Origin: Ruminococcaceae bacterium Marseille-P2935 | GTDB taxonomy: Bacteria > Bacillota > Clostridia > Oscillospirales > Ruminococcaceae | Assembly (NCBI GenBank): GCA_900104565.1 | Contig: LT629952.1 | Coordinates: 806,001-870,000 of the forward strand | DNA: 64,000 nt | Direction: 5' to 3' | Shown: positions 1 through 64,000 of the stretch, piece by piece | Position numbering within the stretch: position 1 is the stretch's first letter | Layout of the letters: every line of letters starts with the position of its first letter | Notes under the pieces: model-generated | Databases searched by the model: none | Told to the model about the DNA's origin: nothing | Seen by the model: only the letters and a program-made list of their open reading frames with translations | Translations under genes and position numbers: made by a program

Positions 1-3
1 CCA

Positions 4-98
4 GTCAGTGTCTGACATTTTTGTTTGTGGCGTACAAATCACATATAAAAAGATAATAACACTGTTTTCACTACTCAATTTAACAGACAGTATCTGTC
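4..98. repeat. Pair of 13-bp palindromes
   Basis: Two near-identical palindromes with 5-bp arms and a 3-bp centre lie at 4-16 (GTCAGTGTCTGAC) and 86-98 (GACAGTATCTGTC), 82 bp apart, downstream of the helicase reading frame and otherwise in non-coding sequence. Paired dyads like this often bind a dimeric regulator. The gene they might control would be left of the window, so the role is unknown. No gene is seen in 1-137. Confidence 0.35.
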
Positions 99-137
99 AT
101 ACTTATTACCATCGTGAACACCCATCGTTTTACTGCC

Positions 138-3134
138 CTATGAGCAAATAAGCGTTAGCGGAATTCCATATGTGTCCTTGAGGTAGGCCTCGGCGCTACA
201 AAGGACTTGATGCATTGCAGGGGTGATTTGAGTGCTATCAACACCAGGTTGAACGATAAAAACACTAAATTCAGAGGAATATACTTTTAGTTTGTTTTTA
301 AGCATGAACATTACTCTGTTGTCGCCTACTTCATATCGTGTAGGTTTTCCATTACTAATCCTGTCATTTTCCCGTTTCATAAGGCGATCCAACATATTTT
401 TCGTATTACTTGCCCATTGTATGCATTTTTCAGCTTGCCCACAAACTTCATATAAATCCCCAACTCTTGCGCCAGATTGTAATGCACCGGAGTATTTGCA
501 GTGGTACAGTTCAAATGAAAGGCTATTGTTAACGGCATCTTCCTGAACCGCAATGACATCCGCCACTTCTCCAGAACCATCATCGTCAAAGATGAGGCAG
601 TATTTTTCTGATGCTTTTAACTCCGAAATGAGTTTGTACTGTATGCTATCAGGTTCTTTGCTTGCTTTTTGTGATTCTTTTGTAATCGTAACACCAGACC
701 AATCCCATGGAATGATATTATCAGCAGAGAAAGTAATTGGACGAACTGTTTTCAACCTAACAAGGAGATTGCCTTCTAGCGAAGATCCATCAACAAACCA
801 TATCGTAGGAGGATTTTCATTAAAATATTCCTTAAGGCTTATCTCACTGCCACGGCTAAAACACAAATAAATTATTGATCCACTTTTGTGCTTAACTGAG
901 TATCCTTTTTCCGTTATATCTAAAGTGAACTCCTCTTTAAAATTATCGTTACCTACATAAAAACTCAATGCCGATGTTTCGTCAAAGGTAATCAATCCAA
1001 TATTTACAAGAAATGACTTCGAATCAGATAGTGCTGTTTTAATAGTAATAGAGCCTTTCCAATCCGCCTCAATCTCTGGAGGAAAATCAATTCTATACGG
1101 CACAACCGTTGGCCGAGCAAAGATTTCTTCTGGAATAAGTGCACCTTTTAGAACTTCTGAAGTGACAATATTCGAATCAAGAATTTTCTCAGCTTGCTTA
1201 TCACACCAGTTTTTCCAGTAATCTATGGTTTCAACCCACTTCGCCCAAATTGTTCCTTTATAGGAACAACCAATACTTATACTGGTTCCATCTTCGTATC
1301 CTACTCCAAATAAATTGGACTTTATTGAAGTGCCTGTGGTTGCTCCGGTTATTCCTTCGGCAACATCAATGCCTGCAAACATTCTGTAACGAATATGATG
1401 ATTTGATACAGCTGTTTTGAGCCCAACAGTAGAAAGCATAAGACGATTGATTCCGTGTAGGCAGCGGAAGACATTTTCTCCAGTTATGCGTGTGCAACTA
1501 TCAAAAACAGCCTCAGCCAAGCGATTAGCTATTCCCTTATCTGTGGTGTTGATAAAGAAGGATTTTTTATTTTCGTTCCAATAAAGAATATGTAGGTTCC
1601 AATTATCGTTTGTAATATCTTGGCATGTTGTCCAGTCCACATTACTTGTACATAGCTCCGTTATTATCAGAATTTTTTCTTGTTCATTTACAAAATGTTG
1701 ACTGTGCTCAGGATTAAAAACGTTTTCCCATCTTTTCCAATGCCAGTCTGTTTCCTCTGTGGTATACATAAACATACTGACTTTGGGCCTTATTTGATTT
1801 AAAGGGATTACCTCTGTTCCGGTAAATCCACGAGATAGTTTTTGAAGCTCAACCTCTCGTCCGATTTTCTCATCAGATATATCTTTAAGTACTTTATTCC
1901 AATCTGCGTCCTGTGAGTATAATTCTTCTAAAGATTCTTGAATATCATCGTCTACAATGTTTGCAACGACTGAAGCATCACCTAAATCCGATTGAGTTCA
2001 AGCAAAACGCCCTATAAACTGTATGGTTATTGGTAAAGACTTATATTTATCATGAATTGCACATATTTTTAACTGAGGTATGTCTATCCCTTCACTAAAC
2101 ATGTCCACGCACACGACAATTTTTGAAGTTCCATCCGTTATGCTCTGCAGTGCAGATTTATTATCAGTAGCGGTGTTATCGCTGATGATTAGCACCGGTG
2201 CGTGTCTCAAATAATATTTTCGATAAATGTTCTCATACAATTCTTTTGCCCGTCCCTGCGTAGAAGCACGAACCAGTAACAAATGGGGTAACCCATTTGC
2301 TATATCTGCCTCAAGTAGTTCAACCGCTTTTTTCGCTACTGATATATCTTTTTTGTCACTGTCAAATTCATATACTGGATAAAAGTTTATAGGCTTGAAA
2401 TATCCACATTCTTGTGCAAGAACAAGCGGATAATTATAGATAATATCGCCATCGATCTTTTTGCCATCGTTACGAAACGGTGTAGCAGTAAATTGCAAGC
2501 ATTTTACAGATGCGAAAGCATTTTTTACTTTTTTCCAAGACTTTGAAGGTACATGATGTGCCTCGTCAATGATTACGGTATCACATGTTGATGCCAAAAG
2601 TTGCATGAACTCGTTCTTAAAGTATCCTGAATTAAGCAACGACATCGTTGTAATAATCAAGTTGCTTTTATCGAGTAATTCTTGTAATTCAGTAATATCC
2701 TTGGGTGACGAAATCAGACATCCGACAACTGGATTCTCAAACGATTCATTAATTGCTCCAATTTCTCGTAGTTTTCCAAGTGTTGAAAACCTTGCGATGG
2801 TCTGCTTTCTTAATAGATCACTTGGAACTATTATGCAGGTTTTCGAACAGCATTCAGATACAACTGTAGCAATCATGACTTCTGTTTTTCCCGTTCCAGT
2901 AGGCATAACAATCGTGGACGCTTTAGAGGATACGGTCCAATGTGATTTAATTGCGTATAGAGCACCTAATTGAGCTGAGCGAAATCCATTTTCTTCACCA
3001 GAGCTACTTTTAGGAAAGCTGAAGCTGTTGTTTTTCCAGGATGCAACAATATCATCTACATTTACCCAGTCGCTTCCTTTCGGAGCATGAATAATATAGT
3101 TCTTTTCTCCAATTTTCTTCTTCTCAAAGCTCAT
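138..3134 (-). pseudogene. DEAD/DEAH-box helicase gene interrupted by one in-frame TGA
   Basis: A superfamily 2 helicase of 998 codon positions would be encoded, but codon 379 (1998-2000) is TGA. The two open halves (1998-3134, and onward to 138) are in the same frame with no other stop between them. Seen motifs: Q-like box near residues 52-56, Walker A MPTGTGKT (77-84), DEAH (190-193), TATPF (216-220), motif V DMFSEGIDIP, and motif VI QFIGRFA at 372-378. The next codon should be the conserved motif VI arginine, and CGA to TGA gives exactly this stop. After it the frame continues with helicase-like sequence (TQSDLGDASVVANIVDDDI) and a 500-residue C-terminal region I do not recognise. A good SD (GGAGGG) precedes the ATG at 3134. 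It is 65 bp downstream of the Fic gene and probably co-transcribed. The family is common in phage-defence and mobile loci. As it stands, only a helicase lacking its arginine finger could be made, unless the stop is read through. Confidence 0.85.
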
Positions 3135-3199
3135 TTTCAGCCCTCCAATAAGCCGTTATAAAACACTCTGCACATATGGAACCTTTATGAGAATTCTTT

Positions 3200-4312
3200 T
3201 CATAATAATATATCCTCAAGTGCATCGTGCGTCCAAATGCGATTCCTTACATTATCATTTTTTAGAACAGTGATACCTTTTTCCTCTAACAGATACACTG
3301 CTTTTGCAACTGAATTGAATGAAAGCCCTAAGCATTTCGAAGTGAAAGAAACATTTGTGATCGGATGCTTTTTCAAATGTTCATATACCGAGAGAATACT
3401 TTTAGATATGTTCTCAACACCCCTTAACTGTGCCCATCCTTCAGAAATAACTTGCTCATATTTCATCAGCATTTCCGCAGATTGCTGTGCTGCTTGTCCC
3501 ACAGCATTAACAAAAAACTTGATCCACCGGATATATCCACCGCTGTACTGTGTCGTCCGAAGCAAGTCGAAATACTCATTCTTATTGTGATACAGATACT
3601 CGGACAAGCATATTAGGGGACTTGCCTCTCCAACAAGATCACGCAGTATCATCGGCACGAGGATTCGTCCGACAATACCGTTATACTGTTCAAATGGATG
3701 GATCATTTCAAATTGGTAATGTACCAGCGCTGCCTTAATCAGCGGATCAGTATTATGGTCGTTATAGAGATATGCAGAAATATCAGCCAGTGCAGGGAGT
3801 ACAGCATCCGGTGCTGTAGGGTTGTATCCTTTAAGATTTGTCTTTGCTCCCAGCCAAAAAGTTTGATGCACCCTAACATCTATCGGGGTATTCTCTGATT
3901 CTCCATTGAGTGCGATGCCGCAAATCTGGCTCAAGTCAGGAGCGTGGATCTCCAAATTTGCCGCTGCGCTGTAGGCCGCCTCCAAGTTCATGATGGGAGT
4001 TATATTCCCTTTGCCGGTGCCGCGGATAGTGAGTATTTCTTTGAAATCGGGATCATCGTAGTCGATCATATGGGAATAGGTACACTCTTTCAAAAGCATC
4101 AGCTCCGCAAATGCTTCTTTATTCGGAGCATACTCAACAAGCCCTTCCAGAAAGCCAATATTCCTGTGGGCCTCTATCAGCAAGGCAACCAATTCGTCAT
4201 CCATTTGATACATACCCCCGCGCATCAAGGGACGCGGGGTAAAGGAATAGAATGTAAGGCTTGGCTTTTCGGGATCAAAATGTTCCGTGTAATCACCTGT
4301 ATAGGGCAGCAT
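3200..4312 (-). CDS. Fic/DOC-family protein with a variant Fic motif
   Basis: This 370-residue protein has the layout of a Fic protein: an N-terminal Fic_N-like region, a Fic core, and a C-terminal winged-helix-like region (about residues 300-370) like those fused to many Fic proteins. Fic enzymes usually transfer AMP or another nucleotide monophosphate to a target hydroxyl. The catalytic loop reads HPFEQYNGIVGR. The catalytic His, Phe, the Asn-Gly pair and the last Arg are kept, but relative to HxFx(D/E)GNGRxxR the acidic residue is Gln, the first Gly is Tyr and the first Arg is Ile. The usual inhibitory SxxxE motif is also altered (SHMIDYD). This may mark a subfamily with different chemistry rather than decay. 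The start has a GAGGT SD seven bases upstream. It is the first gene of a probable two-gene unit with the helicase and lies beside an integrase remnant, which suggests cargo of an older element. Confidence 0.8.
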   Translation of the reverse strand: MLPYTGDYTEHFDPEKPSLTFYSFTPRPLMRGGMYQMDDELVALLIEAHRNIGFLEGLVEYAPNKEAFAELMLLKECTYSHMIDYDDPDFKEILTIRGTGKGNITPIMNLEAAYSAAANLEIHAPDLSQICGIALNGESENTPIDVRVHQTFWLGAKTNLKGYNPTAPDAVLPALADISAYLYNDHNTDPLIKAALVHYQFEMIHPFEQYNGIVGRILVPMILRDLVGEASPLICLSEYLYHNKNEYFDLLRTTQYSGGYIRWIKFFVNAVGQAAQQSAEMLMKYEQVISEGWAQLRGVENISKSILSVYEHLKKHPITNVSFTSKCLGLSFNSVAKAVYLLEEKGITVLKNDNVRNRIWTHDALEDILL

Positions 4313-4373
4313 CGCATATACCTCAACAACAAATCGTTATTTTCAGTATATCATTGACACGGTGAATAGGAAA

Positions 4374-4415
4374 GAACTATTTCTTGATTTATCTCAGAAA
4401 ACCAAGAAATAGTTC
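4374..4415. repeat. Perfect 13-bp inverted repeat upstream of the Fic gene
   Basis: The arms GAACTATTTCTTG (4374-4386) and CAAGAAATAGTTC (4403-4415) are perfect reverse complements separated by 16 bp. There is no T-tract, so a terminator is unlikely. It sits 62 bp upstream of the Fic start, just beyond a possible minus-strand promoter (TATACT near 4330-4350), so an operator is the simplest reading. It also lies only 35 bp from the junction with the integrase remnant. Confidence 0.45.
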
Positions 4416-4449
4416 AATAAAAATCGGAAATCGAGTTCCACGAATTAGC

Positions 4450-4620
4450 CATACAAATGCTACATTAATGTTAAAGGAAAATGTCCCTGCTAAAATCGTT
4501 AGTACAATGTTAGGTCATTCTTCAATTGGTATTACTTTGGACACTTATTCTCATGTACTAACTGATATGCAAAAACCAGCTATTAATGCCATAAATGATA
4601 TTTTAAAAAACATTTATTAG
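4450..4620 (+). pseudogene. 3' remnant of a tyrosine integrase gene
   Basis: The last 56 codons (HTNATLMLKENVPAKIVST... to the stop) match the C-terminus of the complete integrase at 7251-8375 with only a few substitutions. The similarity begins abruptly at 4450, immediately after the point where the second catalytic Arg would be. The remnant keeps the His of GHSS and the nucleophile Tyr (LDTYSHV) but lacks the N-terminal, core-binding and most of the catalytic domain. An ATG at 4384 opens the same frame, but its first 22 codons are unrelated sequence. It is followed by the same terminator and tRNA 3' part as the complete gene, so it is the leftover of an earlier related element in the same tRNA gene. 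Confidence 0.9.
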
Positions 4621-4667
4621 CATTATATTAGCAAATTCCTTATTTCTCTGTAATTAAAACAACAAGA

Positions 4668-4702
4668 AAAAACCGCCTAAACATTCTGTTTAAGCGGTTT
4701 TT
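4668..4702 (+). terminator. Terminator after the integrase remnant
   Basis: The hairpin has arms AAAAACCGC and TAAAC pairing with GTTTA and GCGGTTTTT, followed by a T run. It is an exact copy of the terminator at 8423-8457 and lies within the 311-bp direct repeat. Confidence 0.8.
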
Positions 4703-4760
4703 GGCGGAGAAGGAGGGATTCGAACCCTCGAGGAGCTATTAACCCCTACACGAGTTCCAG
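4702..4760 (-). other. Attachment site: displaced 3' part of tRNA-Ser
   Basis: These 59 bp are identical to 8457-8515, the tRNA-Ser 3' half from the anticodon loop through the T arm and acceptor strand to CCA. The 5' half is absent here: after TTCCAG the sequence turns AT-rich. This is the distal attachment site made when the element at 4702-8515 integrated. Strand exchange within or next to the anticodon loop is typical for tyrosine integrases that use tRNA genes. Confidence 0.9.
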
Positions 4761-4813
4761 ATGTTTATTTTAATTTTATATAAAATAAAATAGTAAAAAT
4801 GGCTATAAATAGT

Positions 4814-4845
4814 AAAAACTAGTGTTTTGTAAGCACTAGTTTTTT
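4814..4845 (-). terminator. Terminator of the repressor gene
   Basis: The inverted repeat has arms AAAAACTAGTG (from 4814) and CACTAGTTTTT (from 4834) around a short loop, 33 bp after the repressor stop. It gives a T run on the minus strand, and another on the plus strand, so it may act in both directions. Confidence 0.7.
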
Positions 4846-4877
4846 TTATTTATTAGCAAATTTATTAGCATTAATTT

Positions 4878-5294
4878 TTATTCAACTGCGTTTTTAAGAT
4901 TTTTCATTGTTTGTTCTAATTTGTTTAATCTCTCTTCAAAATTATTTTTACTTGCATCTATGGTTTGATACAATCCGAGTTTATTATCTGTTCTACAGGT
5001 AAGATAATCCATTGATACATTAAATATATCTGCAATTCTAATTAGTACTTCTATTGGTACTTCGCTTTTTTTATTTTCATATCCTCTATAAGTTAAAACA
5101 TTAATATTTATTTTTTCGCTTAATTCTTCTTGGGTCATTTGATTAGCTGTTCTGATTTCTTTTATTCTTATTGCTATTTGTTTTTTTCTTTCATTACGGG
5201 CATTAGTTAAATTTATTCCTTGTTCTATACCTTTTTGTGCAGCTTCATCAATGGTATCAAAGAATTGTTTTAAATTTATTTTTTCTTCAGGCAT
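4878..5294 (-). CDS. XRE-family helix-turn-helix repressor
   Basis: The 138-residue protein has a Cro/CI-type helix-turn-helix in its middle third (IAIRIKEIRTANQMTQEELS... followed by YRGYENKKSEVPIEVLIRIA and the ending FNVSMDYLT), which is the standard XRE fold. It is preceded by a charged N-terminal helix and followed by a short probable coiled coil (ERLNKLEQTMKNLKNAVE) that could mediate oligomerisation. The start is taken as ATG 5294: a GTG three codons earlier is part of the SD AGAGGTG itself. It is transcribed divergently from the other genes of the element, and the intervening region has repeated TACTATATA motifs overlapping the opposite promoter. It is therefore most likely the master repressor controlling replication and excision. 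Confidence 0.85.
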   Translation of the reverse strand: MPEEKINLKQFFDTIDEAAQKGIEQGINLTNARNERKKQIAIRIKEIRTANQMTQEELSEKININVLTYRGYENKKSEVPIEVLIRIADIFNVSMDYLTCRTDNKLGLYQTIDASKNNFEERLNKLEQTMKNLKNAVE

Positions 5295-5314
5295 TTTTAT
5301 CACCTCTTTTTTTG

Positions 5315-5344
5315 ATTATACACTAGTTTAATTTATTTTGTAAA
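5315..5344 (-). promoter_or_regulatory. Promoter of the XRE repressor gene
   Basis: On the minus strand TTTACA (5339-5344) and TATAAT (5315-5320) are separated by 18 bp, about 20 bp upstream of the start codon and its SD. This is a good SigA-type promoter. Confidence 0.7.
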
Positions 5345-5377
5345 GTTATTTGTTTATCTATATTTATAGTATTTTTT

Positions 5378-5484
5378 ACTATATAATCAGCAATTTAAAC
5401 GAAATATAATTTGTATAAAATTCTATATTGACTTATTATATATCAAATGTTACTATATACTCATATAGTAGATTCTACTATATA
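5378..5484. promoter_or_regulatory. Operator-like TACTATATA repeats
   Basis: TACTATATA occurs at 5378-5386, 5451-5459 and 5476-5484, and in inverted orientation with one mismatch at 5462-5470. The last two form a palindrome (ATATAGTAGATTCTACTATAT). One copy overlaps the -10 of the rightward promoter. The arrangement fits repressor binding sites between divergent transcription units. Confidence 0.55.
5428..5456 (+). promoter_or_regulatory. Rightward promoter of the element
   Basis: TTGACT (5428-5433) and TACTAT (5451-5456) have 17-bp spacing. The -10 lies inside one of the repeated TACTATATA motifs, so repressor binding there would block RNA polymerase. It would drive the RHH gene and the genes beyond it through the GC-rich stem region. 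Confidence 0.6.
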
Positions 5485-5505
5485 GAAAGTTATTTTTCCT
5501 TATAA

Positions 5506-5645
5506 GCACTGCCGAAGGTAAGGCTTTACAATGAGAAGGCTTGTCTTAGGCTAGCTGCCGGCAGGCAGAGAAGGCGGAGCCGGAACGCCCCTGCCGTTGG
5601 CTGCCGAATTAGACAAGCCTCGAGGCTCGTTGTAAAGCCCAGTGC
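5506..5645. repeat. GC-rich imperfect inverted repeat (cruciform/structured RNA candidate)
   Basis: Nested arms pair across about 140 bp: GCACT (5506-5510) with AGTGC (5641-5645), GGCTTTACAA (5522-5531) with TTGTAAAGCC (5630-5639), AGGCTTGTCT (5537-5546) with AGACAAGCCT (5611-5620), and CGGCAG (5559-5564) with CTGCCG (5601-5606), with smaller internal pairings. It is GC-rich in an otherwise very AT-rich element. Candidates are a rolling-circle replication origin (double- or single-strand) or a structured leader RNA ahead of the RHH gene. The sequence does not decide between them. Confidence 0.75.
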
Positions 5646-5674
5646 GTTGATTGAAAGGGGGTGTATTAGAAGTG

Positions 5675-5854
5675 ATGTATGTAACTGATATAAAGCCTAG
5701 AAAACGTGTTAATTGTTATTTAGATTATGATGTTGTTGACGCAATCGATAATTTTGCTAAATTTCATTCTATGTCTCGTGGTTCAGCAATTTCTGTTTTA
5801 TGTATTAATAGTTTAAATGCTAACTTTATTTTACCAGACTCTAGCAAAAAATAA
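5675..5854 (+). CDS. Small ribbon-helix-helix-like DNA-binding protein
   Basis: The 59-residue protein starts MYVTDIKPRKRVNCYLDYDVVDAIDNFAK and continues with SMSRGSAISVLCINSL. A short basic beta strand followed by two helices is the pattern of CopG/Arc-type ribbon-helix-helix proteins, which in small replicons often regulate copy number or the rep gene. The start is set by the SD AAAGGGGGTG (5654-5662): either GTG 5672 or ATG 5675 fits, and ATG is chosen. It is the first gene of the rightward operon, directly after the GC-rich inverted repeat. Family assignment rests on pattern only. Confidence 0.6.
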   Translation: MYVTDIKPRKRVNCYLDYDVVDAIDNFAKFHSMSRGSAISVLCINSLNANFILPDSSKK

Positions 5855-5881
5855 CCTTATTTTGATATGTGGGGTGTTCCT

Positions 5882-6142
5882 ATGGAAGAGAAACGTATTA
5901 AATCTGTTATTCCTGTAAGTTTTAGTAATTTTGATAATTTTAATTTGTATCTTTATGATCTTGACCAGTGTTTTTTTGAATTATCCATTTTATGGGGTAA
6001 AGTAATTGAAATAGAAAATTCACCTATATCAAATGCATTATGTGCTTGTATGGATAGGTCACTTACTTTTTTATCCGATACTATTAATTCATTACATATG
6101 ATTGATTCTTGTATTTCTAAAGGTATTGATATTGATCATTGA
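5882..6142 (+). CDS. Small protein of unknown function
   Basis: The 86-residue acidic protein (MEEKRIKSVIPVSFSNFDNFNLYLYDLDQCFF...) is not one I recognise. It has no membrane segment and no clear signal peptide, and contains three Cys in its second half plus the final SCISKGIDIDH. The start is the ATG at 5882 because GGGGTG lies five bases upstream; an ATG five codons earlier lies upstream of that SD. It is 27 bp after the RHH gene and is followed by the hairpin before the initiator gene, so it probably acts in replication or its control. Codon use is AT-rich like the rest of the element. Confidence 0.6.
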   Translation: MEEKRIKSVIPVSFSNFDNFNLYLYDLDQCFFELSILWGKVIEIENSPISNALCACMDRSLTFLSDTINSLHMIDSCISKGIDIDH

Positions 6143-6150
6143 TGATGCTT

Positions 6151-6188
6151 GAAGTCCTCGACGAAAGCTTCAGCACGTCGAGGGCTTC
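6151..6188. repeat. Strong 13-bp stem-loop just upstream of the initiator gene
   Basis: GAAGTCCTCGACG (6151-6163) pairs with CGTCGAGGGCTTC (6176-6188) with one wobble, around a 12-base loop AAAGCTTCAGCA. There is no T-tract on either side, which argues against a simple terminator. Its place right before an HUH initiator gene makes it a candidate nick-site hairpin or a translational control structure. Confidence 0.7.
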
Positions 6189-6259
6189 CTTATACTTGAC
6201 TAAGTAACATAAATCGATACTTTGCAGAATATTTAACAATCTTTTGTAGAGGTGATTTT

Positions 6260-7051
6260 ATTAAAAGCTCATTATTGTATATTCCTGATGTTGGTACTAT
6301 TCGTAAATATAGTGATGAAAAATATAAAATTACTCATCATAATTGTTTACGTAATTCTGGTTTTGAACTTGATAAACAAATTAATTTTACAGCAAAGGGT
6401 AAAGCAGGAAATGATACAAAATTAGAAAATAGTTTGTCCCGCTCTAAATCAAAGGTTTTTGAATTAGCTTATTGTAATACGTGGTCTTTATTTTGTACTT
6501 TTACTATTTCGCCTAAGCGTTTTAATAGATATTCGTTAGGTCCATTTTATAGGACATTTTCAGTGTTTATTAGAAATTTCAATCGTATTCATTCTCTTAA
6601 TATTCGATACTTAATTATACCTGAATTACATGAAGATGGTGCCTGGCATTTACATGCTCTTCTTGACGGTTTACCAATATCCTCTTTAATTCTTTTCACT
6701 TTGGATATGAAATTACCTTATAAAATCTTACATAAAGTTAAAAATGGTGAACTGGTATATGATTGGCCTGCTTATTCTTCTAAATTTGGTTTTTGTTCTT
6801 TAGAAATTATAAAGAATCATCTATCAGTATCAAAGTATATTACTAAATATGTAACTAAAGATTTGCTTCGTTCTGTTTCTGAATTAAACGCTCATGTTTT
6901 TTATTCTTCAAAAGGTTTACATAGATCTGAAATCGTTTATAAAGATTATATGAAGAATGCTATTGCTGATCCCGATTTCGAAAATGATTATGTTTCCATG
7001 AAATGGTTGAATAATTTTGATGATTGTTTAACTTTTTTTAGAAAGGATTAA
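6260..7051 (+). CDS. HUH-type rolling-circle replication initiator
   Basis: The protein (263 residues if started at 6260) has the motifs of an HUH endonuclease: a hydrophobic motif I region (LFCTFTISP), motif II PELHEDGAWHLHALL with the metal-binding HLH at about residues 130-132, and motif III SKYITKYVTK with two overlapping YxxK candidates at about 193-200. The layout resembles Rep proteins of small ssDNA phages (Microviridae VP4-like) and rolling-circle plasmids. Such proteins nick one strand at the origin and stay linked through Tyr. Start: the only SD, AGAGGTG (6247-6253), fits an ATT at 6260, whereas the first conventional start (TTG 6275) is about 20 bases away, so a rare ATT start is proposed. 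The excisionase-like gene follows after 2 bp. Confidence 0.8.
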   Translation: MKSSLLYIPDVGTIRKYSDEKYKITHHNCLRNSGFELDKQINFTAKGKAGNDTKLENSLSRSKSKVFELAYCNTWSLFCTFTISPKRFNRYSLGPFYRTFSVFIRNFNRIHSLNIRYLIIPELHEDGAWHLHALLDGLPISSLILFTLDMKLPYKILHKVKNGELVYDWPAYSSKFGFCSLEIIKNHLSVSKYITKYVTKDLLRSVSELNAHVFYSSKGLHRSEIVYKDYMKNAIADPDFENDYVSMKWLNNFDDCLTFFRKD

Positions 7052-7053
7052 TT

Positions 7054-7251
7054 ATGAAAGAAATTACTAATGAAAAACTTACTTTCACAGTACATGAAGC
7101 TGCTGATATTATTGGAGTAAGTTCTACGAAACTTTATCAATTAGTTCGTGCAAATAAAGTACCTAATATTAAACTTGGAAAGCGTTATGTTATTCCAAAG
7201 GAAAAGTTTATTCATTGGTTAGATTCTGTTGCTGTCGGTGGTGATCTTTAG
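7054..7251 (+). CDS. Excisionase-like helix-turn-helix protein
   Basis: The 65-residue protein has the 'excisionase family' winged helix-turn-helix (FTVHEAADIIGVSSTKLYQLVRANKVPNIKLGKRYVIPKEKFIHWL), where a MerR-like recognition helix is followed by a short wing and a C-terminal helix. Small proteins of this type bind near attachment sites and bias a tyrosine integrase towards excision. It lies between the initiator gene (2-bp gap) and the integrase gene, whose GTG shares a base with this gene's TAG, so the three are translationally coupled. Confidence 0.85.
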   Translation: MKEITNEKLTFTVHEAADIIGVSSTKLYQLVRANKVPNIKLGKRYVIPKEKFIHWLDSVAVGGDL

Positions 7252-8375
7252 TGCGTGGTTCAGTTGTAAAACGTGGTAAAACATATTCTATTGTTTATTA
7301 TATGGGTAAAGATTCTAAAGGAAAATGGGTTCAAAAGTGGGAATCAGGTTTTATTTCAAAAAAGAAGGCTGAACAAGTTCTTAGACAACGTATTTCCGAT
7401 ATTGAAAATAGTTTTGCTAATAAATTAGATAACTCCGAATTATCTATTTTTCTTTTACACTGGTTAGAAACTTATTGTGAAAAGCAATTATCAAGAAATA
7501 CAGTAAATGGTTATCGTGTAAATATTGAAAAACATATTATTCCGTATATTGGGCATATCCGTTTATTGAAATTACAGCCTAGTGATATTGAAAATCTTTA
7601 TATCTCACTTTCTAAAGAAAATCTTTCTAACACATCAATTCTTTATGTTCACCGTGTTTTAAAATGCGCTTTGAACTATGCAGTTAAGAAAAGGGTAATT
7701 AATTATAATGTAATGGATTATATTGATGCTCCAAAAAAAGATAAATTTATACCATACGTTCTTAATTCTAATGAGGTTAACCGTCTCTTATTGGCTTGTA
7801 AAGGCTCTGAAATATTTATGCCTGTATTGCTCTCAGTTACCCTGGGTTTACGTCGTGGCGAGGTTTTAGGGCTAATGTGGGATGATATAGATTGGAAATA
7901 TCAAACTGTTCATATTCAGCGCACTGCTACTTGTTATAAAAACAATGAATTTTGCTTGTCAGATGTTAAGACTTCTAATAGTAATAGGACTCTTTGTTTG
8001 CCAAAATTTGTATTATCTGAATTAGAAAAACATTTTCAAAATCAAAAAGTACAAGCTTTAGAATTTGGTACAGGTTTTAATGTTCTTAATTTGATTAATT
8101 GTAGAGCGGATGGCTCACCAATTTCTACATATGTTTTAAATAGTCAATTCAAAAAAATTGTTAAGATTATTGGACTTCATTCCTTAAGATTTCACGATTT
8201 ACGACATACAAATGCTACATTAATATTAAAGGAAAATGTTCCTGCTAAAATCGTTAGTACAATGTTAGGTCATTCTTCAATTGGTATTACTTTGGACACT
8301 TATTCTCATGTACGAACTGATATGCAAAAACCAGCTATTAATACCATAAATGATATTCTAAAAAAGATTTGTTAG
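7251..8375 (+). CDS. int: Tyrosine integrase
   Basis: The 374-residue site-specific recombinase has an N-terminal arm-binding region (MRGSVVKRGKTYSIVYYMG), a SAM-like core-binding domain (about 60-160) and a C-terminal catalytic domain with the full set of active-site residues: Arg201 (TLGLRRGE), Lys240 (DVKTSN), His315 and Arg318 (HDLRHT), His341 (LGHSS) and the nucleophile Tyr351 (LDTYSHV). The GTG start shares one base with the preceding stop. The gene ends 82 bp before the tRNA-Ser 3' end, the usual position of the integrase next to its attachment site. Its 3' end is duplicated at 4450-4620. It appears intact. Confidence 0.97.
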   Translation: MRGSVVKRGKTYSIVYYMGKDSKGKWVQKWESGFISKKKAEQVLRQRISDIENSFANKLDNSELSIFLLHWLETYCEKQLSRNTVNGYRVNIEKHIIPYIGHIRLLKLQPSDIENLYISLSKENLSNTSILYVHRVLKCALNYAVKKRVINYNVMDYIDAPKKDKFIPYVLNSNEVNRLLLACKGSEIFMPVLLSVTLGLRRGEVLGLMWDDIDWKYQTVHIQRTATCYKNNEFCLSDVKTSNSNRTLCLPKFVLSELEKHFQNQKVQALEFGTGFNVLNLINCRADGSPISTYVLNSQFKKIVKIIGLHSLRFHDLRHTNATLILKENVPAKIVSTMLGHSSIGITLDTYSHVRTDMQKPAINTINDILKKIC

Positions 8376-8515
8376 CATTATATTAGTAAATTCCTTATTT
8401 CTCTGTAATTAAAACAACAAGAAAAAACCGCCTAAACATTCTGTTTAAGCGGTTTTTGGCGGAGAAGGAGGGATTCGAACCCTCGAGGAGCTATTAACCC
8501 CTACACGAGTTCCAG
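8205..8515 (+). repeat. 311-bp direct repeat, right copy
   Basis: This is the partner of 4450-4760 (offset 3755, about eight substitutions). It contains the end of the complete integrase gene, the terminator and the 3' part of tRNA-Ser up to the anticodon loop. Confidence 0.95.
8423..8457 (+). terminator. Terminator between integrase and tRNA-Ser
   Basis: The hairpin AAAAACCGC...TAAAC / GTTTA...GCGGTTTTT has a T run that runs into the complement of the tRNA CCA end. It ends integrase transcription and, being symmetrical, probably also the tRNA transcript from the other strand. Confidence 0.8.
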
Positions 8516-8549
8516 TCGTGCGCCATAAACCGGGCTAGGCGACTTCTCC
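8457..8549 (-). tRNA. tRNA-Ser (anticodon GGA)
   Basis: The 93-nt class II tRNA has acceptor strands GGAGAAG (8543-8549) and CTTCTCC (8461-8467), anticodon stem CACGA/TCGTG around the loop CTGGAAC (anticodon GGA, reading UCC/UCU), a long variable arm, a T arm with GGTTCGAATCC, and encoded discriminator G plus CCA (8457-8459). The 3' part from the anticodon loop onward is contributed by the integrated element and is identical to 4702-4760, so the gene remains functional after integration. Confidence 0.97.
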
Positions 8550-8553
8550 AAAG

Positions 8554-8608
8554 TTCGTCGTCTGTTGACGACGAAGATTATTTTACTACATTTCTTTCCA
8601 ATTGTCAA
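8554..8608 (-). promoter_or_regulatory. tRNA-Ser promoter and leader hairpin
   Basis: On the minus strand TTGACA (8603-8608) and TAAAAT (8580-8585) have exactly 17-bp spacing. Between the promoter and the tRNA 5' end lies a perfect 9-bp stem, TTCGTCGTC (8554-8562) with GACGACGAA (8567-8575), loop TGTT. The hairpin would form at the very 5' end of the precursor, four bases before mature position 1. Confidence 0.8.
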
Positions 8609-8613
8609 CCATT

Positions 8614-9450
8614 TTATGAATTTAAATATTCTTCAAGGCAAACTCCCTGACTCATAATTTCGCGGGCAGCTTTTTCGCCTACATAGCGAAAGTGCCACGG
8701 CTCATAGTGAATACCTGTTATGTCTTCTTTGTCGGCAGGATATCTTAAAATAAAGCCATACTCAGCGCAGTGCTCAGCCAGCCACTTATACTCCTCTAAT
8801 TTTCCCATTTCTTCATTCATAGGCATTCCCTGAAAATAATGGTAAGTCATTAAATCTGCCGAAACCCCCGCATTATGCTCGCTGGTCCCGGGAGGTGCAA
8901 TCCATTTTCCGGCCTCCAGCTCTGCCTCTGCCTTGGAATAACCCTGGGACACATATTCCGCAACCTTGTTATTATACAGCCGTTCTGAGGTAGAATAACG
9001 CCGATAACCCGAAATAACCGAAAGGTTAATGCCGTTTTCAGCCGCTGCATTCATAAACTCTTTTAAAAAGGGGGCAACCCGCTCATCAATTGGCATGCCA
9101 GCTACCTCAGCGGTCTTGGGGGTATACCCTTCTGGTAAAATATTTTGTTTGTTTATTAGCATCAATTGCCAATTGTCTTCCGGGTCAATCACCGTGGCAT
9201 CACTGTTTACGCCATTAGATGGATTCTCCGCAGAAGCTGAAGGCCCGTTAGAAGATTCCTGAGGTGCCAAACTTTCCGGCTTGCTTTCTTCTTGCGAAGC
9301 AGTACTTTCTATAGGCTCAGAAGATTCGGTAAAGTCACTTATTTTATCTTCAGAACTAACATGGCTGCTGGAAGAAAGACCATCTCTTCCGGAGCAGCCT
9401 GCCAATAGCAGCAATGCACCCAAAAGTACTGTAATTACATATTGTTTCAT
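8614..9450 (-). CDS. VanY-family D-Ala-D-Ala carboxypeptidase-like lipoprotein
   Basis: The 278-residue secreted lipoprotein has a signal sequence with lipobox LLAGC (Cys19), then a Ser/Glu/Pro-rich linker (about 20-85) and a C-terminal peptidase M15B/VanY domain. The zinc-site motifs are SEHNAGVSADL (His and Asp) and YEPWHFRYVG (His). The upstream GYR of ISGYRRYSTSERLYN is also typical. Enzymes of this family remove the terminal D-Ala from cell-wall peptides outside the membrane. It stands alone, downstream of a 590-bp gap, with its end 5 bp from the tRNA promoter; there is no Van resistance gene nearby, so a role in ordinary wall trimming is likelier than glycopeptide resistance. Confidence 0.9.
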   Translation of the reverse strand: MKQYVITVLLGALLLLAGCSGRDGLSSSSHVSSEDKISDFTESSEPIESTASQEESKPESLAPQESSNGPSASAENPSNGVNSDATVIDPEDNWQLMLINKQNILPEGYTPKTAEVAGMPIDERVAPFLKEFMNAAAENGINLSVISGYRRYSTSERLYNNKVAEYVSQGYSKAEAELEAGKWIAPPGTSEHNAGVSADLMTYHYFQGMPMNEEMGKLEEYKWLAEHCAEYGFILRYPADKEDITGIHYEPWHFRYVGEKAAREIMSQGVCLEEYLNS

Positions 9451-10038
9451 TCTGCATCACTTCCCCCTTAACTTTATTTATTGTAACTCAATCAGTTTTT
9501 AAATACAAATAAATATTTTCTTAATATAAAAGCTTTCAATCGTTTAAATAAAAAAGAACATTTTCTGTGAGAAATTACGCTTTACCTGCCAAAAAATTCA
9601 TGCCAGCAGCATATAGGAGTGCACCTTCTTAATAAGTGGGTTTCAAAATTTAATCTCTCTGTATTCGCGCCACAAACGTGTTTTAACCGAATAGATTGAT
9701 TAAAACCAGGCTTTATTCCTTATTGCCGGTTTCCTATATTATGAAATAGAAAGCAGCTCAACTTCTTCTCAGTCGAGCCGCTCATCTATTGTCATCTGTC
9801 ACTCTATTCAGTCAAAGCTGCAGCCTGCAGTAAACCTATAAATTGAAACGGTACCGCCTAATGCATGGCAATAAAAAAGGCGTAAAGAACAAAACGGGGC
9901 GAATATCCTAAACCCTCAAACCCCATAAGGCGGTTATTTGGGTTGCCTTAAGTTTTTCACCATTTGCAAGGCTTTTCTTTTCCATGTGATGTGATTAAAT
10001 TAATTCACTCAAAATAAGCTTCTAAAGCTCAAAATCTG
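9451..10038. other. Intergenic region without a recognisable gene
   Basis: These 588 bp between the VanY-like gene and mnmA contain only short frames without ribosome binding sites. A weak hairpin, GCTCAACT with AGTCGAGC (about 9757-9779), is the only notable structure. No RNA gene was recognised. Confidence 0.5.
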
Positions 10039-11118
10039 CTATACCTGACAGATCGTACCGCCGCCCAGCACCTGGTCCTGCTGAAAGAACACTACAGCCT
10101 GCCCCTTTGTAGCTGCTCTCTGGGGAATATCAAATTCTACCCGCGCCACACCGTTTTCCGGTGGAAAAACCGTTGCGGCAGATGGCTTATGGGCATAACG
10201 GATTTTTGCCATAACCCGTGCAGGTTCGGTTAAACTTTCCACCGATATGAAGTTAAGCCGGTCTGCATACAAAGTGGTGCGGAATAGCGAATCTTCCTGC
10301 TCGCAAAGAGTAACCGTATTATTTTTCGGATCAATATCTGTCACAAATACTGGTTTTCCCAACGATATTCCTAAGCCCTTGCGCTGTCCTATGGTGTAAT
10401 GGGTAATCCCCTTGTGCTGGCCCAATATATGACCGTCTTGGTCAATAAAATTACCTTTTGGTATGGTTTTTCCAGTATAGCGCTCAATAAATCCTGCATA
10501 ATCACCATCGGGAACGAAACAAATATCCTGACTGTCTGGCTTTTTCGCTACAATCAGACCATTCTCTTCGGCAATACGGCGCACCTCTTCCTTAGAATAT
10601 TCCCCCAAAGGCATTAAAGTACGGGCAAGCTGCGCCTGCGTTAAGCAGTACAGTACATAGCTTTGATCTTTGCTGTCATATTTTCCCCGATATAGGCAGT
10701 ACCGCCCAGTTTCCGGATTCTGCCTTATAGTAGCATAGTGGCCAGTTGCAACGTAGTCGAAACCCATGGCTTCTGCCCGCAGCACAATATCGGAAAACTT
10801 GATAGAACGGTTGCATTCAATACATGGGTTTGGGGTGCGCCCTGCCAAATACTCCTGCACAAAACGGTCTACTACTTTTTCCCGAAACAATTCTTTATAA
10901 TTAAATACATAGTGTGGAATCCCCAATGTATGACAGACATATTTGGCATCGTTGACGTCATCGATGGAACAACAGCCCGATTCCTGTGGGCAGGCATCGG
11001 TAGCTGACCATAAACGGAAGGTGACCCCTACCACATCGTACCCCTGCTGCTTCAGCAGCAAGGCGGCAACCGAGCTATCAACCCCGCCGCTCATGCCCAC
11101 CATCACTTTTTTTGGCAT
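10039..11118 (-). CDS. mnmA: tRNA-specific 2-thiouridylase MnmA
   Basis: The 359-residue protein makes 2-thiouridine at the wobble position of tRNA-Lys, -Glu and -Gln, taking sulfur from a cysteine desulfurase. It begins MPKKVMVGMSGGVDSS with the PP-loop ATP-binding motif SGGVDSS (residues 10-16). The catalytic cysteine pair is in PNPCIECN (about 99) and SQDICFVPDGDY (about 195), and the C-terminal beta-barrel region ends RAATKGQAVVFFQQDQVLGGGTI. The ATG at 11118 is chosen because AGGAGAG lies eight bases upstream; an earlier start ten codons back has no SD. An extra CPQESGCCSIDD stretch near residues 43-54 is characteristic of Firmicutes MnmA. It appears to be a single-gene unit. Confidence 0.97.
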   Translation of the reverse strand: MPKKVMVGMSGGVDSSVAALLLKQQGYDVVGVTFRLWSATDACPQESGCCSIDDVNDAKYVCHTLGIPHYVFNYKELFREKVVDRFVQEYLAGRTPNPCIECNRSIKFSDIVLRAEAMGFDYVATGHYATIRQNPETGRYCLYRGKYDSKDQSYVLYCLTQAQLARTLMPLGEYSKEEVRRIAEENGLIVAKKPDSQDICFVPDGDYAGFIERYTGKTIPKGNFIDQDGHILGQHKGITHYTIGQRKGLGISLGKPVFVTDIDPKNNTVTLCEQEDSLFRTTLYADRLNFISVESLTEPARVMAKIRYAHKPSAATVFPPENGVARVEFDIPQRAATKGQAVVFFQQDQVLGGGTICQV

Positions 11119-11499
11119 AATCGCTTCTCTCCTGTCTTTGCTTCTCATTCTTTGATTTTACCACAAACATCAGCGGGAATCAAAGGAAATACACAGCAAA
11201 TGGGCAACCGTATTGTTAACTGTCAAACTGACAGAACATCATTCTTCATTTAAAATATGCTTAGCCGGCCGCTGCCTTTCAAACTGCTTTGCCATACTGT
11301 CACAGCCAAACAGCTTTAGAGTTGATACCAAAATTAGTTTTGGGTCCAAGGTCAATTACATTATATTAGAGGAATTTTTGTCTCCAATCCCTTCTTTAAG
11401 GTTTACATAAAAAGAAAAAACTATTTAAAAAGTTGGTGGAAATTTTCCTGTAATAACATAAGCCGCCGAATAGGTACCCGGCGGCTTACAGCAAATAGA
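11119..11499. other. Intergenic region; hairpin after the collagen-like gene
   Basis: No gene is seen. Near the left end of the collagen-like gene a 9-bp stem AAGCCGCCG / CGGCGGCTT (about 11460-11488) lies 12 bp beyond its stop and is a probable terminator, although the following T-tract is weak. Confidence 0.5.
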
Positions 11500-12559
<1,060 letters not shown>

Positions 12560-12575
12560 TGACACTTCAGAGATT

Positions 12576-13670
12576 TTACCCTTTCGCCACTGCGGCCTGT
12601 TCATAAAAGACATGATTGTTTTTTAAACGCTGGTCATCTGGTGCCATGCGCATCGCTTCAATGGAATGAAGGACAACTTCCTTTGCAAGGCCCAGATGAT
12701 AACAGGCAAGCGCAGCTAAGTCGTGGGGTCTTTCGTTCCAGGCGCGGGTATCGTTCGCGTATTGATAGGTTTTAGAGGTTATGGAAATCGCACGGTTGGT
12801 GTAAAAATAAACCGCCGGCCAATCCTCCTCTTCATAGGCAAGCAGGGCAGCTTCTACATATGGCTCGCGAAGGAATGGGGCCTCGGCAATCGCCTTCCAC
12901 AGCCAGCGTTTTTGTTCATAGGTATCTCCCAAACCGCCATATGCCCGGGCAATAAAGCGCATAGAAGCCGAACGCTCTTCGTTCCAGGAAGATACACCCG
13001 GAAGAAGGTACCGGGTGAGCGTTTCGATACATGCGCTCCACTTTCCTTCAAACATGTATTCCCTTCCAAGGTAGTGCAGGTTACGTGCATCTTTTGGGTT
13101 TTCCCGCACAGCCAATTCCAGCAGAGGAAGATTTAGACTTCTGTCTTTTGAGGGATCAGGATAATGGTTATAAATAAGCCCTTCAATAAATACCCTTTTT
13201 TCCTCACCTGGTCCGGTGTATTCCAGCACCTCGTGAGTAGGGTAAATCCAGTGAAAATGATGGCGAGCATGTATACGCTCATGGGTATATTGAACAGCAG
13301 GCTCACCGTTTTTATAGAAACTCCAATTATAAATATAAAGGCCGCGGGTGGTATCTGGCTGCCAGACATTTTCCAGCTTTTCCCTCCAGCCTGGCTCTAT
13401 AAAATCATCAAGATCAGAGGAAACGCAGATATCCACATCGGTTGGAATATGCTCCAAACAGAAGTTTCGGCTTGTATCAAACCGGAAGGGGTCGGTTTGA
13501 TACCGGTATACAAGCGCTCCCTGCTGGCGGAGTTTTTCGACGGTATCATCATCAGAGCCAGTATCGGTCACTACCACAAGGTCCGCTTCCTTCGCATGCT
13601 CCATCCATCTGTTTACAAATTTAGACTCGTTTTTACAAATCGCATAAGCACAAACTTTATATTTTCCCAT
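12576..13670 (-). CDS. Family 2 glycosyltransferase with TPR-like C-terminus
   Basis: The 364-residue protein starts MGKYKVCAYAICKNESKFVNRWMEHAKEAD, the GT-A fold of family 2 glycosyltransferases, with VVTDTGSDDDT and the metal-binding DxD in SSDLDDFIEPGW (about residue 95). From about residue 200 helical repeats (NPKDARNLHYLGREYMFEGKWSACIETL...) resemble TPRs. No signal or membrane segment is seen, so it acts in the cytoplasm on a sugar nucleotide. ATG 13670 is preceded by GGGTGGGGA. It lies directly upstream of the collagen-like gene (83 bp); in other spore formers glycosyltransferases beside bclA genes modify the collagen region, so this is its probable substrate. That is inference from context. 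Confidence 0.85.
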   Translation of the reverse strand: MGKYKVCAYAICKNESKFVNRWMEHAKEADLVVVTDTGSDDDTVEKLRQQGALVYRYQTDPFRFDTSRNFCLEHIPTDVDICVSSDLDDFIEPGWREKLENVWQPDTTRGLYIYNWSFYKNGEPAVQYTHERIHARHHFHWIYPTHEVLEYTGPGEEKRVFIEGLIYNHYPDPSKDRSLNLPLLELAVRENPKDARNLHYLGREYMFEGKWSACIETLTRYLLPGVSSWNEERSASMRFIARAYGGLGDTYEQKRWLWKAIAEAPFLREPYVEAALLAYEEEDWPAVYFYTNRAISITSKTYQYANDTRAWNERPHDLAALACYHLGLAKEVVLHSIEAMRMAPDDQRLKNNHVFYEQAAVAKG

Positions 13671-14020
13671 AAAATCCCCACCCATCTTTTGTTATTCGTT
13701 CCATTCTATGTCGAGCTAAGGTTTTTGGGCGCTGCTTTCCAGGGGAAACAGCGCCATGCGGGCTTAGAATGTGTTGCATAGCCAGCTTTAAACTTATGCC
13801 AACGCATTACATACATTGGGGATTGGAAGAAGTATAAATTCTCCTTAAAGACTCCCGATTTTTTAAATTGGCCCGCAGTTTTACCCGGGCAAAAAAGGCA
13901 TTTTACCAGTTAAATATCTGGTAAAATGCCTTGGGAAACATCGTATACTTTAAAATTCACTACGCATTTATTAATAATACAGGAAAATCTTACAAAGGTT
14001 CTGACAGGCTATATCGTATG
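13671..14020. other. Intergenic region with terminator only
   Basis: Apart from the strong terminator at 13895-13932 (listed separately) nothing is recognisable between the glycosyltransferase and the ABC permease genes. Confidence 0.5.
13895..13932 (-). terminator. Terminator of the GntR-ABC operon
   Basis: A perfect 15-bp stem, AAGGCATTTTACCAG (13895-13909) with CTGGTAAAATGCCTT (13918-13932), has an 8-base loop and a T6 run on the minus strand. It is 89 bp past the permease stop. Confidence 0.85.
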
Positions 14021-14644
14021 CTAAATCTCTTTTCTCATAAATATATTACAGGAGATTACCCAGGATATTAACACCAGGGCTACCAGCAAAAAAGGAGAAA
14101 ACAGCAAAAGCTTGTTTAATTGCTCAGCTGTAGGCATTGAAATTCCTGCTTTATCTAAGAGAAAAACAATCACAATCGGTACCAAAAGGATAGCCATCAT
14201 TAAAAAACGGCTTTTTTCTACGCCAAATTTAAAGATAATCGGCAGTAAAATCATACAAAACGTAATGGCAATAGCCACAATACCAGCCACACTTGTCATC
14301 TGCCCGGCTAAATCTATACGATTGTCTAGCAGATAAAACCCAACATTAAACAGCACCGCCACAATACCGCCCAGCACCGCAAGCAAAATAGAAAGAATAT
14401 ATTTGCTGGACACCAAATTTTTACGTGTAATTGGCATGGACAATGCCAGCGCATCCCACTTGGCCAAATCATCATACGCAAATGATGTAAGAAACATCAT
14501 GGAACTGACAAGTACAATCATACCATTTACGAAACCCGGGTCGCCCATAGTTGCCGCAAAAAAGCCATAAAATACTATGATTACTAAAAATAATTTGCCC
14601 TGGTTTTTCAGCGTCAGTACATCCTTAATCAGCAGTCCCTTCAT
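14021..14644 (-). CDS. ABC-2 type transporter permease
   Basis: The 207-residue integral membrane protein has about six hydrophobic segments (LFLVIIVFYGFFAATMG, NGMIVLVSSMMFLTSFAY, ILSILLAVLGGIVAVLF, VAGIVAIAITFCMILLPII, FLMMAILLVPIVIVFLL, LLLFSPFLLVALVLISWVI). The start MKGLLIKDVLTLKNQGK is typical of ABC-2 permeases linked to YtrA-type regulators. Its ATG overlaps the stop of the ATPase gene by four bases (ATGA), so translation is coupled. With the ATPase it should form an exporter; substrates of related systems are antimicrobial or cell-envelope-active compounds, but nothing here names the substrate. Confidence 0.85.
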   Translation of the reverse strand: MKGLLIKDVLTLKNQGKLFLVIIVFYGFFAATMGDPGFVNGMIVLVSSMMFLTSFAYDDLAKWDALALSMPITRKNLVSSKYILSILLAVLGGIVAVLFNVGFYLLDNRIDLAGQMTSVAGIVAIAITFCMILLPIIFKFGVEKSRFLMMAILLVPIVIVFLLDKAGISMPTAEQLNKLLLFSPFLLVALVLISWVISCNIFMRKEI

Positions 14645-15501
14645 CTAACTTCACCCCTTACATAATAGGTCATTACCTCTTCAATATTCGCAGGATCAAT
14701 CACTAGCTCCGGATGAACAGCAGCAAAATGCAGACGGCCAGTAATAAGTACATCAAACCCGAATTCATTTTTACGATAGCCTACAATCTGTTTTTTATCT
14801 AGTTTTTCAAATGCCTCTCGATTACAGTGAAGTACTCCATATTCCTCCAATAATTCTTCTTTCGACTTGCTGAAAACAATTTTCCCTTCATGAATAAAAG
14901 TAATATAGTCTGCAATTTTTTCCAAATCGCTGGTAATATGGGAAGAGAAGAAGATACTGTGCTCTTCATCCTGAATAAATTCTAAAAATACATCTAAAAC
15001 CTCTTCGCGCACAATCGGGTCAAGGCCGCTGGTGGCCTCGTCCAGAATGAGCAGCTTGGGGTGATGGGAAAGTGCCGCAGCCAGTGAAAGCTTCATGGTC
15101 ATTCCCTTAGAAAATTCTTTAATTTTTTTCTGTTTTGGAAGATTAAACCGCTTGCAGTACCGCTCAAATACTGGCTGATCCCAATTGGAGTAGCAGTTTT
15201 TTAATATGAGCGCCACCTCATCAGCTGTTAGGTTATTGTGAAACCTGCTTTCGTCTAAAACAACCCCAATCTGATCTTTCACTTCCCGCTCTTTTTCAAT
15301 ATGGTCCATTCCAAACAGTTGGATTGATCCGCTTTTTTTGGCAACCAGGTTTAAAATCAATTTAATTGTTGTAGTCTTCCCAGCTCCATTTTCCCCAACA
15401 AACCCCATAATTGCTCCGCCGGGCAGAGAAAAACTCACATCTTGTAATGAAAATCCTGAGTAGTCTTTGCTAAGGTGCTCCACCTGCAAAATTGGCTTCA
15501 T
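14641..15501 (-). CDS. ABC transporter ATP-binding protein
   Basis: The 286-residue ATPase has Walker A GENGAGKT (about residues 38-45), signature EFSKGMTMKLSLAAAL (a K replaces the second Gly of LSGGQ, as often in this subfamily), Walker B LLILDEATSGLDP and the H-loop FFSSHI. The C-terminal 70 residues are the dimerisation-type extension seen in exporter ATPases. The start is ATG 15501, with SD AAGGAGG; the frame is open further upstream into the regulator gene. The ATG overlaps the GntR stop by four bases. It forms an operon with the regulator and the permease. Confidence 0.93.
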   Translation of the reverse strand: MKPILQVEHLSKDYSGFSLQDVSFSLPGGAIMGFVGENGAGKTTTIKLILNLVAKKSGSIQLFGMDHIEKEREVKDQIGVVLDESRFHNNLTADEVALILKNCYSNWDQPVFERYCKRFNLPKQKKIKEFSKGMTMKLSLAAALSHHPKLLILDEATSGLDPIVREEVLDVFLEFIQDEEHSIFFSSHITSDLEKIADYITFIHEGKIVFSKSKEELLEEYGVLHCNREAFEKLDKKQIVGYRKNEFGFDVLITGRLHFAAVHPELVIDPANIEEVMTYYVRGEVR

Positions 15502-15878
15502 TGTTTTTCCTCCTTGTAAAATAGGCTTAAAATATCCGTAAGGTCGCTTAAACAAACATCACTGCCCTGTGCCAGCTTAACAGCCTGAAAAAGCAGCTGT
15601 TCGATTTGGCGGCGGTATTCTTCCCGTACGGTTTCCAGGTTCCCGGCTGCCACAAAACTTCCTTTTCCCGTAACGGTTTCAATAAAGCCGTCCCGTTCCA
15701 GTTCTTCGTAAGCACGTTTCGTCGTTATTACACTAATACGCAGTTCCTTAGCCAACAACCGCATCGATGGAAGTGCATCGCCCGCCTGCAGTTCTTTTTT
15801 TAAAATCAGGTCTTTTATCTGGCTTACAATCTGCTCGTAAATCGGCTTCCCGCTTGAGTTGCTGATTGCAATGTCCAC
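15498..15878 (-). CDS. YtrA-type GntR transcriptional regulator
   Basis: The 126-residue regulator has the N-terminal winged helix of GntR proteins (KPIYEQIVSQIKDLILKKELQAGDALPSMRLLAKELRISVITTKRAYEELERDGFIETVTGKGSFVA) and a very short C-terminal helical tail of about 50 residues, which defines the YtrA subgroup. YtrA regulators usually repress their own operon with a downstream ABC exporter and are relieved by envelope stress. A perfect 27-bp palindrome directly upstream (15897-15923) is the probable operator. It is the first gene of the three-gene operon. Confidence 0.93.
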   Translation of the reverse strand: MDIAISNSSGKPIYEQIVSQIKDLILKKELQAGDALPSMRLLAKELRISVITTKRAYEELERDGFIETVTGKGSFVAAGNLETVREEYRRQIEQLLFQAVKLAQGSDVCLSDLTDILSLFYKEEKQ

Positions 15879-15896
15879 GGCTTCACCCCCAACAAA

Positions 15897-15923
15897 TATT
15901 GTATATATACTATATATACAATA
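15897..15923. promoter_or_regulatory. Palindromic operator upstream of the GntR-ABC operon
   Basis: TATTGTATATATA (15897-15909) and TATATATACAATA (15911-15923) are perfect reverse complements around a single C. The site is 19 bp upstream of the regulator start and is the likely autoregulatory binding site. It probably overlaps the promoter, which cannot be separated from the AT-rich dyad. Confidence 0.75.
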
Positions 15924-16022
15924 TAACGCCTGTATTTTAAAATGTCAATATTTTAATGCAAAAAAGATTTCCTACCAGATACTAATAACTGTCCTAAATA
16001 AACTTTGTACTTGGTTATTGTC

Positions 16023-16055
16023 AAACAATTTGCCTCAAACGCAAATTGTTTTTTA
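16023..16055 (+). terminator. Orphan plus-strand terminator-like hairpin
   Basis: AAACAATTTGC (16023-16033) pairs perfectly with GCAAATTGTTT (16041-16051), followed by more T. No plus-strand gene precedes it; the nearest gene is on the minus strand and points away. It may mark the end of an unannotated small RNA. Confidence 0.5.
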
Positions 16056-16180
16056 ACTTTGCAGGAATCAGGCAGTTTAATCATGAAAGCAAGCGGGCAG
16101 TGAGTACTTTTACTTCCTGCTGCCCGCTTGCTTTGAACATGCTGTTACGCTTGAGATATTTTTTAAACCGCTAGTTTTAA

Positions 16181-16355
16181 TTTGCCATTCCCCAGGCTTT
16201 GTCAAGTGAGCATAAGTTTAATAAAGAAACCGTAATCCAATTGCTTAGAAGAACTGCGCTGTTTTATTTAAACCGTTGCAAATAGTTTAAATTGCGCATA
16301 AGGGCGGGAGCCAATAGACGAATCGCCTGCCTATAACTTTTAATAAAACAGAGGC
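16181..16355 (+). repeat. Dispersed intergenic repeat segments (copy 1)
   Basis: Two segments resemble 29503-29660: TTGCCATTCCCCAGGCTTTG...GCATAAGTTT (16181-16231) and AATAGACGAATCGCCTGCCT...TTTAATAAAACAG (16308-16355). A shorter relative of the first, with GCCAAGCGGGGGCATAGTTTTCATAAAACAG, is at 40428-40458. Similarity is imperfect and judged by eye. Confidence 0.5.
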
Positions 16356-16580
16356 TGGACTTTTGGTTTTACAGTAAGCGGTAATGTTTTATTAAAAATG
16401 CATCTCCCGCTAAACAAGATACTCACCTTTGCTACAAAAGGAATGCACAACGTCAGGCGTGTTGATAAATGTAATCATACTGCACGGCATAAAGCGCATT
16501 AGGACCCAAAGTATGGAATAGCCGCGCGCCCTATGGAAATTGCCAGCACATATTAGAATATCGTTGCTGCTTTGAATTCA

Positions 16581-16985
16581 TCATGTAACCTTAGAAGAAA
16601 CATTCAACCGGTTGAGTGCACGCCTTAGCCTTAGCTCAGCACTCTTTACTTCCCGGTCGTTTTCTAATTGACACAGTTGTTCCTGCGCCCGTTCTTTTGC
16701 CTTTTGAGCCCGTTCGGCATCAATTTCTTCTGCCCATTCGCAGGTAATTGCCACCACCCGCGCTGCACCAGCCGCAACGGATAAAAAACCGCCGGACACT
16801 GCAGCCAGACGTTGTTTTTCATGGGTTAATATACTTAGTTGCCCGGTGTCAATTGCTGCCAGGTAATCGATATGCCCCTTTAAAATACCAACATCGCCCT
16901 GAGTAGTCCGGGCAACCAGCCGTTGTACCAGCCCGTCAAATAATATTCCATCTGGTGTAACAATCTGAAGTGGGAACTCCTCCAA
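16581..16985 (-). CDS. atpC: ATP synthase epsilon subunit
   Basis: This 134-residue subunit of the F1 central stalk couples rotation to catalysis and damps ATP hydrolysis. The N-terminal beta-sandwich (FPLQIVTPDGILFDGLVQRLVARTTQGDVGILKGHIDYLAAI) is followed by the two-helix C-terminal part (AERAQKAKERAQEQL... LRLRRALNRLNVSSK). It is the last gene of the ATP synthase operon, 3 bp after atpD, and a 600-bp gap follows. Confidence 0.95.
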   Translation of the reverse strand: MEEFPLQIVTPDGILFDGLVQRLVARTTQGDVGILKGHIDYLAAIDTGQLSILTHEKQRLAAVSGGFLSVAAGAARVVAITCEWAEEIDAERAQKAKERAQEQLCQLENDREVKSAELRLRRALNRLNVSSKVT

Positions 16986-16988
16986 CCG

Positions 16989-18443
<1,455 letters not shown>

Positions 18444-18566
18444 TTAATTTGAATAAACATTTTATACCGCCAGTCAGTTTCATCCTTACGTAATGTAATA
18501 GAATCAAAATCTCTTCCGCGTCTTTTTAACAGCGAACCCCAAACTTATTTTTCAGCTTTTTTTGTG

Positions 18567-19418
18567 CTACGACAAAGCGCTTGCGCCTGCTACAATTTCT
18601 GATATTTCTTGGGTAATTGCCGCCTGCCTTGCCTGATTATAACGTAAGTTCAGCTCATCCAGTATCTTTTCCGCGCTGTCGGTTGCCGTCTCCATGGCAG
18701 TTCGCCGTGCTCCCTGCTCCGAAGCAAAGCTTTCAGCTGCTGCACCATAAATGATGCCAGCCAAATATTCCGGTACAATCCGGTCGAACACCGCTTCCGG
18801 GCCGGGATCGTAAATCATCTGCGTTTGCCCGCCTGCAGGTACCGTAGTTCTTACCTTTCTCATGGGAAGAACCCATAATGATGCCGGCTGCTGTTCCAAG
18901 GCGGTTACAAAGTTAGTGTAAACAATATACACTTCGTCAAACTCTTCGTTCCGGTAACCGTCTGCCAGCTTATGCGCCAGGTTAAACGCTGCCGAAAGCG
19001 TCATGTCTTCCGCTTGGTATCGATCCGGGGCCAGCTCAACCCGTCGTTCAAAATGTTCTGTAACCTTTTTCCCGATTGGGTATAGCAGCACCCGCTTTCC
19101 TTCCATCTGCTTTTTGGCTTCCTGAAAAAGGCCGGCATAATATCCTCCTGCCAGCCCTCGGTCTCCGCCTATAACAACAAAACAGCTGCGCTGAACCGGT
19201 CGCTGCCGCATGTAACAAGAGCTAAGTTCCCGGTTGCGCAGCGATATGTTCATAATTGTTTCATGCAGCAGGTTAAAAAAGGGGCGGGTACGCTCTGCCT
19301 GCTGTTTAGCCCGGCGCAGTTTGGAGGACGCCACCAGTTCCATGGCTTTGGTAATTTGGCTGGTGCTTTCTATACTTTTCATCCGCCTCTTAATTTCTTT
19401 CATACCGGCTGATGCCAT
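18567..19418 (-). CDS. atpG: ATP synthase gamma subunit
   Basis: This is the 283-residue rotor shaft of F1. It starts MASAGMKEIKRRMKSIESTSQITKAMELVASSKLRRA and ends with the matching C-terminal helix (ATDSAEKILDELNLRYNQARQAAITQEISEIVAGASAL); these two helices form the coiled coil inside the alpha-beta ring. GGDRGLAGGYY is the usual conserved segment (GDRGLCGG in most). It lies 15 bp after atpA and is co-transcribed. Confidence 0.97.
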   Translation of the reverse strand: MASAGMKEIKRRMKSIESTSQITKAMELVASSKLRRAKQQAERTRPFFNLLHETIMNISLRNRELSSCYMRQRPVQRSCFVVIGGDRGLAGGYYAGLFQEAKKQMEGKRVLLYPIGKKVTEHFERRVELAPDRYQAEDMTLSAAFNLAHKLADGYRNEEFDEVYIVYTNFVTALEQQPASLWVLPMRKVRTTVPAGGQTQMIYDPGPEAVFDRIVPEYLAGIIYGAAAESFASEQGARRTAMETATDSAEKILDELNLRYNQARQAAITQEISEIVAGASALS

Positions 19419-19433
19419 GACTGCTCACCCCTT

Positions 19434-20948
19434 CTATTCTGCCGGAATAAACCGCTGCACCAGTTTTTCAATTACCGTTTTTAACTCCTGCTCATTTTCA
19501 TCACTCAGACGCCCGGTTTCCCGAATATTTGTGATAAGACCAGCGTGTTTCTCTGAAAGCTCGTCAAACAGCTCCTGCTGAAAAAGAAGAATTTGATTGA
19601 CCGGCACTGCCGCCAAAAGATTATTCACCACCGCATACAAAATTGCTACCTGGTGTTCTACCCCAATCGGGGAATTTTGTGGCTGCCTGAGCGCTTCGAC
19701 AATCCTTTCCCCTTTCGCCAGCCGCGCCTTTGTGTCCCGGTCCAGATCAGACCCAAACTGTGAAAATGCCTGCAGTTCTCGATATTGGGAGTAAGCCAGT
19801 TTTAAGGTTGCTGCTACCTGTTTCATCGCTTTGATCTGAGCATTTCCTCCAACCCGGGAAACCGAGATTCCCGGGTTTACCGCTGGACGTACGCCCGCAT
19901 TGAACAGCTCAGTCTCTAAAAAAATCTGCCCGTCTGTAATAGAAATTACATTGGTGGGAATGTAAGCTGAAACGTCCCCTGCCTGGGTTTCGATAATAGG
20001 CAGAGCTGTCAGAGAGCCTCCGCCATATTGGGGCGCCAGCTTGGCCGCACGTTCCAATAAGCGGGAATGCAGGTAAAATACATCACCGGGGTAGGCCTCG
20101 CGCCCGGGCGGCCGCTTTAAAAGCAGTGAAAGGGCACGGTAGGCAACTGCATGTTTGGAAAGATCGTCATAGATAATTAGCGCATCCTTCCCCTGCTGCA
20201 TAAAATATTCTCCCATAGCACAGCCTGAATAAGGTGCAATGTACTGCAAAGGGGAAAGTTCAGATGCAGTTGCTGCCACCACTACCGAATATTCCATAGC
20301 TCCTGCCTTGTGCAGAGCATCCACAACACGGGCAACGGTGGAACGCTTTTGTCCAATAGCTACATAAATGCACAATACTCCCTTCCCTTTTTGATTTAAA
20401 ACCGTATCTAACGCAATGGCAGTTTTTCCGGTTTGCCGGTCTCCAATAATCAGTTCCCTCTGGCCGCGGCCAATTGGAACCATAGCGTCAATAGCTTTAA
20501 TCCCGGTCTGCAAAGGCAGCCGTACGCTTTCCCGTTCAATAATGCCCGGCGCCTTCTGCTCAATGGGTCTAAACTGCTTGCAGTCAATTGGCCCTTTCCC
20601 GTCCAGCGGGTGTCCCAATGCGTCAACTACCCGCCCTAACAAGCCTTCTCCAACGGGTACCGATACAATTTTGCCTGTACGCTTCACCAGGTCCCCCTCT
20701 CTAATTCCTTCCTGGGAACCCAACAGTACCGCACCCACCGAATCTTCTTCCAGATTGAGCGCCATGCCAGAAACTCCGCCGGGGAATTCCAAAAGCTCTC
20801 CCGCCACACAATCTTCCAGCCCATAAATGCGGGCGATTCCATCCCCCGCCTGCACCACCGTACCGGTTTGGGCTGGGCGTACCTGAATATCGTATTGCAA
20901 AAGCCGCTCTTTCAGCAGCTCGCTAATCTCATCCGGTCGTATCTGCAT
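19434..20948 (-). CDS. atpA: ATP synthase alpha subunit
   Basis: This is the 504-residue non-catalytic nucleotide-binding subunit of F1. It begins [20 protein letters not shown], has the Walker A GDRQTGKT (169-176), the Walker B region [12 protein letters not shown], and [17 protein letters not shown] with the conserved Arg that completes the catalytic site of beta. The ATG at 20948 is taken as the start, with AAAGGGG about 12 bases upstream; a TTG three codons earlier overlaps the atpH stop and is too close to that SD. Confidence 0.97.
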
Positions 20949-20953
20949 TATGA

Positions 20954-21505
20954 TCAAATGCCCCTTTCTTTCGATATACCTAAAAGACTTTCACCCAGTC
21001 TCTCTAACCTGCCTTTCACCGAGTAGTCCAGATAATAATCCCCAAACTGCAATACCATACCGCCTATGAGCGAAGGGTCAATCTGTTCGGAAAGCAGTAT
21101 TTTCTTCTGGCTTTTCTGCTCTAATTTTTTTATCAAAACCTGACGGTCTTGTGCGCCGAGGGCTGTAGCTGTATGTGCGATTACCTGCTGAATTCCGGCG
21201 TATTCATCATACAGCCTGCCATACTCCTGAATAACAGAAGAATAATGCTTGATTCTTCCATTGGCGGAAAGGATTGTGACCAGACGCTGTACAAGCTCAT
21301 TAACCCGCCCCTTAAAAATTTTAAACACCAGCTTCTCTTTCTCGTTTTGGGGAAGAACCGGGGCAGCCAGCAGGGCGGGCAGTTCATCATTCTGCTCAAA
21401 CAGGTCATTTGCCGCCAAAAGGTCATCCAGAGTTTCCTTCAGGCAGTTCCGTTGCTGAGATGCTTCAAAAATAGCGCGTGCATACCTGCCGGAGATGCCG
21501 CTCAA
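20954..21505 (-). CDS. atpH: ATP synthase delta subunit
   Basis: The 183-residue delta subunit (OSCP) connects the F1 head to the peripheral stalk. The N-terminal helical domain begins [15 protein letters not shown] and the C-terminal part carries the typical [28 protein letters not shown]. The ATG overlaps the stop of atpF by four bases, so the two stalk genes are translationally coupled. Confidence 0.95.
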
Positions 21506-22005
21506 AACTCTTCACCTGCCTGTTTTATGCACCTGGCCATCAGCCTGTGCCGCTCATCGGGCGAAAGTTCTGCCTGCAGCGCTTTGGCTGCTGTAAGAAG
21601 CGCCAGCGCAGCGATTTCTTTTTTGGCTCCTTCCAAGGCTCTATTTTTATCCAAAATAATCTGCTCCTCGGCCTGTTCCAACAGGGTTTGTGCCTGCAGC
21701 TTGGCCTGACGCAACGTTTCCTCCGTGCGCAGCTGCGCCTTACGGTTTGCTTCTTTCAGCAGTTCTCCGGCTTCTTTCCTGGCATTGTCTAACCTGTCGG
21801 CATAATCCTTCCGCAGCCGCTCAGCCTCTGCTTTGGCCTCATCAGCCCGTTCAAAGCTTTGGCGCACCTCTCGCTCACGGTCATCCATCATTTTTTTAAT
21901 AGGCTGGAATAAAAACCGCTTCATGATCAGGTAAAGTATAAGCAGGTTTGCCCAAGTAAACAGCAAGGTCCAGTCCACCGAAATAAAAGACATAAACTCT
22001 TCCAT
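21502..22005 (-). CDS. atpF: ATP synthase b subunit
   Basis: This 167-residue stalk subunit has one N-terminal membrane segment (WTLLFTWANLLILYLIMKRFLF) followed by a long charged helix for dimerisation (about 35-120, rich in Ala, Glu, Lys, Arg) that reaches the delta subunit. The start is taken as ATG 22005, three bases past atpE; an ATG four codons later (MSFISVDW) is also possible. Confidence 0.94.
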   Translation of the reverse strand: MEEFMSFISVDWTLLFTWANLLILYLIMKRFLFQPIKKMMDDREREVRQSFERADEAKAEAERLRKDYADRLDNARKEAGELLKEANRKAQLRTEETLRQAKLQAQTLLEQAEEQIILDKNRALEGAKKEIAALALLTAAKALQAELSPDERHRLMARCIKQAGEEF

Positions 22006-22008
22006 TAT

Positions 22009-22269
<261 letters not shown>

Positions 22270-22522
22270 TTACATCCTTTCAAACTAGTTTTTCCGAAAA
22301 CACCAAATCCTGGTTCATTTCTTTTCTGACGAAAATGGCATCCGCAACAAGAAAAAGGTTTGAAATAACTAAAGCTTTTTCCTTGCTCTGCATTTCTTCA
22401 GCAAAATATCTGTCGATCGATTTCTATTACCAGATGTACCCTGATAAATAATTTCTAAAGTTTTAAATAAAAGCGCCAAAGTACGCTTATGAATGTTCGC
22501 GTAACCATACCATTCTACAGAA

Positions 22523-23224
22523 TTAATCCATAGCCATAGCAATAAACACCATGGTTAGCATGCAAAAAATAAACGCCTGAAGCCCACTGGTAAGCAGGTC
22601 AAAATAAATAGAAAGAAAAGCCGGAATACCCACCTGCAAAATTGGAATTTGCAGCCCTTCAAATATCATAGCAGTAAGTGAGGCCAGCCCTCCGTAAATC
22701 AGCGAAGTAATCGCCATGCCGGCGGCAATATTTCCAAAATGCCGGAAACTGAGGGAAATGGGGTTTGCAACCTCAGAAATAATATTAAGCGGAAGCATGA
22801 GGGGGAGCGGTTCTATAAAGCCATGCAGCCAACCCCTTACCCCTTTTTTACGAATTGCGTTGACCTGTACCAGCATAAAGGTTACCAATGCCCACCCAAG
22901 GGTAGTATTGAAATCTGCCGTAGGCGGTCGCATTCCAACCAGACTGGACAAGCTGCACAACAGGGAAAAGGTAAATAATGTACCAATATAGGGGGCAAAC
23001 CCCAACTTATCCGGCCCCATAGTTTGCTCCACCATGCGGTAAACAGCCTGGACAAATTTTTCTAATAGTGTTTGTACACCTTTTGGCTGTATTTGTAATC
23101 TTCTGGTCACAAAGAAGCAGAAAATAAAAATTGCCCCCATAATCATCCACGAATTCGTCACCGTTTCAGTTACTGGAATCCCTTCAAATATTGGTATGGT
23201 AAAAATAATTTTAGGCCCGTTCAC
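22523..23224 (-). CDS. atpB: ATP synthase a subunit
   Basis: The 233-residue Fo membrane protein forms the ion half-channels next to the c ring. The key Arg lies in ISEVANPISLSFRHFGNIAAGM, and the last helix has LTSGLQAFIFCMLTMVFIAMA. Five or six membrane segments are visible. The start MNGPKIIFTIPIF overlaps the end of atpI by 14 bases. The length is usual for the family. Confidence 0.96.
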   Translation of the reverse strand: MNGPKIIFTIPIFEGIPVTETVTNSWMIMGAIFIFCFFVTRRLQIQPKGVQTLLEKFVQAVYRMVEQTMGPDKLGFAPYIGTLFTFSLLCSLSSLVGMRPPTADFNTTLGWALVTFMLVQVNAIRKKGVRGWLHGFIEPLPLMLPLNIISEVANPISLSFRHFGNIAAGMAITSLIYGGLASLTAMIFEGLQIPILQVGIPAFLSIYFDLLTSGLQAFIFCMLTMVFIAMAMD

Positions 23225-23597
23225 TGCTGCGCTTCCCCCTTATAAATTCCCCTGCTACAAACAACAGTTTGGGATAAAGAAAAGGCAATATGATGCAGAA
23301 CGGTTCAAAAATAGGGCTGAAAAAGCTAAAGATAATCAGGCCGCCTACCAGCAAAACCCGCAGCAAATACCCTGTTCCCATCCATATTCGTGCCCCGGAA
23401 GGGGACCTTTGAAGTGCCATTACTGAAAACCATCCCAGGGTAATAAAATTCAGGATAAGAAAAATGCTGGCACATATTAAACTAAAAATTGCCGAAATGC
23501 TAAGCCGTTTTAATCCAAACATAACTGCCAGAACTATAAAATCCAGTATCAACGTACCAATTGCAAGCCGCTTTGTCTCTGCCCATACCACCTGCAT
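23211..23597 (-). CDS. atpI: ATP synthase protein I-like membrane protein
   Basis: The 128-residue protein has four hydrophobic segments and is weakly conserved, as is usual for AtpI. It is first in the operon, preceded by AGGAGG, and overlaps atpB by 14 bases. AtpI helps assemble the c ring, particularly in Na+-type enzymes. The assignment rests on position, size and topology more than on sequence motifs. Confidence 0.8.
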   Translation of the reverse strand: MQVVWAETKRLAIGTLILDFIVLAVMFGLKRLSISAIFSLICASIFLILNFITLGWFSVMALQRSPSGARIWMGTGYLLRVLLVGGLIIFSFFSPIFEPFCIILPFLYPKLLFVAGEFIRGKRSSERA

Positions 23598-23740
23598 ATT
23601 ATTTCCTCCTGTTTTTGTTTCGGTTTATTCTTGTCTAAACGGCAGGGATCCATACAATATTTGCAGCAACATTTTTCTTATCCTCCGCTTCGCTCACAAA
23701 GTATCTTCGCTGGCAAAGCCGATAGTTTTCAGTACAACAA

Positions 23741-23767
23741 AAAGCGGCTGCTAAAAAGCAGCCGCTC
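23741..23767 (-). terminator. Terminator of the Rrf2 gene
   Basis: AGCGGCTGC and GCAGCCGCT form a perfect 9-bp stem with a TAAAAA loop, followed by T5 on the minus strand, 16 bp past the Rrf2 stop. It isolates that gene from the ATP synthase operon. Confidence 0.85.
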
Positions 23768-23782
23768 AGTTAATATAATAGT

Positions 23783-24184
23783 TTAGCGTTCGATAATATC
23801 CTGAAAAGTAACCGAGTCTAGCTTTTCTCGTACCATTCCGGATATTTCTTCATAAATTTTATTAAACTTGCAACACTTGTTTTCGGTATGTTCACATTGA
23901 AAATCCGGCCGAACACAACGGCTGAGCACATAGGGGCCTTCCACCGTTTCAATCACTTCCCGCAGGGTGATGTCCTTTGGTTCTTTTGCAAGCTCATAGC
24001 CACCACGGGTGCCCTTATAGGATTTTACAATTTCGCTTGCAACCAGTTTTCGAAGTATTTTTAAAGAAAAACGCAAAGTAACCTCTGTTTTTTCCGCAAT
24101 AGTTTTTGCGTCCATACGTACAGGCTCTACAGCCAGGCAATGAACAATTCGTACCGCATAATCCGATTCCAAAGTGATGTGCAT
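23783..24184 (-). CDS. Rrf2-family transcriptional regulator
   Basis: The 133-residue regulator starts MHITLESDYAVRIVHCLA and has the Rrf2 winged helix (DAKTIAEKTEVTLRFSLKILRKLVASEIVKSYKGTRGGYELAKEPKDITLREVIETVEGP). Cys90, Cys97, Cys104 and Cys105 lie where IscR/NsrR-type proteins bind an Fe-S cluster, so redox, iron or nitric-oxide sensing is likely, though the spacing is not that of any one named member. It forms a single-gene unit with its own good promoter and terminator, between rpoD and the ATP synthase operon. Confidence 0.88.
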   Translation of the reverse strand: MHITLESDYAVRIVHCLAVEPVRMDAKTIAEKTEVTLRFSLKILRKLVASEIVKSYKGTRGGYELAKEPKDITLREVIETVEGPYVLSRCVRPDFQCEHTENKCCKFNKIYEEISGMVREKLDSVTFQDIIER

Positions 24185-24243
24185 ATATTACCTCTTTTTG
24201 TTTTACCGGGATTTTTTAGCAGGCAAAACAATTATACAAATTG

Positions 24244-24272
24244 AGTATACAATAATATGCCCATCCTGTCAA
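24244..24272 (-). promoter_or_regulatory. Promoter of the Rrf2 gene
   Basis: On the minus strand TTGACA (24267-24272) and TATACT (24244-24249) have exactly 17-bp spacing. A partial dyad TGTATAC...TTTGTATAAT around the -10 could be the autoregulatory site. Confidence 0.7.
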
Positions 24273-24279
24273 GCAAGGA

Positions 24280-25362
24280 TTAATCTAGAAAGTCCTTTAA
24301 TTTCTTGCTGCGGCTGGGATGGCGCAGCTTACGCAGGGCTTTTGCCTCAATTTGGCGAATACGCTCGCGAGTAACGTTAAATTCCTTACCCACCTCTTCC
24401 AAGGTACGGCTTCTGCCGTCTTCCAAGCCAAAACGCAAACGGAGCACCTTCTCTTCCCTTGGGGTAAGAGTTTGCAGTACCTCTACCAGCTGTTCTTTCA
24501 GCAGAATATGGGAAGCTGCATCGGCAGGAGCCGGTGCATCATCATCTGGAATAAAGTCACCTAAATGGCTGTCTTCCTCTTCACCAATCGGCGTTTCCAG
24601 AGATACAGGTTCCTGTGCGACACGCATAATCTCACGTACTTTATCTACCGGCATATCCAGCTCGTTTGCAATCTCCTCCGCGGTAGGCTCATGTCCATTT
24701 TTATGCAGAAGCTGAGAACTAACCTTTTTTACCTTGTTAATGGTCTCCACCATGTGCACCGGAATACGAATGGTCCTGGCCTGGTCTGCAATCGCACGGG
24801 TGATTGCCTGCCGAATCCACCAGGTTGCATAGGTAGAAAATTTAAACCCCTTGGTATGATCGAACTTTTCTACAGCTTTAATCAGTCCCAGGTTGCCTTC
24901 CTGAATCAAATCCAAGAACTGCATTCCACGGCCCACATAGCGTTTTGCAATACTGACTACCAGCCTGAGGTTAGCTTCTGACAGCCGTTTTCTTGCATAA
25001 GGGTCTCCTTCGCCCATGCGGATCGCCAGATTAATCTCTTCCTCTGGAGTCAGCAGAGGTACCCGGCCAATCTCTTTTAAATAGACTTTAACCGGGTCGT
25101 CAATGCTGATACCCTCCGCCGAAAGGGAATTTTCCAGGTCGGCGTCATCACTGGGCATGGGAAAGTTCAAATCCAGACTGGTGTTCATATCCTCAACGAT
25201 TTCAATATTATAGGCTTCGATGGTATCATAGAGTTTATCTACCTGCTCCACATCATAGTCCAGCTCATCTAAAGCCTCATCGATTTCCTTTGTGGTAAGT
25301 TTGCCCTTTGCCTTACCCTGCTCCAGTAAATCGCGAATAATAAATTTTTTATCTTGTGCCAC
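24280..25362 (-). CDS. rpoD: Primary sigma factor RpoD/SigA
   Basis: This 360-residue housekeeping sigma factor has a short region 1.1 ([27 protein letters not shown]), region 1.2 ([17 protein letters not shown]), region 2 with the -10 recognition helix ([43 protein letters not shown]), region 3 (HMVETINKV...) and region 4.2 for the -35 ([39 protein letters not shown]). It is 12 bp downstream of dnaG, which is the classic macromolecular-synthesis operon arrangement. The N-terminal region is short, as in most Firmicutes. Confidence 0.98.
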
Positions 25363-25374
25363 CCAGTTTTCCCC

Positions 25375-27132
25375 CTATTTCTTTTTGGCTGCAAGCGATG
25401 TTATGTAATCTTTCAACTGTTCATTGTCCATTCCTGCAACCTGTTGTTCCGTCTTATTTTTTTTAAATTCTAATATTGCGTTGATATAGTCATCCGCATC
25501 CTCTTTTTGAAACCCCATACCCGATACCGATGCAACCAGCTGCGATAGTACCGACATTTGCTCTTCATTCAGCAGTGCCGAAAGTGACATCATATCGATT
25601 GCTTTGTTTTCTGCAAGCCGTGCCACAAGCACCCCAAACAATTCCTGGTTCCGTGTAGTAACAAAATCTTCTGGAGAAATACGGCTGTGAATATGCTCAT
25701 AATAATCGGGGTTCTTCATTAATATTCCGATTAATTTATCCTCTGCCAACGCATAGCGAATGTATTTGCTGCGCTGAGGGTCGGTACGAACACCCGGTGG
25801 TTCACCCGTATAAATCTTCAGGCTGCTGCGCTCTTTGCGCTCCTTGGCTTTAATGCGCTGTTTCATAATGGCAACCGCTTGCTGCATCATATTCTCCTTG
25901 GAAACGCCAAATTCCTCGCAGACCTTTCCGATATACACCTCCCGTTCTATCGGGCTGTTCACTCCTGCCATCAGCGAGGCAAAGTCCTTTAAAAAGGCCA
26001 CCTTGCCTTCGGCAGTATCGGTTTCGTACTTTGATTTCAGCTTTTCTATTTCAAAATCCACCGCGCCCCGGCTGCCTTCCAGCAACTTTTTAAAGCGGGC
26101 CGCGCCGAATTTTTTAATATATTCATCCGGGTCTTTGGCGCCTTCAATTTTCAGCACCTTTACCTTGACCCCAGTCTCATTAAACAGGTTAATTGCCCTG
26201 CGGGTTGCCTTCTGGCCCGCCTCGTCTGAGTCGTAGGAAATAACCACCTGCTGGCAGTAGCCCGAAATAATCCGTGCCTGCTCCTGGGTCAAAGAGGTGC
26301 CCAGGGTTGCCACTGCATTCTCAAAACCGCCCTGGTGCAGCGCCACAACATCCATATACCCTTCGGCCAGAATCAGGCTGGACTCTTTGGTAGATTTTGC
26401 AACATTCATGGCAAACAGGTTGCGGCTTTTTTTAAACACCGGCGTATCGGGCGAGTTTAAATACTTGGGGCCGTTGCCTTCCAGCAGCCTGCCGCCAAAC
26501 CCGATTACATTGCCCCGTATATCAATAATTGGGAAAATGACCCTTCCCCGGAACAGGTCATACAAAGAACCATTCCGGCCCTGGGTTACCAGTGCTGCAG
26601 CCAGCAGTTCTTCTCTGGAATAGCCTTTCCCTGTCAGAAATTTTAATGCATTGTCCCAACCGGCGCCTGCATACCCCAAACCAAAGCGTTTGATTGTTTG
26701 GTCGGTAAGCCCACGCTGCCTCAGGTAAACATATCCCGGCCGTCCTTCCGGTGAAATAAGCTGGTGGAAAAAGAAGCGGGCTGCTTCGCGGTTCAGTTCC
26801 AATATTCTGGTTTTTAACCGGGCCGCCGGGTCATTCTGTACCTCCTCCGGCATAGCCAGACCGGCCTTTTGGGCTAAAAATCGAATTGCCTCAACGTAGT
26901 CCAGGTTTTCCACCCGGCGGACAAAGGTTACCACATCCCCGCCGGCGCCGCAGCCAAAACAGTAGAAGGACTGGCTGTCGGGATAAACCGTGAAGGAAGG
27001 GGTCTTTTCGCTGTGAAAAGGACAGAGCCCAGTCAGGTTGCGCCCCCGACGTTTTAACTGCACATAAGAGGAAATTACGCTTTCCACATCGCAGCGGTAT
27101 TTCAGTTCCTGAATAAAACTATCCGGTATCAT
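25375..27132 (-). CDS. dnaG: DNA primase DnaG
   Basis: The 585-residue primase makes RNA primers for replication. The N-terminal zinc-ribbon has Cys37, His40, Cys58 and Cys61 (CPFH...FYCFGCGAGGD). The TOPRIM domain holds LILAEGYMDVVALHQGGFENAVATLGTSLT with the catalytic Glu, and ISYDSDEAGQKA with the metal-binding Asp residues. The C-terminal part (about 430-585) should bind the DnaB helicase. The gene is upstream of rpoD and downstream of dgt in one probable operon. Confidence 0.98.
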   Translation of the reverse strand: MIPDSFIQELKYRCDVESVISSYVQLKRRGRNLTGLCPFHSEKTPSFTVYPDSQSFYCFGCGAGGDVVTFVRRVENLDYVEAIRFLAQKAGLAMPEEVQNDPAARLKTRILELNREAARFFFHQLISPEGRPGYVYLRQRGLTDQTIKRFGLGYAGAGWDNALKFLTGKGYSREELLAAALVTQGRNGSLYDLFRGRVIFPIIDIRGNVIGFGGRLLEGNGPKYLNSPDTPVFKKSRNLFAMNVAKSTKESSLILAEGYMDVVALHQGGFENAVATLGTSLTQEQARIISGYCQQVVISYDSDEAGQKATRRAINLFNETGVKVKVLKIEGAKDPDEYIKKFGAARFKKLLEGSRGAVDFEIEKLKSKYETDTAEGKVAFLKDFASLMAGVNSPIEREVYIGKVCEEFGVSKENMMQQAVAIMKQRIKAKERKERSSLKIYTGEPPGVRTDPQRSKYIRYALAEDKLIGILMKNPDYYEHIHSRISPEDFVTTRNQELFGVLVARLAENKAIDMMSLSALLNEEQMSVLSQLVASVSGMGFQKEDADDYINAILEFKKNKTEQQVAGMDNEQLKDYITSLAAKKK

Positions 27133-27258
27133 GCCCTTCCTCCTTTCTTTTTATCCTGATTTTTTTGCATCCTGTTCACTGAACTGCTTATATCTGTTCA
27201 GTCAAATTGAATTCGGCATATTTTTTCCTGCATTCTTAGTTCAGCACGAACAATCCTA

Positions 27259-28257
27259 CTATAACTGCGCCCAGGGTTTTGGAATATACAGGTCAGTAAA
27301 TACCTGTACCGCATACCGGTCGCTCATACCGGATATGTAATCGCAGGCGGCCCGGGCAGCATCCTCTTCCTCTAAAATATATTGATATTCAGGGGGTAAA
27401 CGGTCGGGATTGGATTCAAAATAGTCATACAGCTTTTTCACAATATCCCGTGCTTTTCCCTCTTCCCCTTTGGCTATGGGGTTCTTATACACCGCTTCAA
27501 ACATAAACTCGTGCAGCAGGTGGAACATCTCTTCAATCTTAGGCGAAAGCTGCACCTGTTCCCCGCTGTTTTCCAACAAAGATGTGACAAAGGTGGTAAT
27601 TCGCTCCGATTTGGAACGGCCCAGATGCAGTTTTATTTCCCAGGGCAGGTCTTCTTCGGACAGTACACCTGCACGGATCGCATCATCAATATCGTGATTC
27701 ATGTATGCAATTTTATCGGCATACCGCACCACACGTCCCTCTAATGTATCAGCTTCTTTCCCAGAAGAATGGCAGGCAATCCCGTTTTTTACCTCCCAGG
27801 TAAGGTTCAGCCCCTTTCCGCCGTTTTCCAGTTTTTCCACCACGCGCACACTTTGAATGCTGTGCTTATAACCATGGGGGCAAACTTCTGCCAAGGCAAA
27901 TTCCCCCGCATGGCCAAAGGGAGTATGTCCCAGGTCATGCCCCTGGGCAATTGCTTCGGTCAAATCCTCATTCAGCCGAAGGCCGCGGGCAATGGTGCGG
28001 GCAATCTGGCTAACTTCCAGCGTGTGGGTAAGCCGGGTGCGGTAATGGTCCCCTTCCGGCGAAAGGAACACCTGGGTTTTATGCATAAGCCTGCGGTAGG
28101 CTTTACAGTGAATAATACGATCCCGGTCACGCTGGTACACCGTGCGAATTGGGCACTGTTCTTCGGGAACTGCCCTGCTCCTGGAATTCTCCGCCAAAGA
28201 TGCATAAGGAGACAAAGATGCTTTTTCTAATTGCTGCGTCTGTTCACGTATTGTCAT
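27259..28257 (-). CDS. dgt: dGTP triphosphohydrolase-like HD protein
   Basis: The 332-residue protein has the HD-domain metal site in RLTHTLEVSQIARTIARGL and QGHDLGHTPFGHAGE, followed by the distal Asp in ADKIAYMNHDIDDAI. The N-terminus YQRDRDRIIHCKAYRRLMHKTQVFL is the usual signature of bacterial deoxyguanosinetriphosphate triphosphohydrolase-like proteins. Enzymes of this family remove triphosphate from dNTPs and so adjust the pool. It is 126 bp upstream of dnaG in the same direction, a frequent arrangement in Clostridia. Confidence 0.95.
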   Translation of the reverse strand: MTIREQTQQLEKASLSPYASLAENSRSRAVPEEQCPIRTVYQRDRDRIIHCKAYRRLMHKTQVFLSPEGDHYRTRLTHTLEVSQIARTIARGLRLNEDLTEAIAQGHDLGHTPFGHAGEFALAEVCPHGYKHSIQSVRVVEKLENGGKGLNLTWEVKNGIACHSSGKEADTLEGRVVRYADKIAYMNHDIDDAIRAGVLSEEDLPWEIKLHLGRSKSERITTFVTSLLENSGEQVQLSPKIEEMFHLLHEFMFEAVYKNPIAKGEEGKARDIVKKLYDYFESNPDRLPPEYQYILEEEDAARAACDYISGMSDRYAVQVFTDLYIPKPWAQL

Positions 28258-28465
28258 GTTGCGCCCGCCTTTCTTCGTCTTGGTTCAAGATGTTCCAGTA
28301 TTTTCACCAATTGATTTGTTATTTTTTCGGTTATTTTACAAATTGACAGATTTTAAAAAATAATGTTCTCACTTATAATATACATCTAAAATTAAAAAAT
28401 TCCTTCTTGGTAAAAAAATTTCTTGATTTGACCAAAAAGGAATCAATTTCGACATTATTTTCTAT

Positions 28466-29113
28466 TCAAAACACCGATTCCGCCATAGGCGCAAACCGTT
28501 TTTCAAGTTCACAGGGTACAACCGTATCCGCTGTTAGTTCCCGTAGGTGCTTATAAAAACGGGGCAGCAGCTCGTCCTTCATTAAAATTTTCATGGTAAC
28601 GGCAACTCCAAAATCGCTCTCTTCCACAGCAGCCGCATAGTCCGGCAAAATATAATTAATTTTGCCATACATGGGGTATTCCATCTGCAGCTGAAACAGC
28701 GTACACGGGTGCATCCAAAGTGTTTGGGCAGCATCTACCGCGATTTTTGCACCATGCGAGTAGGCCCGAACTAAACCGCCAGCTCCCAGCATGATACCGC
28801 CAAAATAACGGGTTACAACCACCACCGCATCGGTAAGTCCTTCTTTTTGCAGCACATCCAACACCGGTACTCCTGCTGTGCCGGATGGTTCCCCGTCATC
28901 TGAATAACGCCGAATATTCCCATCCCGCAAAACATAGGCATAAACATTGTGGGTGGCGTCCCAATGTTTCGAACGAATCTGGCCAATAAATTCCATGGCC
29001 TCCTCCTCGGTTTGTACTGGGCTAATATAGCCAATAAACCTGCTTTTTCGTTCTACAAATTCGTCTGCAGCATATTTTTCAATTGTTTTATAGCTCTGCT
29101 GATCCAAGGCCAA
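28466..29113 (-). CDS. YigZ/IMPACT family protein
   Basis: The 215-residue protein has an N-terminal UPF0029/IMPACT domain (VERKSRFIGYISPVQTEEEAMEFIGQIRSKHWDATHNVYAYVL... DDGEPSGTAGVPVLDVL...VVVVTRYFGGIMLGAGGLVRAYSHGA) and a C-terminal DUF1949-like ferredoxin-fold domain (from about 140). In eukaryotes IMPACT inhibits Gcn2, but the bacterial function is not settled; RNA- or ribosome-linked roles have been suggested. It appears complete and monocistronic. Confidence 0.93.
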   Translation of the reverse strand: MALDQQSYKTIEKYAADEFVERKSRFIGYISPVQTEEEAMEFIGQIRSKHWDATHNVYAYVLRDGNIRRYSDDGEPSGTAGVPVLDVLQKEGLTDAVVVVTRYFGGIMLGAGGLVRAYSHGAKIAVDAAQTLWMHPCTLFQLQMEYPMYGKINYILPDYAAAVEESDFGVAVTMKILMKDELLPRFYKHLRELTADTVVPCELEKRFAPMAESVF

Positions 29114-29839
29114 TCCTCCTTTTCTCAGGGCGAAAATGAAAGCGGCGTAACCTTTGCTACACCGCCCGTCAGATTACATGTTTACATTTTTACCCTAAAG
29201 CCTTGTTGTAAGGCCGCAGGCGGCGTACATTAGAGAAAGGGTAGCTCTTTGTAAAATTACCTTGTAACGACAAAAGTCTACTTTATTAGTTATAATTTAA
29301 CATAAAATGCCGAAAATGTAAACCTTCCTATAGCTGCCTGCCAGAAAACGCTTGATTCTGAAGTTTTGAAAGCAATGCTCCACCTGGCGGTGCTTTCGGA
29401 ATAGGAAGCGAATCAGAAAACCCTGTGAGAAAAGGATGACCCTCTGATCCCTACAGGGCTTTTTATGAAAACTGTCTGTGACGTTTTCATTGCAATTTGA
29501 AAGAGCTGATAGGCGAATCGCCTGCACATAACGTTTAATAAAACAGGAAGCTTTTAGCTCTACGGTAAGTACCACTGTTTTATGAAACTGTCGCAGGCAG
29601 TTTTATTTGCTGTTCCCAAGGCTCTGACGAGCAGGGGCATAAGTTTTAGAAGAAAAACCTTTTGTTTTCTTAAAACTGTGTTGTTTTATGAATAATAAAA
29701 CAGCATGCGGCGTTTTGAAACTGGAAAATACTATTCTATATCCCACAGCAGGTCTCTTCAAAAGCACCAGTCAGACTCTGCTTTAACAATTCTTTTCCCA
29801 ACCCATAAAACTCAGGTAAATTTGCAAAACAATTAGGGC
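29114..29839. other. 726-bp intergenic region with dispersed repeats
   Basis: No convincing gene. It contains a hairpin near 29133-29159 (GCGGCGTA / TACACCGC with one mismatch), two repeat segments (29503-29552 and 29606-29660) resembling 16.2-16.4 kb, and several short TTTTAT/ATAAAA inverted stretches. Frames on the minus strand here lack ribosome binding sites and database-like composition. Confidence 0.5.
29503..29660 (+). repeat. Dispersed intergenic repeat segments (copy 2)
   Basis: Segments GATAGGCGAATCGCCTGCAC...GTTTAATAAAACAG (29503-29552) and TTGCTGTTCCCAAGGCTCTG...GGCATAAGTTTTAGAAGAAAAAC (29606-29660) resemble those at 16181-16355 on the same strand, but in swapped order. Confidence 0.5.
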
Positions 29840-31864
29840 TTACCGTGGCCGAAAACCTCCCTGGCCTTTGCCGCCTTGACCCAGGCCGCCTGCAGCTGCT
29901 TGACCGATTGTATTTACCCCTGCTGTAAGGGTAATTTCTCCAACTGCAGTATTGTCTGCCGTGACGATGACAGTTTCTCCTGTTGGAAGCAGATCACTGC
30001 TGAACACCAGGTGCTGCACCTGTTTTTCCACGGTGACCGCGTAGAGAACTGTTCCGTCAGATTTTTTAATTGATACCGTTTGACCGGCATTGACGCTGGC
30101 ATAAACTGAAAGGGACGGCTGGCTGCTGCCGCTGCCGAGTGCCATTGCCATCTGCGACGACCCCACTGCACATAGTGTGCCGCCGTTGACCAGCAGGGTA
30201 CCGTCGTAATCCAGCGCACTGTCCCCACCGCTGTTTGGCCCCTGTACTTCTATGGCACCACCGTCAATTACCCCGCTTCCATTGATGTCAATGCCATCTC
30301 CCGAAGCATTGATTGTGAGTGTCCCCCCAGTAATGTGAAGATAGGTGTCGCCGGTAAGAATGCTATCAGCCGAAGCGCTTACATTATCTTTGGCAAATCC
30401 AAACTGCCCACTTCCGTCTCCCCCGGCTACATTGATTCCATCATCTGAAGCCACTATGGCTATATTACCGCCTGTGATGTTAATCATATATCCTTCCAGC
30501 CCTTCATAGCTTTGGGTAATGTCAATGGTACCGTCGTTAATGGTCAGGGTGTTGTCTGCGTGGAATGCATCATCCCCGGTAGCAATTTGAAACACGCCTG
30601 CCTCAATTATTAAATAGGCATTGCTGTGCACTGCATCATCGCAGGAGTTTATGGTAAAATTCCCACCATAAACCACTACGCCGCCGCTGCCTTTAAGCGC
30701 TTTCATGCTGGTTTCATCAGCGGTAGCAGAAGCCGACTGATTTTCATTTGTCGCAGCTGTATGGAATGCAGTGCTGTCCTGTGGCTGATTTTCCTTCGCC
30801 AGCTGGCTCATCGCTGTTTGATTTGCTGTTGTTCCGGCTTCATTTTTTTGCGTTGCTCCAGCTACCTCATCAGGCTTTTCACCAATTGCGGGCATATTGC
30901 CCGGCTGTTGTTCCATAGGCATTCCTCCGGGCATTCCCCCGGGCACTCCATCCGGTCGTTCCCCTCGCATACCGCCGCCTTTTCCAAACATGTCGTTTTG
31001 GGTATGGACAGCAGCATTCTGTGCACCGCCCCCTGTAGTAATTGTAAAGTTTCCATCATAAATAGTAAGCACCGTTTGCGCCTGAACACCATCACCTCCA
31101 GTGTCAAGCTGGAACGTTCCTCCAAGTATTGTTACGGTTCCTAAAGCAGCGTCTGTATCATTGGTGGACTTTATGGCATCATTCTGTGCTGTAATGCTGT
31201 AAGTTCCGTTTCCTATGGTCACATCATCTTTGCCCACCACCCCGTTATTTTCTGCTGTTATTTGATAATTTCCATTTTCCAGAGTAAGGGTGTCTTTACT
31301 TTGAATTGCGTTATTATAGTTACCGTTTACAGTCAGTTTTCCGTTTCCGCAAATAACCAGGTCGTCTTTGGAAAACAGGCATGCTTTTGGCTCGTCCTCT
31401 CCCTCAGCAAATTGATACTTCTTTGCGTCGTTTAAGGTATTTTGAGTTTCATCTACCAGGGAGATTACCGCTTCCTGCGCTTGGGCGATATAAATAGCCG
31501 CTGAGCTGTTGTTGGTAATGGATACGCCGTTCAGAACCAGGTTTACCGTCCCTTTCGCTGAAGTATTGACTACCAGCTGGCCATCGGTCAGTTCCCCCTC
31601 TACCGTATAGGTACCCGGTTCGCTAATGGTTATCAGGCTGTCCTTTATTTGTACGCCGGTGCTGCCGTTAAAAGTTGCCGAACTGCCGGTCAGGCTGATC
31701 ACATTTGTAGTTTGCGGTGCAACATACCTGTCGCTGAGGGTTAAACTGCTTCCCGATAAATTTTTATTGGTACCTGATGAAGATGACACCGACACATCAG
31801 TTTTGCATGCCGTAAACAACAGCACAATAGCCAGTACCAAACATAAACAAAGTATTTGTTTCAT
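29840..31864 (-). CDS. DUF4353-type carbohydrate-binding lipoprotein (beta-helix)
   Basis: The 674-residue secreted lipoprotein has a signal with lipobox LFTAC (Cys20), then many short repeats of the type TLTINDGTIDITQSYEGLEG, NITGGNIAIVASDDGINVAGGD and TLTINASGDGIDINGSG, which fold as a right-handed parallel beta-helix. This is the Cthe_2159-like / DUF4353 family, known to bind cellulose-like or acidic polysaccharide. A low-complexity linker (about 295-385: GGGMRGERPDGVPGGMPGGMP, then Gln/Thr/Ser-rich) interrupts the helix, and the C-terminus is Gly-rich. ATG 31864 (AAAGGA eight bases upstream) is chosen over the ATG two codons earlier. It follows the DUF4956 and VTC genes, its usual neighbours. 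Confidence 0.85.
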   Translation of the reverse strand: MKQILCLCLVLAIVLLFTACKTDVSVSSSSGTNKNLSGSSLTLSDRYVAPQTTNVISLTGSSATFNGSTGVQIKDSLITISEPGTYTVEGELTDGQLVVNTSAKGTVNLVLNGVSITNNSSAAIYIAQAQEAVISLVDETQNTLNDAKKYQFAEGEDEPKACLFSKDDLVICGNGKLTVNGNYNNAIQSKDTLTLENGNYQITAENNGVVGKDDVTIGNGTYSITAQNDAIKSTNDTDAALGTVTILGGTFQLDTGGDGVQAQTVLTIYDGNFTITTGGGAQNAAVHTQNDMFGKGGGMRGERPDGVPGGMPGGMPMEQQPGNMPAIGEKPDEVAGATQKNEAGTTANQTAMSQLAKENQPQDSTAFHTAATNENQSASATADETSMKALKGSGGVVVYGGNFTINSCDDAVHSNAYLIIEAGVFQIATGDDAFHADNTLTINDGTIDITQSYEGLEGYMINITGGNIAIVASDDGINVAGGDGSGQFGFAKDNVSASADSILTGDTYLHITGGTLTINASGDGIDINGSGVIDGGAIEVQGPNSGGDSALDYDGTLLVNGGTLCAVGSSQMAMALGSGSSQPSLSVYASVNAGQTVSIKKSDGTVLYAVTVEKQVQHLVFSSDLLPTGETVIVTADNTAVGEITLTAGVNTIGQAAAGGLGQGGKGQGGFRPR

Positions 31865-31943
31865 ACACATAGTCCTTTCCGCCGCTGTGCACCGGCATAA
31901 AATTCAAACTGGAAATAAGGCGGTTCAGCAAAAGATGCAATCT

Positions 31944-32609
31944 CTATAACGCTTCAACCGTTGCCGCAGCATGCCCGCACTGGACGGTAAGGTTTCCATT
32001 CCGGCAGCGAATTGCATCCAGCATGCTTTTTTCTTCTTTTGCATCCCGAAGGCGAATTCGATAGGTGAGCTGAAACATGGTTCCCATATTGGTTGTTTTG
32101 ACGTGAACAAGCTCCGCTTGTGTTGTATAAGCAGAAAAAATATCATCAAAACATTCGGTATAGTCCAACTGTTCGGGAATAGTAACCTGCAGCTGTTTTT
32201 CTTCCTTTGGGGTTTTAAAAAATGGAAGGTTCCCTGCCAATACCAAAACAAGCCCGATGATCACTGTAAAAATTACCGCGTACCAAATGTATCCCATACC
32301 GGTTGACAGGCCAATCGCCATGGCATAAAAAATACATAAAATATCTATCGCATTGCCGGGCACACTGCGAAAGCGTATGAGGCTGAATGCCCCGGCCACT
32401 GCTACGCCGGTTCCAAGATTACCGTTAACCAGCATAATAATGACCTGCACGATTGCCGGCAAAACAATTAAGGTAATAAACAGGTTCACACTGCTTTTCC
32501 CCTGCAATTTATAAACAATGGCCACTATACACCCCAACAGCAGGCTAACGGCAGTGCAGATGAGTGCATTTTGCATAGTCAGGCCGCCCGTTATGATACT
32601 TTCAAACAT
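31944..32609 (-). CDS. DUF4956 membrane protein
   Basis: The 221-residue protein has four hydrophobic segments in its first 130 residues (LICTAVSLLLGCIVAIVY, LFITLIVLPAIVQVIIMLV, ILCIFYAMAIGLSTGMGY, AVIFTVIIGLVLVLAG) with the family signature GAFSLIRFRSVPGNA, and a soluble ACT-like C-terminal part. DUF4956 proteins regularly accompany VTC-domain proteins and are thought to work with them in the membrane, but their biochemical role is unknown. Its start overlaps the end of the VTC gene by 19 bases, so the two are coupled. Confidence 0.9.
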   Translation of the reverse strand: MFESIITGGLTMQNALICTAVSLLLGCIVAIVYKLQGKSSVNLFITLIVLPAIVQVIIMLVNGNLGTGVAVAGAFSLIRFRSVPGNAIDILCIFYAMAIGLSTGMGYIWYAVIFTVIIGLVLVLAGNLPFFKTPKEEKQLQVTIPEQLDYTECFDDIFSAYTTQAELVHVKTTNMGTMFQLTYRIRLRDAKEEKSMLDAIRCRNGNLTVQCGHAAATVEAL

Positions 32610-33313
32610 TTTTCTCTCTCCTTCTTTGCCAAAATCAACTTTTGATACACCTGCCCGTATTTTGAAAATGACGCCGGATAAAGCTGATTTTGATTTAAAA
32701 TATCAACAAACCAGCGAGGCATGGCCTGCGCCGCCTTGACTTCCATTAAAGCAAAAGGCTGTCCGGTTAACAGCTCTGTATCCATTCCGTCCATAAAACT
32801 CAGGCTTTCGGTTCTGCTGCGAATGTTAAAATCAAAAGTTAAGCGAAACTCTTCATCCTCTCTGCCGCAATAAGCCAACCGGTCGTATGCTAAAAATAAT
32901 TTTGGCTGTAAATTATAGTGATGAATTGTATAATCAATTTCACGAAACACCTGATTTGCTCCCGGCGGTTCAATCCCCGAGCGCAAATATGCCATAGCAT
33001 CCCTTAATGTACAGGCAAACCGGCGTTTGTAAACAATCCCTTTCCATTTTTTCTTCAACTCCAAAAACACACGATCATCCGGACTGTTTACGTCATAACC
33101 CCTTAGCCGCAGTTTTTCTTTATAAACCGGTTTGTCTATGCTCCTGCGGGCCAGCTCCCAATCCGATGTATCGCAATAAAGGTTGCATACCGTACTTTTC
33201 CCATATTTATCCGCCTGAATAAATGGGCCAAGTTCAAACATAATCATTCGATATTGCTGTTCGGTTAGGCAATATTTTATTTCTTTCCGTTTATAGGTGT
33301 TTTTATGGGCCAT
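32591..33313 (-). CDS. VTC-domain polyphosphate polymerase-like protein
   Basis: The 240-residue protein has the VTC tunnel-fold pattern: RKEIKYCLT at the N-terminus, VCNLYCDTSDWELARRSIDKPVYKEKLRLRGYD, VFLELKKKWKGIVYKRR, and late FDFNIRSR and LMEVKAA. The basic residues and the two acidic ones correspond to the phosphate- and metal-binding sites of yeast Vtc4, which polymerises phosphate from ATP. Polyphosphate synthesis is therefore possible, but bacterial members next to DUF4956 and cell-surface lipoproteins (CotH/DUF4353) have not been well characterised. First gene of a three-gene cluster. Confidence 0.88.
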   Translation of the reverse strand: MAHKNTYKRKEIKYCLTEQQYRMIMFELGPFIQADKYGKSTVCNLYCDTSDWELARRSIDKPVYKEKLRLRGYDVNSPDDRVFLELKKKWKGIVYKRRFACTLRDAMAYLRSGIEPPGANQVFREIDYTIHHYNLQPKLFLAYDRLAYCGREDEEFRLTFDFNIRSRTESLSFMDGMDTELLTGQPFALMEVKAAQAMPRWFVDILNQNQLYPASFSKYGQVYQKLILAKKEREKCLKVS

Positions 33314-33734
33314 AGGTTTTGCCTCATTCCTATTTTAAACTTTCATCTTACTTGGTTCTCATCTGTATTTTACAAAAGGTTTGTGAAAAAGGCCCATGGT
33401 GCTATGTGAAAAATAGGTGTAATTTTTAAGTGAAGCGAAAATATTAAAACGCCTTTCAGCTAAACTGCAAACTTTTTCTTAAATAGAACCGGCGTATCCA
33501 AGGCTTTACAAAGGCAGGGGTAATCCTCCGTTACCGGCTGTCACTGCATTGGTATACTGCGCTTTACTTCTGCCAAAGCTTTTGTCCCCTGTAACTTTTC
33601 TCAGCGGTCTTATCAAACTGATTCATACGTTTTCTGTTCTGCCGCCATACTTTTTGCCACCGTTTTTATTCTTTTTTCTGCCCCGCACCAGAAAGCGCTT
33701 GTGCTTCACAGGTACGCTGATGGCTGCTATGCAA
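33314..33734. other. Intergenic region without recognisable gene
   Basis: Upstream of the VTC gene there is about 420 bp without a supported coding frame or RNA gene; a plus-strand frame at 33549-33779 has no SD and low-complexity hydrophobic content. The region ends in the terminator of the TfoX-N gene. Confidence 0.45.
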
Positions 33735-33774
33735 AATAACGAGGCCGACCCCGTAAGGGATGCGGCCTCGTTAT
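33735..33774 (-). terminator. Terminator overlapping the TfoX-N stop codon
   Basis: AATAACGAGGCCG (from 33735) pairs with CGGCCTCGTTATT; T-rich sequence follows on both strands, and the TAA stop of the TfoX-N gene (33771-33773) lies inside the distal arm. Confidence 0.8.
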
Positions 33775-34121
33775 TTTAGATTTAAATTCACATTTTTCTT
33801 CTTTTTAGGTTTGGGTGCCGGCAGCTCGGTTTCCATAGCATCCAGCAAATCGATTAAAAAGCCCTTATTGTCGGAACAATCAAGCATAATCATTTCCTTC
33901 GCTCCTGCATAAGGAATATCATAAAGAGCATTTGGCAACAGCTTTTTAGCCGATTGGGTAGGCTTTATCAGCAATCTGTTATCATATATTCCGCCGAATA
34001 CCTTTCCTTTATAATACAACACATACTCACCCATCATCCTTCTATATGCAATGTCTTCAATACCCTGCAGCTGCTCTAAAACATAGTTTAAATATTCTTT
34101 GCTTGTAGCCACATACCCCAC
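33771..34121 (-). CDS. TfoX N-terminal domain protein
   Basis: The 116-residue protein has the TfoX/Sxy N-terminal fold (EYLNYVLEQLQGIEDIAYRRMMGEYVLYYKGKVFGGIYDNRLLIKPTQSAKKLL...GAKEMIMLD). In Proteobacteria Sxy/TfoX activates competence, but stand-alone N-domains of this size in Firmicutes have no proven role. The C-terminus ends in a Pro/Lys-rich basic tail (APKPKKKKNVNLNLK) that may bind nucleic acid. Monocistronic. Confidence 0.88.
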   Translation of the reverse strand: MGYVATSKEYLNYVLEQLQGIEDIAYRRMMGEYVLYYKGKVFGGIYDNRLLIKPTQSAKKLLPNALYDIPYAGAKEMIMLDCSDNKGFLIDLLDAMETELPAPKPKKKKNVNLNLK

Positions 34122-34247
34122 CCCCTAATAACATGATTTACCCGTTTTCTTAATTGCAGAATTACTTTGCCCAATACCACAGATGGAAGCCTTTTACAAG
34201 ATGCCTCCACCAACAGAGCCTGTACTTTCCGTTGTCAACAAAAAAAA

Positions 34248-34273
34248 GCTTTAGAAGAATTTACTTCCAAAGC
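34248..34273 (-). terminator. Terminator after rpmE
   Basis: GCTTTAGAAG (34248-34257) pairs with CTTCCAAAGC (34264-34273) through one wobble, with a T run of eight on the minus strand, 31 bp after the rpmE stop. Confidence 0.8.
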
Positions 34274-34304
34274 CTTTTTTGTGTCAATTGTTAAATAGAC
34301 AACA

Positions 34305-34508
34305 TTACTTGTCCAGGTTGAAACGCTTTTTAAAGCGGTCTACACGTCCGCCGGTATCAACCAGTTTCTGTCTTCCGGTAAAGAACGGATGACATTTGGA
34401 ACAAATTTCAACATGAATGTCCTTCACGGTAGAGCTGGTCTCGATCACTTCGCCACAAGCGCAGGTGATTTTGGTTGGCTCATATTTCGGATGGATACCC
34501 TCTTTCAT
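34305..34508 (-). CDS. rpmE: 50S ribosomal protein L31
   Basis: The 67-residue ribosomal protein has the zinc-binding form of L31: Cys16, Cys18 (TCACGEV), Cys36 and Cys39 ([10 protein letters not shown]), and the usual C-terminus [15 protein letters not shown]. The presence of the four Cys marks the zinc-replete paralogue, and no second Cys-lacking copy is in this window. AAAGAGGTGACGATAG precedes the ATG. Monocistronic with its own terminator. Confidence 0.97.
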
Positions 34509-34906
34509 CTATCGTCACCTCTTTCAAAATCCATTAGCATACATAACAAATAGTATTTTAACATAAAGAAAAACCAAAAACAAGTTTTTTTTCATTTTTT
34601 CTTTTGGTTTTTGCTGGCACCACGGCATTCCCCGTCATTTTAGGAAAGGCGGGTTACTTTCTGCAGGAATTATCCTCCCACTTCCAGCATCCGGGCTGCT
34701 CCCAGACTACACTGCCAATGGTTTGCAGCCCTGCGCAGCTTATATTCTGGTGCTGAACAGCAACCACCTAAGCAACAGATAAAGGGGTAGCACAAACAAT
34801 ACGCCACCCTAACACAGAATTCAGCTTTTCTTTGAAAGCTTCCTCTGCGCCTATTCATTGTAAAATATGATAAAATAATGCCCTGAAACTAGAAGCAGCG
34901 CAATTT
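34509..34906. other. Intergenic region with AT-rich hairpin
   Basis: The only structure is a stem AAAAACCAAAA / TTTTGGTTTTT (about 34569-34613), which could terminate transcripts from the phosphohexomutase gene on its right. A 62-codon minus frame (34670-34858) has no SD and Cys-rich unlikely content, and is not called. Confidence 0.45.
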
Positions 34907-36619
34907 TTATGATACTCCTAATGTACGGTTAACATCAACCGAAACTGCATCAAAAACCTCTTTCACCTGTGTTTCGTCCTTGCCTACAATGGAGTAATAC
35001 ACCTTAATTTTAGGCTCGGTACCAGAGGGCCGCACAATTACTGTGGTCTTATTTTCCAGTTCATACTCCAGCACATTAGATTTTGGCAGCAGGATTTCGC
35101 TTGTTTTACCCTCCTGTACCCGTGTAGAACGCTGATAATCCCCAGTGGATACCACCCGGAACCCTCCCAGTTCAGAGATTGGGTTTTGCCGCAGAGACTC
35201 CATCATATCGGCCATCTTTTTCATACCGTCAGCACCTTCAAAAACAAAATTATTCACAATACTGCGGTAGATTCCGTACTTCCTGTAAAGCCCTTCCAGC
35301 ACCTCTGCCAGGGCCTTGCCCCGGGTTTTATAGTAGGCCATCATCTCGACAATCAGCATCGAACCGTTTACGGCATCTTTATCCCGCACATAACTGCCGG
35401 AAAGATACCCATAACTTTCTTCAAAGCCTAACAGGTAGCGTTCTTCCTCGCCCTTCTGCTCCAGCGAATAAATATATTCTCCAATAAATTTAAACCCGGT
35501 AAGAACGTCTACCACCTCTACTCCGTAATCTTTGGCTACAGCATGCACCATGGGGGTGGTTACTATCGATTTAACCACTACGGGGTTTTGCGGCATCGTA
35601 CCGTTTTGAAGCCGGCAGCTTGCAATGTAGTTTAACAGCAGCACGCCCACCTCGTTGCCGGTAAGCAGTTTATAGCCGTCTGCAGCCTTTACCGCAATAC
35701 CAACCCGGTCACAGTCGGGGTCAGTTGCCAGCAACAGGTCGGCTCCCGTCGCTTCGCAAAGTTTAAGCCCCAGCTCCAGCGCTTCTTGGATTTCGGGATT
35801 GGGAAATGGGCAGGTTGGAAAATGACCGTCCGGATATTCCTGCTCCGGTACTACAGTAACGTCAGTTACCCCCATTTTTTCTAAAACAGTGGTAACACAA
35901 CGCCTTCCAGCGCCATTTAACGGTGTATAGACCACCTTAAGGCCAGCATCTTTGCAGATACCGGGGTTCACCTGCTGAGCCAGCACGCAATTTAAAAAAC
36001 GCTGGATTACCTCTTCGGGAATATATTCCACCAGCCCTTTTTGCAATGCATCTTCTAAACAAATGGTTTTTACCCCATCAAAAATATCTACCTTACCAAT
36101 TTTTCCAAGTACTGCGCTGGCTACCTCTGGCCCTATCTGACAGCCATCTGAACCATATACTTTATATCCATTATATTTAGCCGGGTTGTGGCTGGCTGTT
36201 ACAACAATACCTGCAGTGGTTTTCAGCTCCCGCACGGCAAAAGACAGTGCCGGCGTAGGCATAAGCTCGGCATATATAAAGGTTTTTATACCATTTGCAG
36301 CCAATACACAGGCGGCCTCTTTGGCAAACAGGTCAGATTTTATCCGGCTGTCGTAAGCAATTGCAACGGAAGGGGCTTTTTCACTCTCATTCAAATAATC
36401 GGCCAAGCCCTGAGTTGCTTTGCGAACGGTATAAATGTTCATTCTATTCGTGCCGGCACCTAAAACACCGCGCAGCCCGGCGGTGCCAAAATCTAGCTCG
36501 CGATAAAAACGGTCAAAAATTTGGTCTTTGTCCCCTTCTATCTGTAAAAGTTCCGGCTTCAAGTCCAGATCCTCCAGATCCTGTGCCATCCACCTCTCAT
36601 AAAGTGCTTGTACGTTCAT
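34907..36619 (-). CDS. Phosphoglucomutase/phosphomannomutase
   Basis: The 570-residue enzyme interconverts hexose 1- and 6-phosphates. The active-site phosphoserine is in TASHNPAKYNGYKVYG (about residues 142-157), the Mg-binding loop is DPDCDRVG (about 303-310), the sugar-binding loop is GFEESYGYLSG, and the phosphate-binding loop RPSGTEPKIKVYYS is at the C-terminus. The length and N-terminus (ALYERWMAQDLEDLDLKPELLQIEGDKDQIFDRFYRELDFGTAGLRGVLGAG) match the long PgcA-type of Firmicutes, used for UDP-glucose and glycolipid synthesis. Its leader shares a motif with the DUF4353 gene (see findings). Confidence 0.95.
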   Translation of the reverse strand: MNVQALYERWMAQDLEDLDLKPELLQIEGDKDQIFDRFYRELDFGTAGLRGVLGAGTNRMNIYTVRKATQGLADYLNESEKAPSVAIAYDSRIKSDLFAKEAACVLAANGIKTFIYAELMPTPALSFAVRELKTTAGIVVTASHNPAKYNGYKVYGSDGCQIGPEVASAVLGKIGKVDIFDGVKTICLEDALQKGLVEYIPEEVIQRFLNCVLAQQVNPGICKDAGLKVVYTPLNGAGRRCVTTVLEKMGVTDVTVVPEQEYPDGHFPTCPFPNPEIQEALELGLKLCEATGADLLLATDPDCDRVGIAVKAADGYKLLTGNEVGVLLLNYIASCRLQNGTMPQNPVVVKSIVTTPMVHAVAKDYGVEVVDVLTGFKFIGEYIYSLEQKGEEERYLLGFEESYGYLSGSYVRDKDAVNGSMLIVEMMAYYKTRGKALAEVLEGLYRKYGIYRSIVNNFVFEGADGMKKMADMMESLRQNPISELGGFRVVSTGDYQRSTRVQEGKTSEILLPKSNVLEYELENKTTVIVRPSGTEPKIKVYYSIVGKDETQVKEVFDAVSVDVNRTLGVS

Positions 36620-37102
36620 AAAATGCTCCTTCCGCCGCTCCGCGCCGGCATAAAATAGTTTTGGGTCATCCTCTTATCACGCGAAGCCAAGGAATGATAA
36701 GAGTAGTTCGGCCTCCCGCAGGAGGTTGTTTCGAGGCATACCTCATTCAGAAAGAATCACAGGCGCGCAAACAGCAAACCTTTCATTACCATCTGATTCG
36801 CTGTGCGCACTGCCAATTAGATTCTCATACGTGTTCAAAATAATTACCTGATGCTTTTATTCTTATCATAATCGTAAAGCTGTACAATGTCAATAATTAC
36901 CAAAACTTTTTTCAGCTATAAATATTTATTTTGCACATAATTTGATCTTATTTTACAAAACTTCTGCTCTTTTATTTATTTTACTCAGTAATCTGGCTGC
37001 CTTCAGTTTTTTCGTTGAAAAGATCGGCTCTTTCCGTTATAATGGCGATATATGGAAGCAAACTGGTGGCACAATTAAATTTCTGACAACGGGGGCGGTA
37101 TC
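36620..37102. other. 483-bp divergent intergenic region
   Basis: Between the divergent phosphohexomutase and comM genes lie a leader motif next to the mutase start (36627-36656), an inverted repeat CTCTTATCA / TGATAAGAG (36671-36679 and 36695-36703), and a small hairpin CCTCCCGCAGGAGG. The rest is AT-rich with probable promoters, which I cannot place with confidence. Confidence 0.5.
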
Positions 37103-38632
37103 ATGGTATCCACTATAAACAGCATGGGGCTTTTGGGAATTGATGCCTTTCGGGTGACGGTGGAAACCGATGCCTCCCGCGCTATGCCTGCCTTTGATAT
37201 TGTCGGCCTGCCGGATGCCGCCGTAAAGGAATCCCGCGACCGCGTAAAGGCTGCCTTAAAAAACTGTGGATACCCAATTCCCCCGGTTAAATTGGTGGTA
37301 AATTTGGCCCCTGCAGACATAAAAAAAACCGGGCCTTTTTATGATCTTCCAATTCTGCTTGGGGTGATGACTGCTTTGGGCGGGCTGGAGGCTGACCTGG
37401 CTGACAGTGTTTTTTTAGGAGAGCTTTCGCTTTCAGGCCAGGTGCGTGGGGTACATGGTGTTCTGCCAATGGCAATGGGGGCGAAAGAACTTGGGTTTCA
37501 TAAAATTTTTGTTCCGCAGGAAAATGCCCCGGAGGCTGCTTTGGTCGAAGGGCTTGCTGTTTACCCAGTACCTGACGCAAACCGCCTGCTTCGCCATTTT
37601 ACGGGGGAAGAACCTCTTGCTCCCTGTGCCACACAATTGTCAAAAGGCAGCAGACAGGCATTCGAACTGGATTTCGCCGACGTGAAGGGGCAGTCACAGG
37701 TAAAGCGTGCTTTGGAAATTGCAGCAGCCGGTGGGCACAATATTATGATGATTGGGCCTCCAGGTACCGGAAAAAGCATGCTGGCGAAACGCCTGCCTTC
37801 TATTTTACCGGATATGACCCTGGACGAAGCTATGGAAGTGACAAAAATCCACTCGGTAGCAGGTTTGTTAAACAGCAACAATGCCTTGGTTTGTGAACGT
37901 CCTTTTCGTGCGCCGCACCATACCGTAACCCCGGCCGGCCTTGCGGGGGGCGGCACCAATGCCTCGCCCGGTGAGATTTCGCTTGCTCACAACGGGGTGC
38001 TGTTTTTAGATGAATTCCCCGAATTTTCCCGCAGCACTATGGAGGTTCTGCGTCAGCCGGTAGAAGACGGCGTGGTCACCATTTCCCGGGCCAATTACCG
38101 GCTCAGTTACCCCAGTTCGGTTATGCTGGTAGCGGCAATGAACCCCTGCCCCTGCGGTTTTTTCGGGCACCCAACCCGGCAGTGCAGCTGCAGCTCTAAT
38201 CAAATTTCGCGTTACTTGGGGCGTGTTTCCGGCCCCATGCTGGACCGATTGGATATTCATGTAGAGGTTCTTCCTGTAGAATATGACCAGCTGTCCGGTG
38301 GGCAAAAGGAGGAATCTTCGGCTGAAATAAGAAAACGGGTGGAAGCGGCACGCCAGCGGCAGTTAAACCGTTACAATGGCATCGGCGTCACCTGCAATGC
38401 AAGACTGACCCCCGCTATGCTTTCCAACTTCTGCCATCTTACCCCCGCAGCTGACAAAATATTACGTCTGGCCTTTGAAAAACTGGGGCTGTCCGGCAGA
38501 GCCTATGATAAAATTTTAAAGCTTTCTCTAACTATAGCTGATCTGGAAAATTCCGACCAGATTGAGGCCAGCCATATTTCCGAAGCACTGCAGTACCGCA
38601 GTTTGGACCGAAAATATTGGAGCCAGCCATAA
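37103..38632 (+). CDS. comM: ComM/YifB family Mg-chelatase-like AAA+ ATPase
   Basis: The 509-residue protein has an N-terminal Lon-like S5 fold domain (about 1-175), an AAA+ module with Walker A GPPGTGKS (about 218-225) and Walker B GVLFLDEFPEFSR, and a C-terminal Mg-chelatase-like domain with the internal zinc-type Cys cluster CPCGFFGHPTRQCSCSS. In naturally competent bacteria ComM is a hexameric branch-migration helicase that extends D-loops during transformation; it is also kept in species not known to be competent. The start ATG 37103 has GGGGGCGG upstream. It is transcribed away from the phosphohexomutase gene. Confidence 0.96.
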   Translation: MVSTINSMGLLGIDAFRVTVETDASRAMPAFDIVGLPDAAVKESRDRVKAALKNCGYPIPPVKLVVNLAPADIKKTGPFYDLPILLGVMTALGGLEADLADSVFLGELSLSGQVRGVHGVLPMAMGAKELGFHKIFVPQENAPEAALVEGLAVYPVPDANRLLRHFTGEEPLAPCATQLSKGSRQAFELDFADVKGQSQVKRALEIAAAGGHNIMMIGPPGTGKSMLAKRLPSILPDMTLDEAMEVTKIHSVAGLLNSNNALVCERPFRAPHHTVTPAGLAGGGTNASPGEISLAHNGVLFLDEFPEFSRSTMEVLRQPVEDGVVTISRANYRLSYPSSVMLVAAMNPCPCGFFGHPTRQCSCSSNQISRYLGRVSGPMLDRLDIHVEVLPVEYDQLSGGQKEESSAEIRKRVEAARQRQLNRYNGIGVTCNARLTPAMLSNFCHLTPAADKILRLAFEKLGLSGRAYDKILKLSLTIADLENSDQIEASHISEALQYRSLDRKYWSQP

Positions 38633-38926
38633 ATAATGGTGCAGAGAAATTCATTTAATTTTATACGCATATTCCAGTTTCAAATAAGTAAAGACAAGTA
38701 AATAGAAAAGCTATGTGGAATAACATGTTATTTTAATTGGATTAAAAACTTTTAAAGTTTACTTTGCCCATTTTCAGGCAGCGGTTATTCTGGTATAATA
38801 ATTTGTATGAATCACCTCAACCAACCGTATATTACGTTTTTTGAATGGGCAGTGTTTTATGACCAACTTTACTCGTAAATTCATTTGTAAATTATCCGGT
38901 ACTGACCGGTGGATTGGAGAAAAAAT

Positions 38927-39226
38927 ATGATTAAACACATTGTATTCTGGAATTTAAAAGATGAAGCGGAGGGCAACCCAAAACTTACCAATGCTCTTAC
39001 CATAAAAAAGGGCCTGGAATCATTAGTGGGCGTTGTTGACGGCCTAAAAAAAGCCGAGGTTGGCATCAACTTTAACCCCAAAGGTTATGACCTTTGCCTA
39101 TACTCTGAATTTACCACCAAAGAGGCCCTGGAAGGTTATCAGCAGCATCCGGAACATCAAAAAGTCCGCGAATTTGTACACAAGGTGATTAGTGAACGGG
39201 TCGTTTGTGACTACGAAGTGGAATAA
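38927..39226 (+). CDS. Dabb (stress-responsive A/B barrel) domain protein
   Basis: The 99-residue protein begins MIKHIVFWNLKDEAEG and contains the alpha-beta barrel pattern (LESLVGVVDGLKKAEVGINFNPKGYDLCLYSEFTTKEALEGYQQHPEHQKVREFV). Such proteins form dimers; functions are diverse and not predictable from sequence. ATG 38927 follows TGGAGA at six bases, and an earlier GTG is within the SD region. A terminator lies directly after the stop. Confidence 0.9.
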   Translation: MIKHIVFWNLKDEAEGNPKLTNALTIKKGLESLVGVVDGLKKAEVGINFNPKGYDLCLYSEFTTKEALEGYQQHPEHQKVREFVHKVISERVVCDYEVE

Positions 39227-39232
39227 CCTGAC

Positions 39233-39256
39233 AGACCGTCGAATTTTCGACGGTCT
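39233..39256 (+). terminator. Terminator between Dabb gene and mutY
   Basis: AGACCGTCGAA (39233-39243) and TTCGACGGTCT (39246-39256) form a perfect 11-bp stem with a two-base centre. The following T run is short (TTTGC), so termination may be partial and the two genes may share some transcription. Confidence 0.65.
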
Positions 39257-39283
39257 TTGCAATTACAACCCGAAGGAGAGCAT

Positions 39284-40363
39284 ATGGAATATTTAGACGA
39301 AACCCTGGTGGCGCAGCTGCCAAAGCTTACGCCATATATTTTAGATTGGTACGATCGTTCTGCCAGGGTGCTGCCCTGGCGCAGTACCCCTACTCCATAT
39401 CGGGTATGGATTTCTGAAATTATGCTGCAGCAAACTAGAGTGGAAGCAGTAATCGGTTACTTTGAGCGTTTTTTGGCTGCTTTGCCTGACGTGCCATCTT
39501 TGGCAGCAGCCAGTGAGGAAACACTGATGAAGCTGTGGGAAGGCCTGGGCTATTACAGCCGGGCCCGCAACCTGCAAAAGGCCGCTAAAATAATCATGCA
39601 GGATTACGACGGGCAGCTTCCTGCTGATTTTGACGCTTTATGTGCGCTGCCTGGAATTGGGGAATACACTGCCGGGGCTATTTCCTCTATTGCGTTCGGT
39701 TTAGCAAAACCTGCTGTTGACGGCAATGTACTTCGGGTATTGGCCCGTATTTTGGCAAGTGGTGCAGATATAACATCGCCAAAAGTAAAAAAAGAATTTA
39801 CTGCCGCCGTGCAGGGGATGATTGCCAGGGACCGGCCGGGTGATTTTACCCAATCACTGATGGAACTTGGTGCCACCGTTTGCCTGCCTAACGGAGCTCC
39901 TTTATGCTTGGGCTGCCCTGTGGCGCACGAATGCCGGGCATTTCGGCAGGGCCGTGCCATCGACCTGCCGGTAAAACCGGAAAAAAAGGCCCGTAAATTG
40001 GAACAACGTACAGTATTGGTAATCCGTTGCCAGGAAAAGCTGTTTGTACAGCAGCGGCCCAATACAGGCCTGTTGGCCGGCCTGTGGGAATATGTAAACC
40101 TGCCCGGGCACTACACTTTGCCCCAGTTAACTGCAGATTTGGTAAAACGCGGCTTAACGGGGAATTTTATTCACTTAAAACCCAGCAAACATATTTTTAC
40201 ACACATTGAATGGCAGATGCAGGGCTGGCTGCTCAACCTGGATGGCGACCCGCCCTCGCCGGGAGAAACAGGCAGATGGGTAACAAAAAAAGAGCTTTTG
40301 GAACAATATACCCTTCCTACCGCTTTTAAAGCATATACTAATGTTATTAAAAACGACCTGTAA
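39284..40363 (+). CDS. mutY: A/G-specific adenine glycosylase MutY
   Basis: The 359-residue DNA repair enzyme removes adenine mispaired with 8-oxoguanine. Motifs: catalytic Glu in SEIMLQQTRVEAV, HhH LCALPGIGEYTAGAISS with the catalytic Asp in PAVDGNVLRVLARI, and the [4Fe-4S] loop CLPNGAPLCLGCPVAHEC, where the first spacing is seven residues instead of the classical six. The C-terminal Nudix-like domain (about 240-355) recognises oxoG. The ATG at 39284 has AAGGAGAG six bases upstream. Confidence 0.96.
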   Translation: MEYLDETLVAQLPKLTPYILDWYDRSARVLPWRSTPTPYRVWISEIMLQQTRVEAVIGYFERFLAALPDVPSLAAASEETLMKLWEGLGYYSRARNLQKAAKIIMQDYDGQLPADFDALCALPGIGEYTAGAISSIAFGLAKPAVDGNVLRVLARILASGADITSPKVKKEFTAAVQGMIARDRPGDFTQSLMELGATVCLPNGAPLCLGCPVAHECRAFRQGRAIDLPVKPEKKARKLEQRTVLVIRCQEKLFVQQRPNTGLLAGLWEYVNLPGHYTLPQLTADLVKRGLTGNFIHLKPSKHIFTHIEWQMQGWLLNLDGDPPSPGETGRWVTKKELLEQYTLPTAFKAYTNVIKNDL

Positions 40364-40627
40364 TATTTTCAATATCGCAGCAATTCACGCCATCTCACGG
40401 CTTGAATTTTCCATTTTTTAAAGGTGTGCCAAGCGGGGGCATAGTTTTCATAAAACAGTGAATCATTTTTGTCTTATGCAAAACCATGCCGTATTTTTAA
40501 ATAGCTTGCCCTACATTGAATTGGGCTTTTGTTTAGGGCTTATGAATACGTTCTACATTCATAAAGAATTACTATTTTTAACATAAAAGATTAAATGCCG
40601 GAATAAGCGGCAGAATGGAGCGCTAAA
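40364..40627. other. Intergenic region with short dispersed repeat
   Basis: The segment GCCAAGCGGGGGCATAGTTTTCATAAAACAG (around 40428-40458) resembles the repeats at 16.2 and 29.6 kb. No gene seen. Confidence 0.4.
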
Positions 40628-41209
40628 ATGGATTTTGAGAAACTGATCGCTGATTTCTTTCCCCAGTGCCCCCAAGAGGAACAGGATCAAAAAGTCATAC
40701 TGGAATATATCCGCACCTTTCCAAACATTCTTACCAGAGAAAACCGCTTTGCCCACCTGACCAGCTCCTCTATCGTACTAAACCCCGCACGGGATAAAAT
40801 GCTGATGGTGTTCCATAACATCTATCAATCCTGGGCATGGACCGGCGGTCACGCTGACGGAGATAGTGATCTGCTGGCTGTTGCTATGCGTGAGGCTATG
40901 GAGGAAACCGGCGTAAAAAAGCTCCGCCCAATTACCACCGAATTGCTGTCGCTGGATATTTTGCCGGTTTGGGGGCATGTAAAACGTGGGCAATACGTAT
41001 GCGCACACCAGCACCTGAACACCACTTTTTTGCTGGAAGCGGATGAAACCGATCTTCTTTCGGTAAAAGAGGATGAAAACAGCGGCGTTGCCTGGATTCC
41101 TCTGGCAGAAGTGTCTGCTCATACTTCTGAACCGCCAATGCGGTTAGTTTATGAAAAAATGATTTTGCGGGCCAAACAATTTGTAAAAGGAGGGCTCGTT
41201 CATGTATAA
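40628..41209 (+). CDS. Nudix hydrolase
   Basis: The 193-residue protein has a Nudix box GHADGDSDLLAVAMREAMEETGV (about residues 76-98). The metal-binding REAMEET core is intact; the first conserved Glu of Gx5E is Ser. The extended N-terminus (about 1-40) and the stretch FAHLTSSSIVLNPARDKMLMVFHNIYQSWAWTGGH are typical of a Clostridial Nudix group of unknown substrate. Its last eight bases overlap the start of the CoA-transferase gene, which suggests the two are expressed together. Confidence 0.93.
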   Translation: MDFEKLIADFFPQCPQEEQDQKVILEYIRTFPNILTRENRFAHLTSSSIVLNPARDKMLMVFHNIYQSWAWTGGHADGDSDLLAVAMREAMEETGVKKLRPITTELLSLDILPVWGHVKRGQYVCAHQHLNTTFLLEADETDLLSVKEDENSGVAWIPLAEVSAHTSEPPMRLVYEKMILRAKQFVKGGLVHV

Positions 41210-42764
41210 AATTATGTCGGCCGAAGATGCAGTTGAACTGATTCAGGATGGAGATACCATAGGTTTAAACGCTTTTCTGCCTTTGGTAAACCCCGAGGCA
41301 CTGCATTCCGCCCTTGGTAAGCGCATTCGCGAAACAGGGCACCCCAATAATCTAGAGCTTTTTTGTTCCTCCGGCTTCGGCGGCTGGAATGAGAAAATGT
41401 ATGCCGACCAATACATTGAAACCGGTGCTGTTCGCAGCGTTGTTGCCGGCCATTTTGGCAGCATGCCGCTTATTACGAAGGCAGTACAGCAAGGCAAAAT
41501 TGAAGGCTATAATATGCCTTTGGGGGTTATGGCCCATATGCAGCGGGCGGCTGCCAGCCGTCAGAACCGTCACCTGAGCAAAATTGGCCTGAATTTGTTT
41601 GTTGACCCCCGGGTGGAAGGCCCGGGATTAAACGATATTTCAAAGGATGAATGGGTGCGGGTAACCCAGGTTGAAGGAGAAACCATGTTGTCTTATCGCA
41701 CCCCGCAGTTTAATATTGCCTTTATTCGCGGCACTTCTGCCGACCCAAACGGCAATATCTCCTTTGAAAAAGAATGCGTCACAGTTGACGCTCTTACCCT
41801 GGCGCAGGCCACCAAAGCAAACGGCGGCAAGGTAATTGTACAGGTTGAACGGCTAAGCCATCAGTTTAACCGCCCGCGCAACGTCATTGTGCCCGGCGTA
41901 CTGGTGGATGTGATTGTTGTCTGCCCCGGCCAGAAGCAGGTGATTGACGGCGATTATAACCCTTCCCTGTCCGGCGATGTTCACGTACCACCTGCACATA
42001 TGAATTATTGGGTTGATCAGCTGACCTTATCGGGTAAGCGGAAAAACAAAGAAAAAAATCTGTCTCATCTCATCATTGGGGCACGGGCAGCCCAGGAGCT
42101 TCACTGCGGCAACGTAGTCAACATCGGCATTGGTATTCCCGAAAACGCTGGGCCCGCTGCAGCTAAACTGGGAATACTGAATAATATCTTCCTAACTGTT
42201 GAGGCCGGTGGAATAGGCGGCCTGCCTGCCCCCGGCATCGCGTTTGGCGCAACAATTGGCGCTGATGTTGTGGTAGATATGTCCCAACAATTTGATTATT
42301 ACGACGGTGGCGGGCTGGACATCTGCCTCATGGGCGGCTTTGAGGTAGATCAAGCAGGGAATGTAAACGCCCACAAACTGCCTGGCCGAATCGCCGGCAT
42401 TGGGGGATTTGCCAATATTACCCAATCTACCCGGAATATTGTTTTCTGCGTCAATTTTTCTACCGATGGGCTGGATGTAGAAGTTAAGGATGGAGCTTTA
42501 AACATTAAAACAGAAGGCAGGGTCCGTAAGTTTGTAAACAAGGTAAATTCAGTCAGCTTTAGTGCTATAAACGCTCATGCCAGTCACCAGAACGTGCTGT
42601 ATATCACCGAACGCTGTGTATTTAAGCTGGGAGAAAACGGCCTAGAATTATGCGAAATTGTAAAGGGTGTTGACCTTCAAAAAGACATTCTCTCCTTGCT
42701 TTCTTTCCCGGTAAAAGTATCCGACACTCTAAAAGTGCTGGATATCTCCACCCTTCCCCTTTAA
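41202..42764 (+). CDS. Acyl-CoA transferase (propionate/acetate CoA-transferase type)
   Basis: The 520-residue protein combines both halves (alpha and beta) of a family I CoA-transferase in one chain. Signatures are the N-terminal EDAVELIQDGDTIGLNAFL, GTSADPNGNISFEKE in the first half, and NIGIGIPENAG... FLTVEAGGIGGLPAPG with the probable catalytic Glu in the second. The order matches propionate CoA-transferase (Pct/YdiF), which exchanges CoA between short-chain acids such as acetate, lactate, propionate or butyrate. A role in fermentation is likely; the substrate is not decided by sequence. Overlap with the Nudix gene indicates coupling; the iron alcohol dehydrogenase follows after 380 bp. 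Confidence 0.9.
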   Translation: MYKIMSAEDAVELIQDGDTIGLNAFLPLVNPEALHSALGKRIRETGHPNNLELFCSSGFGGWNEKMYADQYIETGAVRSVVAGHFGSMPLITKAVQQGKIEGYNMPLGVMAHMQRAAASRQNRHLSKIGLNLFVDPRVEGPGLNDISKDEWVRVTQVEGETMLSYRTPQFNIAFIRGTSADPNGNISFEKECVTVDALTLAQATKANGGKVIVQVERLSHQFNRPRNVIVPGVLVDVIVVCPGQKQVIDGDYNPSLSGDVHVPPAHMNYWVDQLTLSGKRKNKEKNLSHLIIGARAAQELHCGNVVNIGIGIPENAGPAAAKLGILNNIFLTVEAGGIGGLPAPGIAFGATIGADVVVDMSQQFDYYDGGGLDICLMGGFEVDQAGNVNAHKLPGRIAGIGGFANITQSTRNIVFCVNFSTDGLDVEVKDGALNIKTEGRVRKFVNKVNSVSFSAINAHASHQNVLYITERCVFKLGENGLELCEIVKGVDLQKDILSLLSFPVKVSDTLKVLDISTLPL

Positions 42765-43143
42765 TCGGCTTAAATCGTTCATTTCCACATATTTATTTCG
42801 CTTTCAATTTTCTTTTGGGTGCAGTATAATATTTAGTAATACGTTCCTATTATTACCAAGGTGGTGAAAATTTGATACCCATAGGCAAGCTATATTTCGT
42901 TTTGGGGACCAATCTCTCTTTTTGGTTACCGAAAGTTTTGGCTTCAGGCGCGCTTTCATTCCGTTTAAAATAACGGTAGCCGGTACAATCCCCATATGCC
43001 GTTATGTGTTTGCCATTGGCTGTCACCCTAATATGGAGTGAACCTTTGTTCATTTACCAATAGGAACAATTAGGCATATTCCTAAAGAAAACCCACCACA
43101 CATGTTCATTATATCTCATTTTGTCTTTTGGAGGTTCCGCTGC
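42765..43143. other. Intergenic region with possible very small genes
   Basis: It holds a 33-codon plus frame (42872-42973) with a strong SD AAGGTGGTG and a TATAAT upstream, and on the opposite strand a 66-codon frame (42853-43053, MNKGSLHIRVTANGKHITAYG...) with protein-like composition but a weak SD. Neither can be called with confidence. Confidence 0.35.
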
Positions 43144-44307
43144 ATGACTTCTTTTGATTATTTTATGCCAACTCGAATTCTATTCGGCTCAGGAAAACTG
43201 GACGAATTTACGCGATATTTGCCGGGTAAACGGGCGCTCCTGGTTACTTCAGCCGGTGGTTCTATGAAAAAATACGGATACTTGGACCGGGTATGTTCCC
43301 TGCTTGCAAAGGCTGGGGCTGAGTATGTTGTATTTGACCGTATTCTGCCTAACCCCATAAAAAGCCATGTTATGGAAGGTGCCGAGCTGGCCCGCCAAAA
43401 AGGCTGCGATTTTGTGATTGGCCTGGGCGGCGGAAGCAGCATCGATTCTGCCAAGAGCATAGCTGTTATGGCTGTAAACCCCGGTGATTATTGGGATTAT
43501 ATCAGCGGTGGTTCTGGCAAAGGCCAGCGGATAATAGCAGCTCCTCTGCCTGTAGTTGCCATTACCACTACAGCCGGAACCGGCACCGAAGCAGACCCAT
43601 GGACCGTTGTTACCAAAGAGGATACCAATGAAAAAATTGGTTTTGGGTGTGATCAGACCTTCCCGGTTTTATCGGTTGTCGACCCTGATTTGATGGCAAG
43701 TGTTCCTGCACATTTAACGGCATATCAAGGGTTTGATGCGTTGTTTCACTCGGTAGAGGGATATATTGCAAACTGCGCCACTCCAGTCAGCGATATTTAT
43801 GCACTTAAAAGCATTGAACTCATTTCCCGTTACCTGCCAATTGCGGTAAATATGGGCAACAACAAAGATGCCCGGGCTATGGTAGCACTGGCCAATACTT
43901 TGGCAGGTTTTGTCGAATCCACCTCCAGCTGTACTTCTGAGCATGCATTGGAGCACGCTCTTTCCGCCAATCATCCAAACATTCCTCATGGCGCAGGTCT
44001 TATTATGATCTCGCTGGAGTATTTTCGCTTTTTCACCCCTTACTGTAATGACCGGTACATTCAAATGTCTAAGGCTATGGGTTATGGCCACTCGGCAGAG
44101 CCCAGTGATTTTATTAAGGCTCTGGCAGACTTACAGAGAAAGTGCGGCGTAAACGAGCTTCGCATGTCTGATTATGGTGTATCCAGTGAGGAACTGCCTT
44201 CGCTGGTTGCCAATGCCCAGGCTACTATGGGCGGGCTGTTCCTGAAAGACCCCACCCCGCTCAGTGATGAGAATGCTTTAGGCATTTTTCAGCGGTCTTA
44301 TCTATAA
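43144..44307 (+). CDS. Iron-containing alcohol dehydrogenase
   Basis: The 387-residue type III alcohol dehydrogenase has the NAD(P) binding motif GLGGGSSIDSAKSIAV (about 85-100), and TTTAGTGTEADPWTVV. The metal ligands lie in GFDALFHSVEGY (Asp, His) and in EHALEHALSANHPNIPHGAG (two His). Members reduce short aldehydes (ethanol, butanol, 1,3-propanediol type). The ATG at 43144 has TTTGGAGG nine bases upstream; an earlier ATG lies before this SD. Together with the CoA-transferase upstream it may serve fermentation. Confidence 0.94.
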   Translation: MTSFDYFMPTRILFGSGKLDEFTRYLPGKRALLVTSAGGSMKKYGYLDRVCSLLAKAGAEYVVFDRILPNPIKSHVMEGAELARQKGCDFVIGLGGGSSIDSAKSIAVMAVNPGDYWDYISGGSGKGQRIIAAPLPVVAITTTAGTGTEADPWTVVTKEDTNEKIGFGCDQTFPVLSVVDPDLMASVPAHLTAYQGFDALFHSVEGYIANCATPVSDIYALKSIELISRYLPIAVNMGNNKDARAMVALANTLAGFVESTSSCTSEHALEHALSANHPNIPHGAGLIMISLEYFRFFTPYCNDRYIQMSKAMGYGHSAEPSDFIKALADLQRKCGVNELRMSDYGVSSEELPSLVANAQATMGGLFLKDPTPLSDENALGIFQRSYL

Positions 44308-44685
44308 AGTGTAGGCTTTCTATTTTGAACTGCCTGAAAACGGATGAATTCACCGCAGTTTATCTTAAGTGGATTGCACCCGCAGCGCAAATACACATTA
44401 GGCATACCATAATATTAGAATCTGCAAACCAATTGTTCATTTCATTGCTGTTAATGGGAAAAGGCAGTATCCAGATGCATGGATACTGCCTTTTTGATTG
44501 ATTATTTTATTTAGTCATTGCTTCTGACATAATCTTTAAGTAAGTGCTAAATGAATATGTTACTTTTGCGAAAAGGTTTATTTTTTTGGTCCATCCCATC
44601 ATACTCTGGTTCCTATTACGAGCTTTTTGTTTGATAGGTTTTATACCATTACTCCAAACAACAAAGACGTTTGATAAATTGTTTC
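44308..44685. other. Intergenic region with one terminator
   Basis: The terminator at 44459-44494 is listed separately. The remaining sequence between convergent genes shows no supported frame or RNA gene. Confidence 0.45.
44459..44494 (+). terminator. Terminator after the alcohol dehydrogenase gene
   Basis: AAAAGGCAGTATCCA pairs perfectly with TGGATACTGCCTTTT around a six-base loop, giving T5 on the plus strand and a T run on the minus strand. It lies about 150 bp after the stop and also faces the end of the convergent dehydrogenase gene. Confidence 0.85.
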
Positions 44686-45645
44686 TTATTCCGAAACCAC
44701 ATGAATCGGTTTTCCCTGTAAAAAACAATGTACATTTTCAGTAACCATTTTAATCAGCCGGGCACGGGTTTCCCATGCGGACCAGCCCACATGGGGTGTG
44801 ACAATACAGTGCGGATGGCTTAAAAATGGATGACCATTTTCCGGCGGTTCTTTTGATAATACATCTGTACCCAGCCAACTGATTTTCCCATCATTTAGCG
44901 CCTGTGCTACATCCTTTTCGTTGAGTAACTGGCCACGTGCTGTGTTGATCAGTATCACGCCGTCTTTCATCCTTTGAATGGATTCTTGGCCGATCATCCC
45001 TCTGGTTTCTTCCTTTAAAGGGCAATGCAAACTAATTACATCTGAAGCAGCATAAAGTTCCTCTAAGGGAACAAACCGCAACCTGTCCGTTTGCTCGGCA
45101 AAATTGGGGGCTCGCTTATATGCAAGCACTTTCATGCCAAAACTTTGGGCCATTTGCGCAAATTTTTCACCAATATTCCCATACCCAATAATGCCTAATG
45201 TTTTCCCATATAATTCTGATATGGGAACCGCGGCAATTTCCGGTTGTTCTGAAAGGACCCAGCTGCCGGCTTTTAAATAGCTGTTAAACTGCCCAACCTG
45301 GTTTGTAATTGCCAGCAACAGGGCCATAGCATGCTGGGCAACCGCATAACTGCTGTAACTGGGCACATTACACACGGTGATTCCCCGCTCTTTTGCAGCA
45401 ATCAGGTCAATATTGTTAAACCCTGTGCCAAAAGTACCAATATAAACAAGGTTTGGGCAGGATTCTATCACTTCACGGGTTATCTGCAAGCGGTTAACCA
45501 GCACCAGCTCGCTGTCTGCAATTCTGTGTGCCACGTCCTGTTGAGGGGTAGATGAATATACAGTTACCTCACAGCAGTCTTTCAGCGCACTCCAGCTTTG
45601 GTCCCCCGGATTGATCAGGTAGCCGTCTAAAATTGTAAGCTTCAT
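44686..45645 (-). CDS. D-isomer-specific 2-hydroxyacid dehydrogenase
   Basis: The 319-residue NAD-dependent dehydrogenase has the nucleotide-binding motif LGIIGYGNIGEKFA (about 148-161) and the catalytic triad Arg (INTARGQLL), Glu (in DVLSKEPP) and His (IVTPHVGWSAWE). TGFNNIDLIAAKERGITVCNVPSYSSYAVAQHAMALLL is typical of glycerate dehydrogenase/hydroxypyruvate reductase-like members. ATG 45645 has AAGGGGGAG six bases upstream, whereas the frame extends 36 codons further without an SD. It stands alone on the minus strand. Confidence 0.93.
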   Translation of the reverse strand: MKLTILDGYLINPGDQSWSALKDCCEVTVYSSTPQQDVAHRIADSELVLVNRLQITREVIESCPNLVYIGTFGTGFNNIDLIAAKERGITVCNVPSYSSYAVAQHAMALLLAITNQVGQFNSYLKAGSWVLSEQPEIAAVPISELYGKTLGIIGYGNIGEKFAQMAQSFGMKVLAYKRAPNFAEQTDRLRFVPLEELYAASDVISLHCPLKEETRGMIGQESIQRMKDGVILINTARGQLLNEKDVAQALNDGKISWLGTDVLSKEPPENGHPFLSHPHCIVTPHVGWSAWETRARLIKMVTENVHCFLQGKPIHVVSE

Positions 45646-45889
45646 CTTGCTCCCCCTTAATTCATCTACCTCGTCATAACAGGTATATAGGGCAAGGCGA
45701 ATGGATGCCCTGGCATATTTTGATAAGATGACCGGTAAAAGTGATTGTATCATAATACTTCCGATATTTCAATTCAGCCTGTGATGTGCATTTTTGTATA
45801 TTCAGTGGTATTGTTTCTGCTTTTCGCATATCTATTTACTATGCCCTTATGGTGATTGCCCTGCCTTGAGGCAGCAAAGGAGGCGCCTT

Positions 45890-46366
45890 ATGAACGTGAT
45901 TATTAAACTAAAATCCCTCGTGATGCATCTGCTTATCCCAATATGCATTGGTTACCTTAGTTCCGTGCTTTCCGGAGATATACCGCGGCTTTATCAAAGC
46001 CTGATCCTGCCCGGGTTTGCGCCGCCGCCGTCAGTTTTCCCCTGGATTTGGACAATACTTTACCTGTTAATGGGTATTTCAGCTTACCTGATTGCATCTT
46101 CCCGTGCAGATACCGGCCAGAAAAGGCAGGCAATGATTCCCTATTATGCAGGGTTGTTTTTAAACTTTCTTTGGAGTATTTTATTCTTTCGTTTTCATCT
46201 TTGCTCCGCTGCATTCGTCAATATTTTAGCTATGATAGTCCTCCTGATTCTGCAATTGGTTGAATACCGTAAATTAAACCGCTCTGCCGCTGCACTTCAG
46301 CTCCCGTACTTTTTATGGCTTATTTTTGCTGGTGCGCTCAATCTGTCTATCTGTTTGCTTAACTAG
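45890..46366 (+). CDS. tspO: TspO/MBR family membrane protein
   Basis: The 158-residue protein has five membrane segments and the family signature PGFAPPPSVFPWIWTILYLLMGISAYL, followed by YYAGLFLNFLWSILFF (usually LNxxWSxLFF). TspO proteins bind porphyrins and related ligands and are tied to oxidative or light stress in other bacteria. ATG 45890 follows AAGGAGG at six bases. It stands alone. Confidence 0.93.
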   Translation: MNVIIKLKSLVMHLLIPICIGYLSSVLSGDIPRLYQSLILPGFAPPPSVFPWIWTILYLLMGISAYLIASSRADTGQKRQAMIPYYAGLFLNFLWSILFFRFHLCSAAFVNILAMIVLLILQLVEYRKLNRSAAALQLPYFLWLIFAGALNLSICLLN

Positions 46367-46778
46367 GTAAAAGGGTATTCAAGGGGTTCTTATTGAATTT
46401 TCACAGTTTTTAAGCAGTTTTTACTTACTAAATACCGTTTACCATTAGAATGTGACCGTTCAAAACTTGCCAGATTACTTTAACCAGTTTGCCTTTTTTA
46501 TAAGCCATTGGTATAATAGTATAAGTTCTATCTAAAAACTGGTAGAATGTTGGCTTGGCTTGTTAAACTTTCGGTTGCAGCTAAATCTTTTAAAATATTT
46601 GCCTGCCGCTCGTATAAACGTATAAAATAATTTATTGTTGTTCAATAAATAAAATAAAAAAAACGCAGCTCGAGAAAAATACATAAAAATTTGCTTTTCA
46701 TGCTGCCTATCACTGCAGCAAAGGATTGATTGGAAACACGCCGGTATGGCTTTTTCTAATAAAAAAGGAGGTATGATC
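46367..46778. other. Intergenic region without recognisable feature
   Basis: About 410 bp AT-rich sequence between tspO and the acetyltransferase gene. A minus frame (46532-46834) covers it but has no SD and overlaps the SD of the next gene; nothing is called. Confidence 0.4.
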
Positions 46779-47240
46779 ATGACAATTCGGGAATTTGTCA
46801 GTTCGGACAAAGAAACGTATTTTGCCATGTCCAAAAAATTTTATTCTGGTACGGCTGCCCTGCACGAGATGAACCCTACTCATTGTGAGGCAACTTTTGC
46901 AGCCTGCTGCAACCGGTCCCCTTATACCCGCGGATTCATGCTGGAACAGGACGGAAAAGCTTTGGGGTTTGCCCTGCTGTCTTTCACCTGGAGCAATGAA
47001 TCGGGCGGGCTGGTGGTACTCCTGGAAGAACTGTATGTGTCGGAAGAGGCGCGCGGTACTGGAGTCGGCTCAAATTTTTTAGACTGGATGAAACAGAATT
47101 ACCCCGAGGCAACCCGTTTCCGCCTGGAGGTCACCCACGCCAATAAAGACGCCAAGCGCTTATATGAAAGAAATGGATTTGAACTTTTGGATTACATTCA
47201 AATGGTAAAAGACATAGAACCAACTCATCCCGAAGCATAA
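46779..47240 (+). CDS. GNAT-family N-acetyltransferase
   Basis: The 153-residue acetyltransferase contains the acetyl-CoA binding motif A (LYVSEEARGTGVGSNFLDWM, Q/RxxGxG/A pattern) and motif B (FRLEVTHANKDAKRLYERNGFELLDYIQMVK). The substrate is not predictable. ATG 46779 has AAGGAGG six bases upstream. Its stop codon lies in the loop of its own terminator. Confidence 0.93.
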   Translation: MTIREFVSSDKETYFAMSKKFYSGTAALHEMNPTHCEATFAACCNRSPYTRGFMLEQDGKALGFALLSFTWSNESGGLVVLLEELYVSEEARGTGVGSNFLDWMKQNYPEATRFRLEVTHANKDAKRLYERNGFELLDYIQMVKDIEPTHPEA

Positions 47241-47255
47241 GCTTCGGGATTTTTC
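47227..47255 (+). terminator. Terminator enclosing the GNAT stop codon
   Basis: ATCCCGAAGC (47227-47236) pairs with GCTTCGGGAT (47241-47250), loop ATAA, followed by T5. The TAA stop (47238-47240) is in the loop. Confidence 0.88.
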
Positions 47256-47593
47256 TTTCATTTTATTAAACGATATTAAAACTTTCTTAAAACTACTGTT
47301 TGTCTAATTAAATCAATTGAGAGCACCTTTTTTATGTGTTATAGTTATTATAATTGTTAAATCTTAACAGTTGCTTTCTCTACTGCAGAATGAATGTCAT
47401 ACTGTTTTCTCATTGCCATATGGCAGCTGTATCATTCAATCAAAATATTTGGAAACTTCCATTTTAATTTGCAACAATTATTTATAAACGGAACACTGTA
47501 TAAGGTAGAGAACGCTCGCTTTCTCCTCTCTTTGACCCAGAGGAGAGGGCTTTGTACTAGGCAGCATATTTTCGCAACGGAATGAGGGATGAC
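47241..47593. other. Leader region of the MacB-like operon
   Basis: After the terminator there is AT-rich sequence and then a leader hairpin TCTCCTCT (47522-47529) with AGAGGAGA (47539-47546), 48 bp before the ATPase start. No gene seen. Confidence 0.45.
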
Positions 47594-48742
47594 ATGGAGC
47601 CTATTATTGATGTCGTAAATCTGCGCAAGGTTTACCGGCTGGGTACCGAAAAGGTTGTTGCTTTGGACAACATAAACCTTAAAATTAATAAAGGGGAAAT
47701 TTGTTGTATTCTGGGCACCTCCGGTTCTGGTAAATCCACCTTGTTAAATCAGCTCGCGGGGCTGGAAAAACCCACCCGTGGCATGGTACTGATCAACAAG
47801 GTGAATATTTCGAATCTGAACGAAAAAAAACTTGCGCGTTTCAGGCAAAAATTTATCGGCTTTGTTTTTCAGTCCTACAACCTGCTTCCGTCCTATACGG
47901 CGGTGGAAAACGTCAGCCTGCCGCTGATGTTTAAGGGGGTTGGAAAACGAAAACGAGAAAAACTCTCCAAGACTATGCTTAAAAACGTAGGGCTTGCCAG
48001 CCGCATGAAGCACCGTCCGACCCAAATGTCTGGCGGCCAGCAGCAGCGTGTTGGTATTGCCCGTGCTTTTGTGGGAAAGCCAGCTATTGTATTTGCTGAC
48101 GAGCCGACCGGAAACTTAGATTCCAAAACAACCATTGATGTTATGGAATTAATGGTAAACATGGCCCGCAAAAACAACCAGACCCTTGTACTGGTTACCC
48201 ACGACCGGGAACTTGCTGAATATGCAGACCGGATTGTAACACTGGTAGACGGCAATATTACCAGTGATTGCCGCAATCAGTCTCTGGTTGGAGCAGACGG
48301 TATTTCGGTAAAACGGAAGCAGCCTGACAACACGCCGGAAGAGGAACAGGCCGCTGAAGAACAGGCAATAACCGGGGCGTCCGCCCAGTCATCCCCTCTT
48401 GAGGGTAATGGCCCGTCATCTGCGCCGACTGATGTCCTTCAGGGTTCACCAACGGAAACTTTGAGTGAGGATACTGCAGTTGTAACCTATTGTGAAGAAC
48501 AGCCCAGCCCACAGATAATTTTAGAAAAACCGGTTGCAGTAAACCCCTACATCAATGAACAGACTGCTGCCAAAAAGCAATCTTTGTTTCAGCGGCTGTT
48601 CCATAAAAAAGCGGCTCTCCCCTCTGACCCTGAGGGGATTTCCATCCAGGAGACACACCTGGAGGAAACAAAAGACGAACGATCTGATCAGGCACAGGAT
48701 GAGGAGCAAACTGAAGCTTCAGCAACTACTCAAAACCAATAG
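47594..48742 (+). CDS. MacB/LolD-type ABC ATP-binding protein with long C-terminal tail
   Basis: The 382-residue ATPase has Walker A GTSGSGKST, Q-loop FVFQSYNLLPSYTAVENVSLP, signature MSGGQQQRVGIARAF, Walker B IVFADEPTGNLDS and H-loop VLVTHD, all within the first 225 residues. This is the class of ATPases that work with FtsX-like permeases (MacB, LolD). The remaining 155 residues are an acidic, Pro/Glu/Gln-rich tail without recognised domain, with one basic segment (KKQSLFQRLFHKKAAL). ATG 47594 is used since AGGG lies upstream, although ATG 47582 is in frame. First gene of a three-gene operon. Confidence 0.92.
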   Translation: MEPIIDVVNLRKVYRLGTEKVVALDNINLKINKGEICCILGTSGSGKSTLLNQLAGLEKPTRGMVLINKVNISNLNEKKLARFRQKFIGFVFQSYNLLPSYTAVENVSLPLMFKGVGKRKREKLSKTMLKNVGLASRMKHRPTQMSGGQQQRVGIARAFVGKPAIVFADEPTGNLDSKTTIDVMELMVNMARKNNQTLVLVTHDRELAEYADRIVTLVDGNITSDCRNQSLVGADGISVKRKQPDNTPEEEQAAEEQAITGASAQSSPLEGNGPSSAPTDVLQGSPTETLSEDTAVVTYCEEQPSPQIILEKPVAVNPYINEQTAAKKQSLFQRLFHKKAALPSDPEGISIQETHLEETKDERSDQAQDEEQTEASATTQNQ

Positions 48743-48764
48743 GCAGATGATGGAGGAATTGAAG

Positions 48765-50219
48765 ATGATAAAAACAAACAAAGTAATTTCCGTTTTTCTT
48801 GCGGTAATTATGGTAAGTATGCTGTTTGCCTCTGCTACGGTAACGGCATTTGCAGCAGGAAAGCCTTTGCAGGTAAGCGGTTATGCACGAATTTCCAATG
48901 TAAAGGACGAAAAAGGTAACGTCGTTGCCAATACTGAATTGAAAAAGGGGTATATATGCGATATCGAATTGGATGTAGCCGACCCTAATATTAATACAGC
49001 GGTCAATTTCACCCGATATCAATTTGCCCTAACCGGAAACAGCTTTACATCAACTGACTCCGGTAAACAAATTACCATAAAAGGTGATCCTGCATTAAAT
49101 TCTGACGGCAACCTGTCCTATACCCTTGTCTTTCCACAAGTGGAATATACCGGAAATGGTTCAACTCTCTCCTTTACTACCAGCTATGACTGGAAAGATG
49201 ATAAGGACGCCACTCAAACGCAGACGAATAAATTATCCATCCGCGTACTGGAGTGCACCGAAAACCCGGTAGAAATTCCTCCTTACGACGGCGGCGGCAG
49301 CGGCGGAAATGATGACGATGATGAAAAAATTAAAGGCGCTACCCCCTATATCATCGTAGACCAGTACAACTATGGCGGCGGCCAGGTTGCTGCAGGCAGT
49401 ACATTTCCCCTTAAAATACGTTTTTACAATACACACCCCCACATTGATATTGAAAACATTGTCATGACCATTGCCCCATCTGACGCGTTGTCCTTAGCCA
49501 GTTCTTCCAACACCTTCTATATTTCGCTGCTGGAATCCGAAAAAGCTATGGAAAAAGCCGTAAACGTTCAGGTAAAACCGGATGCTACCCCCGAATCCCA
49601 CTCGGTTACGGTTTCTTTCAAATATGAATACATAACCAATGACCAGCGTATGAGCGGCGAAATGACCGAAACAATTGCAATTCCAGTGTATCAGGCTGAC
49701 CGTATGCAGGCAACCGCTGCAGATATTCCCACCTCGCTTTACCCTAATGAGGAATACTCCATCTCTTTAAATTTGGTGAACAAAGGTAAAAGCACCATTT
49801 ACAATGTAGCGGTAGAACTGGTCGGCAATATGGCAAACCCCGGGAACCTCCAAAACCTGGGCAATTATGAGGCTGGGAAATCCGGCTCTGCAGATTTTGA
49901 TATTATGTCTACCGGCGAAGACATTTCCGGCGAAATGGTAGTAACCTACGAAGATTCCAACATGAATGTAAAAGAAATTCGAGTTCCTTTCAACATTCCA
50001 TGTGAAAAAGTGGAAGAGCCGGTTATTAACCCCGGGGATGGGGTTATTGACCCTGGCATGGACCCTGGTATGGAGCCCGGAATGGAAGACCAAGGCGGCC
50101 TGCCCCTATGGGCAATTATTGCAATTGCCGTGGGTGTTGTAGTGGTAATTGTTGTAATTGTTATTATAGTAAAAAAGGTAAAAGCTAACAGGAGCGAGTT
50201 CGACGATGAAGATATTTGA
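48765..50219 (+). CDS. Membrane-anchored extracellular protein of the ABC system
   Basis: The 484-residue protein has a signal peptide (KVISVFLAVIMVSMLFASATVTAFAAG), extracellular beta-rich domains, among them a CARDB/NEW3-like region (about 270-440, YPNEEYSISLNLVNKGKSTIYNVAVELVG), and a C-terminal membrane anchor (LPLWAIIAIAVGVVVVIVVIVIIVKK) with a short cytoplasmic tail. It takes the position occupied by MacA-like adaptors in Gram-negative systems, but has no adaptor hairpin. A Gly/Asp-rich linker (PPYDGGGSGGNDDDDEK) separates two domains. GGAGG precedes ATG 48765. Its end overlaps the permease start by 14 bases. Confidence 0.8.
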   Translation: MIKTNKVISVFLAVIMVSMLFASATVTAFAAGKPLQVSGYARISNVKDEKGNVVANTELKKGYICDIELDVADPNINTAVNFTRYQFALTGNSFTSTDSGKQITIKGDPALNSDGNLSYTLVFPQVEYTGNGSTLSFTTSYDWKDDKDATQTQTNKLSIRVLECTENPVEIPPYDGGGSGGNDDDDEKIKGATPYIIVDQYNYGGGQVAAGSTFPLKIRFYNTHPHIDIENIVMTIAPSDALSLASSSNTFYISLLESEKAMEKAVNVQVKPDATPESHSVTVSFKYEYITNDQRMSGEMTETIAIPVYQADRMQATAADIPTSLYPNEEYSISLNLVNKGKSTIYNVAVELVGNMANPGNLQNLGNYEAGKSGSADFDIMSTGEDISGEMVVTYEDSNMNVKEIRVPFNIPCEKVEEPVINPGDGVIDPGMDPGMEPGMEDQGGLPLWAIIAIAVGVVVVIVVIVIIVKKVKANRSEFDDEDI

Positions 50220-51645
50220 TCAGATTTCGATGTGCCTGAGGAATCTGTTCCGCCGCCCCTTGAGAACCATTCTCACCGTTGTCGGTGTTATTGTTGGTAC
50301 CTGCTCCATTGTGGTAATGCTGTCCATCGGCATTGGCATGAAAGCAAGCCAGGAGCAGATGCTGGCCCAAATGGGCGATTTGACCCTGATTAACGTATAC
50401 AACTACAGTGGGGGCGGTGGAAACACTACCGAGGTTCCGCCCATGGATGACGCCATGGTAGCACAGTTTCAGGCCATGGAGGGTGTGGATATTGCAACCC
50501 CCCTCTATCAAAACTATGAATTGCAAATGAAGCTGGTTGCGGGTAAAAATGACCGATACGAAACCTATGCGTATAATGTTACCGGCATTTATAAGGAAGC
50601 TTTGGAAAAATTGGGTTATAAAGTAAGCGAAGGGCGCATGCTCTCGGACCAGGACCCGGATTTTGCCATGGTATTCGGCGCCTATTCGGCATACGACTTT
50701 ACCGACACCAAAAAAACCCGCAATAATTACCGCAGCCCGCAGGATCAAAACGGGAATCCTCAGGATCCATTTGTTAATCCCCTAAAAGATAAAATCACGC
50801 TGAAAATGCAAATTTATGATAAAGAAGGGGAAGAGAAAAAACCGATCACCAAAGAAATTAAAGTTGTTGGCATTATGCAGGAGGACTGGAGCAAAGGGTA
50901 TCAAACCGCTTATGGTATGTTTATGGATATTGATGACATGAAAAAGCTAGAAGCGGAATACAATAAAGCCTCCGGCAAAAAAAATAACAGCTCCGGCGGC
51001 GCAGTGGTATCTATTGGCGGTGGCGGCATGATTGGCGGCGGTGGCGGAAGCAAAACCAAAGGGTACGAAAACGTTGTCGTCAAGGTAAAAGATATTAGCA
51101 TGGTTGCTGCCGTAGAGGAACAGATTAAAGCTCTGGGGTACAACACCAACTCTATGGAAAGCATTCGTAAACCCATGGAGGAATCGGCAAAGCAGCAGCA
51201 GCTGTTTTTAGGCTGCATTGGCGCAATTGCATTGCTGGTAGCGGCAATTGGCATTGCAAACACCATGCTTATGTCAATTTATGAACGTACTAGGGAAATT
51301 GGTGTTATGAAGGTGCTCGGCTGCTTTATTGGAAACATTCGTACTATCTTCCTCATGGAAGCCGGCCTGATCGGCTTTTTGGGCGGTGTGGTTGGCATTG
51401 GGTTAAGTTATGCCATTTCCTTTGCTATGAACTTCTTTGGCCTCAACTTTGGAGGTATGTTCGGCGGCGGTGGCATGTTTGGTGGCATGGGGGATATGGG
51501 CGGTGCTGCTCAAATTTCCATTATTCCACCCTGGCTGGTAGTAGTCGCGCTCATCTTCTCGACTTTGGTGGGGTTGGTGTCTGGCTTCTACCCTGCAAAC
51601 CGCGCGGTAAAAATTTCGGCTATGGAAGCAATCAAACACGAATAA
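50206..51645 (+). CDS. MacB-like ABC permease (FtsX domain)
   Basis: The 479-residue permease has an N-terminal membrane helix (LRTILTVVGVIVGTCSIVVMLSIGIGM), a large extracellular MacB_PCD domain (about 50-330) and three C-terminal helices of the FtsX type (LGCIGAIALLVAAIGIANTMLMSIYERTREIGVMKVLGC and following; PPWLVVVALIFSTLVGLVSGFYPANRAVKISAMEAI). Two Gly-rich insertions are unusual: GGGGMIGGGGGSK in the outer domain and GGMFGGGGMFGGMGDMGG in the loop between the last two helices. It should act as a mechanotransmitting exporter with the ATPase and the anchored protein; the substrate is unknown. Confidence 0.92.
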   Translation: MKIFDQISMCLRNLFRRPLRTILTVVGVIVGTCSIVVMLSIGIGMKASQEQMLAQMGDLTLINVYNYSGGGGNTTEVPPMDDAMVAQFQAMEGVDIATPLYQNYELQMKLVAGKNDRYETYAYNVTGIYKEALEKLGYKVSEGRMLSDQDPDFAMVFGAYSAYDFTDTKKTRNNYRSPQDQNGNPQDPFVNPLKDKITLKMQIYDKEGEEKKPITKEIKVVGIMQEDWSKGYQTAYGMFMDIDDMKKLEAEYNKASGKKNNSSGGAVVSIGGGGMIGGGGGSKTKGYENVVVKVKDISMVAAVEEQIKALGYNTNSMESIRKPMEESAKQQQLFLGCIGAIALLVAAIGIANTMLMSIYERTREIGVMKVLGCFIGNIRTIFLMEAGLIGFLGGVVGIGLSYAISFAMNFFGLNFGGMFGGGGMFGGMGDMGGAAQISIIPPWLVVVALIFSTLVGLVSGFYPANRAVKISAMEAIKHE

Positions 51646-51752
51646 ATCAAAACCACGCGTTGAACGCGAGGTATGCACCAGCCCTGGAAGGGCATTTTAC
51701 TGGCGCGCCTCTCAAGAGGCACCGAATAGATTCGTCAACCGCATAATGTTTA

Positions 51753-51780
51753 CAGGCCGCCGCTAAAGCGGCCTGTTTTT
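51753..51780 (+). terminator. Terminator after the MacB-like operon / before IS200
   Basis: CAGGCCGC (51753-51760) pairs with GCGGCCTG (51768-51775), then T5 on the plus strand; it abuts the end of the convergent tnpA gene. It may belong to the insertion sequence. Confidence 0.8.
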
Positions 51781-52249
51781 ATGCCTTTGTATTCTTGCTA
51801 CCCGTAAACGGGTCTATGTACTCTTTGATGGATGTTTGGTCTGCCATTATATCCTCTTGCAGTTGATTTTTCATATACTCCGCTATTGCAGTTTTATTAC
51901 GTCCCACTGTGTCGACATAATAACCTCTGCACCAAAAGTGTCTACTCTCGTATTTATATTTCAGATTAGCATGTCTGTCGAATACCATCAGAGAGCTTTT
52001 ACCTTTGAGAAAAACCATGAATTGTGCTGCGTTCAAACTTGGCGGAATACTTACCAGCTTATGGATGTGGTCTGGGCATGCTTCGGCTTCAATAATCTCA
52101 ACATCCTTTTGCTTGCATAACTCTCTAAGTATTACTCCTATGTCTGCTTTTATCTTACCGTATATCTCTTTTCTCCGGTATTTTGGTGCAAAAACTATAT
52201 GGTACTGGCATCTCCACTTGGAATGTGATAAACTTTCTTTGTCATTCAC
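51779..52249 (-). CDS. tnpA: IS200-type transposase (Y1 HUH)
   Basis: The 156-residue Y1 transposase has the HUH motif in EACPDHIHKLVSIPP and the nucleophile Tyr in TVGRNKTAIAEYMKNQLQED. SHSKWRCQYHIVFAPKYRRKEIYG is the usual N-terminus. It cuts and joins single-stranded DNA at subterminal hairpins. A GTG start at 52249 with SD AAGGAGG is proposed. There is no tnpB, so this is the single-gene IS200 group. The reading frame is complete. Confidence 0.95.
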   Translation of the reverse strand: MNDKESLSHSKWRCQYHIVFAPKYRRKEIYGKIKADIGVILRELCKQKDVEIIEAEACPDHIHKLVSIPPSLNAAQFMVFLKGKSSLMVFDRHANLKYKYESRHFWCRGYYVDTVGRNKTAIAEYMKNQLQEDIMADQTSIKEYIDPFTGSKNTKA

Positions 52250-52252
52250 GAC

Positions 52253-52317
52253 AAAACCTCCTTTTGTTTTCTTTTGCGGTCGGTAAACCTGCAATTACTT
52301 TAACAAAAGGAGGTTTT
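52253..52317 (-). promoter_or_regulatory. RBS-sequestering stem upstream of tnpA
   Basis: AAAACCTCCTTTTGTT (52253-52268) is a perfect 16-bp reverse complement of AACAAAAGGAGGTTTT (52302-52317). In the tnpA transcript the SD lies within this stem, so translation start would be blocked, as described for IS200 of enterobacteria. Confidence 0.85.
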
Positions 52318-52383
52318 CTTGTATCTAAAAATTTTTCCTCACCGGCATAACCGGTGGTTTTTTAACGCTAAAGCTACAAAATA

Positions 52384-52423
52384 AGAAGGGACCGTACAGT
52401 TTTTCTGTGCGGCCCTTCTTTTA
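52384..52423 (+). terminator. Terminator upstream of the aldo/keto reductase gene
   Basis: AGAAGGGACCGTACAG pairs with CTGTGCGGCCCTTCT (one mismatch, one wobble) around T5, then TTTTAT. It may be the original terminator of the MacB-like operon, with the insertion sequence placed in between. Confidence 0.75.
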
Positions 52424-52526
52424 TGAATTCTCTTGACATACCCTGTATTATACATGATAAGATAAAACCAATATATATCACTGCATTAGCATATTGGGGG
52501 GTACATTTTACCAGAAAGGAATCAAC

Positions 52527-53675
52527 ATGAATTATCGTAAACTTGGACGAACCGAATTAATGGTTAGTGAAATTGGGTTGGGTTGTGAGGGCTTTGCGGG
52601 CCATGACGAAACCTTAACCCAGAAACTAATGAATACCGCAGAACAATACGGCATAAATTGCCTGGATTTATATATACCAAACCCCGATCTTCGCAGCAGG
52701 GTCGGCCAGGCACTGAGGGGCAGGCGTAAACAGTTTGTGCTGCAGGCTCACCTTTGCACGGTGTTTCAAAACGGTCAATATGAGCGTACCCGTGACCCAC
52801 AAGCTGTACAAAACAGTTTTGAAGACCTGCTGACCCGTTTGGGCACCGATTATGTTGATATTGGCATGATTCATTATGTAGACTCTTTGGAGGATTGGAA
52901 GGCTGTTGCAGACGGCCCTATCATGCAATATGCAAAAGAACTGCAGTCGAGGGGGAAAATACGTCATATCGGCCTGAGCAGCCACAACCCTATAGCTGCT
53001 TTGGAAGCGGTAAAAAGCGGGCTGGTTGATGTGCTGATGTTCAGCATAAACCCCTGTTATGACCTGCAGCCCGCCAGTGAAGACTGCTTTGCATTGTGGG
53101 ACGAAAAAAACTATGAACACCCATTGGTTAATATGGATGCGGACCGAGAGGCATTGTATGAAACCTGCAGCCGCCTTGGAGTTGGTATTACTGTTATGAA
53201 AGCATTTGGCGGAGGAGATTTGTTAAATGAAAAACTTTCGCCAGCAGGCAAAGCCCTCACCCCGTACCAGTGTCTGCATTATGCTTTGACCCGCCCTGCC
53301 GTGGCTACGGTTTTAACTGGTGCACATACGGTTCAGGAGCTGACCGCCTGCGCCAAATATGAAGATGCCTCCACTACAGAAAAGGATTATGCCGCAGCTT
53401 TGGCGGCTCTCCCCAAAATTAGCTGGAAAGGCCACTGCATGTATTGCGGCCACTGCGCACCCTGCCCCAAGGGGATTGACGTTGCTGCTGTAATGAAATT
53501 TTTAAACCTGACAAAAGCACAGGGAAACATTCCAGAAACCGTACGGGAGCATTATTCCCTGCTTACCCACGCAGCCAAAGAATGTGCAGAATGCGGGCAA
53601 TGCCAAAACCGCTGCCCCTTTGAAGTCCCCGTCATTGAAAATATGAGGCAGGCGGCAGGCCTGTTTGGAAAATAA
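52527..53675 (+). CDS. Aldo/keto reductase with C-terminal 2x[4Fe-4S] domain
   Basis: The 382-residue protein has an N-terminal aldo/keto reductase barrel (MNYRKLGRTELMVSEIGLGCEGF to about residue 290) followed by ferredoxin-like Cys clusters CMYCGHCAPCPKG and CAECGQCQNRCPF. Of the AKR tetrad, Asp47 and the His in DIGMIHYVD are present, but the Tyr position is occupied by Asn (LDLYIPNPD) and the Lys position by His (VLQAHL). This seems a trait of this ferredoxin-fused group. Electron transfer to or from an iron-sulfur partner is likely; the substrate is unknown. ATG 52527 is preceded by AAAGGA. Confidence 0.9.
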   Translation: MNYRKLGRTELMVSEIGLGCEGFAGHDETLTQKLMNTAEQYGINCLDLYIPNPDLRSRVGQALRGRRKQFVLQAHLCTVFQNGQYERTRDPQAVQNSFEDLLTRLGTDYVDIGMIHYVDSLEDWKAVADGPIMQYAKELQSRGKIRHIGLSSHNPIAALEAVKSGLVDVLMFSINPCYDLQPASEDCFALWDEKNYEHPLVNMDADREALYETCSRLGVGITVMKAFGGGDLLNEKLSPAGKALTPYQCLHYALTRPAVATVLTGAHTVQELTACAKYEDASTTEKDYAAALAALPKISWKGHCMYCGHCAPCPKGIDVAAVMKFLNLTKAQGNIPETVREHYSLLTHAAKECAECGQCQNRCPFEVPVIENMRQAAGLFGK

Positions 53676-53678
53676 TAT

Positions 53679-53704
53679 TCGAAAGGGTTTTCGGCCTTTT
53701 TTAT
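53679..53704 (+). terminator. Terminator after the aldo/keto reductase gene
   Basis: A short hairpin (CGAAA...TTTCG with GGCC) followed by T6 begins 4 bp after the stop codon. Confidence 0.6.
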
Positions 53705-53775
53705 AATCGATTTGTTGCAGGGAATCATAGTTTTTAAACTTCAATAAATTCGATACAAAATGGGAGGGACTGCCT

Positions 53776-54108
53776 ATGGCAAAATATGAAAAAAACGTCA
53801 CAGGTAATTTTAACGATATTTTAAACAAGCTAAATGATGCTGTGATGAACGGGAGTATGTCAGCTTCTTTTGAAGATGGTAGTGAATACCATCTTCAAAA
53901 CTTCGATTTTGCAGTGCGTGTATATGAACGGTACAGTTTTATGGGTGGAAACCGGGTGAGCTTAACGATCTCTCTTGCCGGGTACAACAATCATTATTTT
54001 TTAAGCGCAATTACATCAGGGGGCAGTCAGGCTATGCTGTTCAAAATAAACACCCTGGGCGAGGAAGGTTTTTTAGACTCCATCCGTGATATGATTGAAA
54101 GTTTATAA
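53776..54108 (+). CDS. DUF6054-like small protein
   Basis: The 110-residue protein starts MAKYEKNVTGNFNDILNKLNDAVMNGSMSASFEDGSEY and contains VRVYERYSFMGGNRVSLTISLAGYNNHYFLSAITSGGSQAMLFKINTLGEEGFLDSI, which I recognise as the DUF6054 pattern of Clostridia. No function is known, no signal or membrane segment is present. ATG 53776 follows GGGAGGG at about nine bases. Monocistronic. Confidence 0.8.
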   Translation: MAKYEKNVTGNFNDILNKLNDAVMNGSMSASFEDGSEYHLQNFDFAVRVYERYSFMGGNRVSLTISLAGYNNHYFLSAITSGGSQAMLFKINTLGEEGFLDSIRDMIESL

Positions 54109-54533
54109 AATTTTTTTGGTACAGTCCGTTTGTCCAAACTTCTTCCCCTTAAATTCAATTGGCCTGTTTGGTACACATACTGCTTAACCGGTAACATGAA
54201 CAGACCCTTCCGTAACTCAATCTGAAAAGATGTAATTATTTAAGTAAAAAGCTAGTCTAAAGATGATTTAGGCTCGTGAATAGAGTGGGCAAGTGATGTG
54301 AAAAACGGAATATACATCAACTGCTGGGGAATTTTCCGGTAGGCTTTTCCAGTGCCGGTATATACCATCGGTTAACGAATGAATTTTGTTTTTTCGTACC
54401 TTTAACCCGTTAACTAAGCTAGACTTCTCTTGCTCTTATGCTACTTGAATCCTTCATCTTTTATTTTATATTCAAAAGGAAAGTAATCTGTTTTCAACAG
54501 CTTAATTAGCGGCTCATTCCTGCTATATTAAAT
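54109..54533. other. Intergenic region without recognisable gene
   Basis: About 425 bp between the DUF6054-like gene and the shared terminator. No frame with a ribosome binding site, no RNA gene and no repeat was recognised. Confidence 0.45.
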
Positions 54534-54576
54534 AAAAGAGGCTGGCATCGGTTTTATCGATATCAGCCTCTTTTTC
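54534..54576. terminator. Bidirectional terminator between convergent genes
   Basis: AAAAGAGGCTG pairs with CAGCCTCTTTT, with an inner ATCG/CGAT pair and T5. It lies between the DUF6054-like gene (plus) and clpE (minus) and serves either strand. Confidence 0.8.
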
Positions 54577-54620
54577 TTTTTATAAACAAACCATAACACT
54601 ACGGTTTTTCATTAGCTGGA

Positions 54621-56888
54621 TTATGCAGTTTCCAGCTTCAGCTTGCCTTCTTCAGTGGTTAACCGAACCAGGGCAGGCGGAGCTTCAGGATTATCTACCA
54701 GCATCAGGCAAATTTTATCCTCAGCTTCCTTACGAATTACTCTGCGCAGGTCTCTGGCCCCGCTCTTGCTTCCAAACGCAGTTTTTGCAATTGCCTGGAG
54801 CGCACTGTCGTCATAGTTAAACAAAATACCTTTTTCTTTTAAAGGAGCTTTCAGTTCATCCAACATCAGGCCTGCAATTCTCTGATAATCCCCCTCATTT
54901 AAGGGGCGGAACACTACAATTTCATCGACCCGGGCAATAAATTCAGGCCGCAAAAATTCGGAAAGCGCCTTGTGTGCCTTATCCTTGGCAATATCGGCAG
55001 CCGCTTTATCAAACCCCAGCGAACTTTCTTTCATGTTGCTGCCGGCGTTGGAAGTCATTACAATGACGGTGTTTTCAAACGATACAGTACGGCCATGGGC
55101 ATCGGTTATTTTGCCTTCATCTAAAATCTGCAGCAAAATGTTCATGACATCAGGGTGCGCCTTTTCAATCTCATCAAAAAGCACAACCGAATAGGGGCGC
55201 CTGCGTACCTTTTCGGTTAACTGGCCTGCTTCATCATAACCCACATAACCCGGAGGAGAACCAATAATACGGGAAACCGAATGCTTTTCCATAAATTCCG
55301 ACATATCTAAACGGATCAGTGGTTCTACCGAGTTGAACATTTCCTGAGAAAGAACCTTCACCAGTTCCGTTTTGCCCACACCGGTGGGACCAACAAAAAT
55401 AAAGGATGCCGGGCGTCGCCTGCCGCTGATCTGTACCCTGCTGCGACGTACAGCGGCAGCCACCAGTTCCACGGCTTCGTCCTGGCCAATGATCTTCTTT
55501 TTCAGCACCTGCTCCAGGTTTGCCATCTTTTTCAATTCGCTTTCCTGAATCTTGCTGGCAGGTATACCAGTCCAAAGCTCAATGACCTTAGCAAGGTCCG
55601 CCTCAGTAACTTCAATATTTAAAGCGGTCGGTTCCAGTTCTTTTATCTTATTTTCCAGCTGGAGCTTTTCAGCCTTCTGCTCCGCAATTTTTTCAAAATC
55701 CGGTTCGGTGGACTGTTCCATCGCAGTGATACCATCAATTAGTTCTTTCAGCTGTTTATTCAGTTGGTCCAGCTGCCATAAATCTTTATTTTTAAGCGTT
55801 GCACAAGAGCAGGCCTCATCTAAAAGATCAATGGCCTTATCGGGCAGAAAACGGTCGGTAATATAGCGTTCCGAAAGGGTGACTGCCCGATCTACAATAT
55901 CGTCGCTTACCTTCACACGGTGATAATTGGCATAGTATTGTTTAATACCCTTTAAAACCTCTGCCGTCTCTGCCAGAGTTGGCTCGTTTACGGTAATGGG
56001 CTGAAAACGGCGTTCCAGCGCCGCGTCTTTTTCAATATGTTTGCGGTATTCATTAAACGTGGTAGCACCAATTACCTGTACCTCGCCGCGTGAAAGTGCG
56101 GGTTTTAAAATATTGGCAGCATTCATCGATCCGTCTGAATCACCTGCGCCAACCAGGTTGTGCACCTCATCAATAAACAAAATGACATTGCCAGCTTTTT
56201 TAATGTCCTCCACCAAACCTTTTACCCGGCTTTCAAATTGTCCGCGGAACTGGGTACCTGCAACCAAAGCAGTTAGATCCAGCATATACAGTTCCTTTTC
56301 CATCAGGCGGGGAGGAACGTCACCATCTGCAAGGCGCTGTGCAATCCCTTCTGCAATGGCTGTTTTGCCAACGCCAGGTTCTCCAATTAAACAAGGGTTA
56401 TTCTTGGTGCGGCGGTTTAATATCTGCATAGCGCGATAAATTTCCCGGTCACGGCCAATTATCCGGTCAATTTTACCTTCCCGCGCTTTCAGAGTCAAAT
56501 TTTCACAGTAGCTGTCCAGATATTTATATTTTTTGGGTTTATCCTTTTTAATCTCTTCTTTTTTGTTTTTTTCTTTCTGCGGAACCTCTTGGACTGCACC
56601 GTTTTGGTCACCAAACAGGTTTTGCAAAAAAGGAAATGGCTGTGCCCCGCCCAGCTCAAAGGAATCTTCCCCGCCGTCTGATTCCATAATATCCATCATC
56701 TGCTGGTTCATGCTGTCCAGGTCCTCGTCGCTAATTCCCATTTTGTCAATCATATCTGTAACCGGTTTAATTCCCAGTTCCTTGGCACATTGCAAACACA
56801 GCCCCTCATTGACAGTTTTATCACCATCCATTCGGGTCATAAACACAACCGCCATTCGTTTTTTACATCGCGTACAAAGCATATTCAT
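54621..56888 (-). CDS. clpE: ClpE-type AAA+ unfoldase with N-terminal zinc finger
   Basis: The 755-residue Hsp100 ATPase starts with a treble-clef-like zinc finger CTRCKKRMAV...LCLQCAKELG (CxxC twice) instead of the Clp_N repeats of ClpC, which defines ClpE. First AAA+ module: GEPGVGKT and VILFIDEVHNL; a middle coiled coil (about 385-440); second module: GPTGVGKT and VVLFDEIEKAHPDVMNILLQILD. The ClpP-contacting loop appears as SLGF, so it can deliver substrates to ClpP. ClpE is stress-induced and CtsR-controlled in bacilli; I see no CtsR box upstream. It follows pgsA after 187 bp. Confidence 0.92.
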   Translation of the reverse strand: MNMLCTRCKKRMAVVFMTRMDGDKTVNEGLCLQCAKELGIKPVTDMIDKMGISDEDLDSMNQQMMDIMESDGGEDSFELGGAQPFPFLQNLFGDQNGAVQEVPQKEKNKKEEIKKDKPKKYKYLDSYCENLTLKAREGKIDRIIGRDREIYRAMQILNRRTKNNPCLIGEPGVGKTAIAEGIAQRLADGDVPPRLMEKELYMLDLTALVAGTQFRGQFESRVKGLVEDIKKAGNVILFIDEVHNLVGAGDSDGSMNAANILKPALSRGEVQVIGATTFNEYRKHIEKDAALERRFQPITVNEPTLAETAEVLKGIKQYYANYHRVKVSDDIVDRAVTLSERYITDRFLPDKAIDLLDEACSCATLKNKDLWQLDQLNKQLKELIDGITAMEQSTEPDFEKIAEQKAEKLQLENKIKELEPTALNIEVTEADLAKVIELWTGIPASKIQESELKKMANLEQVLKKKIIGQDEAVELVAAAVRRSRVQISGRRRPASFIFVGPTGVGKTELVKVLSQEMFNSVEPLIRLDMSEFMEKHSVSRIIGSPPGYVGYDEAGQLTEKVRRRPYSVVLFDEIEKAHPDVMNILLQILDEGKITDAHGRTVSFENTVIVMTSNAGSNMKESSLGFDKAAADIAKDKAHKALSEFLRPEFIARVDEIVVFRPLNEGDYQRIAGLMLDELKAPLKEKGILFNYDDSALQAIAKTAFGSKSGARDLRRVIRKEAEDKICLMLVDNPEAPPALVRLTTEEGKLKLETA

Positions 56889-57075
56889 GAATTATTCTGC
56901 ACCTCAATTAAATTTAAGCTGTAACCAGCTAGGATTATCATACGATAGAGTTGTGAACGCTATATGACAAAATTATAGGCAAGTGAGAAACATTCCACCT
57001 TATTCTGCCCAGTTTATCTGCCATCATCCTGAGACGGACTAAAGGGATATAGCCCGCATAGGCCGATATACCCCA

Positions 57076-57606
57076 TTATTTTTTCATCTTTTTGTTAAAA
57101 ACTGAAATATACATAAACAGCGAAAGCAGCATAAATGCCGCAACCACCAACAGTAAAACGAATATAATATTTACGCTCAGATCAGGCAGCATAATAATTA
57201 AAATCATTGCTATGTAAAATACTACCGTATATAACTTTCCAAACCATTTGGAACCTTCCAGCCGCTTGTCCTTTTTTAGAATACGGAAACTGCCGATCAT
57301 GATCAGTATTTCCTTTAAAATGAACAAAACAAACATTGGCCATAACTGGGGAATGCGCACCCACAGAATAAGGCAAACCGTTGCCTGCGTCAGTTTATCG
57401 GCCAATGGGTCCAAAATTTTTCCCAAATCGGTAATCTGGTGATACTTTCTGGCAATAATGCCATCCAACACATCAGTAATCCCGGACAGGATCAAAATTA
57501 ACGCAGAAATCACATACATATTCTGGTCCTGTGCCGTAAGATAAGTCCAGGCAAATGCCGGGATCAGGATGATGCGGAACACCGAGAGACAATTGGGCAC
57601 ATTCAT
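57076..57606 (-). CDS. pgsA: CDP-diacylglycerol-glycerol-3-phosphate 3-phosphatidyltransferase
   Basis: The 176-residue membrane enzyme makes phosphatidylglycerol phosphate. The CDP-alcohol phosphotransferase motif DVLDGIIARKYHQITDLGKILDPLADK (DGx2ARx8Gx3Dx3D, about 45-71) is complete. Four or five further hydrophobic segments follow. The N-terminus MNVPNCLSVFRIILIPAFAW is usual for PgsA. It follows cvpA closely and is probably in the same operon. Confidence 0.95.
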   Translation of the reverse strand: MNVPNCLSVFRIILIPAFAWTYLTAQDQNMYVISALILILSGITDVLDGIIARKYHQITDLGKILDPLADKLTQATVCLILWVRIPQLWPMFVLFILKEILIMIGSFRILKKDKRLEGSKWFGKLYTVVFYIAMILIIMLPDLSVNIIFVLLLVVAAFMLLSLFMYISVFNKKMKK

Positions 57607-57658
57607 AGTTCGAGTACCACCTTTTAATCTTTAAACTTCCCCGCCAATAGAAAATTGT

Positions 57659-58390
57659 TTATGCAAGAAACCGTATTCCTGCTATAGACTGATTCGATAA
57701 AAAGAAATATTTAAATAAAAAAGTTTCACTAATGGTACTGGTTGAAAACCATACTGTTGAGTTACCGGTCAATGCGGCAATGGCATCATAAAAAATTGCC
57801 AGCATCATTAATACAGCAATACCAACCACAGCGCCTAATACACCGCCAAATACCCGGTTAGCGGTACCCACCAAAGGAATATGGTTAATTCCCTTAAAGA
57901 CGCCGGAAATCAGTCTGACTAGATACAGGGCCAACGCAAATATGACAAAAAACACCACACAGCGAATGAGCAAGGTTAAACTGCCGGCAATAACCGTATC
58001 GGTAATAGTGCGGGCAATTTCGCTGATGCTGCCCGATATGGTTTGCCCCAAAATCTCCACCGGGTCTATTCCAGATGCCGCCAGTACGTTTTGCAGCATG
58101 GCGGGCAGGCTTTCAAACGCTTTAGCAACATTGATGGCAAAGCTTCCACCATTGATGGCTTCGCTTAAAGCATTCTCTACAATATTTAATACCCCAGGAC
58201 GCACCAAATGCTGAAAAATTGCCTGGGCTGCCGGCCAGCTTAGCAAAAAAGCTGCTACCGATGCGGCAATAAAACCAATAAACCGCATCAGGGTATTTAC
58301 AAAACCCATACGGGCAGATTTTAAAATACATGTTATTAAGATTAATGCGGCAATACCGTCTAAAACCCAGGGAATATATTGTTGCTGCAC
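57659..58390 (-). CDS. CvpA-family membrane protein
   Basis: The 243-residue protein has four membrane segments in the CvpA arrangement: WVLDGIAALILITCILKSARMGFVNTLMRFIGFIAASVAAFLLS at the N-terminus and RCVVFFVIFALALYLVRLISGVFKGINHIPLVGTANRVFGGVLGAVVGIAVLMML at the C-terminus, with a longer outer loop between. CvpA proteins affect colicin V production in E. coli and envelope integrity generally. It lies between the DUF5711-like gene and pgsA. Confidence 0.9.
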   Translation of the reverse strand: MQQQYIPWVLDGIAALILITCILKSARMGFVNTLMRFIGFIAASVAAFLLSWPAAQAIFQHLVRPGVLNIVENALSEAINGGSFAINVAKAFESLPAMLQNVLAASGIDPVEILGQTISGSISEIARTITDTVIAGSLTLLIRCVVFFVIFALALYLVRLISGVFKGINHIPLVGTANRVFGGVLGAVVGIAVLMMLAIFYDAIAALTGNSTVWFSTSTISETFLFKYFFLSNQSIAGIRFLA

Positions 58391-58533
58391 AGTTGTCGCC
58401 TCCCCCTCTGTAAATTGTATAAAAAATTTGTATGCATTTTTGAATTAAAATAGATCGCCCTATTGTTTTGTCCTTCACAATTTAGCAGTTTAGCTGAAAT
58501 TTACACCAGACTATTTATATTATTTTAACATGT

Positions 58534-59751
58534 TTACTTTGTTTGAGCAACAGAATTTTCTTTTTGGGCCGTTGAAGCGGTTTGGTCCACTTTGATTTCC
58601 ATCACGCGTATCTCACGGTCTGTAGCATAATAGACCCGTCCGTTTCCGCCCGCTATCGCAACTGCGTCCTGCAGCTGTTCCTGGAAATGGTTTTGCAGCT
58701 GGAAATCATAAAACTCAAGGGTATTATCATGCAGCAGGTAAATTCCATCGGCTCCCGCGCTAAGGTCATTGATTCGGCTTGAAATTCTCTTGGTGCCGGT
58801 TACGTTGCACTCCTTATCCAACACAACTAAATCCAGGTAGCGGTCTGCGGTATAGTCCCCAAAGGCTAATACCAGATGATTTCCACCAAGTTCAAAACGG
58901 TTTAGCCTATTCTGCCCGAAGAGGAATTCACCCAGGTTCTCACCTTTATCATTTAACAGCACTACCCGTTTATTGGTGATAATGGTGATTTGATTTTGAC
59001 GCTCATAATCAATCCAGACAATATTTTCATCCAGGAATTCGGTTGCAGAAATTTCTTCTACCTGACCAGCCTTTGCCTGGAAAATTTTAACCGAACTGGC
59101 CAATACGCCCCCTTTTGCATCAATACAACCAACTGCAAGCAGCTTGCCATCTTGCGAAAGCGCAACATGGGAAATCAGGTTCTCAGACGAATACCAGGTA
59201 TAGCTCGGTTCCTGCCGGTCATTGTAAACCTGCACCTGAGCGATATATTTATCGGAGGTAGTGGCCACAGCAAATGCACCACCCGGCGCCACATCTGCCG
59301 CAATAATGGTTTGGCCCAGGGTTAACTCCTTCACTGCCGAGGATTTTGCATCAATGCGAAGGTTCTTTCCACCGCGGTCAAAGGTAAGCAGCCGCCCGCT
59401 GCTGCGGGACAAAATAGGGGTTGGATACCGGTGCTGATAATTCCCTATCATCTTTCCATTTTTATTATAAATATAAAGGTTGGTGTCGTTAAGAACCACC
59501 AAGTCATTCCCCGACACATACATTTCCTTCACAATCCCACCCGGACTGTCAACCGGGTAACCATTCCCGCCAAATATAGAGTAGTATGTATCCATTATTG
59601 TAATCCCCAAGCCCCCGCCGGTAAGCTGAGTAAAAAATACAATACATAAAAGAATAAATGCGGTAAGCACCAACAGGGCAAAGATTTGCCGCAGCAAATT
59701 CCTTCTTGTTCTTTTTCGGCGCACGCCGTCCAGATTGGTCAGTTCTCCCAT
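58534..59751 (-). CDS. DUF5711-like membrane-anchored beta-propeller protein
   Basis: The 405-residue protein has a basic N-terminus, one membrane helix (IFALLVLTAFILLCIVFFTQL, about 25-45) and an extracellular part with WD40/PQQ-like blades (GGIVKEMYVSGNDLVVLNDTNLYIYNKNGKMIGNY, AVATTSDKYIAQVQVYN, HVALSQDGKLLAVG and others). This matches DUF5711 proteins of Clostridia, which have no assigned function. The last 20 residues are Gln/Thr/Ala-rich. It starts four bases after truA, so translation is coupled. Confidence 0.8.
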   Translation of the reverse strand: MGELTNLDGVRRKRTRRNLLRQIFALLVLTAFILLCIVFFTQLTGGGLGITIMDTYYSIFGGNGYPVDSPGGIVKEMYVSGNDLVVLNDTNLYIYNKNGKMIGNYQHRYPTPILSRSSGRLLTFDRGGKNLRIDAKSSAVKELTLGQTIIAADVAPGGAFAVATTSDKYIAQVQVYNDRQEPSYTWYSSENLISHVALSQDGKLLAVGCIDAKGGVLASSVKIFQAKAGQVEEISATEFLDENIVWIDYERQNQITIITNKRVVLLNDKGENLGEFLFGQNRLNRFELGGNHLVLAFGDYTADRYLDLVVLDKECNVTGTKRISSRINDLSAGADGIYLLHDNTLEFYDFQLQNHFQEQLQDAVAIAGGNGRVYYATDREIRVMEIKVDQTASTAQKENSVAQTK

Positions 59752-59755
59752 CCTC

Positions 59756-60508
59756 TTATCCTCTCAAGTCCTGATAATTTACCTGGTTCAAATAAAGTCC
59801 GCAGGCTGGTGCGGTTACACCTGCACAGCCTCTTTGGCGTAATTCAATCGCCTGCCGTATTCCCTGTACCGTTTGCTTTCCCTGACACAGCTCTAATAAA
59901 GTACCCACCATAATTCGCACCATGTGATATAAAAAGCCGTCCCCCGTAACTGAAAACTGTACAATTTCGTTTTGGCGGGTAAATCCACATTCAAAGATGG
60001 TGCGAACCTTGTCCCCTTTTACAGTACAGCCTGCTGACGTGAATGCTGTAAAATCATGTGTCCCAATAAACTGCCGGGCCCCGTCGTTTAACAGCTGTAA
60101 ATTCAGCGGATAGGGGTAATGGTACGCCAGGTTTTCCCAAAACGGGTCACGGCAGGGGGTGTTGAGTAGTTTATATATATACTGCTTTGATATAACATCA
60201 TATCTGGCATGAAAATCTTCCGGAACCTCTTCACAACTAAGTACCGCAATGTCTGCCGGCAAATTAATGTTAAGCGCTGCCGGTACCCGTTCAGCAGGAA
60301 TATGGCTCTCGGTTTTCATTGAAATACAATACTGGTTTGCATGAACGCCGGTGTCAGTGCGGGAACAGCCTTTTATATCCAACCGGCTGCCAAACACCCG
60401 TTCGACTGCGTCCTGGAACACCTGGGCAACTGTAACCGCATTGCTCTGTACCTGAAATCCGTGGTATGCGGTACCCTTGTATCGAATTGTCATCCGCAGA
60501 TTTCTCAT
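59756..60508 (-). CDS. truA: tRNA pseudouridine(38-40) synthase TruA
   Basis: The 250-residue enzyme converts uridines 38-40 of the anticodon arm to pseudouridine. Catalytic Asp is in GCSRTDTGVHANQ (about 48-60). Further signatures: RYDVISKQYIYKLLN, GTHDFTAFTSAGC and SVTGDGFLYHMVRIMVGTLLELCQGK. The start MRNLRMTIRYKGTAYHGFQVQ is complete. First gene of a probable operon with the DUF5711-like, cvpA and pgsA genes. Confidence 0.97.
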   Translation of the reverse strand: MRNLRMTIRYKGTAYHGFQVQSNAVTVAQVFQDAVERVFGSRLDIKGCSRTDTGVHANQYCISMKTESHIPAERVPAALNINLPADIAVLSCEEVPEDFHARYDVISKQYIYKLLNTPCRDPFWENLAYHYPYPLNLQLLNDGARQFIGTHDFTAFTSAGCTVKGDKVRTIFECGFTRQNEIVQFSVTGDGFLYHMVRIMVGTLLELCQGKQTVQGIRQAIELRQRGCAGVTAPACGLYLNQVNYQDLRG

Positions 60509-60814
60509 AACTGTAATACCCTTTTTCTCTAAAGCTATTTATCCTGACATTCAAATTCTCTCGTTTTGTACAAATTCCGTTTTGACGCCGTATTATAACG
60601 AATAGCAGGCCCATAATGAGGCGGCATATACAAAACCATTTTGGGCCATAAAGTGTTTTTTCAATAATCTTTGTGAACCACCGGCAGCCTTAGGTAACCT
60701 GCCAGTTTTCAAAGCTGCTTCACCGATAAAAACGGCGAATATCCGGCTGATGTAATTTCTTCCATAATAACCGGATATTCTATACTTTTATTCCATATTT
60801 CTCTTAAAGTTCTA
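60509..60814. other. Intergenic region between ecfT and truA
   Basis: A terminator-like stem (60737-60780) lies downstream of ecfT. No gene or riboswitch is recognised in the rest. Confidence 0.45.
60737..60780 (-). terminator. Probable terminator of the ecfA1-ecfA2-ecfT operon
   Basis: GAATATCCGG (60737-60746) and CCGGATATTC (60771-60780) form a perfect 10-bp stem with a 24-base loop; on the minus strand T5 follows six bases later. It is 35 bp after the ecfT stop. Confidence 0.55.
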
Positions 60815-61648
60815 TTAAATCACTAAAAACGGCAGCAATGCAGGGGTAATGTGGTTAAGCGCAATCACACCGGCCAGGAACACCAGCACCACAAATGCCG
60901 AAGTAAAGTCAAAATATTGCAGCCTCAGCTGCTTCATTCTGGTTCTGCCTTCACCGCCCCGGTAGCAGCGACATTCCATGGCAAGGGCCAATTCATCCGC
61001 CCGGCGGAATGCCGAAACAAACAGCGGAATTAAAATAGGCACCAGCGCCTTCGCCCGTTGTACCAGTCCGCCGCTTTCCATATCGGCACCGCGCGCCTTT
61101 TGGGCAGACATAATTTTATCGGTCTCTTCAATTAAAGTCGGAATGAACCGGAGCGCTATGGTCATCATCATAGCAACCTCGTGCACCGGCATCTTAATCT
61201 TTTTTAAAGGGGAAAGCAGCCGCTCAATACCGTCAGTCAGCGCAATGGGTGACGTAGTGTAGGTAAGCAGCGAAGTTCCTGCAATTAAGCAGACAATACG
61301 CAGTGACATAAGTACCGCTGTCATAACGCCCTGTTTGGTAATGGTAATAATCCACCACTTCCAAAGGGGATCTCCTTCTACAAAAAACATATTCAGCACA
61401 GCGGTAAAAATGACAATAGGCACCACCGGCTTCAAACTTTTTAAAATCATTTTGGGCGGAATACGCGAAATCGCATAAATTACCACCAAAAATAAAATTC
61501 CAACCAGCAGTGAAACCATGTTGGACGCCATAAACAGCATTACGATGTACACGAAAGTCAAAATAATTTTCATTCTCGGGTCCATTCGGTGAATCACCGA
61601 ATTACCGGGAAAATACTGGCCTATGGTAATGTCTTTAAGCATTCGCAT
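60815..61648 (-). CDS. ecfT: Energy-coupling factor transporter transmembrane protein EcfT
   Basis: The 277-residue membrane protein carries the two coupling-helix motifs of EcfT: AQKARGADMESGG and SAFRRADELALAMECRCYRGGEGRTRM (xRG motifs that bind the ATPases). The N-terminus ITIGQYFPGNSVIHRMDPRMKI is usual. It links the EcfA1/A2 ATPase pair to various vitamin-binding S components encoded elsewhere. Overlaps the end of ecfA2 by 14 bases. Confidence 0.96.
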   Translation of the reverse strand: MRMLKDITIGQYFPGNSVIHRMDPRMKIILTFVYIVMLFMASNMVSLLVGILFLVVIYAISRIPPKMILKSLKPVVPIVIFTAVLNMFFVEGDPLWKWWIITITKQGVMTAVLMSLRIVCLIAGTSLLTYTTSPIALTDGIERLLSPLKKIKMPVHEVAMMMTIALRFIPTLIEETDKIMSAQKARGADMESGGLVQRAKALVPILIPLFVSAFRRADELALAMECRCYRGGEGRTRMKQLRLQYFDFTSAFVVLVFLAGVIALNHITPALLPFLVI

Positions 61649-62501
61649 TTCCCCCCTTCAAAACCCGCAGAAGCTCGTCTGCCGCCTTCTGTACGGTATA
61701 GCAGTTGGGGTTGACCGGAAAACCTTTTTCAGAAAGGCCCATCATCACCCTGGACACCTGGGGAACCGAAAGCCCAATTTCACCCAGTTCTTTTGCATGG
61801 GCAAATACATTATCCACCGTATCGTGCAAAAATACCTTGGCCTGATTCATCACCAGTACCTTTTGGGCATACCGGGCAATATCCTCCATGCTGTGGGAAA
61901 CTAACAGCAGCGTAGTCTTACTCTGCTGGTGGTATTCTTTAATCTGCCCCAAAATACGGTCCCGGCCCTTCGGGTCTAACCCGGCCGTAGGCTCGTCCAG
62001 TATTAGTACTTCAGGCTCCATAGCAATGACGCCTGCGATAGCCACACGGCGTTTCTGGCCGCCTGACAGTTCAAAAGGGTTCTTTTCCAGCTGCTCGGGG
62101 CGCAGTCCTACAAACCTGGCGGCTTCCCTTACCCGGTTGTCAATTTCATCTTCATTTAACCCCATGTTTTTGGGACCGAAAGAAATATCTTTGTATACGG
62201 TATCTTCAAATAGCTGGTATTCGGGGTACTGAAACACCAGCCCCACCTTAAAACGAAACCCGCGCAGCTTGGACTTATCCGCCCACATATCCTCACCGTC
62301 TACATATACCTTACCGGAGGTCGGTTCCAACAATCCGTTAAAATGTTGAATCAAGGTGGATTTCCCGGAACCTGTATGGCCAATGACCCCTAAAAACTCC
62401 CCCTGCTCAATCTGTAAATTAATATGATCAATCGCTGTTTTCTCATAGGGGGTTCCCGCTGAGTAAACATAGGTCAGTTCTTCTGTCTTAATAATTGACA
62501 T
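61635..62501 (-). CDS. ecfA2: Energy-coupling factor ATPase EcfA2
   Basis: The 288-residue ATPase has Walker A GHTGSGKST, Q-loop GLVFQYPEYQLFEDTV, signature LSGGQKRRVAIAGVIAMEP, Walker B VLILDEPTAGLDPKGR and H-loop LVSHSMEDIARYA. The Gly-rich start MSIIKTEELTYVYSAGTPYEKTAI is typical for EcfA2. ATG 62501 lies after GGAGGG and overlaps the end of ecfA1 by 14 bases; the frame extends upstream within ecfA1 but without a start signal. Confidence 0.95.
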   Translation of the reverse strand: MSIIKTEELTYVYSAGTPYEKTAIDHINLQIEQGEFLGVIGHTGSGKSTLIQHFNGLLEPTSGKVYVDGEDMWADKSKLRGFRFKVGLVFQYPEYQLFEDTVYKDISFGPKNMGLNEDEIDNRVREAARFVGLRPEQLEKNPFELSGGQKRRVAIAGVIAMEPEVLILDEPTAGLDPKGRDRILGQIKEYHQQSKTTLLLVSHSMEDIARYAQKVLVMNQAKVFLHDTVDNVFAHAKELGEIGLSVPQVSRVMMGLSEKGFPVNPNCYTVQKAADELLRVLKGGNANA

Positions 62502-63348
62502 GGGCACCCTCCAATAACTTAGCAAGCGCCTCGATGCATCCCTCTTCGGTAATGATGTCATCGGGCAGGTCATATCCATTCTTACGCAGTTCGTAAATCA
62601 GTTCGGTGGCTTGAGGAACATCTAGCCCCACCGATTTTAACTGCTCTACATGAGAGAATACCCTGCTTGGAATATCATCCAGTAAAATGGCGCCGCTGTC
62701 TACCACAACCACTCGGTCACACTGTGCCGCTTCGTCCATATAATGGGTAATCAGCACCACTGTAATGCCGTAATCGTGGTTGAGCCTGCGTATGGTTTTC
62801 ATTACTTCCCGCCGGCCTTTAGGGTCCAGCATAGCGGTAGGCTCGTCCAGCACAATGCACTGGGGACGCATTGCAATAATACCTGCAATGGCTACCCGCT
62901 GCTTCTGCCCGCCCGAAAGCTGGTGAGGAGCATGCAGCCTGTGCTCATACATTCCCACCGACTTTAATGCCTCGTCTACTCTCTGACGAATTTCCGCAGG
63001 TGGTACCCCCATATTTTCCAAAGCAAAGGCCACGTCTTCTTCTACAATGGTAGCAACGATCTGGTTGTCAGGGTTTTGAAAAACCATGCCCACATTCTGC
63101 CGAATATCATAAAGGTGGCTTTCGTCTGCCGTATTCAGTCCCACCACATACACCACCCCGGACATGGGCAGTAAAATGGAGTTGAAATGTTTGGCCAGTG
63201 TGGATTTTCCCGAACCGTTATGGCCCAGCACTGCCACGAATTCCCCTTTTTTGATTTCGATAGACAGGTCATGCAAAACCATATTAGGTTGATTGTCTTC
63301 TCCCTGATAGGAGAAGCTGATGTTTTGCGCGCTGATAATCGAATCCAT
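62488..63348 (-). CDS. ecfA1: Energy-coupling factor ATPase EcfA1
   Basis: The 286-residue ATPase has Walker A GHNGSGKST, Q-loop GMVFQNPDNQIVATIVEEDVAFALENMGVP, signature LSGGQKQRVAIAGIIAMRP, Walker B CIVLDEPTAMLDPKGR and H-loop LITHYMDEAAQCD. FQNPDNQ is characteristic of EcfA1. It heads the ecfA1-ecfA2-ecfT operon, the shared motor for uptake of vitamins and micronutrients. Confidence 0.95.
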   Translation of the reverse strand: MDSIISAQNISFSYQGEDNQPNMVLHDLSIEIKKGEFVAVLGHNGSGKSTLAKHFNSILLPMSGVVYVVGLNTADESHLYDIRQNVGMVFQNPDNQIVATIVEEDVAFALENMGVPPAEIRQRVDEALKSVGMYEHRLHAPHQLSGGQKQRVAIAGIIAMRPQCIVLDEPTAMLDPKGRREVMKTIRRLNHDYGITVVLITHYMDEAAQCDRVVVVDSGAILLDDIPSRVFSHVEQLKSVGLDVPQATELIYELRKNGYDLPDDIITEEGCIEALAKLLEGAHVNY

Positions 63349-63592
63349 TCTTTTTCCTCTTTCCAGAAAAGTCGGCGCCGTTCCGGTCGCCGCTTATTCA
63401 AAACATATCAATCACTTTTATTTTTTTACAACCTGCCTGGCCGCCTCAGGTACCAAAAAGGCCCCCTGCAACGCCCCCTTATGGGGCAGGCATTTTCCGT
63501 TAATTGAAATACCTGTTACCTGCATAAAGGAAACCGCCGAAAAAACGGCTTCTGTATGCGGACGGGCATATAAAATGCAACCATAGTTCCTG

Positions 63593-64000
63593 CTATTTTT
63601 GCCAGATCGCGGTGCTTCCGCAGGGCAGGCGGTACCCGCTTAACGTAACCGGCAGGCCTATTTCTGAGGAGGATACCTTGCCGCCAAACCGGGCTCCTAC
63701 CGTCACTCCTAAAATATATTCCATTACCGATGGAGAAAGCCCTGTTGTATAGGAATTAAGCAGAAAAAACAGCGGCTGCTGGCTAAGTACGCCGGTGCAG
63801 AGAGAAACCAGGTCATAAATTTGATCCTCCAGCTTCCAAACCTCTCCGCCCGGCCCCCGGCCGTAGCTTGGGGGATCCATCACAATGCCGTCATAGAAAT
63901 TCCCCCTGCGAATTTCACGCTCCACAAATTTTTGGCAGTCATCCACTATCCAGCGAATCGGCCGGTCGTCGAGTTTGGAGAGTTTAGCGTTGTCTCTTGC
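63593..64000 (-). CDS. Class I SAM-dependent methyltransferase, N-terminus missing (window edge)
   Basis: 135 codons of the C-terminal part are present; the frame is open to the right edge (ARDNAKLSKLDDRPIRWIVDDC...). The motif IVMDPPSYGRGPGGEVWKLEDQI is the DPPxxxR-type motif IV of RlmI/RlmK-like (YwbD-type) methyltransferases acting on 23S rRNA cytosine or a similar base. The ending SSEIGLPVTLSGYRLPCGSTAIWQ is typical of this group. The domain with the SAM-binding motif I lies outside the window. Confidence 0.8.
   Translation of the reverse strand, partial: ARDNAKLSKLDDRPIRWIVDDCQKFVEREIRRGNFYDGIVMDPPSYGRGPGGEVWKLEDQIYDLVSLCTGVLSQQPLFFLLNSYTTGLSPSVMEYILGVTVGARFGGKVSSSEIGLPVTLSGYRLPCGSTAIWQK

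Follow-up and report, generated by a model that had tools for sequence, protein, structure and literature searches.

Gene content and boundaries of the element

The locus lies in a 64,000-nucleotide stretch of the gut-type Clostridia chromosome of Ruminococcaceae bacterium Marseille-P2935, which was analysed as a whole and is referred to here as the window. An insertion bounded by two att copies occupies a tRNA-Ser(GGA) gene and presents the following features (strand in brackets where one applies):

4450-4701 (+), stub left by a previous element: 3' end of an integrase (ORF 4384-4617) plus a terminator-like hairpin, a 97% copy of 8205-8456
4702-4760, left att copy: a displaced tRNA-Ser 3' part, same letters as 8457-8515
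4878-5303 (-), Cro/CI-type repressor, HTH_3 (Pfam 3.6e-14)
5366-5382 and 5465-5481, two perfect ATAGTA-N5-TACTAT palindromes between divergent genes, candidate repressor operators
5522-5639, 118-nt GC-rich hairpin region; candidate roles are single-strand origin, packaging signal or RNA
5651-5854 (+), 67-aa ribbon-helix-helix-like protein, sub-threshold profile matches only
5882-6142 (+), 86-aa protein, predicted two-helix hairpin, no family matches
6151-6188, small stem-loop immediately preceding the origin motif, spotted by visual inspection of the letters
6193-6216 (+), predicted double-strand origin TACTTGACTAAGTAACATAAATCG = TACTTG^ACTAAGTAACATAAATCG, with the nick placed between 6198 and 6199
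6260-7051 (+), HUH rolling-circle initiator, Rep (PF23343 5.3e-9; phrog_3419 3e-13)
6647-6655 (HLH) and 6836-6859 (YITKYVTK) (+), Rep motifs with residues invariant in the Rep alignment
7054-7251 (+), excisionase-like HTH_17 protein (Pfam 2.2e-11; TIGR01764 2.5e-10)
7251-8375 (+), tyrosine integrase (PF00589 3.6e-23; phrog_1 5.5e-69)
8457-8515, right att copy, within tRNA-Ser(GGA) 8457-8549 (-)

The ends of the insertion were delimited by a repeat search of the window, which returned two identical 59-bp direct repeats spaced by 3755 bp, the right one being the 3' portion of the tRNA-Ser(GGA) gene. An earlier sequence-only reading had placed two att copies about 3.8 kb apart and named this tRNA as the target; the repeat coordinates match its ends and the right copy does sit in that gene. 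The left boundary, however, is more complex than was then reported. To the left of att the repeat extends exactly over 128 bp (4633-4760) and at 97% identity across 4450-4749, reaching over the 3'-terminal part of a second integrase gene, whose product shares 85% amino acid identity with residues 313-373 of the element's integrase (tblastn). Since the extended repeat covers this second integrase end, a stub of another element lies at the left boundary, which suggests that the tRNA-Ser site has been used at least twice.

The repressor, HUH initiator, excisionase-like protein and integrase attributed to the element are all present, with open frames and Pfam matches. The top NCBIfam match of the repressor is the RstR-family model NF041951 (3.1e-15), below its cut-off with 56.4 of 80 bits. 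Judged from their sequence, the paired palindromes are likely the operators of this repressor; allowing up to two mismatches, 8 matches occur in the window versus 1.87 expected, and 5 of the 8 fall in 4790-5481. The large hairpin region has a GC content of 59% versus 29% for the element, and the fold of 5490-5660 reaches a z of about -5 on either strand. The open reading frame of the proposed ribbon-helix-helix protein exists, but all its matches to that family stay below threshold, and phmmer against the ORFs of the retrieved loci found no relatives of it. The 86-residue protein keeps its status as a gene of no assigned role: profile scans of its 91-aa frame gave zero family matches, phmmer against the same ORFs gave no convincing relative (best other E 0.36), and single-sequence AlphaFold modelling reached a best pLDDT of 75.8, the remaining four models scoring 38-53.

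All six proteins of the element are accounted for. In agreement with the earlier statement that no capsid, coupling ATPase or cargo is visible, profile scans of the six detected neither a T4SS nor a coupling protein, no Zot/pI assembly ATPase and, with Pfam and PHROGs, no capsid family. None of them reaches 1.6 on the Kyte-Doolittle scale (19 residues) as coat-like membrane proteins would, a value attained only by ORFs of 33 and 57 aa, both overlapping and spurious-looking. An ICE was rejected for the lack of T4SS and coupling protein among the six proteins, and a Microviridae prophage for the lack of a major capsid protein family; an artefact was also considered and rejected.

The Rep initiator and its candidate origin

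The rep frame is open from 6260, its earliest ATG, GTG or TTG codon being the TTG at 6275. The Pfam scan assigned the protein to PF23343 (REP_ORF2-G2P), and its AlphaFold model has a pLDDT of 82.8. The HLH motif announced for it is present, while the YxxK motif has to be amended to a double YxxK (YITKYVTK), which provides two candidate catalytic tyrosines. In the alignment, the catalytic residues are conserved across relatives. Pfam, PHROGs, inovirus records and the fold search concur with the view that this initiator is nearer to the Reps of ssDNA phages and rolling-circle replicons than to conjugative relaxases; among the 50 PDB chains listed as fold matches, none bears the name of a conjugative relaxase. 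Rep identity to Inoviridae records amounts to 36.7% for bajarodino virus 5, 25.7% for Dulem virus 69 and 29.8% for Dulem virus 74. Nonetheless, it does not follow that the element is without a relaxase: the accessible parts of two surveys of Firmicutes IMEs (PMC5357655, PMC5704250) count proteins of the RCR-initiator type as putative relaxases of a non-canonical kind, and relatives that carry an FtsK/TcpA-like ATPase occur in the Rep clade described below.

Distant Rep relatives are also carried by small plasmids, for instance 1.4-kb Staphylococcus aureus plasmids (25-26% identity). This would suit an integrated rolling-circle plasmid devoid of dedicated transfer, spreading rarely through transformation, vesicles or chance mobilization, as does the finding of neither a capsid nor a known relaxase by the profiles used. 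Likewise, the available portion of Kazlauskas et al. 2019 (PMC6668415) describes HUH clusters to which no plasmid or virus belongs, one of them mostly Clostridiales, as likely new families of integrated elements. Such a plasmid is nevertheless rather improbable, as it would leave unexplained both the FtsK-bearing sister elements and the recurrence in several Clostridia families presented below.

The sequence TACTTGACTAAGTAACATAAATCG (6193-6216) is likely the double-strand origin of Rep, given its resemblance to the phiX174 origin, CAACTTG^ATATTAATAACAC. Between 200 bp upstream of rep and 60 bp inside it, the motif TACT[TA]GA[CT] is present at 92 of 129 loci, compared with 46 of 2580 shuffles, a post hoc count since the motif was picked after inspecting the same loci; it is missing in the other 37. 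It occurs upstream of rep in inoviruses and capsid-free elements alike, including 48 of 69 loci near Zot, bajarodino virus 5 among them, and was not found at either Dulem virus locus (69, 74). By eye, many relatives show a GC-rich, often hairpin-like stretch before the motif.

Relatives of the element in other genomes

The relatives comprise the best 80 of 157 genome-contig loci, ranked by how closely they match an alignment headed by the element's Rep, together with IMG/VR loci, 42 of 43 of which had Zot; locus counts are therefore not prevalences. Among 41 author-chosen Zot-less loci (window included), tRNA-type att repeats bound 20, and 18 of these span 2.6-3.9 kb. Att-bounded Rep-integrase relatives are present in other species, and related elements recur in several Clostridia families. 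The same order of repressor, Rep, Xis and Int at tRNA-Ser(GGA) was found in an Oscillibacter genome (L079). In the series L069-L105, the 19 loci flanked by 5 kb or more on each side divide into 13 Rep-integrase loci without Zot, 3 with FtsK, 2 with Zot and 1 with none.

In a tree of 52 rows chosen by the author from 135 Reps, the element's Rep belongs to a 16-row clade (99/96 support) with zero Zot-positive rows, 10 of the 16 loci being flanked on each side by 5 kb or more of sequence in which Zot could be sought. In the trees, the integrase label of L005 stems solely from counting an adjoining Xer gene. Three clade members (L077, L078 and L082) carry an FtsK/SpoIIIE-like (FtsK/TcpA-like) ATPase directly upstream of rep, which is the tcpA-relaxase gene order described for IMEs in the accessible text of PMC5357655; in two of them, L077 and L082, the recombinase is of the serine type. 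Over all loci, FtsK-like ORFs lie near rep in these three and in L134, L135 and L191. In clade member L080, a small Walker-A ATPase was noticed by eye upstream of rep.

A decayed inovirus prophage remnant would account for a Rep of inovirus family and for the decayed stub adjoining the element. It is very improbable, given that every gene is open and att intact, that the compact architecture recurs open and at similar size in other species, and that the Rep clade is without Zot.

Helper candidates and other Rep genes in the host genome

The main rival explanation is an inovirus satellite that keeps Rep, origin and its own integrase and has its DNA packaged by a helper inovirus, which supplies assembly ATPase and coat. 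RS1 and TLC, satellites of Vibrio filamentous phages, offer a functional parallel. The Rep family and origin motif in common with Inoviridae records speak for it, as does the RstR-family model as top, albeit below-cut-off, match of the repressor. In the distant lineage of L064 (genome G104), moreover, two tandem 2544-bp Rep-integrase units adjoin a Zot-bearing inovirus, units and phage lying at an identical core sequence with a run of N at the join. A 127-bp repeat beside that inovirus brackets the N stretch, as a duplication at a scaffold gap would; it was therefore set aside and the shared core sequence alone used. A 12-mer common to the large hairpin and L064 was taken as chance, having been found in nine places, mostly copies of both loci.

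The host genome of the tRNA-Ser element contains a second element (element B) in three copies beside a Xer gene. Its Rep nests inside an inovirus Rep clade, which counts in favour of the satellite explanation, and element B is a better inovirus-satellite candidate than the tRNA-Ser element. PHROGs did not bear out an RstB-like label for its 96-aa protein. The genome's third PF23343 gene (C7:1304238) is surrounded by apparent tailed-prophage genes.

Against a satellite stands the Zot-free Rep clade, together with the profile search for a Zot inovirus helper, which returned none that is convincing in the host genome; a PF05707 match (21.3 bits with its frame neighbours, cut-off 20.3) was dismissed by eye as a helicase-like ORF in a CRISPR-Cas locus. 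Moreover, only 2 (G105, G243) of eight genomes with a Zot-less Rep locus and downstream integrase (G000, G105, G161, G182, G221, G243, G270 and G289, the G105 locus being truncated by the start of its contig) contain a Zot match at another position, in a scan that scored at most 9 candidates per genome and in which 4 of 40 Zot matches were weak (1e-7 to 5e-6). Nor was a packaging signal identifiable, the 118-nt hairpin being a candidate. Taken together, a satellite is unlikely, if a serious contender.

Regarding conjugative helpers, the host genome has one PF01580 match, an 853-aa frame that is its sole FtsK-family gene and is taken as chromosomal, so that no TcpA helper is seen. Its one VirD4-type locus, accompanied by a PF03432 relaxase, is not of the kind reported as partner of RCR-type relaxases in the available part of PMC5704250. 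The 42 spacers of the host CRISPR array gave only short matches to the window and the loci (best E 0.008 over 16 bases).

Proposed mode of mobility

That a mobile element is present is established by the att-bounded insertion and its open genes for repressor, small proteins, HUH Rep, Xis and integrase. As far as sequence comparison allows, it is best explained, with somewhat better than even confidence, as a minimal, IME-like mobilizable element that integrates and replicates by rolling circle, with transfer presumably provided in trans. The integrase and defined att boundaries favour this explanation, as do the RCR-initiator-type Rep (PF23343/phrog_3419), a putative relaxase, the conservation of its catalytic residues and origin motif, the att-bounded relatives such as L079, and the Zot-free clade with its three FtsK-type ATPases upstream of rep. 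Against it, the element itself is without a TcpA/FtsK coupling protein, an optional IME feature, the host genome shows no TcpA helper, and inoviruses use this Rep family and origin motif as well. In addition, L077 and L082 have serine recombinases, whereas IMEs with RCR-type relaxases all had tyrosine integrases in the streptococcal survey, in its accessible part (PMC5357655). The sequence-only reading had proposed an integrated rolling-circle replicon or a helper-dependent satellite, and spoke of a minimal autonomous element; the minimal, capsid-free and cargo-free design with a rolling-circle Rep was retained, while autonomy is conjectural. Searches of the genome turned up neither a Zot nor a TcpA helper.

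For the mobilizable element, the following cycle can be proposed. Once repression is lifted, Xis and Int would excise a 3755-bp circle, and Rep would nick the + strand at TACTTG^A, drive the rolling-circle replication that maintains the circle. Rep probably acts as the relaxase too, and a co-resident or incoming conjugative element, most likely of TcpA type, would carry the strand into a new cell, where Int would insert it at tRNA-Ser. The relatives recurring in many related genomes seem to rely on other mobile elements or phages for cell-to-cell movement. The single phiX-like origin and Rep family common to inoviruses, coupling-ATPase elements and minimal elements lead to a further, doubtful proposal, namely that the Clostridia Rep-integrase elements are, at least partly, filamentous-phage satellites with their own integrase, able to move by phage packaging or by conjugation.

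Comparison with known systems

A recurring class of Clostridia integrative elements, mostly of 2.6-3.9 kb, is now characterised, with a predicted origin and nick site, and one replication module proves common to filamentous phages, coupling-ATPase elements and minimal Rep-integrase elements. Like RS1 and TLC of Vibrio, the element combines a Rep and a repressor with the lack of morphogenesis genes; it differs in having its own tRNA-targeting integrase and no helper found in the genome. With inoviruses it shares the Rep family and the origin motif upstream of rep, whereas it is without Zot/pI or coat-like genes and carries its own Xis and integrase.

Such elements would presumably escape surveys keyed on canonical relaxases or, as the available text of PMC6813254 describes, on the Zot/pI gene. 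An anatomical description of the class was not found in the accessible open-licence literature and may still exist in print. By description, the Clostridiales HUH cluster in the available portion of Kazlauskas et al. (PMC6668415) is alike in its chromosomal HUH Rep without recognised viral structural genes; no gene layout is described there for the cluster. As portrayed in the accessible parts of Coluzzi et al. 2017 (PMC5357655) and Guedon et al. 2017 (PMC5704250), the putative Rel_PHA00330 IMEs of Streptococcus are alike in their tyrosine integrase, in the absence of a T4SS and, for some, also of a coupling protein and, by description only, in an RCR-type initiator that replaces the canonical relaxase. 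In contrast to these IMEs, the element resides in a different host class, is very small and cargo-free, has FtsK-bearing sisters that use serine recombinases, and possesses the phiX-like origin motif identified here.

Organization of the element

The source genome comprises 2.67 Mb in 7 contigs, and the window corresponds to G000:C7:806001-870000. The sequence-only reading had proposed a small element bounded by two att copies and carrying a repressor, an HUH initiator, an excisionase-like protein (Xis) and an integrase (Int). This organization was borne out: the att copies are identical, span 59 bp of the tRNA-Ser 3' end with a start-to-start distance of 3755, and the genes are open.

4702-4760 and 8457-8515: att copies
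8457-8549: tRNA-Ser(GGA), intact
6193-6216: candidate origin, upstream of rep
6260-7051 (+): HUH rolling-circle initiator gene (rep)

Between the att copies, a leftward HTH_3 repressor gene is followed by a rightward run encoding, in order, an RHH-like small protein, an 86-aa protein, the HUH initiator (Rep), an HTH_17 excisionase-like protein and a tyrosine integrase, the last two genes overlapping by 1 base. The GC content is 28.8% in the element versus 44.2% in the window. Two perfect palindromes, ATAGTA-N5-TACTAT, are located between the divergent repressor and rightward genes; allowing up to 2 mismatches, the motif has 8 matches in the window versus 1.87 expected, 5 of the 8 lying within 4790-5481. 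A 57-aa hydrophobic ORF (6252-6425, +) overlaps the rep start out of frame, its GTG start lying inside the likely rep ribosome-binding site, and is probably due to chance.

At the left boundary the repeat extends past att: 4450-4749 matches 8205-8504 at 97% identity, 128 bp of the repeat are exact, and 4432-4614 resembles integrase residues 313-373 (of 374) with 85% identity. Sequence comparison suggests that an earlier element at this tRNA left the repeat behind as a stub. Homologous recombination between the two long copies would be another possible way of excision. The leftward genes beside the element (138-4312) may represent an older island at this tRNA. They include one for a 545-aa protein that partially matches PDC-S71, a candidate defence family, and one for a Fic protein (SoFic, 1.1e-54); a further ORF is helicase-like, with PbeA and restriction-type models matched in part.

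Initiator and candidate origin

The proposal that the initiator is nearer to ssDNA-phage/rolling-circle Rep proteins than to conjugative relaxases is supported by profile searches (PF23343, REP_ORF2-G2P, 5.3e-9; phrog_3419, 3e-13), inovirus records and a fold search, all of which agree. Both HLH histidines and a tandem YxxKYxxK (Y193, K196, Y197, K200) are invariant in a 12-row alignment. When the AlphaFold model (pLDDT 82.8) was searched against predicted viral proteins, the matches that carry a name were mainly inovirus, microvirus and tailed-phage replication proteins. Against the PDB nothing reached E 0.001 or better; the best matches, from E 0.0088 upward, include initiators of Helitron, geminivirus, parvovirus and pMV158, and a conjugative relaxase was named in none of the 50 chains listed. 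Rep matched 27 phage records, by name 18 bajarodino, 8 Dulem and 1 Microviridae; the three bajarodino/Dulem records inspected belong to Inoviridae and have Zot (the inovirus assembly ATPase) annotated, and a capsid gene is present in the Microviridae record. Plasmid records gave 31 matches, 24 of them from Staphylococcus.

Upstream of rep, TACTTGACTAAGTAACATAAATCG (6193-6216) occurs only once in the window at up to 3 mismatches. Its core, TACT[TA]GA[CT], was found between 200 bp upstream of rep and 60 bp inside it in 92/129 loci versus 46/2580 shuffled stretches, a post hoc comparison since the motif was chosen after inspecting the same loci. It is present in 48/69 loci with Zot within 6 kb and 44/60 without, and absent from 37/129. 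Aligned, 43 Zot-less sites give the consensus TACTTGACtaAgTAtCATATTTcGg. TTGACT resembles a -35 box, yet conservation reaches well past it. Since the phiX174 record marks the viral-strand origin at 4306, in CAACTTG^ATATTAATAACAC, Rep would by analogy nick between 6198 and 6199.

Relatives and integration sites

Scanning of genome contigs yielded 157 Rep relatives; among the best 80, 37 have a downstream integrase with no Zot, FtsK or serine recombinase near, and 22 have Zot within 5 kb. In IMG/VR, 42 of 43 relatives have Zot. Among 41 hand-chosen Zot-less loci, window included, 20 are flanked on both sides by a tRNA-type direct repeat; in 17 the repeat overlaps a tRNA called by ARAGORN (Lys, Pro, Ser, Val), and in three (L072, L087, L103) it looks tRNA-like by eye; the other 21 showed no such repeat, several of them reaching a contig end. 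The bounded span is 2607-3889 bp in 18 of the 20 (L089, 4462; L058, 2004). The search for the same gene order at tRNA-Ser elsewhere in Clostridia was successful: in Oscillibacter (L079), a 3430-bp unit at tRNA-Ser(GGA) has repressor, Rep, Xis and Int ordered as in the window, and L072 and L087 share the Rep-Xis-Int order. Repeated use of a single integration site seems common in the group, since repeats run beyond the tRNA sequence also in L089, L112 and L117, and L103, where no tRNA was called, has repeats of the same spacing.

Potential helpers and other Rep genes in the genome

Of the 297 genomes of the family, 26 have a Rep match, 40 have Zot and 15 have both. Eight (G000, the source genome, G105, G161, G182, G221, G243, G270 and G289) carry a Zot-less Rep locus with a downstream integrase, and in two of these (G105, whose locus is truncated at the contig start, and G243) a different contig holds a Zot match.

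No convincing Zot was found in the source genome. The search with alignment A2 gave one match over 33 positions (9.7e-4), and a PF05707 match was rejected, as by eye it sits in a helicase-like ORF of a CRISPR-Cas locus. A CRISPR array (L195:1540-4382; G000:C5 ~24039-26881), with 43-44 repeats beside Cas-like genes, has no spacer convincingly matching the elements. The genome has one FtsK-family gene. Its one VirD4 coupling gene lies near genes for a PF03432 relaxase, a sortase, a CHAP protein and a TraG-like ATPase; this conjugation-like locus (L200:516-18847, G000:C6) adjoins ABC transporter genes.

Beside a XerD-like gene on the window's contig (L005:8090-16808; G000:C7 ~430090-438808), three tandem copies of a 2906-bp unit are located at a dif-like palindrome, TTTCGCTAAAT..TTTAGCGAAAT. 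Each encodes a Rep with 36% identity to the window Rep, also contains small genes and an HTH gene, and has neither an integrase of its own nor Zot; the first copy differs from the others by eye in a GC-rich stretch (~9300-9480). In a 52-row tree this Rep belongs to a clade (100/100) whose six other members all have Zot. The unit is a better candidate than the window element for an inovirus-derived satellite or stripped prophage. A third PF23343 gene (L046:8013-8723; G000:C7 ~1304000) has neighbours read as a tailed prophage.

Rep phylogeny and transfer route

In a 135-row Rep tree, rows labelled for Zot nearby and for downstream Int cluster strongly. Even so, 15 changes are required to explain the Zot-less-with-Int label (43 rows), and starred branches force at least 10 of them: the replication module has switched context repeatedly. 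In the hand-chosen 52-row tree, the window Rep falls in a 16-row clade (99/96) of 10 Rep-Int rows, 6 others and no Zot row, with at least 5 kb of sequence on both sides at 10/16 loci; the starred clade next outward (24 rows, 95/94) includes a single Zot row, L090.

Open genes, att sites, an origin motif and operator-like sites are all present in the element. Upon derepression, Int and Xis would excise it, Rep would nick it for rolling-circle copying, a helper would transfer the strand, and reinsertion would take place at tRNA-Ser. Alternatively, the element may be a satellite packaged via a helper inovirus. This reading finds a parallel in L064:6700-16860 (G104:C14), where two tandem 2544-bp units with Rep and a short integrase adjoin a Zot-bearing inovirus at the same core sequence: 15 bp are exact at the start of each unit and before the inovirus, and the first 9 (ACAAAATAT) recur at the far end. 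However, a run of N (11803-11812) lies at the join, and the L064 Rep is far from the window Rep in the tree. Because of the company in the window's Rep clade, conjugation, as in an integrative mobilizable element (IME), is favoured over packaging.

In three of the six other rows of this clade (L077, L078, L082), rep is preceded by a gene for an FtsK/SpoIIIE-like ATPase, recognized by PF01580 in L077 (3.9e-15) and L078 (8.1e-16) and by a home-made HMM in L082, and a serine recombinase lies within 400 bp in L071, L075, L077 and L082. According to PMC5357655 and PMC5704250, 118/144 streptococcal IMEs have an RCR-type relaxase (class PHA00330, 21), with tcpA reported upstream of it and a tyrosine integrase in all of these. 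The streptococcal elements resemble L077, L078 and L082 in the upstream coupling-type ATPase, whereas they differ from L071, L075, L077 and L082 in using tyrosine integrases instead of serine recombinases.
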